From NCBI GenBank assembly GCA_029267995.1, contig JAJUHG010000004.1:1-33156 (forward strand): a DNA stretch of 33,156 nucleotides, written 5' to 3'. Shown here in pieces: positions 1 through 33,156 of the stretch. The number at the start of each line of letters is the position of its first letter. Position 1 is the stretch's first letter. Position numbers and translations under genes: made by a program. The notes under the pieces are model-generated. The model saw only the letters and a program-made list of their open reading frames with translations. It did not search any database and was not told where the DNA came from. Source of the DNA: Micrococcales bacterium (GTDB lineage: Bacteria; Actinomycetota; Actinomycetes; Actinomycetales; Cellulomonadaceae).

Positions 1-585
1 GGAGAAGCCGAGCCCGAAGGTCACGACGACGGCGAGCACAAAGGCGAGCAGCCCGATCGAGACGAGCACCGCGCTCACCGGCAGGCGGCCCTGGACGATC
101 CCGACGAGCAGGAACGGCAAGGAGACCACGAGGAACGCGAGCGCCGCGGCCCACGACGCGAGCACCTTGCCGACCGCGATCTCCGCGGGGGTCAGGAGGG
201 TCACCTGGAGGATCGCGAGCGTGCCCTCCTTGCGGTCCCCGTTGATCGCCGAGCTCGACAGGGTCGGCGCGACGAGGATCCCCAGGAGCAGGATGAAGAA
301 GACGACGACGTCGAACACGACGCGGCCCGCGCCTCCCTCGAGCTCGGGGGGGACGTCGCCGATCGAGCTGGAGCTCATCGTGAACATCGTCAGCACGGTC
401 ACGATGCCGACGATCACGAAGAACACCGCGAGGCCGATGTACCACTTGGTCGAGCGCACACGCTGGCGCAGCTCGAGCCGCGCGACGGTCTCGACGCCGT
501 GCCACGTGAGCGACCACGGGCTGCGCTCTCGAAGAGTGCCCCGCGGTGCGGAGGCGGGGGCGGGAGTCTCGGTCTGGGTGCTCAT
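1..585 (-). CDS. ABC-2 type transporter permease (partial, C-terminus beyond window start)
   Basis: Reverse-strand open frame from ATG at 585 to the window edge. Translation MSTQTETPAPASAPRGTLRERSPWSLTWHGVETVARLELRQRVRSTKWYIGLAVFFVIVG... with several hydrophobic segments; ATGA overlap with the upstream ATPase stop. Confidence 0.8.
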   Translation of the reverse strand, partial: MSTQTETPAPASAPRGTLRERSPWSLTWHGVETVARLELRQRVRSTKWYIGLAVFFVIVGIVTVLTMFTMSSSSIGDVPPELEGGAGRVVFDVVVFFILLLGILVAPTLSSSAINGDRKEGTLAILQVTLLTPAEIAVGKVLASWAAALAFLVVSLPFLLVGIVQGRLPVSAVLVSIGLLAFVLAVVVTFGLGFS

Positions 586-1535
586 CGCCGCTCCTCGTCG
601 AGGCTCAGGTAGGTCTGTTCGAGCACTCCGCCCGCGGGGGCGATGCTCACGAGTGGGACGCCCGCGGCGACGGCGTCGCGCACGAGCGCGGCGGCGGCGT
701 CGTCGTCGGGGATGCGGATGAGCACCGAACCGGGGGTCGGGGCGCTCCCGCCACGCGTGAGGGGGGCGCCGTCGTCGTCCCCTTCGACCTCGAAGGCCGC
801 ACCGGTCGAGCCGAGCCAGCCCACGAGGGCCGCACCGTCGAGGGCCGTGACCCGCCACCGGCGACCACCCTCGTCGAGCAGCGCGAGCTGCTCACCCGTG
901 ACCGAACGCCCGCGCGAGATGAAGACGGCGTCGTCGGCGAGCTCGTCGAGCTCGGTGAGCACGTGCGAGGAGACGAGCACCGTCTTGCCCTGCGCCGCAA
1001 GCGCGCGCAGCAGGACGCGCAGGTCGACTCGCGAGCGCGGGTCGAGTCCCGCCGCGGGCTCGTCGAGCAGGAGCACCTGGGGGTCGTGCACGAGCGCCCG
1101 GGCCAGGCCGAGTCGCTGCTTCTGCCCGCGCGAGAGCACGGCTGCGGGCTGCTTCGCGAGCTCGGTCAGGTGGACGGTCGCGAGCAGCTCGTCCGCCCGC
1201 GCCGCGGCGAGCGCCGAGGGCATCCCGTACGCCGCCCCGAAGGTCTCGAGCACCTCGCGCGCGGTGAGCGAGTCCCACGTGCCGAAGGCATCGGGCATCC
1301 ACCCCGTGCGGGCCCGCGCCTCACGCGACTGCGTCACGGGGTCGAAGCCCGCGACGCGGACCTGCCCGGAGTCCGGCACGAGGAGCCCCGCGAGCATGAG
1401 CAGGAGCGTCGTCTTGCCCGCCCCGTTAGGTCCGATGAGCGCAGTCACGCGCCCCGCCCGGGCCTCGAGGTCGACCCCGTCGACCGCCCGGACCGCGCCG
1501 AAGTGGCGGCGCACCCCCTGCACGCTGATCGTCAT
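582..1535 (-). CDS. ABC transporter ATP-binding protein
   Basis: Walker A GPNGAGKTT, signature-like LSRGQKQRLGLARAL, Walker B VLLLDEPAAGLDP, switch His SSHVLTELDEL. Confidence 0.93.
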   Translation of the reverse strand: MTISVQGVRRHFGAVRAVDGVDLEARAGRVTALIGPNGAGKTTLLLMLAGLLVPDSGQVRVAGFDPVTQSREARARTGWMPDAFGTWDSLTAREVLETFGAAYGMPSALAAARADELLATVHLTELAKQPAAVLSRGQKQRLGLARALVHDPQVLLLDEPAAGLDPRSRVDLRVLLRALAAQGKTVLVSSHVLTELDELADDAVFISRGRSVTGEQLALLDEGGRRWRVTALDGAALVGWLGSTGAAFEVEGDDDGAPLTRGGSAPTPGSVLIRIPDDDAAAALVRDAVAAGVPLVSIAPAGGVLEQTYLSLDEERR

Positions 1536-1737
1536 GGCGCAAGGCTAGGGGCCGCGGCCGTGCGCGAGGCGGGTTCGCGCAGGTCAGCACAAGGTCTTCA
1601 CGCTTGCGCCGTCAGCGCCCCACGGACCGCATGGTGGTCGCAGGGGAAATGCCGTCGACACCCGTGACTACACTTGCCGCGACCCAACCTGGTGGACGTT
1701 GAGATAGACGGGACCAGTGACGAAGCGGAGCAGTTCA

Positions 1738-4054
<2,317 letters not shown>

Positions 4055-4067
4055 CCGCATCGCTCGA

Positions 4068-4101
4068 CGAGGCCGCCACCTGATTCCGGGTGGCGGCCTC
4101 G
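4068..4101 (+). terminator. Rho-independent-like terminator hairpin after asd
   Basis: Perfect 13-bp stem CGAGGCCGCCACC (4068-4080) / GGTGGCGGCCTCG (4089-4101), 8-nt loop; no strong T tract. Confidence 0.65.
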
Positions 4102-4199
4102 CCGCGTCCCGCCCCCGGCTCGCCGGCCAGCCCGTCCGGCTTGCCCACCCCGCTCCCCCCAACCGGGCCGCCGCCCCTTCGCGCACGGCCCCGTGAGGG

Positions 4200-4255
4200 C
4201 GGCAGTTTGCCGTGGGATCGGCAGTGCGCAGTGCCGATTTGGCGGCAAAGTGCCG
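4200..4255. repeat. 56-bp imperfect palindrome (REP/BIME-like intergenic element)
   Basis: CGGCAGTTTGCCGTGGGATCGGCAGTGC (4200-4227) against the reverse complement of GCAGTGCCGATTTGGCGGCAAAGTGCCG (4228-4255): 22/28 identical, no loop. Confidence 0.6.
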
Positions 4256-4402
4256 AGCTGAGTGTGTGGGGCGGGCGGAGGAGGGGCCAGGTGGCCAGGC
4301 GGCCGGGGGCAGGGTCGTGGGGGCGGGGATCGGGGTTGCGCGGGGCGGAGGGTGTGTGGTTCATTAGTGGAGTAATGAACCCATAGACCGAGAGGGCGTC
4401 GC

Positions 4403-4840
4403 GTGTTCGACGGTCGCGAGCCGATCTACCTGCAGATCGCGGAGCAGATCCGTGCGCAGGTCGTCTCCGGCGCGCTCGGCGAGGACGAGCAGGTCATGTC
4501 CACGACCCAATATGCGACGACGTTCCGCATCAACCCCGCGACCGCCCAGAAGGCCTTCGCCGAGCTCGTCGAGGAGGGCGTGCTCTACAAGCGCCGCGGC
4601 CTGGGCATGTTCGTCGCGCCCGGCGCCCGCGAGCGTCTGCTCGAGCGGCGTCGCGCAAGCTTCTTCGCCGAGGTCGTCGACCCGGTCGCCGCCCAGGCGC
4701 GCGTGCTCGGCATCCCGCTCGCCGACGTCGTCGCACGCCTCGAGCAGCGCTTCGCCGCCGACGGCGACCCGTCGCACACCGCCGACGACGGCGCCGCCGC
4801 GCCCTCGGCCCCCGACCACCCCCAGGAGGATCCGCGATGA
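4403..4840 (+). CDS. GntR family transcriptional regulator (YtrA-like, short C-terminus)
   Basis: GREPIYLQIAEQIRAQVVSGALGEDEQVMSTTQYATTFRINPATAQKAFAELVEEGVLYKRRGLGMFV winged-helix; overlaps the downstream ABC ATPase start (4837). Confidence 0.92.
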   Translation: MFDGREPIYLQIAEQIRAQVVSGALGEDEQVMSTTQYATTFRINPATAQKAFAELVEEGVLYKRRGLGMFVAPGARERLLERRRASFFAEVVDPVAAQARVLGIPLADVVARLEQRFAADGDPSHTADDGAAAPSAPDHPQEDPR

Positions 4841-5712
4841 GCTTCGCCGTCGAGGTCCGTGACCTCACCGTCCGCTACGGCCGCGCGACCGCCGTCGACA
4901 ACGTCAGCCTGAGGCTCGAGCCGGGGGTCGTGTACGGCCTGCTCGGTCGCAACGGGGCGGGCAAGACCTCGCTCCTGTCGACGATCGCCGCCTTCCAGCG
5001 CGCAAGCTCGGGCAGCGTGCTCGTCGACGGGGAGGACCCCTACGAGAACGCGCGCGTCATGGCCGGGATCGCACTCGTGCGCGAGGGCGGCGACTTCCCC
5101 GAGGAGAAGGTCCGAGGCGTCCTCGACTTCGCGGCGCGCCTGCGCCCGCACTGGTCGGCCGAGCTCGCGGCCGAGCTTGTCGACCGCTTCGAGCTGCCGC
5201 TCGACAAGAAGCCCACCCAGCTCTCGCGCGGCAAGCGCTCGGCGCTCGGCGTCGTCGTCGGCCTCGCCTCCCGAGCCCCGCTCACGATGTTCGACGAGGC
5301 CTACCTCGGCCTCGACGCGCCCTCGCGGTATGCGTTCTACGACGCGCTGCTCGCCGACTACGCCGCCCACCCGCGCACGATCGTGCTCTCGAGCCACCTC
5401 ATCGAGGAGGTCGAGCGGCTCTTCGAGCGCGTGATCATCCTCGACCAGGGCACGGTGCTCCTCGAGGAGGACGCCGAGGACCTGCGCTCGCGCGGGCGCA
5501 CCGTGACGGGCCCGCAGGACGAGGTCGAGGCCTTCGTCACCGGGCTGCGCGTCGTCGGGCGAGCCCAGCTGGGCCGCACGCTCCAGGTGACCGTCGTCGG
5601 GGACCTCCCCCCGGGCGCCGAGCAGCGCGCGGTCGAGGCAGGCCTCGAGCTCGGGTCGGTCCCGCTGCAGGACCTCTTCGTCCACCTCACCTCGAAGGGG
5701 GAGAGGAGATGA
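4837..5712 (+). CDS. ABC transporter ATP-binding protein
   Basis: Walker A GRNGAGKTS, atypical signature LSRGKRSALG, Walker B LTMFDEAYLGLD, SSHLIEEVERLF. Confidence 0.9.
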   Translation: MSFAVEVRDLTVRYGRATAVDNVSLRLEPGVVYGLLGRNGAGKTSLLSTIAAFQRASSGSVLVDGEDPYENARVMAGIALVREGGDFPEEKVRGVLDFAARLRPHWSAELAAELVDRFELPLDKKPTQLSRGKRSALGVVVGLASRAPLTMFDEAYLGLDAPSRYAFYDALLADYAAHPRTIVLSSHLIEEVERLFERVIILDQGTVLLEEDAEDLRSRGRTVTGPQDEVEAFVTGLRVVGRAQLGRTLQVTVVGDLPPGAEQRAVEAGLELGSVPLQDLFVHLTSKGERR

Positions 5713-6467
5713 CGACGGCGCTCTCCCGGCACCCCGTCGCCGCCCCGACCGAGGTGGACCGTCGCCTCCTCGCACGTCTCGTGCGCTGGACGGCGTTCGC
5801 CTCGATGTGGGCGTGGGGCGGGATCACGCTCGTCGCGTGGGGCGTGACGCGTTCGAACCTCGGGACCATGGGGATCACCGAGAGCGTCATCGGTTCGATG
5901 TCGATGACGCCACGGAACTTCATCATCGGCTTCGCGATCACGCTCGCGGTCGGTTGGTTCCTCCCGCACGTCGCGACGGGTGGGACGCGGCGCTCCTACG
6001 TGAGCACCACGACCGTGGCCGTGGTGCTCATGGCCGCCGCCTACGCGGTGCTGCTGGCTGCCGCCTTCCGGATCGAGGCGGCCCTCTACGCGGCGAACGG
6101 CTGGCCCGCGGTCATCAACACCGGCCACGTGTTCACCTCGGGGGAGCAGGTGGGGCTCGTGCTCGCCGAGTCCTTCACCCTCAACCTCGCCCTCGGGCTG
6201 GGCGGCGTCGCGATCGGTTCAGGCTATCGGCGCTGGGGCGGCTGGGGCGGCACCTACGCCCTCGCGGTCACCGCGCTGCCCGTTCTCGCCGCGACGGCCG
6301 TGATCGAGCTGCGGGCAAGCTCGGGCCTCGGCGAGGCGCTCGGCGTCACGGGGCTCGACGCCCCCGCGACCTTCGCGGTCCTCGCGGTCCTCGCCCTCGT
6401 GTCCCTCGCGATGGCCTTCCGGCTCGCGCACGGCGCGCCCGCGCGCCCGGTCGGTGCGATCCGATGA
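5709..6467 (+). CDS. multi-pass membrane protein, probable ABC exporter permease
   Basis: About six hydrophobic segments; GGTRRS and RRWGGWGGTYAL motifs; ATGA overlap with the ATPase. Confidence 0.75.
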   Translation: MTTALSRHPVAAPTEVDRRLLARLVRWTAFASMWAWGGITLVAWGVTRSNLGTMGITESVIGSMSMTPRNFIIGFAITLAVGWFLPHVATGGTRRSYVSTTTVAVVLMAAAYAVLLAAAFRIEAALYAANGWPAVINTGHVFTSGEQVGLVLAESFTLNLALGLGGVAIGSGYRRWGGWGGTYALAVTALPVLAATAVIELRASSGLGEALGVTGLDAPATFAVLAVLALVSLAMAFRLAHGAPARPVGAIR

Positions 6468-7231
6468 ACCAGGACGGAGCCACCATGACCGCCTCGACCC
6501 CAGCGACCCGTCGACCTGGCCACCGCCCCGACACCGTCCTCGCGCGAGTCGTCACGCGGACCGCGCTGCGGCAGGGGACCTGGGTGTGGGCGATCGCGAT
6601 CGCCGCGACGTTCGGGATCTCGCTGCTCGTGGGCCACTACGGCGGCACCCCGCTGAGCGTCCTGTCGACCGCGATCCAAGGGCCGCGCTGGTACCTGTTC
6701 GTGATGCTGCTCGTGATCGTGCTCGCGAGCACCGGCCCGAGCGTCGCGCACGGCATGACCCGGCGCTCGTTCACGCGGCAGGTGTGCACCGGTGCGGTGC
6801 TCGCGGCGCTCGGCTACGGGCTCGTCGCATCCCTCGTGCACGCGGCCGAACGGGCCCTGTTCCTCACGCGCGGCTGGGATCACGTCGCGGTCTACGGACG
6901 GCGCGCGGTGCCCGCAGGCCCGTGGGCGCTCGTCGCGGTCGACCACGCCGTCGTCCTCGCGACCTTCGCGCTGTCGGGGGTCGCGGTCGCCGCGGTGTTC
7001 TATCGCTGGGGCGGGTGGGCCGGCACCCTCGCCCTGCCGGTCACGGCCGGGCCCGTCCTCGTGGTCCCCGCGCTCGTCGCGCACGTCGAGCCCGTCGAGC
7101 TCGGCAACGCGGTCGACACCGTGCCCTACCCCGCGGGCCTCGCTCTCGCGCTCGCGGTGTGCGCAGCGCTCTGGGGGCTCGCGCACCTCGCCCTGCGCGG
7201 CGCCCGCGTCCGACCGACCACCACGAGCTGA
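6464..7231 (+). CDS. multi-pass membrane protein, paralogous to the preceding gene
   Basis: MNQDGATMTASTPATRR...; GMTRRS and YRWGGWAGTLAL motifs shared with 5709-6467; alternative start ATG 6485. Confidence 0.75.
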   Translation: MNQDGATMTASTPATRRPGHRPDTVLARVVTRTALRQGTWVWAIAIAATFGISLLVGHYGGTPLSVLSTAIQGPRWYLFVMLLVIVLASTGPSVAHGMTRRSFTRQVCTGAVLAALGYGLVASLVHAAERALFLTRGWDHVAVYGRRAVPAGPWALVAVDHAVVLATFALSGVAVAAVFYRWGGWAGTLALPVTAGPVLVVPALVAHVEPVELGNAVDTVPYPAGLALALAVCAALWGLAHLALRGARVRPTTTS

Positions 7232-7242
7232 AGGAGTCGACC

Positions 7243-8160
7243 GTGACCCCTGTCATCACCGTCAAGAACCTGCGCAAGACCTACGGCGCCAAGGTCGCCG
7301 TCGACGACGTCTCCTTCGAGGTCCGCCGCGGGGAGATCTTCGGGATCCTCGGCCCCAACGGGGCGGGCAAGACGACGTCGGTCGAGTGCCTCACGGGGCT
7401 GCGTGCGGCCGACGACGGCGAGATCCGCGTCCTGGGTCTCGACCCCGCCCACGACGGCGCGGCCCTGCGTGAGCGGGTCGGCGTACAGCTCCAGGAGGGC
7501 GAGCTGCACCCCAAGATCCGCGTGCGCGAGGCCCTCGAGCTGTTCGCCTCGTTCTACCCCGACCCCGCCGACGGCGTCGCCCTCGCGACCCGCCTCGGTC
7601 TCGCCGAGAAGCTCGACGCGCAGTACCGGCACCTCTCGGGCGGGCAGAAGCAGCGCCTCGCGGTCGCGCTCGCCCTGATCGGCAAGCCGGAGATCGCCGT
7701 GCTCGACGAGCTCACGACGGGCCTCGACCCGCAGGCCCGCCGCGAGGTGTGGGAGCTCGTCGAGTCGGTGCGCGAGGAGGGCGTGACGATCGTGCTCGTC
7801 ACCCACTTCATGGACGAGGCCGAGCGGCTGTGCGACCGCATCGCCGTGATCGACGCGGGCCGCGTCGTCGCGACCGACACCCCCGCGGGGCTCGCGGTCG
7901 GTGCACGCCGCGGCCAGGTCATGCGCTTCCGCACCGACGGCGACGGCGCCCGGGTCACCGCGCTCCTCGAGGGCCTCGACTCGGTCGAGGAGGCGCGCGT
8001 GGACCGCGGCGAGATCGTCGTGCGCGGCCGCGAGGACGTCGTCGTCGACGTCGTGCTCGCCCTCGCCGAGGCCGGGGTCCGACCCGTCGACGTCGAGGTC
8101 GCCCGCACGAGCCTCGAGGACGCCTTCGTCCAGCTCACCCGCTCCCACGAGGAGGTCTGA
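7243..8160 (+). CDS. ABC transporter ATP-binding protein
   Basis: GPNGAGKTTSVECLTGL, LSGGQKQRLAVALALI, AVLDELTTGLDPQARR, VTHFMDEAERLCDR; GTG 7243 preceded by AAGGAG. Confidence 0.93.
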   Translation: MTPVITVKNLRKTYGAKVAVDDVSFEVRRGEIFGILGPNGAGKTTSVECLTGLRAADDGEIRVLGLDPAHDGAALRERVGVQLQEGELHPKIRVREALELFASFYPDPADGVALATRLGLAEKLDAQYRHLSGGQKQRLAVALALIGKPEIAVLDELTTGLDPQARREVWELVESVREEGVTIVLVTHFMDEAERLCDRIAVIDAGRVVATDTPAGLAVGARRGQVMRFRTDGDGARVTALLEGLDSVEEARVDRGEIVVRGREDVVVDVVLALAEAGVRPVDVEVARTSLEDAFVQLTRSHEEV

Positions 8161-8161
8161 C

Positions 8162-8917
8162 ATGAACGCCAACACCGTGATCCTGCGCACGCAGGCCCGC
8201 CTGTTCCTGCGTGAGCCCGCGAACGTCTTCTTCGCGCTGCTGTTCCCCGCGCTCCTGCTGCTCGCGATCGGTCTGGCGATCCCCGGGATGCGCGAGCCGA
8301 TCACCGAGGGCGCGCTCGCGGGCTCGGGGGTGCGCCCGGTCGACCTGTACATGACCGCGGTGCTCGCGCTCGCGGTCGCGACGATCGCCCTGACGACCTA
8401 CCCGCAGGTGTTCGCGATCTACCGCGAGAAGGGTGTCCTGCGCCGTCTGCGTACGACGCCCATGCCCGCGTCCCGGCTGCTCGTCGCCGAGATCGTCGTC
8501 AACCTCGTCGCGCTCGTGGTCGGGGTCGCCCTCGCGCTCGCGGTCGCCTTCGGGGTGTTCCGGGTCGAGGCGCCCACCCAGCCGCTCGTCGTGGTCCTCG
8601 CGCTCGTGCTCGGGGCGGTGTCGATGATGGCGCTCGGCTCGCTCGTCACTGCGCTCGCCTCGAGCACGGGTGCCGCGAGCGCGATGGGCATGAGCCTGTA
8701 CTTCCCGATGCTGTTCTTCGGCGGGGTGTGGGTCTCGGTCGCGCTCATGCCGGACACGCTGCGGACGATCGCGACGTACGTGCCGCTCGGTGCGGTCGCG
8801 CAGGCGCTCAACGAGGGCTGGTTCGGCGAGGGGTTCCCCCTGCACCAGCTCGTGGTCTCGGTCGTGTGGACCGCGATCCTCGTGCCGCTCGCGGCGCGGC
8901 TGTTCCGCTGGGAGTAG
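8162..8917 (+). CDS. ABC-2 type transporter permease
   Basis: RLFLREPANVFFALLFPALLLLAIGLAIPG, VLRRLRTTPMPASRLLVAEI; six TM-like segments; directly downstream of the ATPase. Confidence 0.9.
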   Translation: MNANTVILRTQARLFLREPANVFFALLFPALLLLAIGLAIPGMREPITEGALAGSGVRPVDLYMTAVLALAVATIALTTYPQVFAIYREKGVLRRLRTTPMPASRLLVAEIVVNLVALVVGVALALAVAFGVFRVEAPTQPLVVVLALVLGAVSMMALGSLVTALASSTGAASAMGMSLYFPMLFFGGVWVSVALMPDTLRTIATYVPLGAVAQALNEGWFGEGFPLHQLVVSVVWTAILVPLAARLFRWE

Positions 8918-8918
8918 C

Positions 8919-9794
8919 TCAGGCCAGCAGCGTCTCGCACACCTCGACGAGGCGGGCGCGCAGCGGGGCGGCGCGCTCGGCGAAGGCGCGCTGCCGGGCG
9001 ACGTACTCGGCCTTGCCCTCGGGCGTCTCGATCGCGACCGCGGGCTCGCCGAGCGAGGACACGTCGTACGGCGAGGCCTGCATGTCGAGCAGGCGCACGT
9101 CGCGGGCGAGCTCGGCGCAGTCCAGGAGGAGCTCGCCGGGCACCGCGGGCCCGAGCTTGAGGGCCCACTTGAGCAGGTCCATGTTCGCGTGCAGGCAGCC
9201 GGGCTGCTCGAGCGCGGGCTGGCTCGCCCGCGTGGGCTGGAGCGCGTTGCGCGGGGCGGCGGCGGGGGTGAAGAAGCGGAAGGCGTCGAAGTGCGAGCAG
9301 CGCAGGCGGTGCGCCTCGACCACGGCGTCCGTGCCGTCCTGGCCGAGCCGCAGCGGCAGGTCGTGCCGGTGCTCGCGCTGCCGGTACACCATCGCCCACT
9401 CGTGCAGCCCGAAGCACCCGGCGAAGGCGGGGCGCGCGGCCGTCGCGGTGAGCAGCTCGCGCACATAGCGCACCGTGTCGCCACGGTCGGCGAGGAAGGC
9501 CTCGACATCGAGCGTCACGACGTCGCGCTCGCTGCGGTACCAGCGCCAGGTGAGGTGCGGGACGTCGTCGTCGGCGAGCTCGAGCGCGGTCCCGACCCCG
9601 GGGTGCCAGCGGCGCAGGGGTGCGGGCTTGAGCCCGTAGTACTCGTAGAGGAAGTCGTCGATCGGGTGCTTCTCGCCGCGCGCGCGCCGGTCGCGGCGTC
9701 CCGCAGTGAGCGCGTCGGCCCGCTCGGCGTGCGCGAGGGCCGCGGCGCGCCACGTGGGCGCGTCGAGCGTGCGTAGTGCGAGGGTCTCGACCAC
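8919..9794 (-). CDS. conserved actinobacterial protein, family commonly labelled '3-methyladenine DNA glycosylase'
   Basis: MVETLALRTLDAPTWRAAALAHAERADALTAGRRDRRARGEKHPIDDFLYEYYGLKPAPLRRWHPG...; recognised by family resemblance only, function unsure. Confidence 0.7.
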   Translation of the reverse strand: MVETLALRTLDAPTWRAAALAHAERADALTAGRRDRRARGEKHPIDDFLYEYYGLKPAPLRRWHPGVGTALELADDDVPHLTWRWYRSERDVVTLDVEAFLADRGDTVRYVRELLTATAARPAFAGCFGLHEWAMVYRQREHRHDLPLRLGQDGTDAVVEAHRLRCSHFDAFRFFTPAAAPRNALQPTRASQPALEQPGCLHANMDLLKWALKLGPAVPGELLLDCAELARDVRLLDMQASPYDVSSLGEPAVAIETPEGKAEYVARQRAFAERAAPLRARLVEVCETLLA

Positions 9795-9880
9795 CCGTCC
9801 AGGGTAGGCGCCCGGCCCGCGCCGACGTGCCGGCTGTGGACAGCCGCGCGCGGGCGTCCCGGTACCCCTACGCTCGAGCC

Positions 9881-10621
9881 GTGAAGCCGTTCCTGCTGCT
9901 CGCGACGCGCGCCGAGGACGCCGCGGCCGACGACGAGCATGCCGCCGTCCTGCGCCACGGTGGCCTGCGCCCCGAGCAGCTCGTGCGGGTGCGCCTCGAG
10001 GCCGGACCGATGCCCAAGATCGACCTCGACGACTTCTCGGGCGTGATCGTGGGCGGCAGTCCGTTCAACTCCTCCGACGACGACGACCTCAAGTCGCCCG
10101 TCCAGCACCGCGTCGAGGCCGAGCTGCACACCCTGCTCGACGAGCTCGTCGAGCGGGACTTCCCGTTCCTCGGCGCGTGCTACGGGGTCGGCACGCTCGG
10201 CCGGCACGAGGGCGCGGTGATCGACACGACCTTCTCCGAGCCCGTCGGGCCGACGACGATCGCGCTCACCTCCGAGGGGAAGGCCGACCCGCTGCTCGCG
10301 GGGCTCCCGGAGCGCTTCGCCGCGCTCGTGGGGCACAAGGAGGCCGTCGCCCAGCTGCCCGAGCACGCCGTCCTGCTCGCGACCTCGGCCGACTGCCCCG
10401 TGCAGATGTTCCGGGTGCGCACGAACCTGTATGCGACCCAGTTCCACCCCGAGCTCGACCACGAGGGCCTGCGCCTGCGCGTCGAGACGTACCGCTCGTA
10501 CGGCTACTTCGCGCCCGAGGAGGCCGCGGGGATCCTCGCGCGCGCCGCTGGAGCCGAGCTCGCGACCGCGCACGCGATCCTGCGCCGTTTCGTCGAGCGA
10601 TATGCCGTGACCAGCAGGTGA
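9881..10621 (+). CDS. type 1 glutamine amidotransferase (GMP synthase-like)
   Basis: GVIVGGSPFNSSDDD, FLGACYGVGTLG nucleophile Cys, GHKEAVAQLPEHAVLLATS, QFHPELDHEG. Confidence 0.9.
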   Translation: MKPFLLLATRAEDAAADDEHAAVLRHGGLRPEQLVRVRLEAGPMPKIDLDDFSGVIVGGSPFNSSDDDDLKSPVQHRVEAELHTLLDELVERDFPFLGACYGVGTLGRHEGAVIDTTFSEPVGPTTIALTSEGKADPLLAGLPERFAALVGHKEAVAQLPEHAVLLATSADCPVQMFRVRTNLYATQFHPELDHEGLRLRVETYRSYGYFAPEEAAGILARAAGAELATAHAILRRFVERYAVTSR

Positions 10622-10631
10622 GAAGCGGTGG

Positions 10632-10637
10632 TACGGT
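10632..10637 (+). promoter_or_regulatory. putative -10 (TACGGT) for leader-DAHP synthase transcript
   Basis: TACGGT 7 nt upstream of leader-peptide GTG 10645; possible -35 GTGACC about 19 nt upstream. Confidence 0.5.
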
Positions 10638-10644
10638 GCTGCGC

Positions 10645-10713
10645 GTGACGCACCTTCGTGGCTATTGGCGCTTGACGCAGGCTCCTGGTGGGAGCCCGCG
10701 GGTGCACGCCTGA
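10645..10713 (+). CDS. putative 22-aa leader peptide (VTHLRGYWRLTQAPGGSPRVHA)
   Basis: Short ORF with adjacent Tyr-Trp codons between a -10-like box and a terminator hairpin, upstream of an aromatic biosynthesis gene. Confidence 0.6.
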   Translation: MTHLRGYWRLTQAPGGSPRVHA

Positions 10714-10737
10714 CCCCACGAACCCCACCGGAGCCCC

Positions 10738-10767
10738 AGGCCTTGGACGCAGCAGCGTCCGGGGCCT
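10738..10767 (+). terminator. putative attenuator terminator hairpin
   Basis: AGGCCTTGGACGC (10738-10750), loop AGCA, GCGTCCGGGGCCT (10755-10767); 13-bp stem with two T-G wobbles, followed by TCGTCGTTC. Confidence 0.6.
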
Positions 10768-10841
10768 TCGTCGTTCAGACGGGCGCCGGCCGAGCGGTGC
10801 GGGGTCCGTCGAGGCGAACCGACCCGACCAGGAGAACCCCG

Positions 10842-11963
10842 ATGTCCCGCACGACCGCCACATCCACCCGCACGCCCGAGGCCGCGCGCGCAGAGATCCA
10901 GGCTCCCGTGAGCGACCTGCGCATCCGCGCCCTCGACCCCCTGCCCGCCCCCGCGGACCTGCTCGCCGAGCTGCCCCTGGGGACCGCCCGCGGTGACCTC
11001 GTCGCGCAGTCCCGGCGCGAGGTGCGCGAGGTCCTCACGGGCGAGGACGACCGCCTCCTGGTGATCGTGGGCCCGTGCTCGGTGCACGACCCCGAGGCTG
11101 CGCTCGACTACGCCCGCCGGCTCGCCGAGGTCGCGCACGCGCGCGCCGAGGAGCTGTGCGTCGTCATGCGCGTGTACTTCGAGAAGCCGCGCACCACGGT
11201 CGGGTGGAAGGGACTCGTCAACGACCCCCACCTCGACGGCTCGCACGACGTGCTCACCGGGCTCCGGCTCGCGCGCGAGGTGCTGCTCGGGGTGCTCGAC
11301 GCGGGGGTGCCCGCCGCGTGCGAGTTCCTCGAGCCCACGAGCCCGCAGTACCTCGCCGACGCCGTGACGTGGGGCGCGATCGGGGCGCGCAACTCCGAGA
11401 GCCAGGTGCACCGCCAGCTCGCCTCGGGGCTCTCGATGCCCGTGGGCTTCAAGAACACGACCGACGGCGACGTCGGGGCGGCCGTCGACGCGTGCGTCGC
11501 GGCCGCGGCCGAGCACGTGTTCTTCGGTGCGGACTCCCGCGGCCGGGCCGCCGCGGTCGCGACGAGGGGCAACGCCGATTGCCACGTGATCCTGCGCGGG
11601 GGACGCTCGGGACCCAACTACGGTGCCGAGGTGGTGGCCCGCACCCTTGAGCTCGCACAGCGGGCGGGGCTCGACGGTGCAGCGGCGCACGGCGTGATCG
11701 TCGACGCCTCGCACGGCAACTCGGGCAAGGACCACGTGCGCCAGGCCGAGGTCGTGCGCGAGCTCGCCGCCCGGCTCGCGGCGGGGGAGCAGGGCATCAC
11801 GGGGCTCATGCTCGAGAGCTTCCTCGTGGCCGGCGCCCAGGCTCCCGCGCCGAGCGGGCTCGTCTACGGGCAGTCCGTGACGGACAAGTGCATGGACTGG
11901 GGCACGACCGCCGAGCTCCTCGACGAGCTCGCCGCGGCGGTGCGGGCGCGGCGCACGCACTAG
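10842..11963 (+). CDS. aroG: 3-deoxy-7-phosphoheptulonate (DAHP) synthase, class I
   Basis: LLVIVGPCSVHDPEAALDYA, MRVYFEKPRTTVGWKGLVNDP, GLRLAREVLL, GFKNTTDGDV, VDASHGNSGKDH, GLMLESFLV; RBS AGGAG before ATG 10842. Confidence 0.95.
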   Translation: MSRTTATSTRTPEAARAEIQAPVSDLRIRALDPLPAPADLLAELPLGTARGDLVAQSRREVREVLTGEDDRLLVIVGPCSVHDPEAALDYARRLAEVAHARAEELCVVMRVYFEKPRTTVGWKGLVNDPHLDGSHDVLTGLRLAREVLLGVLDAGVPAACEFLEPTSPQYLADAVTWGAIGARNSESQVHRQLASGLSMPVGFKNTTDGDVGAAVDACVAAAAEHVFFGADSRGRAAAVATRGNADCHVILRGGRSGPNYGAEVVARTLELAQRAGLDGAAAHGVIVDASHGNSGKDHVRQAEVVRELAARLAAGEQGITGLMLESFLVAGAQAPAPSGLVYGQSVTDKCMDWGTTAELLDELAAAVRARRTH

Positions 11964-11984
11964 CCGAACCCGCGCGAGACAGCA

Positions 11985-12021
11985 GACGGGCGCCCGGGGA
12001 GAGATCCCTCGGGCGCCCGTC
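11985..12021. terminator. bidirectional terminator between convergent genes
   Basis: Perfect 12-bp stem GACGGGCGCCCG (11985-11996) / CGGGCGCCCGTC (12010-12021). Confidence 0.7.
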
Positions 12022-12041
12022 GTCGTGCGGGGGTTGCTGTC

Positions 12042-12905
12042 CTAGAAGACCGGCTTGCCGCCCGTGACCCCCAGGACCGTGCCGCTCACGTAGCTCGCCT
12101 CGTCCGAGGCGAGGAACACGTAGGCGGGTGCGAGCTCGACCGGTTGCCCGGGCCGCCCGAGCGGGGTGTCGCTCCCGAAGCCCTCGATCTTCTCCGCGTC
12201 GAACGTCGAGACGATGAGCGGGGTCCAGATCGGCCCGGGAGCTACCGCATTGACGCGGATGCCCTTCGGCCCGAGCTCGGAGGCGAGGTTGACCATGAGG
12301 TTGTTGAGCGCGGCCTTCGTCGCGGCGTAGTCGAGCAGGGGCTCGGAGGGGTCGAAGGCCTGGATCGACGTCGTGAAGATGATCGAGGAACCTTCGCCGA
12401 GCGAGGGCTCGAGGTACTTCACGAGCCAGAACGTCGAGAACACGTTCGTCTCGAAGACCTGCTCGATCTGCCCCGAGGGGAAGTCGCCGATCCCGCCCGG
12501 GTGGGCCATCTGGAACCCCGCGTTGGCGATCACGACGTCGATCCCGTCGAGCGCCTCGACCGCGTCGTGCGCGAGCTTCTTGTTCGCCTCCTCGGTCCGC
12601 AGGTCCCCCGGCAGCAGGTGGATCGTGCCACCTGCGGCCTCGACGGCTGCCTTCGTCTCCTCGGCGTCGGCCTGCTCCTGGGGCAGGTAGGAGATCGCGA
12701 CGCTCGCACCCTCCTTCGCGAAGGCGATCGCCGTCGCGCGCCCGATCCCCGAGTCGCCGCCCGTGATGAGCGCACGCTTCCCGGTGAGCCGGTCCCGACC
12801 CACGTAGGACTCCTCCCCGTGGTCGGGGACCGGCGTCATCTGCGAGGTCTCGCCCGGCCAGGACTGCTCCTGCGCCGGGACCTCGCTCGGGTAGGACTCG
12901 GTCAC
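12042..12905 (-). CDS. SDR family oxidoreductase
   Basis: GKRALITGGDSGIGRATAIAFAKEGASVAI, NAG motif (IANAGFQ), YAATKAALNN, AVAPGPIWTPL; GTG start overlaps the CsbD stop. Confidence 0.92.
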   Translation of the reverse strand: MTESYPSEVPAQEQSWPGETSQMTPVPDHGEESYVGRDRLTGKRALITGGDSGIGRATAIAFAKEGASVAISYLPQEQADAEETKAAVEAAGGTIHLLPGDLRTEEANKKLAHDAVEALDGIDVVIANAGFQMAHPGGIGDFPSGQIEQVFETNVFSTFWLVKYLEPSLGEGSSIIFTTSIQAFDPSEPLLDYAATKAALNNLMVNLASELGPKGIRVNAVAPGPIWTPLIVSTFDAEKIEGFGSDTPLGRPGQPVELAPAYVFLASDEASYVSGTVLGVTGGKPVF

Positions 12906-13072
12906 TGGAAGGCGTCCTTGACCTTCTCGCCGGCCTGCTTGAGGTTCGCCTTGGCCTGGTCGGCCTTGCCCTCGGCCTCGAGCTTCTCGTCGTCGGTCGC
13001 CTGGCCGGCCTTCTCCTTGATCTTGCCCTGCGCCTCGTCGGCGACGTTGCGGATCTTGTCGTCCGTGCCCAT
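12902..13072 (-). CDS. CsbD family general-stress protein
   Basis: 56 aa MGTDDKIRNVADEAQGKIKEKAGQATDDEKLEAEGKADQAKANLKQAGEKVKDAFQ; typical CsbD composition and length; RBS GGAGGGA upstream; below the ORF-track length cutoff. Confidence 0.9.
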   Translation of the reverse strand: MGTDDKIRNVADEAQGKIKEKAGQATDDEKLEAEGKADQAKANLKQAGEKVKDAFQ

Positions 13073-13193
13073 GTCGGTCCCTCCTTCGACGGGCCAGATC
13101 TTGGCCCGCTCTCCACGCTATGTCGGCGCGAGCCGGACCGCGCGGTGGGAGTGGTGGTGCCGGGTAGCCCGAGGACCACCCGCACAAAGAAGA

Positions 13194-13224
13194 AGTCCGG
13201 ACCTACGATCCGTAGGTCCGGACT
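13194..13224 (-). terminator. Rho-independent terminator of tRNA-Pro
   Basis: Perfect 14-bp inverted repeat AGTCCGGACCTACG-ATC-CGTAGGTCCGGACT; on the minus strand followed by TCTTCTTTGTG. Confidence 0.8.
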
Positions 13225-13250
13225 GTTCCGATGTCTTGCGACATCACAGC

Positions 13251-13326
<76 letters not shown>

Positions 13327-13388
13327 CTGGAGCCGCATCAGGATAGCCGAGGCAGGGCCCTGTCACGAAACCGGACCGCTCTCGCGAC

Positions 13389-14312
13389 TCACTCGGGGCG
13401 CGCGACGAGGTTGAGGAGGGTCGCCTCGGGTCGGCACGCGAAGCGCACGGGCGTGTACGGCGAGGTGCCCAGACCCGCACTGACGTGCAGCCACATCGAC
13501 CCCTCGCCGCCCGGGGCGTCCGGGCGGGCACCGGGCCAGCCGTGAAGCCCCTTGGCCCGACGTGTGTCGAGGTCGCAGTTCGTCACGAGCGCACCCCACC
13601 CGGGCACCGCGAGCTGCCCGCCGTGCGTGTGCCCCGCGAAGGTGAGCGAGACGCCGTCGGCGAGCATCTGGCGCAGCACGCGCGAGTACGGGGCGTGCGT
13701 CACCCCGACCCGCACGGCGCCGTCGTCGAGGGGATGGGGGGCGGGGAACTCGTCGTACCCGACGTGCGCGTCGTCCGTCCCGACGAGGTCGAGCCGTGTC
13801 TCGCGCAGCGTGAGCGCGCCCCTCCGGTTGTCGAGGTCGAGCCAGCCCGCCGAGGTGAGCTCCTTCGCGAGGAGGTCCGCGGGCAGGGCGCGCTCGGCGG
13901 CGTTCGTGTCCTCGCGCGGCCTGCCAGGACGCAGGTACTTCGCGGGGTTCTTCGCGACAGGGCCGTAGTAGTCGTTCGACCCCATGACGAACGCCCCGGG
14001 CCGGGCGAGGAGCGGCTCGAGCGCATGCAGGAGCGGGCCGAGAGCCTCGGGGTGGGCCCAGTTGTCGCCCGTGTCGACCACGAGGTCGGGGTGCAGCGTG
14101 TCGAGGTCGCGGACCCAGGCGATCTTGCTGCGCTGGCTCGGCACGAGGTGCAGGTCGGACAGGTGCAGCACGCGCAGCGGCACGGCACCCGGCTCGAGCA
14201 CCGGCACGCTCACCTCGCGCAGCGTGAACCAGCGCGCCTCGACGAGCGACCACGCGAGCGCGCCCGCCCCGGCCGCCGCGAGGTACCCGAGGGCGCGCAG
14301 GGATCGGCTCAT
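13389..14312 (-). CDS. metallophosphoesterase
   Basis: [48 protein letters not shown] calcineurin-like motifs. Confidence 0.95.
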
Positions 14313-14336
14313 GGGAGTCTCGGCGGGCGGGGCGGG

Positions 14337-16817
14337 TCAGTCGCCGCGGCCCGGGCGGTCACGGTCACGGCCCGGACGGTCCCGGTCACGGTCCCGTTCG
14401 TCCCGGTCGCGGTCCTTGCCGCGGTCGCGGTCGTCCTCGCAGCCACGTGGTGCCTTGCCGCGCCCGTTCCACTTGTCGCACGGATCCGGCTCAGGGCCGT
14501 CGGAGACCTTGAGCGTGATGATGCTGCCCTTCGACACGCGCGCGCCCGCACCGATCGACTGGGAGCTGATGCGGCCCTTCTGGACCGAGTCGGAGTACTC
14601 CTTCTCGACGTTGCGCGCGACGTTGAACCCGGCGCGGGTCAGCGTCGAGCGAGCCTCGGACTCGCTCATCCCGACGACGTTCGGGACGGTCGCCTGGGGC
14701 CCGTACAGCTGGCGCTGGTTGACGCCCGGGAACTCGATGACCTTCTTGCCCTCGTGGGCCGCGGTCATGAACCGCTTCCACGTCGGGGCCGCGATCGACG
14801 AGCCCCACATGTAGCTGTGCCACGTGCCGTTGACCCGCACGTTGCGCATCGGCTTGAGGCCCTCGGAGTGCCCGACCCAGACCGCGGTCGACATCTGCGG
14901 GGTGTACCCGACGAACCACGTGTGCCAGTTCATGTTCGTCGTGCCCGTCTTGCCCGCCGAGGGGCGGCCGGGCAGACCGCCCGTCCTGCGCGCCGAGCCC
15001 TCGGTGAGGACCTTCGAGAGCGCGTAGGTCACGGCGTTCGCGACCTCCTTCGAGATCGCCTGGTGGCAGCTCGCCGAGGGGACCGGGATCTCCTTGCCGT
15101 TCGCGTCCGTGATGCTCGTGATCGCGATCGGCTTGCAGTACTCGCCCTCCGCGGCGAGGGCGGCGTACGCTGCGGCCATCGTGAGCGGGGAGACGTCCTG
15201 GGAACCCAGCACGTTCGCCGGCATGACGTCGATCGGCTCGCCCGTGGCCTGTCGGACACCGAGCGCCTCGGCGGCCTCGAAGATGCGGCACAGGTCGATC
15301 TGGTTGGCCATCGCCATGAAGCCTGAGTTGACGGAGTTCGCGGTCGCCTTGAGCACCGTGATCGGTCCCGAGTCGTTGCCCTCGGCGTTCGCGGGGTTGT
15401 ACGGCGACTGCGTCACAGGCCCGTCGACGCACGAGGCGGTCCACGAGTCCGGCTTGTACTCGCGCCGCGTCGCGTCGATCACCTGGTTGAGGCCGTTGCC
15501 CTCCTGGAGCCACGCGACGAGCGCGAACGGCTTGAACGTCGACCCGGGCTGGAACCCCTTCGACCCGCCGTAGGCGAAGTCGGTGTTGTAGTTGATCGAC
15601 GTCTCCCACTCCTTCGTCGAGGGGGAGGGGTTGTAGACGCGGTTCTGGGCCATCGCGAGGATCTCGCCCGTGCCCGGCTCGACGACCGTCATGGCAGCCG
15701 CGATGCCCGACTCGTCCTTGCGCCCGACGGCGGCCCGGATCTCCTTGTCCGCGAGGTTCTGCAGCTTGCGGTCGAGGGTCGTGTGGATCTCGAGACCGCC
15801 GCGGTACAGCCGGTCGGTGCGCTCGTCCTTCGTCTCGCCGAACACGGGGTCGTTCGCGATGACCTTCGTGACGTAGTCGCAGAAGTACGCCGACTTGCCG
15901 GCCGAGGTGCAGCCGAGGCGGGTGGTCTGCACGTCGAGCGTGTCCGCGAGCGGTGTCGCGATGCCCCTGTCGTACTCCGCCTGCGTGATGTACCCCTGGT
16001 CGAACATGAGCGCGAGAACGGTGTTACGGCGCTTCTCGGAGGCCTCGGGGTTGCGCTCGGGGTCGAGCGCGGTCGGGCTCTGCGTGACACCCGCGAGCGT
16101 CGCAGCCTGGAGGTAGTCGACCTCGGAGGCGTGGACGCCGAAGTAGTACTGCGCGGCTGCCTCGACGCCGTACACCGAGACCCCGAACTGCGCGATGTTG
16201 AGGTAGCGCTCGAGGATCTGGTCCTTCGTGTACTTCTTCTCGAGCGCGATCGCCGTCTTCATCTCGCGCAGCTTGCGTGCGTAGCCCTCGTTGCCCTCCG
16301 CGGTGCGTGCCGCCTCGATGCCCTCGAGGTCACCCTCGCGTGCGGCGCGCTCGATCAGGACGTTCTTGACGTACTGCTGCGTGAGCGTCGACGCGCCGCG
16401 CGTCTCGTCGGTCGTCGCGGACTTGAAGGCAGCGCTCAGGATCGACGTCGCGTCGACACCGCCGTGCTCGTAGAACCGCTTGTCCTCGACCGCGATCACG
16501 GCCTGGCGCATGATCGGGGCGATGTCCTTGAGCGGCACGACGATGCGGTTCTCGTGGTAGAAGGTCGCAAGCACCTTGCCCTTGCGGTCGTAGATCGTCG
16601 AGCGCTGCGAGAGCGGCTGCTCGGCGAGCTCGGAGGGCAGGTCGTCGAAGACCTCCTCGACCGTGTTCGTCAGGGCCTTCGTCCCCGCCACCGCGGGCAC
16701 GACGAGGCCCGCCGCGACGACTCCGCCGACCCCCGCGACGAGGAGGAAGGACAGGAAAAGCGCGACGGCCTGGAACACGGTGACCTGGCGGCCCCGGGGC
16801 CGGGGTGCTTGTGGCAT
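14337..16817 (-). CDS. ponA: bifunctional penicillin-binding protein (transglycosylase/transpeptidase) with PASTA domain
   Basis: AVIAVEDKRFYEHGGVD, RGASTLTQQYVKN, GSTFKPFALVAWLQ (SxxK), KTGTTN; PASTA ATVPNVVGMSESEARSTLTRAGFNV; ATG 16817 (MPQAPRPRGRQVTVFQAV). Confidence 0.95.
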   Translation of the reverse strand: MPQAPRPRGRQVTVFQAVALFLSFLLVAGVGGVVAAGLVVPAVAGTKALTNTVEEVFDDLPSELAEQPLSQRSTIYDRKGKVLATFYHENRIVVPLKDIAPIMRQAVIAVEDKRFYEHGGVDATSILSAAFKSATTDETRGASTLTQQYVKNVLIERAAREGDLEGIEAARTAEGNEGYARKLREMKTAIALEKKYTKDQILERYLNIAQFGVSVYGVEAAAQYYFGVHASEVDYLQAATLAGVTQSPTALDPERNPEASEKRRNTVLALMFDQGYITQAEYDRGIATPLADTLDVQTTRLGCTSAGKSAYFCDYVTKVIANDPVFGETKDERTDRLYRGGLEIHTTLDRKLQNLADKEIRAAVGRKDESGIAAAMTVVEPGTGEILAMAQNRVYNPSPSTKEWETSINYNTDFAYGGSKGFQPGSTFKPFALVAWLQEGNGLNQVIDATRREYKPDSWTASCVDGPVTQSPYNPANAEGNDSGPITVLKATANSVNSGFMAMANQIDLCRIFEAAEALGVRQATGEPIDVMPANVLGSQDVSPLTMAAAYAALAAEGEYCKPIAITSITDANGKEIPVPSASCHQAISKEVANAVTYALSKVLTEGSARRTGGLPGRPSAGKTGTTNMNWHTWFVGYTPQMSTAVWVGHSEGLKPMRNVRVNGTWHSYMWGSSIAAPTWKRFMTAAHEGKKVIEFPGVNQRQLYGPQATVPNVVGMSESEARSTLTRAGFNVARNVEKEYSDSVQKGRISSQSIGAGARVSKGSIITLKVSDGPEPDPCDKWNGRGKAPRGCEDDRDRGKDRDRDERDRDRDRPGRDRDRPGRGD

Positions 16818-16930
16818 GGCCCCCAGGGTACGCGAGGAGCCCCGCGCGAGCCCCGTACAGCGGTGGACGTTCCGTGAGGATTCCGCGCCTCGTGGGACCT
16901 GCCTGAACGTCAGCCAGGAGCCGTTCGCAC

Positions 16931-16949
16931 GTTTGGACGATTTCCAAAC
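16931..16949. promoter_or_regulatory. operator-like inverted repeat upstream of whiB gene
   Basis: GTTTGGA-N5-TCCAAAC perfect 7-bp arms in the ponA/whiB divergent intergenic region, just upstream of -10-like TACGGT (16965-16970). Confidence 0.45.
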
Positions 16950-17017
16950 CGGCGGTCGCGGGGGTACGGTCCGGTGTCCACAGGAGTCAACGACGACTTC
17001 TCGAAGGGGATGCATCT

Positions 17018-17323
17018 GTGACTGCACTTGCTCAAGACGTCCACTGGCAGGCCCGTGCCGCGTGCCACACGGTCGAGCCTGACTCGCTCTTCGTGCAAGG
17101 AGCCGCGCAACGCGAGGCTCGCACCGTGTGTCAGGGCTGCCCGGTCCGCCTCGAGTGCCTCGCCGACGCGCTCGACTCGCGCACGGAGTTCGGCGTGTGG
17201 GGCGGACTGACCGAACGCGAGCGGCGCGCGCTGCGCCGACGTCGGCCCGACGTCACCTCGTGGCGTGAGCTGCTCGTGGTCGAGGGAGCGAGCCCCGAGG
17301 CTCTTCTGCGCGCCTCGTCCTGA
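17018..17323 (+). CDS. WhiB family Fe-S transcriptional regulator (WhiB4/WblA-type by neighbourhood)
   Basis: RAACHTVEPDSLF...TVCQGCPVRLECLADAL four-Cys pattern, GVWGGLTERERRALRRR; adjacent divergent PASTA-PBP. Confidence 0.93.
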   Translation: MTALAQDVHWQARAACHTVEPDSLFVQGAAQREARTVCQGCPVRLECLADALDSRTEFGVWGGLTERERRALRRRRPDVTSWRELLVVEGASPEALLRASS

Positions 17324-17361
17324 CCTCTTCCGCGGCCCGGGCGAGCGGTAGGCTCGCGAGC

Positions 17362-17523
17362 ATGGCCACCACGTGGGAGTACGCAACGGTTCCGCTCATC
17401 ATCCACGCCACGAAGGCGATCCTCGACCAGTGGGGCGAGGACGGCTGGGAGCTCGTGCAGGTCGTCAACGGGCCCGACGGTGGTCTCGTGGCCTACCTCA
17501 AGCGGCCGCGGGAGCAGTCGTGA
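17362..17523 (+). CDS. small DUF4177-like protein (53 aa)
   Basis: MATTWEYATVPLIIHATKAILDQWGEDGWELVQVVNGPDGGLVAYLKRPREQS; TAGGCT-N7-ATG; overlaps the RidA start; below ORF-track cutoff. Confidence 0.85.
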   Translation: MATTWEYATVPLIIHATKAILDQWGEDGWELVQVVNGPDGGLVAYLKRPREQS

Positions 17524-17987
17524 GCGTCGCGGCCCGGCTCGTCGAGCTCGGGCTGCGCCTGCCCGAGGTCGCGACACCCGTCGCCGCGTACGTCCCCGCG
17601 GTGCGCAGCGGCAAGTACGTCTACACCTCGGGCCAGCTGCCGATCGTCGACGGCGTCCTCGAGGCGACCGGCAAGGTCGGCGAGGGCGAGGGACTCGTGA
17701 CCCCCGAGGAGGCGTACCGTCTCGCGCGCACGTGCGCGCTCAACGCGCTCGCCGCGGTCGCCTCGGTCGCGGGCGGGCTCGACCAGGTCGCCCGGGTCGT
17801 CAAGGTCGTGGGCTTCGTCGCGAGCGACCCGTCGTTCACGGGCCAGCCCGCGGTCGTCAACGGGGCGAGCGAGCTGCTCGGCGAGGTGCTCGGCCCTGCG
17901 GGCCGGCACGCCCGCTCGGCGGTCGGTGTCGCGGCCCTCCCGCTCGACGCGCCCGTCGAGGTCGAGCTCGTCGTCGAGCTCGATTGA
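17520..17987 (+). CDS. RidA family (YjgF/YER057c/UK114) protein
   Basis: RSGKYVYTSGQLPIVDGVLEATGKVG..., ALNALAAVASVAGGLDQVARVVKVVGFVAS, ARSAVGVAALPLDAPVEVELVVEL. Confidence 0.93.
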   Translation: MSVAARLVELGLRLPEVATPVAAYVPAVRSGKYVYTSGQLPIVDGVLEATGKVGEGEGLVTPEEAYRLARTCALNALAAVASVAGGLDQVARVVKVVGFVASDPSFTGQPAVVNGASELLGEVLGPAGRHARSAVGVAALPLDAPVEVELVVELD

Positions 17988-18038
17988 ACCGAGCCCGACC
18001 CGCTCCCTGTCGTGCCGAGGGGCGTCGTCGGCGTCAGA

Positions 18039-18716
18039 TCAGCGCGCGCGGTAGGTGAGTCGGTCGACGTCGAGCAGCACGACGCTGCGTCCCTCGAGTC
18101 GGATCCACCCGCGCGAGACGAAGTCGGCGAGCGCCTTGTTGACCGTCTCGCGCGAGGCCCCGACGAGCTGTGCGAGCTCCTCCTGCGTGAGGTCGTGGTG
18201 CACCCGCACCCCTTCGGCGACCTCGACGCCGAAGCGGCGCGAGAGGTCGAGCAGGGCCTTCGCGACGCGCCCTGGGACGTCGGAGAACACGAGGTCGCCG
18301 AGCGCCTCGTTCGTGCGGCGCAGCCGGCGGGCCAGCGCCCCGAGCAGGTGGCGCGCGGCACCGGGGTGGCGCTCGAGCCACGAGACGATCTGGTCATGGC
18401 CGAGCTCGAAGACGAGCGCGTCGGCGACAGCGGTCGCGGTCGCGGTGCGTGGCCCGGGGTCGAACAGCGAGAGCTCGCCGAACATCTCCCCGGGCCCGAG
18501 CACGGCGAGGAGCGACTCGCGCCCGTCGCTCGAGGTCTGGCCGAGCTTGATCTTGCCTGTCGCGATGACGAAGAGTCGGTCACCCGGCTCGCCCTCGCGG
18601 AAGATCGTCACGCCGCGCGCGACGTGCGACTCGCGCATCTCTGCGCGCAGCTGCTCGGCTGCCTCCGGGTCGAGAGCAGAGAAGAGCGGCCCCTCGAGAG
18701 TGACTGACTCGGCCAC
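18039..18716 (-). CDS. Crp/Fnr family transcriptional regulator
   Basis: cNMP-binding fold (IFREGEPGDRLFVIATGKIKLG..., GEMFGELSLFDPGPRTATATA), HTH LTQEELAQLVGASRETVNKALADFVSRGWI; GTG 18716 with GGGAGG RBS. Confidence 0.93.
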   Translation of the reverse strand: MAESVTLEGPLFSALDPEAAEQLRAEMRESHVARGVTIFREGEPGDRLFVIATGKIKLGQTSSDGRESLLAVLGPGEMFGELSLFDPGPRTATATAVADALVFELGHDQIVSWLERHPGAARHLLGALARRLRRTNEALGDLVFSDVPGRVAKALLDLSRRFGVEVAEGVRVHHDLTQEELAQLVGASRETVNKALADFVSRGWIRLEGRSVVLLDVDRLTYRAR

Positions 18717-18790
18717 CAAGACCTCCCACTGACGTTCGTGTCCTGGGCCAAGTGTGCCACCGCTCGCGGGGTGGGGCGGGCGGGGAGCCC

Positions 18791-19204
18791 TCAGGGCTCG
18801 GTGAGCGGGCTGCACATCTCTCTCGGGTCGGCCGCGACCCGCCGGATGAACTCGCTCGTCGCGGCGTCGAGCGCGACCGAGACGGCCTCCTCGTAGCGGG
18901 CGAGCCGGCGATCCAGGTCGCGCAGCGCCTCGAGCCGGTCGAGGTCGATCGAGGGTCCCCCGCCGAGCACCTGGGTCACGAGCTCGGCGTGCATCGGCAG
19001 GTCCGTCTCGGGCCCGACCGGGAGCACGTCCGCCTCCTGGCCGAGGGGCTCTGGCTGTGCCGCCGCGGCGACCGCGAGGTCGAGGCGGGCACGCACGAGC
19101 CGGCGCCACTGCCCGATGCGCGACTTCTCGGCGCGCAGCAGGCGGCGGGCACGGCGCAGCTCGGTCAGTCGACCGTCGAGCCCGGACGTCCTGGCCACCG
19201 CCAT
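18791..19204 (-). CDS. RsiG-like conserved actinobacterial protein
   Basis: [53 protein letters not shown]...; helical segment resembling the RsiG anti-sigma coiled coil (by eye). Confidence 0.5.
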
Positions 19205-19416
19205 GCTTGAGCTCCCCCGATGGGCGTCAGATGTGTGCTCGCGCGCCCCCGTGCTCGCACGTATCCAGTATGTCGGCCTCGTGCGCGACGCGCTTGAGGA
19301 GCTGCGCACCTTGGTGCGTTCGTGGCCCGAGAAGGTGGCGGGCGAGACCGCGCGCGAACGGGCCTCGGTGCCCGGTGCGGCTCGACCCGCAGGTGACGTG
19401 TGCCTACGCTGCACCC

Positions 19417-20136
19417 ATGCCTGCCCGACCGGTCGCACCCGCGACGAGCCGCCTCGCGCTCGTGCGCCGCGCCCGGGCAGTCAACCGCCGGCTCGCCGAG
19501 GCGTACCCCGACGCGCGCTGCGAGCTCGACTTCACCAACCCGCTCGAGCTGCTCGTCGCGACGGTCCTGTCCGCCCAGTGCACCGACGTGCGCGTCAACC
19601 AGGTCACCCCCGAGCTGTTCGCGCGCTTCCCCGACGCGCAGTCCTACGCGAGCGCAGACCCCGAGGAGATCGAGGAGATCATCCGCCCCACGGGCTTCTT
19701 CCGCGCCAAGACGCGGTCGATCCAGGGCCTCGCGCGCGAGCTCGTCGACAAGCACGACGGCCAGGTCCCCGGGCGCCTCGAGGACCTCGTCGCGCTCCCG
19801 GGCGTCGGGCGCAAGACGGCCAACGTCGTGCTCGGCAACGCCTTCGGGGTCCCGGGGATCACGGTCGACACGCACGTGGGTCGCCTCGCGCGGCGTCTCG
19901 GGTGGACCGAGGAGACCGACCCGGTCAAGGTCGAGCACGCGATCGGCGAGCTCGTCGAGCGGCGTGAGTGGACGATGCTCTCGCACCGGCTCGTGATCCA
20001 CGGCAGGCGCACGTGCTTCGCGCGGCGCCCCGCGTGCGGTGCGTGCCCCGTCGCGCGGCTGTGCCCGTCCTACGGGATCGGCGAGACGGACCCCGAGCGT
20101 GCCGCGGCGATGCTCAGGCCTGGTCCACAGGGCTGA
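19417..20136 (+). CDS. nth: endonuclease III
   Basis: [77 protein letters not shown] Fe-S cluster. Confidence 0.97.
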
Positions 20137-21040
20137 CGACCGCGAGCCACTCGCGCAGCAGCCGCGAGACGTCCTCGGGGGCCTCCTCGGGCACGAAGTG
20201 CCCCGCCCCCGCGACGACCTCGTAGCGCGCACCGGCGCCCACGTACCGGGCGTCCGAGCGCGCGTGGCGCACCCGCAGCACGGGGTCGAGCTCGCCGTGC
20301 ACCTGGAGGCTCGGCACGGGCGCCGCGTCGCGCAGGGCCGTGAGGTAACGCCGCCCGTCGAAGCGTGGTGTCGAGCGCACGAGCCAACGCACGTGCTCGA
20401 GCTGGGAGTGTGCGGCGAACGGGACGCGGGCGGCGTCACGGTAGAGCTCGACCGCGGCGTCGTCGGCGAAGCCCGGGGCGCTCCACGCGGCGAGGAGCCG
20501 CGCCGCGAGGTCGCGCTCGCGCATCGAGCGCTCGGGGAACCACGGCAGCTGGGCGTAGGCGACGAGCCGCCATGCGGCAGCCGAGAGGATGCGCGGGGCG
20601 TGGGAACGCAGGTGCAGCGGGTGGGGCGCCGAGACGGCCCCGACGGCCCGCACGACCTCGGGGTTGACCGCGGGCAGCGTCCACGCGAGCCCGCCGCCCA
20701 CCCCGTGCCCGACGACGACGGCGCGGCGCGAGCCGAGCGAGCGGATGACCCCCGCGACGTCGCGCGCGAGGGTCACCGCGTCGTAGCCGAGCGGGGGCTT
20801 GTCCGAGGCGCCCGTGCCGCGCAGGTCCATCGCGGCGACCCGGTACCCCGCCTCGGCGAGCACGGGGATCTGGTGGCGCCACGTCCACCAGCACTGGCCG
20901 ACGCCGTGCAGGAGCACGACGAGGGGCGTGTCACGGTCGCCGGGGCCCGCGAGGGCGACGTGGAAGCGCGAACCGTTCGCGGGCACGAACTCGTGCCGCC
21001 ACGGTCCCTCGACGAGAACGCGAGAAGAGTCAACTGTCAC
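20114..21040 (-). CDS. alpha/beta hydrolase fold protein with GHGVG nucleophile elbow
   Basis: [86 protein letters not shown]. Confidence 0.9.
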
Positions 21041-21774
21041 GACGTGGGCTGGGTGCCCGTCACCGCCTCGACGGGAAGTGCGGGCTCGATGCCGCGCCGG
21101 TCCTTGGGTGGGTCGAAACGGTACCCCACGTTGCGCACCGTCCCGATCAGCTGCTCGTGCTCGGTGCCGAGCTTCGCGCGCAGCCGGCGCACGTGCACGT
21201 CGACCGTGCGCGTGCCCCCGAAGTAGTCGTAGCCCCACACCTCCTGGAGCAGCTGGGCGCGCGTGAACACCCGGCCCGGGTGCTGGACGAGGTACTTGAG
21301 CAGCTCGAACTCCTTGTACGTCAGGTCGAGCGCCCGCCCGCGCAGACGGGCCGTGTAGCCGCCCGCGTCGATCGTGAGCTCGCCCGCGGAGATCTCCTCG
21401 TCCTCCGGCCCGGGGCGGCCCGAGGCGGCCCGCTCGATCGCGAGCCGGAAGCGCGCCTCGACCTCGGCGGGCGAGGCCGTCTCGAGCAGGACGTCGCTCG
21501 CGCCCCACTCGGCGTTGACGACCGTGAGCCCGCCCTCGGTCAGCACGAGCACGAGCGGGGTGTCCAGGCCCGTCGCGCGCAGCAGGCGGCACGTCGTGCG
21601 TGCCGCGGCGAGGTCGGTGCGCGCGTCGAGCAGCACGAGGTCGACGTCGGGGGCGTCGACGAGCGCGCTCGGCTCGACGGGAAGGACGCGCACCCGGTGC
21701 GAGAGCAGACCGAGCGCAGGCAGGACTTGCACCGAACCGCCGTTGGCCGGTGTCAGGAGAAGCAGATCTGCCAT
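21037..21774 (-). CDS. glnR: GlnR-type OmpR-family nitrogen regulator
   Basis: [53 protein letters not shown]..., VTEGGLTVV-like, [54 protein letters not shown]; close to remembered actinomycete GlnR. Confidence 0.88.
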
Positions 21775-21899
21775 CGCTCGTCCTTCCCAGCGCTCAGGCA
21801 CACACGGTACCGCCCCGTGTTACCGGTTCGGTGCTGACCGTTCACATCTGCGACACTCGTCCGCGTGCTGACAGGCGAGAACGACGGGAAGGAGCAGGC

Positions 21900-22634
21900 G
21901 TGGACGCGCTGACCCGTGCCGTGCTGACCACGGCCGCCGCGGTCGGTCTCGCGGCCGCCGCGTACGTCTCCGAGACCGTCCTCGCCGGTGTCGTCGCGGC
22001 CATGGTGCTGCTCGTCGCGTGGGGCTGGCCCGTCCTGCTCGACCTGCCCGCACGTGCCGGGGTGCGCTTCGTCGTCGCGCTCGGCGGTCTCGGGGCGCTC
22101 GCGGCCGTGACCCTGACCGAGGGCGAGCCGTTCCTGCGCGACCTGCCCGTCGTGCTCGCGCTCGCGATCCTGCTCGCCTTCGTCAACGAGCTCGTGCGGC
22201 CCGACGGGCGGCTGCGCATGGTCGACTCGGTCGCGGGCTCGGTCTCGGGGATCCTCGTCGTGGCTGCCGCCGCGGGGTGGGTCGCAGCGGGCCGCACGGC
22301 TGGGGGGACCGCGATCGTCGTCGTCGGCGCCGTGGCCCTGGGTGTCGGGACGGCCTCGTCGGTCGTGCCCCTCTCCCCGTGGTTCGCGCTCGTCGTCGCG
22401 GTCGGCATCAGCGGGGGCGTCGGAGTCGGGCTCGCGGCCGTGCTGCCCGGGCTCACGCTCCTCGCGGGCGGGCTCGTGGGCGTCGCGGTCGGGATCCTCG
22501 GCGCGACGCTGCGTGAGCTGTTCACGCGCTTGCCCATGCTCTCCGAGCGTGCCACCGCGACCGCGGCCGTCGTCGTGCCCGTGACCGTGACCGGGATGCT
22601 CGTGTACGTCGTGGGTCGACTGCTCGTCGGTTGA
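21900..22634 (+). CDS. multi-pass membrane protein of unknown function
   Basis: GTG 21900 with GGAAGGAG RBS; long hydrophobic segments throughout. Confidence 0.75.
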   Translation: MDALTRAVLTTAAAVGLAAAAYVSETVLAGVVAAMVLLVAWGWPVLLDLPARAGVRFVVALGGLGALAAVTLTEGEPFLRDLPVVLALAILLAFVNELVRPDGRLRMVDSVAGSVSGILVVAAAAGWVAAGRTAGGTAIVVVGAVALGVGTASSVVPLSPWFALVVAVGISGGVGVGLAAVLPGLTLLAGGLVGVAVGILGATLRELFTRLPMLSERATATAAVVVPVTVTGMLVYVVGRLLVG

Positions 22635-22635
22635 G

Positions 22636-23007
22636 TCAGTAGACGATCGAGCGGGCCCGCGCGTCGAGGATCTCCTCGACGAACACCGCCGACCCCGCGA
22701 TCCGCACGCCCGGCACGAGGTCCGCCTCGGTCAGGTCGCGCCGCGCGGCGCACTGCGTGCACACCGTGACCGAGCCAGCCTCGAGCACGGCCGCGAGCAG
22801 GTCCTCGAGCGGGGCGGCGTGCTCGAGCGCGACCTCGGCCGCGCGGCCGGGCACCGCGAGCCACGCGGCCTCGCCCGTGAGCCACAGCGAGACCTCGACC
22901 CCCGCCGCGACCGCGCTCGCGGCGACCGTGAACGCCTGGTTGACGAGCTCGGGCCGGTCGGCGCCGGAGGTGGCCTTGACGACGAGGGTGCGGGTCGTGG
23001 AAGTCAC
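22636..23007 (-). CDS. DsrE family protein
   Basis: TLVVKATSGADRPELVNQAFTVAASAVAAGVEVSLWLTGEAAWLAVPGRAAEVALEHAAPLEDLLAAVLEAGSVTVCTQCAARR. Confidence 0.8.
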   Translation of the reverse strand: MTSTTRTLVVKATSGADRPELVNQAFTVAASAVAAGVEVSLWLTGEAAWLAVPGRAAEVALEHAAPLEDLLAAVLEAGSVTVCTQCAARRDLTEADLVPGVRIAGSAVFVEEILDARARSIVY

Positions 23008-23044
23008 GGCGTCAGCGTACGGCGGGCCTGGGTAGGCTGGGGAC

Positions 23045-23152
23045 ATGCAAGCGCTCGAGCTCTTCTTCGTCGGACTCCTCGTGGTCTCGGCCGTGGTCAT
23101 CACCTGGTTCGCGGGCTACGTCGTCTACAAGCTCTACCGGGGTCAGAGCTGA
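23045..23152 (+). CDS. small single-TM protein (35 aa)
   Basis: MQALELFFVGLLVVSAVVITWFAGYVVYKLYRGQS with TAGGCT-N6-ATG; below ORF-track cutoff. Confidence 0.6.
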   Translation: MQALELFFVGLLVVSAVVITWFAGYVVYKLYRGQS

Positions 23153-23231
23153 CCTTCTGGCTGCTCCACGGTCCGGCCACCCGCTCGGGTGCCGGTGCGG
23201 TGCAGGGTGCTCCGGGTCGTCGCAGGGGGAG

Positions 23232-23804
23232 ATGGGAAGCTTCGTGTCGTTCGTGATCCCCGAGGGCCTCGCACCCGAGGTGTACCCGCTCGCGTGGCTG
23301 CTCGGTCGGTGGCGCGGTGAGGGAGTCCTCGCCTACCCCGGGATCGACGACGCACCCTTCCGGCAGGACGTCGTCTTCGACCACGACGGCGGCCCCTACC
23401 TGTCCTACTCGGCGACGATCCGGCTGCTCGTCGTCCCCGACTCGCCCGACTCGCTCGACGAGCCCGCCGACGGCCCCGTGTGGGCGACCGAGTCGGGCTT
23501 CTGGCGCGTCCCGCCCGAGCGGCCCGACGACCTGCCCGCCGACAAGCACCCCGTCGAGGCGCTCCTGTCCGACCCCTCGGGCCACCTGAGCCTGTACGTC
23601 GGGGCGATCGGCTCGGGGCGGATCGACCTCGTGAGCGACCTCATCGCGCGCACCCCGACCGCGGCCGAGGTGACCGCCGCGAGCCGCCTGTACGGCTACG
23701 TCGAGGGGGACCTCATGTGGGCGTGGGACCTCGCGGCCTTCGGCGAGCCCCTGCAGTCCTACGCCTCGGCGCGCCTGTCCCGCGTCGAGGGGCCCGCAGC
23801 ATGA
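23232..23804 (+). CDS. FABP/nitrobindin-like (DUF1794) heme-binding family protein
   Basis: LAWLLGRWRGEGVLAYPGIDDAPFRQDVVFDHDGGPYLSYSA...; followed by ygfZ as in other actinobacteria. Confidence 0.88.
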   Translation: MGSFVSFVIPEGLAPEVYPLAWLLGRWRGEGVLAYPGIDDAPFRQDVVFDHDGGPYLSYSATIRLLVVPDSPDSLDEPADGPVWATESGFWRVPPERPDDLPADKHPVEALLSDPSGHLSLYVGAIGSGRIDLVSDLIARTPTAAEVTAASRLYGYVEGDLMWAWDLAAFGEPLQSYASARLSRVEGPAA

Positions 23805-24925
23805 CGAGCCCGCTGCTCTCGCGCCCCGGGGCGGTCCGCGCCGCGGGGCCCGACGACGGCGTCGCGTGGCACTACGGCGACCCGGTCGCCGAGGCACGCG
23901 CGCTCGCGCGTGGGGGCGCCGTGGTCGACCAGTCGCACCTCGGGGTCGTGACCGTCACGGGGCCCGACCGGCTCTCGTGGTTGCACTCGATCACCTCGCA
24001 GGCACTCGACTCCCTCGCACCGCGCACCTCGACCGAGCTCCTCGTGCTGTCCGTCAACGGCCACGTCGAGCACGCCGCGGGCGTCGTCGACGACGGCGAG
24101 GCGACGTGGCTCGTCACGGAGGCCGCGCACGCGGCCCCGCTCGCCGCGTGGCTCGACTCGATGCGGTTCATGATGCGCGTCGAGGTCGCCGACGTGACCG
24201 ACCGCTGGGCGGCGCTCGGCGAGCCGGTCGACGCCGAGGGTGCCGAGGGCGAGCCCGTGACGTGGCGTGACCCGTGGCCGCGCACCCTCGCGGGCGGCAC
24301 CCGGTACGGCCCGGCCGACGAGGACCACCCCGCGCAAGGGCGTGCGTGGCGGCTCGTGCTCGTCCCGCGCGAGGGTCTCCTCGACGCGGTGCGTGAGCGG
24401 GAGGCGACCGGCTGGATCCTCGCGGGCACGTGGGCTGCGGAGTCGCTGCGCGTCGAGGCGTGGCGCCCCCGGCTCGCGCGCGAGGTCGACCACCGCTCGA
24501 TCCCGCACGAGCTCGACTGGTTGCGCACCGCGGTGCACTTGAACAAGGGCTGCTACCGCGGCCAGGAGACGATCGCCCGGGTGCACAACCTCGGTCGCCC
24601 ACCGCGGCGGCTCGTGATGCTCCACCTCGACGGTTCGGGGCACGTGCTGCCCGAGGCCGGAGCCGAGGTGCGCGTGCAGGGCGAGGAGCGCGTCGTGGGC
24701 ACCGTGACGAGCGTCGCGCGGCACCACGAGCTCGGCCCGATCGCCCTCGCGGTCGTCAAACGCTCGGTCCCTGCCGACGTCGACCTCGTCGTGCCGAGCG
24801 AGGGAGGGCCCGTCGCCGCGGCCCAGGAGCTCGTGGTCAACGCCGAGGGCGTCTCTGTCGACCGGCCCGGTCCGCGCCCCGAGACGACGCCCGGGCTCAA
24901 GCGCGGACCGATGCTCTCCGGCTGA
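23801..24925 (+). CDS. ygfZ: folate-binding protein YgfZ (CAF17-like, Fe-S cluster maintenance)
   Basis: GPDRLSWLHSITSQALDSL, LNKGCYRGQETIARVHNLGRPPRRLVML signature; ATG 23801 overlaps upstream stop. Confidence 0.93.
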   Translation: MTSPLLSRPGAVRAAGPDDGVAWHYGDPVAEARALARGGAVVDQSHLGVVTVTGPDRLSWLHSITSQALDSLAPRTSTELLVLSVNGHVEHAAGVVDDGEATWLVTEAAHAAPLAAWLDSMRFMMRVEVADVTDRWAALGEPVDAEGAEGEPVTWRDPWPRTLAGGTRYGPADEDHPAQGRAWRLVLVPREGLLDAVREREATGWILAGTWAAESLRVEAWRPRLAREVDHRSIPHELDWLRTAVHLNKGCYRGQETIARVHNLGRPPRRLVMLHLDGSGHVLPEAGAEVRVQGEERVVGTVTSVARHHELGPIALAVVKRSVPADVDLVVPSEGGPVAAAQELVVNAEGVSVDRPGPRPETTPGLKRGPMLSG

Positions 24926-24979
24926 TGCACGCCCCGGTCCCTGCGACCGAGGCTCGGGGCGTCGTCGTACGCTCGAGTC

Positions 24980-26107
24980 GTGCCACCTCCTGAACCGCAG
25001 CGCACCTCGGCCCTGGGGGCGCGCGTGCGTCGCACGCTCGCGCTGCGCGCGCGGGTACGGCAGGGCAGGGTCCGCGTGCGGGCCGCGCTCCTGCCGGTCG
25101 CGCAGGCGTGCGTCGCGGCAGGCATCGCGTACGCGATCGCGTTCTACGGACTTGGGCACACCTACCCGTTCTTCGCCGCGATCGTCGCGTGGGTCACGCT
25201 GGGCTTCGAGCCGTTCCGCGAGGTGCGCAAGGTTGCCGAGCTGACGATCGGGGTCGCGATCGGCGTCCTGCTCGGCGACCTGCTCGTCCACCTCATCGGT
25301 GCGGGGTGGTGGCAGGTCGCGCTCGTCCTGGGCGTCTCGGCGCTCCTCGCGCGCTTCCTCGACCGCGGTCCGGCCCTGACGATGCAGGCCGGGGTCCAGT
25401 CGATCGTCATCGTGGGGCTGCCCGCGTTCGTCGCGACGAGCGGGCCGCTCGGGCGGTGGCTCGACGCGCTCGTGGGTGGGCTCGTCGCGCTCACCGTCGT
25501 GGTGCTGACACCCACCGACGTGCGTTCGCGGCCACGCAAGGCAGCGCGCGCCGCGCTCGTCGACCTCACCGAGGTGCTCGAGGTGCTCGCGCGCGGGCTG
25601 CGCTCGGGCTCGGTCGAGGACGTCGAGGAGTCGCTCGTGCGCGGACGTGCGTCCGAGCCCGCGCTCGAGGAGTGGCGGGACGCGGTACGGGGGGCGGCCG
25701 ACCTCGCCCGGGTGACCCCGCGCGGCCGTGCCCGGCGGCCCGAGCTCGAGCGGCTCCGGGTGGGTGCGGTGCTCGCCGACCGCGCGATGCGCTCGGCGCG
25801 GGTCGTCTCGAGGCGCGCGCTCGCCCCGGTGCGGCGAGGTGCCGAGCTGCCACAGCTCGCGGAGGTCGTCGAAGAGCTCGCGGCGGGAACCGGTGAGCTC
25901 GCCGAGGCTCTCGGGGGAGGTCTCGACACGCGTGCTGCGCGCGCACGGCTCGCGGCGGCCGGGGCGCAGCTCGACCCGTTCACGCTCGGGGAGGAGGACT
26001 GGCAGGCGCAGGCCCTCGTGCTCGTGCTGCGCTCGCTCGCGGTCGACCTTCAGGAAGCAGCGGGGGCGTCGGGCGAGGACGCGCGTTCCGCGCTGCCGCC
26101 GCTCTAG
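24980..26107 (+). CDS. FUSC/aromatic acid exporter family membrane protein
   Basis: AGIAYAIAFYGLGHTYPFFAAIVAWVTLGFEPFREVRKVAELTIGVAIGVLLGDLLVHLIG...; helical cytoplasmic C-terminus. Confidence 0.85.
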   Translation: MPPPEPQRTSALGARVRRTLALRARVRQGRVRVRAALLPVAQACVAAGIAYAIAFYGLGHTYPFFAAIVAWVTLGFEPFREVRKVAELTIGVAIGVLLGDLLVHLIGAGWWQVALVLGVSALLARFLDRGPALTMQAGVQSIVIVGLPAFVATSGPLGRWLDALVGGLVALTVVVLTPTDVRSRPRKAARAALVDLTEVLEVLARGLRSGSVEDVEESLVRGRASEPALEEWRDAVRGAADLARVTPRGRARRPELERLRVGAVLADRAMRSARVVSRRALAPVRRGAELPQLAEVVEELAAGTGELAEALGGGLDTRAARARLAAAGAQLDPFTLGEEDWQAQALVLVLRSLAVDLQEAAGASGEDARSALPPL

Positions 26108-26118
26108 GCCGTCGTGCC

Positions 26119-26149
26119 TGTACAGCGCGCGAGGTTGTCGTTGTACCGT
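26119..26149 (+). promoter_or_regulatory. putative TA autoregulatory/promoter region (TGTACA, -10 TACCGT)
   Basis: TGTACA at 26119-26124, TGTACC at 26142-26147 overlapping -10-like TACCGT 26144-26149; ATG 26156 is 6 nt downstream. Confidence 0.45.
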
Positions 26150-26155
26150 GTGCGC

Positions 26156-26452
26156 ATGGAGGTCTCGGTCAGCAAGCTGCGCGCGGAGCTCAAGGACTGG
26201 ATCGACGCTGCCCGGCGGGGCGAGGACGTCGTCATCACCGACCGGGGCGTCCCGGTCGCCCGGCTCACGGGGGTCGAGTCGGCCGACCTCATCAGCCGGC
26301 TCCAGCAGGAAGGGCTCATCACGGCCCCCGCGGCCGACCGGCCCGCGGCCACGCCCCTGTCACGCGGTGACGGCTCGCGAGAGCACCGTGAGCGTGAGGT
26401 GCCCAGGACGCAGGGGCCGCTCTCGGACCTCGCCCGTCGGCTCCGCCGCTGA
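26156..26452 (+). CDS. Phd/YefM family antitoxin
   Basis: MEVSVSKLRAELKDWIDAARRGEDVVITDRGVPVARLTGV; followed after 7 nt by a PIN-domain gene. Confidence 0.93.
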   Translation: MEVSVSKLRAELKDWIDAARRGEDVVITDRGVPVARLTGVESADLISRLQQEGLITAPAADRPAATPLSRGDGSREHREREVPRTQGPLSDLARRLRR

Positions 26453-26459
26453 GGACGCC

Positions 26460-26879
26460 GTGGCGCACGTCTACTTCCACCCGGGTGCCCTCGTGTACCT
26501 GTGCACGGCCACGTCCGGTACGGACCTCGCGGCCGAGCTGTGGAACGGCGCCGACCTCGTCGCGAGCTCGCAGGTCTCCGACCTCGAGGTGCGCACCGTG
26601 CTCGCGGGCGGGCACCGCCTCGGCAAGCTCGAGCAGCGGGCGTTCGACGCCGCGACGGCGCGCTGGCGCGACATGCGGCGCGGGCTGTGGCAGATCGACC
26701 TGTCCCCCCGGGTGACGGAGCGAGCGGCCGAGCTCGCGGCCCACCACGCCTTGCGCCCGACGGACGCGATCCATCTCGCGAGCGTCGAGCTGCTCGATGC
26801 GCCGGGCCTCGTCGTGCTCGGCTGGGGGGAGCAGTTCGTCGCAGCCGCCCGCGCCGAGGGGCACACGGTCCTCGCGTGA
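26460..26879 (+). CDS. PIN-domain (VapC-like) toxin with altered catalytic residues
   Basis: MAHVYFHPGALVYLC..., SSQVSDLEVRTVL, LRPTDAIHLASVELL, VVLGWGEQFVAAARAEG. Confidence 0.85.
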   Translation: MAHVYFHPGALVYLCTATSGTDLAAELWNGADLVASSQVSDLEVRTVLAGGHRLGKLEQRAFDAATARWRDMRRGLWQIDLSPRVTERAAELAAHHALRPTDAIHLASVELLDAPGLVVLGWGEQFVAAARAEGHTVLA

Positions 26880-26922
26880 CCTTCCCGCCCGCCAGCGTGC
26901 CCCGCTCGCGTAGGCTCGCCGC

Positions 26923-27258
26923 GTGATCTGGCAGATTCAGGCCTTCGTCTTCCTGACCCTCGCCCTCGTGATCTTCGGCGTGTGCCTGTGGGCGTTCGTC
27001 GACGTGCTGCGGCGACCGGCCGCCGCGTTCCCGTGGGCCTCGAAGCGCTCGCGGGGGTTCTGGCTCGCGATCACCGCCGCCGCGACGGCGATCAGCTTCG
27101 TCACGATCCCCGCGCCGATCGGCGTGAGCTTCCTCGACCCGATCTTCGGTTTCGCCGCCGCGGTCGCCGCGGGGATCTACCTCGCGGACGTGCGCCCCGC
27201 GGTGCGGGGCTACCATGCGCCGGGACGGGGCAGCTCGGGGCGCGGAGGCGGCTGGTGA
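26923..27258 (+). CDS. DUF2516 family membrane protein
   Basis: [60 protein letters not shown]...; TAGGCT-N6-GTG. Confidence 0.82.
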
Positions 27259-27680
27259 AGGCGGTCGTCCAGCGCGTGACGCGGGCGAGCGTCACGGTCG
27301 ACGGCGAGTTGGTCGGCGCGATCACGCGCCCCGGGCTCCTCGCGCTCGTCGGCGTGACGCACGACGACGGCCCCGCGCAGGTCGAGCAGATCGCCCGCAA
27401 GATCGCCGAGCTGCGCATCCTGCGCGACGAACGCTCGGTGCTCGACGAGGGTGCGCCCGTGCTCGTGGTGAGCCAGTTCACGCTCTACGGCGAGGCGCGC
27501 AAGGGGCGTCGTCCGACATGGAACGCCGCGGCGCCGGGCCCGGTCGCGGAACCGCTCGTGGACGCCGTCGTCGAGGCGCTGCGCGAGCGCGGCCTCGAGG
27601 TCGCGACGGGGCGCTTCGGGGCGATGATGCAGGTCGAGCTCGTCAACGACGGCCCGTTCACGATCCTGCTCGAGGCCTGA
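27255..27680 (+). CDS. dtd: D-aminoacyl-tRNA deacylase
   Basis: [82 protein letters not shown]. Confidence 0.97.
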
Positions 27681-27683
27681 CCG

Positions 27684-28049
27684 TCACGCGGTGAGGCGCG
27701 CGCGCAGCTCGGCGAGGTCGCGCACGAACCACACGTGCGTCCCCTCGTTGGACTCGCGCACGAAGTCCGCGAGCGCCCGACTGGCCGTGACGAACCGGGT
27801 CACGTCACCGACGACGGCGACCTGGACCCGGTAGTTCACGAACTTCTGGAGCGCCTCACCTGCCAGGCCCGTGCGCAGGTCGAAGAACTCCTCGGCGAGG
27901 CGGCTCACAGGGATCGCGACGCACGACGTCGGCTCGGCCTCGCCCCACAGCTGGCCGATCACGTCGAGGAAGTCCTGCGTCGAGGAGAGTGGGGCGCCGT
28001 CGTCGAGCACGAGGACGCGGGCCGTGCCCGCGGTGAGGATCTGGCTCAT
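27684..28049 (-). CDS. DUF4180 domain protein
   Basis: DFLDVIGQLWGEAEPTSCVAIPVSRLAEEFFDLRTGLAGEALQKFVNYRVQVAVVGDVTRFV. Confidence 0.85.
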   Translation of the reverse strand: MSQILTAGTARVLVLDDGAPLSSTQDFLDVIGQLWGEAEPTSCVAIPVSRLAEEFFDLRTGLAGEALQKFVNYRVQVAVVGDVTRFVTASRALADFVRESNEGTHVWFVRDLAELRARLTA

Positions 28050-28113
28050 GCCGGGAGGCTAGGCGCCCTCTGCCGCGCGGGCGAGCGCATATCCGCCCGT
28101 CAGGGTCGTCCTG

Positions 28114-28146
28114 TTGACACGATGAGATGTAGCAGGTCTACTACAT
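28114..28146 (+). promoter_or_regulatory. promoter with overlapping operator-like dyad for ABC exporter operon
   Basis: TTGACA (28114-28119), 17-nt spacer, TCTACT; dyad ATGTAGCAGGTCTACTACAT (28127-28146) covers spacer and -10. Confidence 0.6.
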
Positions 28147-28170
28147 TTCGGAACAGAGAGGGGATGAGTC

Positions 28171-29094
28171 ATGAGCGATCCGGTCATCGAGGTCGACGAC
28201 CTGCGCATGCGCTACGGCGCGAAGGACGTGCTCACCGGCGTCGACTTCCACGTCGGGCGCGGCGAGGTCGTCGCGCTGCTCGGCCCCAACGGTGCCGGCA
28301 AGACCACGACCATCGAGATCCTCGAAGGGTTCCGCAGCCGTTCCGACGGGCGCGTGCGGGTCCTCGGGGAGGATCCTGCGACCGCGCCGCAGTCCTGGCG
28401 CGCCGGCATCGGCATCGTCCTGCAGTCCTGGCGCGACCACGGACGTTGGTCGGTGCGCGCCCTCCTCGAGCACCTCGGGGAGTTCTACGCGCCCTACTCG
28501 ACCCCTGAGCGTCGTCGGCCGCGCGACACCGACGAGCTGCTCGCGACCGTCGGCCTCGACGGTCTCGCGGACCGTCGCATCGCCAAGCTCTCGGGCGGCG
28601 AGCGGCGCCGGCTCGACGTCGCGATCGGGATCGTCGGGCGACCCGAGGTGCTCTTCCTCGACGAGCCGACCGCGGGCTTCGACCCCGAGGCCCGCCGCGA
28701 CTTCCACGACATCGTGCACGGCCTCGTCGACCTCGACGACACGTCGATCCTGCTCACGACCCACGACCTCGCGGAGGCGGAGAAGCTCGCCGACCGCATC
28801 CTCATCCTCTCCCGCGGGCGCATCGTCGCCGACGGCAGTCCCGCCCAGCTCGCCCGAGAGGCGGCCGGGTCCTCCGAGGTGCGCTGGACGCGTGGCGGGG
28901 AGAGCTTCGTGCACGCTGACCACGACGCGACGGCGTTCGTCCGCGGGCTCTTCGCGCAGTACGGCGAGGAGATCACGGACCTCGAGGTGACCCGCTCGAG
29001 CCTCGAGGAGACGTACATGGCGCTCGTGCACCGCCACGAGGCCGCCGAGGACGCCGTCGGCGACCTCGAGCCCACGGAAGGAGCGGCGCGATGA
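28171..29094 (+). CDS. ABC transporter ATP-binding protein
   Basis: GPNGAGKTTTIEILEGF, LSGGERRRLDVAIGIVG, LFLDEPTAGFDPEARR, TTHDLAEAEKLADR. Confidence 0.94.
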   Translation: MSDPVIEVDDLRMRYGAKDVLTGVDFHVGRGEVVALLGPNGAGKTTTIEILEGFRSRSDGRVRVLGEDPATAPQSWRAGIGIVLQSWRDHGRWSVRALLEHLGEFYAPYSTPERRRPRDTDELLATVGLDGLADRRIAKLSGGERRRLDVAIGIVGRPEVLFLDEPTAGFDPEARRDFHDIVHGLVDLDDTSILLTTHDLAEAEKLADRILILSRGRIVADGSPAQLAREAAGSSEVRWTRGGESFVHADHDATAFVRGLFAQYGEEITDLEVTRSSLEETYMALVHRHEAAEDAVGDLEPTEGAAR

Positions 29095-29945
29095 ACCCCC
29101 GAGCCCACGCGATCAAGGTCGGCGTGAAGCGCGGCTGGACCGAGTTCAAGCTCTCGCTGCGCGCACCCGACGACCTCTCCTTCTACCTGCTGTGGGCAGG
29201 CGGGCTGCTCGTCTTCCTCTTCCTCAACCGCCACAGCACGGTCGAGGGCACGGGGCTGAGCGCGTCCGTCGTCGCGCTGCCCGGCGTGCTCGCGGCGATG
29301 ATCGCGTTCGGCGCCGTCGTCGGCCCCTCCTACCAGCTCGTGCTCGAGCGCGAGGACGGGACGCTGCTGCGAGCGAAGGCCGCGCCCTTCGGTCTCGACA
29401 GCTACGTCACGGGCCAGGTCGTGTACCAGTTCCTCGGGGTGCTGCCGATGCTCGTGCTGCTCCTCGTGCCCCCCGTGTTCTTCCTCGACGGGCTCGTGCC
29501 GCGCGGCGCCGTCGGCTGGCTCGCGGTCCTTGGCGTCGTCGTCCTCGGGACGCTCGCGATCCTGCCGGTCGGCTTCATCATCGGCTCGCTCGCGCGCAAG
29601 CCCTCGCACGTCACGACCGTCGCGATCCTGCCCGTCATGGGCATCGCCGCGATCTCGGGCGTCTTCTTCCCCATCACGGCGATGTGGGCCTGGGTGCAGG
29701 TCGTGGCCCAGGTGTTCCCGGTCTACTGGTTCGGCCACGCGCTGCGCTGGGCGTTCCTGCCGGACGGGGCGGGCGCCTTCGAGGCGGGCGGGCAGTGGAA
29801 CCTGCCCGGAGCGTTCGCCGTGATCGTGCTGTGGGGGCTCGTCGGGCTCGTGCTGTCGCCTCGTATCCTCGGCCGCATGGCGCGGCGCGAGTCGGGCTCG
29901 GCGGTCGAGGCGCGCAAGGCCGAGCGCATGCAGCGAGTCGGCTGA
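29091..29945 (+). CDS. ABC-2 type transporter permease
   Basis: [42 protein letters not shown]...; multi-TM; overlaps ATPase and downstream XRE gene. Confidence 0.9.
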
Positions 29946-30169
29946 TGAGCGAGCTCGTCCACAACCGCATCGCCGTGCTGCGTGCGGAGCGCAAGATCAG
30001 CCGGCGCGAGCTCGCCGAGGTGCTCGGCGTGCACTACCAGACGATCGGGTACCTCGAGCGCGGCGAGTACTCCCCGAGCCTGCACCTCGCGCTGCGCATC
30101 GCCGCCTACTTCGAGGTGCCCGTCGAGGTCGTGTTCTCGACCGAGCCGTTCCCCCGGATCGGCAGCTGA
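29945..30169 (+). CDS. XRE-family small HTH regulator (74 aa)
   Basis: [69 protein letters not shown]; start overlaps permease stop (TGATG). Confidence 0.93.
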
Positions 30170-30234
30170 GCCGGGCGCTGCAGCGTGAGGCTGCACGGGC
30201 TGCTGCGCCGGGGGATCTCCGGCACGCTGGGTGC

Positions 30235-30801
30235 ATGACGACGGTGAGCTTCCAAGGGGTGCGCGTCGAGGCGGTCCGCGGGGACATCACGCGCGAGCGC
30301 GTCGACGCGATCGTGAACGCGGCGAGCTCGGCGCTCCTCGGCGGGGGCGGGGTCGACGGGGCGATCCACGCGGCGGCGGGGCCGGAGCTCCTCGCCGAGT
30401 GCCGCGAGCTGCGCTCAACGACGCTGCCGGACGGGTTGCCCACGGGAGAGGCCGTCGCGACGGGCGCCGGCCGGCTCGCCGCCCGCTGGGTCGTGCACAC
30501 CGTGGGTCCCGACGCGCGTCGCGGTCAGCGCGACCCGGCCCTCCTCGCGTCGTGCTTCACGCGCAGCCTCGAGGTCGCGGCCGGGCTCGGTGCACGGTCG
30601 ATCGCTTTCCCGGCCGTGAGCGCCGGGATCTTCGGCTGGTCCGTCGACGACGTCGCGGCCGTCGCCGTGGGGGCCGTGCGCGTGGGGGGGGTGGGGGCCC
30701 CCGCCGACGACGGCGCCCCGCACCTCACGCTCGTGCGGTTCGTGCTCTTCTCCTCAGACGCCCTGGCCGCCTTCGACGGCGCGCTCGCGACCTACGCCTG
30801 A
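30235..30801 (+). CDS. macrodomain (O-acetyl-ADP-ribose deacetylase-like) protein
   Basis: [69 protein letters not shown]. Confidence 0.94.
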
Positions 30802-30867
30802 CCCCTCCCGCCCCAGCCCGGCGGGGCGCGGTGGGGGATAAAAGGACGGTCGTGCTATTTTGTGCGG

Positions 30868-31521
30868 GTGACGGAGGTGCTGAGCAAGGGCGAGCGCACG
30901 CGGGAGGCCGTGCTCGCGCGCGCCGTCGAGGAGGCGGCGCGCATCGGCGTCGGAGGGCTCACGATCGGCTCGCTCGCCGCCGCGACCGGGATGTCGAAGA
31001 GCGGGCTCTACGCGCACTTCGGCTCGAAGGAGTCGCTCCAGCTCGCCGTCCTCGAGGCGGCGGGAGCCGAGTTCGCCACGAGCGTCGTCGTCCCCGCCCT
31101 GAGTGCGCCGCGCGGCCTCGAGCGGCTGCGGACGCTCGTCGACCTGTGGCTCACGTGCGGTCGGCGCCGTCAGCCGGGGGGCTGCCTCATCGTCAAGGCC
31201 GGTGCCGAGCTCGACGACCAGCCGGGCGCCGTGCGCGACCACCTGCGCGGGATGCACGCGCGGCTCGCGGACTCGCTCGAGCGCGTCGTGGCGGGCGCGA
31301 TCGCAACCGGCGAGCTCGCACCGACGACGGACACGGCGCGGTTCGCGAGCGACGTGTACGCCGTCATGCTCGGCTTCTACCACTCCTACCGCCTCCTCGA
31401 GGACCCGCAGGCCGAGGAGCGCACCCGCGCCGCGATCGAGGCACTCATCGCCGCCTCGCGCCCGGACCGCGCGCCGCACGACCTGCCCACGACCCCCGAC
31501 CCGCCGTCGTCGGCGAGCTAG
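30868..31521 (+). CDS. TetR/AcrR family transcriptional regulator
   Basis: TREAVLARAVEEAARIGVGGLTIGSLAAATGMSKSGLYAHFGSKESLQLAVLEAA; TATTTT-N6-GTG. Confidence 0.94.
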   Translation: MTEVLSKGERTREAVLARAVEEAARIGVGGLTIGSLAAATGMSKSGLYAHFGSKESLQLAVLEAAGAEFATSVVVPALSAPRGLERLRTLVDLWLTCGRRRQPGGCLIVKAGAELDDQPGAVRDHLRGMHARLADSLERVVAGAIATGELAPTTDTARFASDVYAVMLGFYHSYRLLEDPQAEERTRAAIEALIAASRPDRAPHDLPTTPDPPSSAS

Positions 31522-31531
31522 GAACCCCGCC

Positions 31532-32440
31532 ATGAGCTTCAGCCAACCCCAACGCGCGTCCCGCTCGCGCGCCGCCCGCGCCCGCTACGCCCTCCAGCTC
31601 GCGGCGCTGCGCGCCCAGTTCGCGGCCCTCGACCGATTGCGCCCCGACGCGAGCGCCGCGAGGGCGATGTCGATCTGGACGACGCTGCCGGGCAACGCGG
31701 GACGGCGCAAGGACTTCCGGCCCGGCCCCGGCGAGGTGTTCCGCCTCGAGACGTCCCGGGGCGGCGAGACCGTCGTCGAGTCGTGGGGTGACGGGCCTGT
31801 CGTGTACCTCGTCCACGGGTGGGGCGGCTGGCGCGGGCAGCTCGGGGAGTTCGTCGCGCCGCTCGTCGGGCTCGGCCACCGGGTCGTCGCGTTCGACGCA
31901 CCGAGCCACGGCGAGGCCGGACCCGGCGTGCTCGGGGCCGGCAAGGGGACGATCGTGGAGATGATCGAGGCGCTCGAGGCCGTCGCGAAGCACGTCGGCC
32001 CGGCGGCCGGCCTCGTCGGGCACTCGCTCGGGTGCCACGTCGCCTCGGCCGTCGTGCACCGCGGGGTCCCGGCCGAGCGGCTCGCGCTGATCGCCCCGAG
32101 CAACGACTTCGGGGAGATCATCGACCAGTTCGCGGGAATCCTCGGCTTCGGTGAGGCCACGGCCTCGCGCATGGAACGGATCATGGTGGACTTCCTCGCC
32201 GAGCCGATCTCGGCCTTCGACCTCCCGCCGCTCGGGGCCGACGGCGCCATGCCGCCCACCCTCGTCGTCCACGACCGGCTCGACAAGGAGACCTCGTTCG
32301 CCGTCGGGGAGCGGCTCGCCGCGGCATGGCCCTCGGCCCGGCTCCTGGCCACGGAAGGCCTCGGGCACCAGCGCATCCTCGCCGACGACGGCGTCGTGCG
32401 CGCCGTCGTCGACTTCGTCACGGGTTCGGGCGAGGGCTAG
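31532..32440 (+). CDS. alpha/beta hydrolase
   Basis: VYLVHGWGGWRGQLGEFVAPLVGLGHRVVAFDAPSHGEAG, GLVGHSLGCHVAS nucleophile elbow, GLGHQRILAD. Confidence 0.92.
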   Translation: MSFSQPQRASRSRAARARYALQLAALRAQFAALDRLRPDASAARAMSIWTTLPGNAGRRKDFRPGPGEVFRLETSRGGETVVESWGDGPVVYLVHGWGGWRGQLGEFVAPLVGLGHRVVAFDAPSHGEAGPGVLGAGKGTIVEMIEALEAVAKHVGPAAGLVGHSLGCHVASAVVHRGVPAERLALIAPSNDFGEIIDQFAGILGFGEATASRMERIMVDFLAEPISAFDLPPLGADGAMPPTLVVHDRLDKETSFAVGERLAAAWPSARLLATEGLGHQRILADDGVVRAVVDFVTGSGEG

Positions 32441-32479
32441 ACCCGCGGCCTCGCGCGGCGGCGGGACGATCCGGGCCGC

Positions 32480-33156
32480 TCAGCCGAGCGGGGTCGCCGC
32501 CTCGAAGGCTGCAGCCACGTCCGAGACGGTCCACGCGTTCGCGCCACCGAGCGGCGACGTCAGGACGAGCACCTGCGAGCCGCCGAGCGAGAAGACCGTC
32601 GGCGAACCGGCGTTCGCGTCCGGGACGGGGACCCAGCGCCACTGCGCGCCGTCGGCCGAGAGCCACAGGACGGGGCCGCGGTACGACTCCGTCCAGTGCC
32701 AGCCGCCCGAGACGAGGAGCCCGTCGACCGACTCGATCGTCGTCGCGGTGCTGCGCGGCGGGAGCGTCGCGGCGAGCTCGAAGCTCGAGCCGTCGCTGCT
32801 CGTCCACCACGCGGCCGCGGCCTCGGTGCTCCCGATCGCGACGATGCCCTCGGCCGTCGTCGCGCAGTCCGCGAGACCGCGGGAGTCCGCGAGCTCCCGG
32901 AACGTCCAGCCGTCCTCGGAGCGGAGCCACGCCATGCCGAGCGAGGAGTCCGCGGCGGCGGAGCCGACGACGACGCTCGCCCCGGCCGGCAGCTCGCACA
33001 CGCCCGCGCCGACGCTGCTCTCGGCCCAGTCGGGGACGAGCTCGGCCGCGTCGGTCCGCTCCCAGTGCTCGCCGTCGGCCGAGAAGGCGAGCGAAAGGCG
33101 GTCCCGTCCGCTCGAGACGTCGAAGCTCGGTCGCTGGACGAGCGTGCCGACCGGCA
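32480..33156 (-). CDS. repeat-containing (Asp-box/BNR-like) protein, partial (N-terminus beyond window)
   Basis: Open frame runs to the window edge past the ORF-track start 33001. Repeated S-x-D-G-x-x-[WF] motifs (SADGEHW, SEDGWTF, SSDGSSF, SADGAQW). Confidence 0.7.
   Translation of the reverse strand, partial: PVGTLVQRPSFDVSSGRDRLSLAFSADGEHWERTDAAELVPDWAESSVGAGVCELPAGASVVVGSAAADSSLGMAWLRSEDGWTFRELADSRGLADCATTAEGIVAIGSTEAAAAWWTSSDGSSFELAATLPPRSTATTIESVDGLLVSGGWHWTESYRGPVLWLSADGAQWRWVPVPDANAGSPTVFSLGGSQVLVLTSPLGGANAWTVSDVAAAFEAATPLG

Follow-up and report, generated by a model that had tools for sequence, protein, structure and literature searches.

A probable aroR-type attenuator ahead of the class I DAHP synthase gene of a Cellulomonadaceae bacterium, and related RNA elements in the class Actinomycetes

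The window analysed here is a stretch of 33,156 nucleotides from a Micrococcales bacterium of the family Cellulomonadaceae, in which a gene for a class I DAHP synthase (3-deoxy-7-phosphoheptulonate synthase) of the aroF/G/H type (PF00793, 5.8e-81; TIGR00034, 1.3e-139) occupies positions 10842-11960 of the forward strand. The putative attenuator region lies directly upstream of the ATG of this gene (10842), on the same strand. A -10 box, TACGGT (10632-10637), stands 7 nt ahead of a GTG (10645), which is the spacing of a leaderless promoter, and the GTG opens a leader ORF of 22 codons, VTHLRGYWRLTQAPGGSPRVHA (10645-10713, with the TGA at 10711-10713), that has homologous leaders in relatives. 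The presumed regulatory codons of this ORF, TAT (Tyr) and TGG (Trp), are adjacent (10663-10668) and fall in a core that reads WYWRF across the family; they are followed by a TTG (Leu, 10672-10674) where almost every relative, the sister species L083 among them, has TTT (Phe). Segment A, GGCTCCTGGTGGG (10680-10692), encodes the APGG part of the leader and begins 8 nt past the initial base of the last aromatic-codon position. Segment B, GGAGCC (10691-10696), could form a small local hairpin with GGCTCC at 10680-10685, and segment C, CCCACCGGAGCC (10724-10735), which includes a second GGAGCC (10730-10735), can form 12 bp with segment A as GGCTCC(U)GGUGGG against CCCACCGGAGCC, with U10686 bulged. 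A terminator hairpin, T (10738-10767, arms AGGCCTTGGACGC and GCGTCCGGGGCCT), is followed by TTCGTCGTT. All of the items listed in the original prediction (the box, the ORF, TAT TGG, GGCTCC, both copies of GGAGCC, the hairpin and the ATG) are present at these positions, and the second of its two pairings, 10680-10692 with 10724-10735, is real, with its 12 bp and one bulge. Upstream, a glutamine amidotransferase gene (NF005743; 9887-10621) stops 23 nt ahead of the leader GTG, so that its end and the putative promoter of the attenuator overlap. The sole tRNA in the window is a tRNA-Pro (CGG) at 13251-13326 on the reverse strand.

Searches of Rfam at curated and permissive thresholds, T-box and Trp_leader included, found no family for the region upstream of aroF; the one match at gathering score was a tRNA elsewhere, and the sub-threshold matches were irrelevant. 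A terminator scan of the window also returned nothing, the T criterion of the scan being too strict for this clade. The T tract behind the hairpin, which had been counted as weak, is indeed poor in the window, but this is no oddity, as TTCGTCGTT is the usual form of the tail in the family; true T tracts occur in mycobacterial and corynebacterial members (TTTTCGTTTTT, TTTTTTG).

The promoter spacing recurs with great regularity. In a scan that did not require the box, TAnnnT was found 6-8 nt before the start codon in 113 of 114 leader matches, the exception being a chance ORF, whereas the same motif at the same spacing preceded 16 of 1710 other ATG or GTG triplets in these regions (0.9%). Transcription would accordingly be expected to start at or beside the leader GTG and to be leaderless; if the transcript begins at the GTG, the ORF has no space for a Shine-Dalgarno site.

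Among 200 genomes of the family to which the window belongs, 102 yielded a class I DAHP synthase gene, and the upstream DNA was read at 90 places. In 84 of these 90 the gene is preceded by a leader whose core is WYWRFT.APGGA.RA.A or closely similar; the other six are two extra paralogues in one genome, two genes truncated at the end of a contig and a further two from fragmentary assemblies. Isoptericola and Puerhibacterium are the nearest relatives with a name. In a class-wide sample outside family f24, leaders with clustered aromatic codons precede 40 of 43 class I genes, whereas in f24 no leader was found ahead of any of the 23 class I genes read. The core differs among lineages: it is YWRF in Mycobacterium, Gordonia, Williamsia, Tsukamurella and Dietzia, YFWF in Rhodococcus, Nocardia and Amycolatopsis, YPYF in family f27 (probably Micromonosporaceae), WYAYF in families f2 and f5, and, among the loci read, FYF only in a genus that appears to be Corynebacterium. 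A search of 396 genomes with the core pattern gave 16 matches, 14 of which are leaders of this type. Leader, promoter spacing, helix and hairpin are kept together in about 150-180 related loci, and the arrangement observed in the window was confirmed to be far above chance. These comparative data support what was originally predicted before DAHP synthase, namely attenuation by a ribosome on a leaderless leader with aromatic codons. In the window species itself, the first Trp codon and the Phe codon (TTT to TTG) have been lost and one Tyr and one Trp codon remain; L083 retains the Phe codon.

The codons in the leaders are far from those of the genes that follow. In 163 distinct leaders, Tyr is written TAT 177 times and TAC six times, and Phe TTT 171 times and TTC 22 times, whereas the bodies of 82 aroF genes contain 440 TAC against three TAT and 574 TTC against 16 TTT. 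The aroF gene of the window has five TAC and no TAT, yet the Tyr codon of its leader is TAT. In short, the sensing codons are the synonymous codons that are nearly absent from aroF genes. This preference for TAT and TTT may be explained by slower wobble reading, or else by a constraint on the RNA. The near-exclusive use of the two codons suggests that poorly read synonymous codons were picked as sensors.

Across the relatives, the helix between segment A (GGCUCCGGGUGG, which encodes APGG) and segment C (CCACCCGGAGCC) measures 6-16 bp, commonly 9-12 bp. The commonest start of segment A, found in 33 of 61 helices, is the one seen in the window, 8 nt past the initial base of the last aromatic codon; given the usual ribosome footprint, a ribosome stalled on the preceding codons would have its leading edge near there. 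Segment C in turn ends close to the hairpin T, with a gap of 0-8 nt in 71 of 75 sequences (median 2 nt); in the window the gap is 2 nt, and the A:C helix is not extendable into T. In an alignment of 56 sequences, double changes were counted in 15 cells of A:C, where shuffles gave 4.0 (0/500). Related sequences, which the alignments contain, can by themselves exceed one of the controls of this count, so that the weight rests on a swap test and on independent lineages. In the swap test, the A of a sequence scored higher with its own C than with that from other lineage groups for 70 of 75 sequences, and both sides of the helix have been replaced as pairs (GGCTCTGGGTGG/CCACCCAGAGCC, AAGGCTTGCGG/CCGCAAGCCTT, GGCTTCGGC/GCCGAAGCC, GTTGGCTCTGGAGG/CCTTCAGAGCCAAC and GTGCTGGT/GCCAGCAC). 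Shuffling of single sequences is a weak test of A:C alone, because chance pairing is already good in the GC-rich downstream DNA with its terminator hairpin; tests by fixed register, by column and by swap were used instead. The hairpin T has an energy of about -15 to -31 kcal/mol and covaries in nearly all T-type members, nine of its ten pairs being changed on both sides in the 56-sequence alignment. The original prediction was to fall if relatives did not conserve the YW codons and the stems, and it withstood this check. In the local hairpin A:B, pairing is possible in 87% of cells without any covariation beyond shuffles, and we rejected it as a covarying element.

The two pairings of segment A had been taken as a choice between antiterminator and terminator, and this part of the prediction is not supported. 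In the window, A:C shares no arm of T, and both form: P(A:C) is about 1 together with a P(T) of 0.99 when a ribosome is placed at the Tyr, Trp or stop codon, and P(T) is 0.99 also without a ribosome. Consensus folds within lineages likewise contain both A:C and T, and with RNAalifold on the segments from A to the 5' arm of T we could not find any antiterminator overlapping T. A:C and T are no thermodynamic competitors in the window, and base pairing alone fails to link stalling to read-through. Because the two helices fold together, the classical switch is not encoded by the sequence.

Some relatives carry, after T, a segment D, which is a second copy of A (GCTCCGG-like) complementary to C; L045, L081, L169 and L179 are examples. 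It is enriched in relatives (27 of 75 at p<=0.05), and in the window it is not significant (p 0.78) and was rejected as a part. Leaders of the form YFWFS.PAPGG without the hairpin T were found at nine loci (L019, L024, L026, L032, L034, L036, L043, L262 and L265) of the Rhodococcus, Nocardia and Amycolatopsis type, which have a C:D hairpin near the gene instead; in several of them, a GGGTCGG-like stretch that immediately precedes the Shine-Dalgarno site is a possible partner for D. This layout suggests a different, possibly translational, output at these loci.

A covariance model built from 56 rows scores the window, itself one of the training rows, at 88.9 bits (E = 3e-18). There was no other convincing match in the window's genome (the best other match was read and has no such leader), and no leader of the aroR type lies ahead of the class II DAHP synthase gene of the same genome. 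A search of the class recovered the known sites and added new ones, apart from ten weak matches (L312 and L321-L329) that have no leader of this kind; in a phylum-wide sample, matches fell within the class Actinomycetes only. In family f24, the same RNA stands ahead of chorismate mutase, either alone or fused to a DAHP-synthase-like domain (domain searches covered few representatives, the remainder being judged by their common C-terminal sequence). The elements ahead of chorismate mutase (L306-L308, L311, L313, L315, L316, L318-L320 and L330-L336) come mostly from f24 genomes without a class I DAHP synthase match, and the f24 leaders, such as MNRSFAFIEPAPGSRS, MGRYSSFTRPAPGGPVA and VDRRYFGFTPPAPDEPVGAP, contain Phe, often Tyr and never Trp. 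A second copy, with the leader MRTFLDFRKPARVAGRVET, precedes chorismate mutase in one f27 genome, and in one f9 genome tyrS (TIGR00234) is preceded by a copy whose leader, VLTRRVYPNGSGV, contains a single Tyr. DAHP synthase leaders carry Trp, Tyr and Phe codons. The leader codons thus follow the target, since chorismate mutase serves only the synthesis of Phe and Tyr, and Tyr is the sole amino acid that TyrS uses.

The closest known system is the aroR leader of Corynebacterium glutamicum, which stands ahead of aroF, contains Phe-Tyr-Phe and responds to Phe, according to the accounts of Neshat et al. 2014 in PMC11802643, PMC7356990 and PMC4046766. The two systems have in common a short leader with an aromatic cluster before a class I DAHP synthase, with ribosome stalling reported for C. 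glutamicum, and they differ in the core, which is Phe-Tyr-Phe there and Tyr-Trp in the window, ancestrally Trp-Tyr-Trp-Arg-Phe. The Phe response of C. glutamicum cannot simply be presumed for the window leader, which has no Phe codons. Twelve of our loci (L188-L199), from the genus that appears to be Corynebacterium, have M...RFYF leaders, and so the published core, with the same -10 spacing, core position, A/C helix and terminator as the window, and the first 12 bases of the gene at L188 are those of the published C. glutamicum aroF primer. The RNA architecture is homologous, with the A:C helix adjoining T in the window and in the corynebacterial loci, and the class of the window element is settled by its homology to the aroR-aroF attenuator of Corynebacterium.

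Other attenuators resemble the window element in part. The trpL attenuators of Corynebacterium and Streptomyces (PMC1262725, PMC8079986) also have an actinobacterial leader peptide, sometimes leaderless, and a GC-rich terminator, but their regulatory codons are for Trp only and precede trp genes, their antiterminator and terminator are described with common complementary triples, and the printed trpL1 and trpL2 peptides are without the WYWRF.APGG core. In C. glutamicum ilvBNC (PMC11857589), the leader is again at the transcript end and the antiterminator adjoins the terminator; the hairpins there share a GCC trinucleotide, whereas none is shared in the window, and the amino acids and genes are different. 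The uORFC-13-1 of Acholeplasma (PMC8632094) is a candidate uORF attenuator before the same enzyme, aroF, but belongs to another phylum, has another motif and is described only from Acholeplasma and environmental sequences. In the trp-type attenuator of E. coli, the antiterminator excludes the terminator through a common strand; in the window the two helices have no strand in common. Surveys of actinobacterial attenuators describe trp, ilv, leu, cys and some tRNA-ligase leaders (PMC1262725, PMC8079986), and in these surveys and the literature searched there is no DAHP synthase leader outside Corynebacterium, although Neshat et al. 2014 might mention relatives. Burkholderiales / beta-proteobacteria (L049, L054, L064, L074 and L077) have leaders such as MRFAASFYFAYFWFS and MQVRSAFYFYFWFSVPGG ahead of DAHP synthase, with TAnnnT 7-8 nt before the ATG. 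The terminator there is CCGCCGG...CCGGCGGTTTTTT-like, and its 5' arm is able to base-pair with a GGCGG of the leader (a classical overlap); it seems that a separate attenuator precedes the gene for this enzyme in these bacteria.

On the strength of the conserved and similarly placed parts, of covariation in A:C and T, of codon choice and of the fit between leader codons and target gene, a ribosome-mediated transcription attenuator of the aroR type very probably controls the class I DAHP synthase gene of the window. RNA polymerase would begin at or beside the GTG, and a ribosome would load on the 5' end of the transcript. With charged tRNA-Tyr and tRNA-Trp plentiful, the ribosome would cross segment A to the stop codon, T would form and transcription would end before aroF. 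With either tRNA scarce, it would stall on TAT or on TGG, its leading edge lying where segment A starts; A would then pair with C and bring the stalled ribosome right up to the base of T, where the docked ribosome would block or delay the folding of T and let RNA polymerase enter aroF. The ancestral Phe codon is so placed that a ribosome on it would cover the beginning of A, and stalling at Phe may act differently. We infer the direction of control by analogy with C. glutamicum aroR-aroF (PMC11802643), and the way in which A:C would act on T from the layout: docking was proposed because A begins at the edge of the stalled ribosome and C ends at T. Docking is the mechanism we favour for this single step, yet it is tentative, and somewhat less likely than not to be right. 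Sensing of tRNA-Tyr and tRNA-Trp, as originally predicted, is a reasonable inference for the window species, whereas the ancestral leader would have sensed Phe too. Against the model, the window leader has just one Tyr and one Trp, and the conserved Phe codon is gone. Codon identity is, moreover, no proof of the dominant amino acid, Tyr limitation being reportedly without effect in C. glutamicum despite the Tyr codon of its leader (PMC11802643).

The docking step, and only that step, has a rival in classical attenuation at the helix boundary, of the kind put forward for C. glutamicum ilvBNC, in which branch migration between A:C and T would fray the base of T. The near contact of C with T in 71 of the 75 relatives would suit this mechanism, and ilvBNC, with an adjacent antiterminator and terminator that have only GCC in common, is a precedent (PMC11857589); yet the window and most relatives have no common base, the window has its 2-nt gap and the consensus folds hold both helices, and we regard the mechanism as rather unlikely. 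It is still less probable that the leader is translated and regulatory but that Rho or translation coupling gives the control, with A:C hiding or exposing a C-rich Rho site or keeping ribosomes near aroF. The stretch from the leader stop to C is C-rich in many members, and the Rhodococcus, Nocardia and Amycolatopsis members lack T and have C:D near the gene, but T is strong and covarying in nearly all T-type members, and the tails are U-rich in mycobacterial and corynebacterial loci. Arrest by the nascent peptide WYWRFT.APGG, by which the ribosome would stall on a free aromatic compound and not through codon starvation, would fit a peptide conservation that reaches beyond the aromatic residues to APGG; this is, however, accounted for by APGG being RNA segment A, whose bases co-vary with C, and as the aromatic residues vary with lineage and target while the TAT and TTT codons are kept, decoding seems to be what matters and peptide arrest is very improbable. 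Finally, a chance ORF with merely a constitutive promoter and a leaky terminator, to which a 22-codon leader with one Tyr and one Trp codon might point, is refuted by the conservation, the covariation and the codon bias seen across the class, except in the event that only the window's copy has decayed, and hardly deserves credence.

The attenuator reported for Corynebacterium in the literature searched is extended here to a probable regulator of aromatic synthesis across the class, including mycobacterial, Micromonospora-like and Cellulomonas-like lineages. It is possible, though on balance doubtful, that these elements form one leaderless family in which a helix docks the ribosome at T and the codons have been retuned, to Trp, Tyr and Phe for DAHP synthase, to Phe and Tyr for chorismate mutase and to Tyr for tyrS. 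One RNA with varied regulatory codons and targets constitutes a natural series, in which the rule that codon identity sets the signal is directly testable. If the device still works, the window species should sense Tyr and Trp, and not Phe, through its aroF leader.
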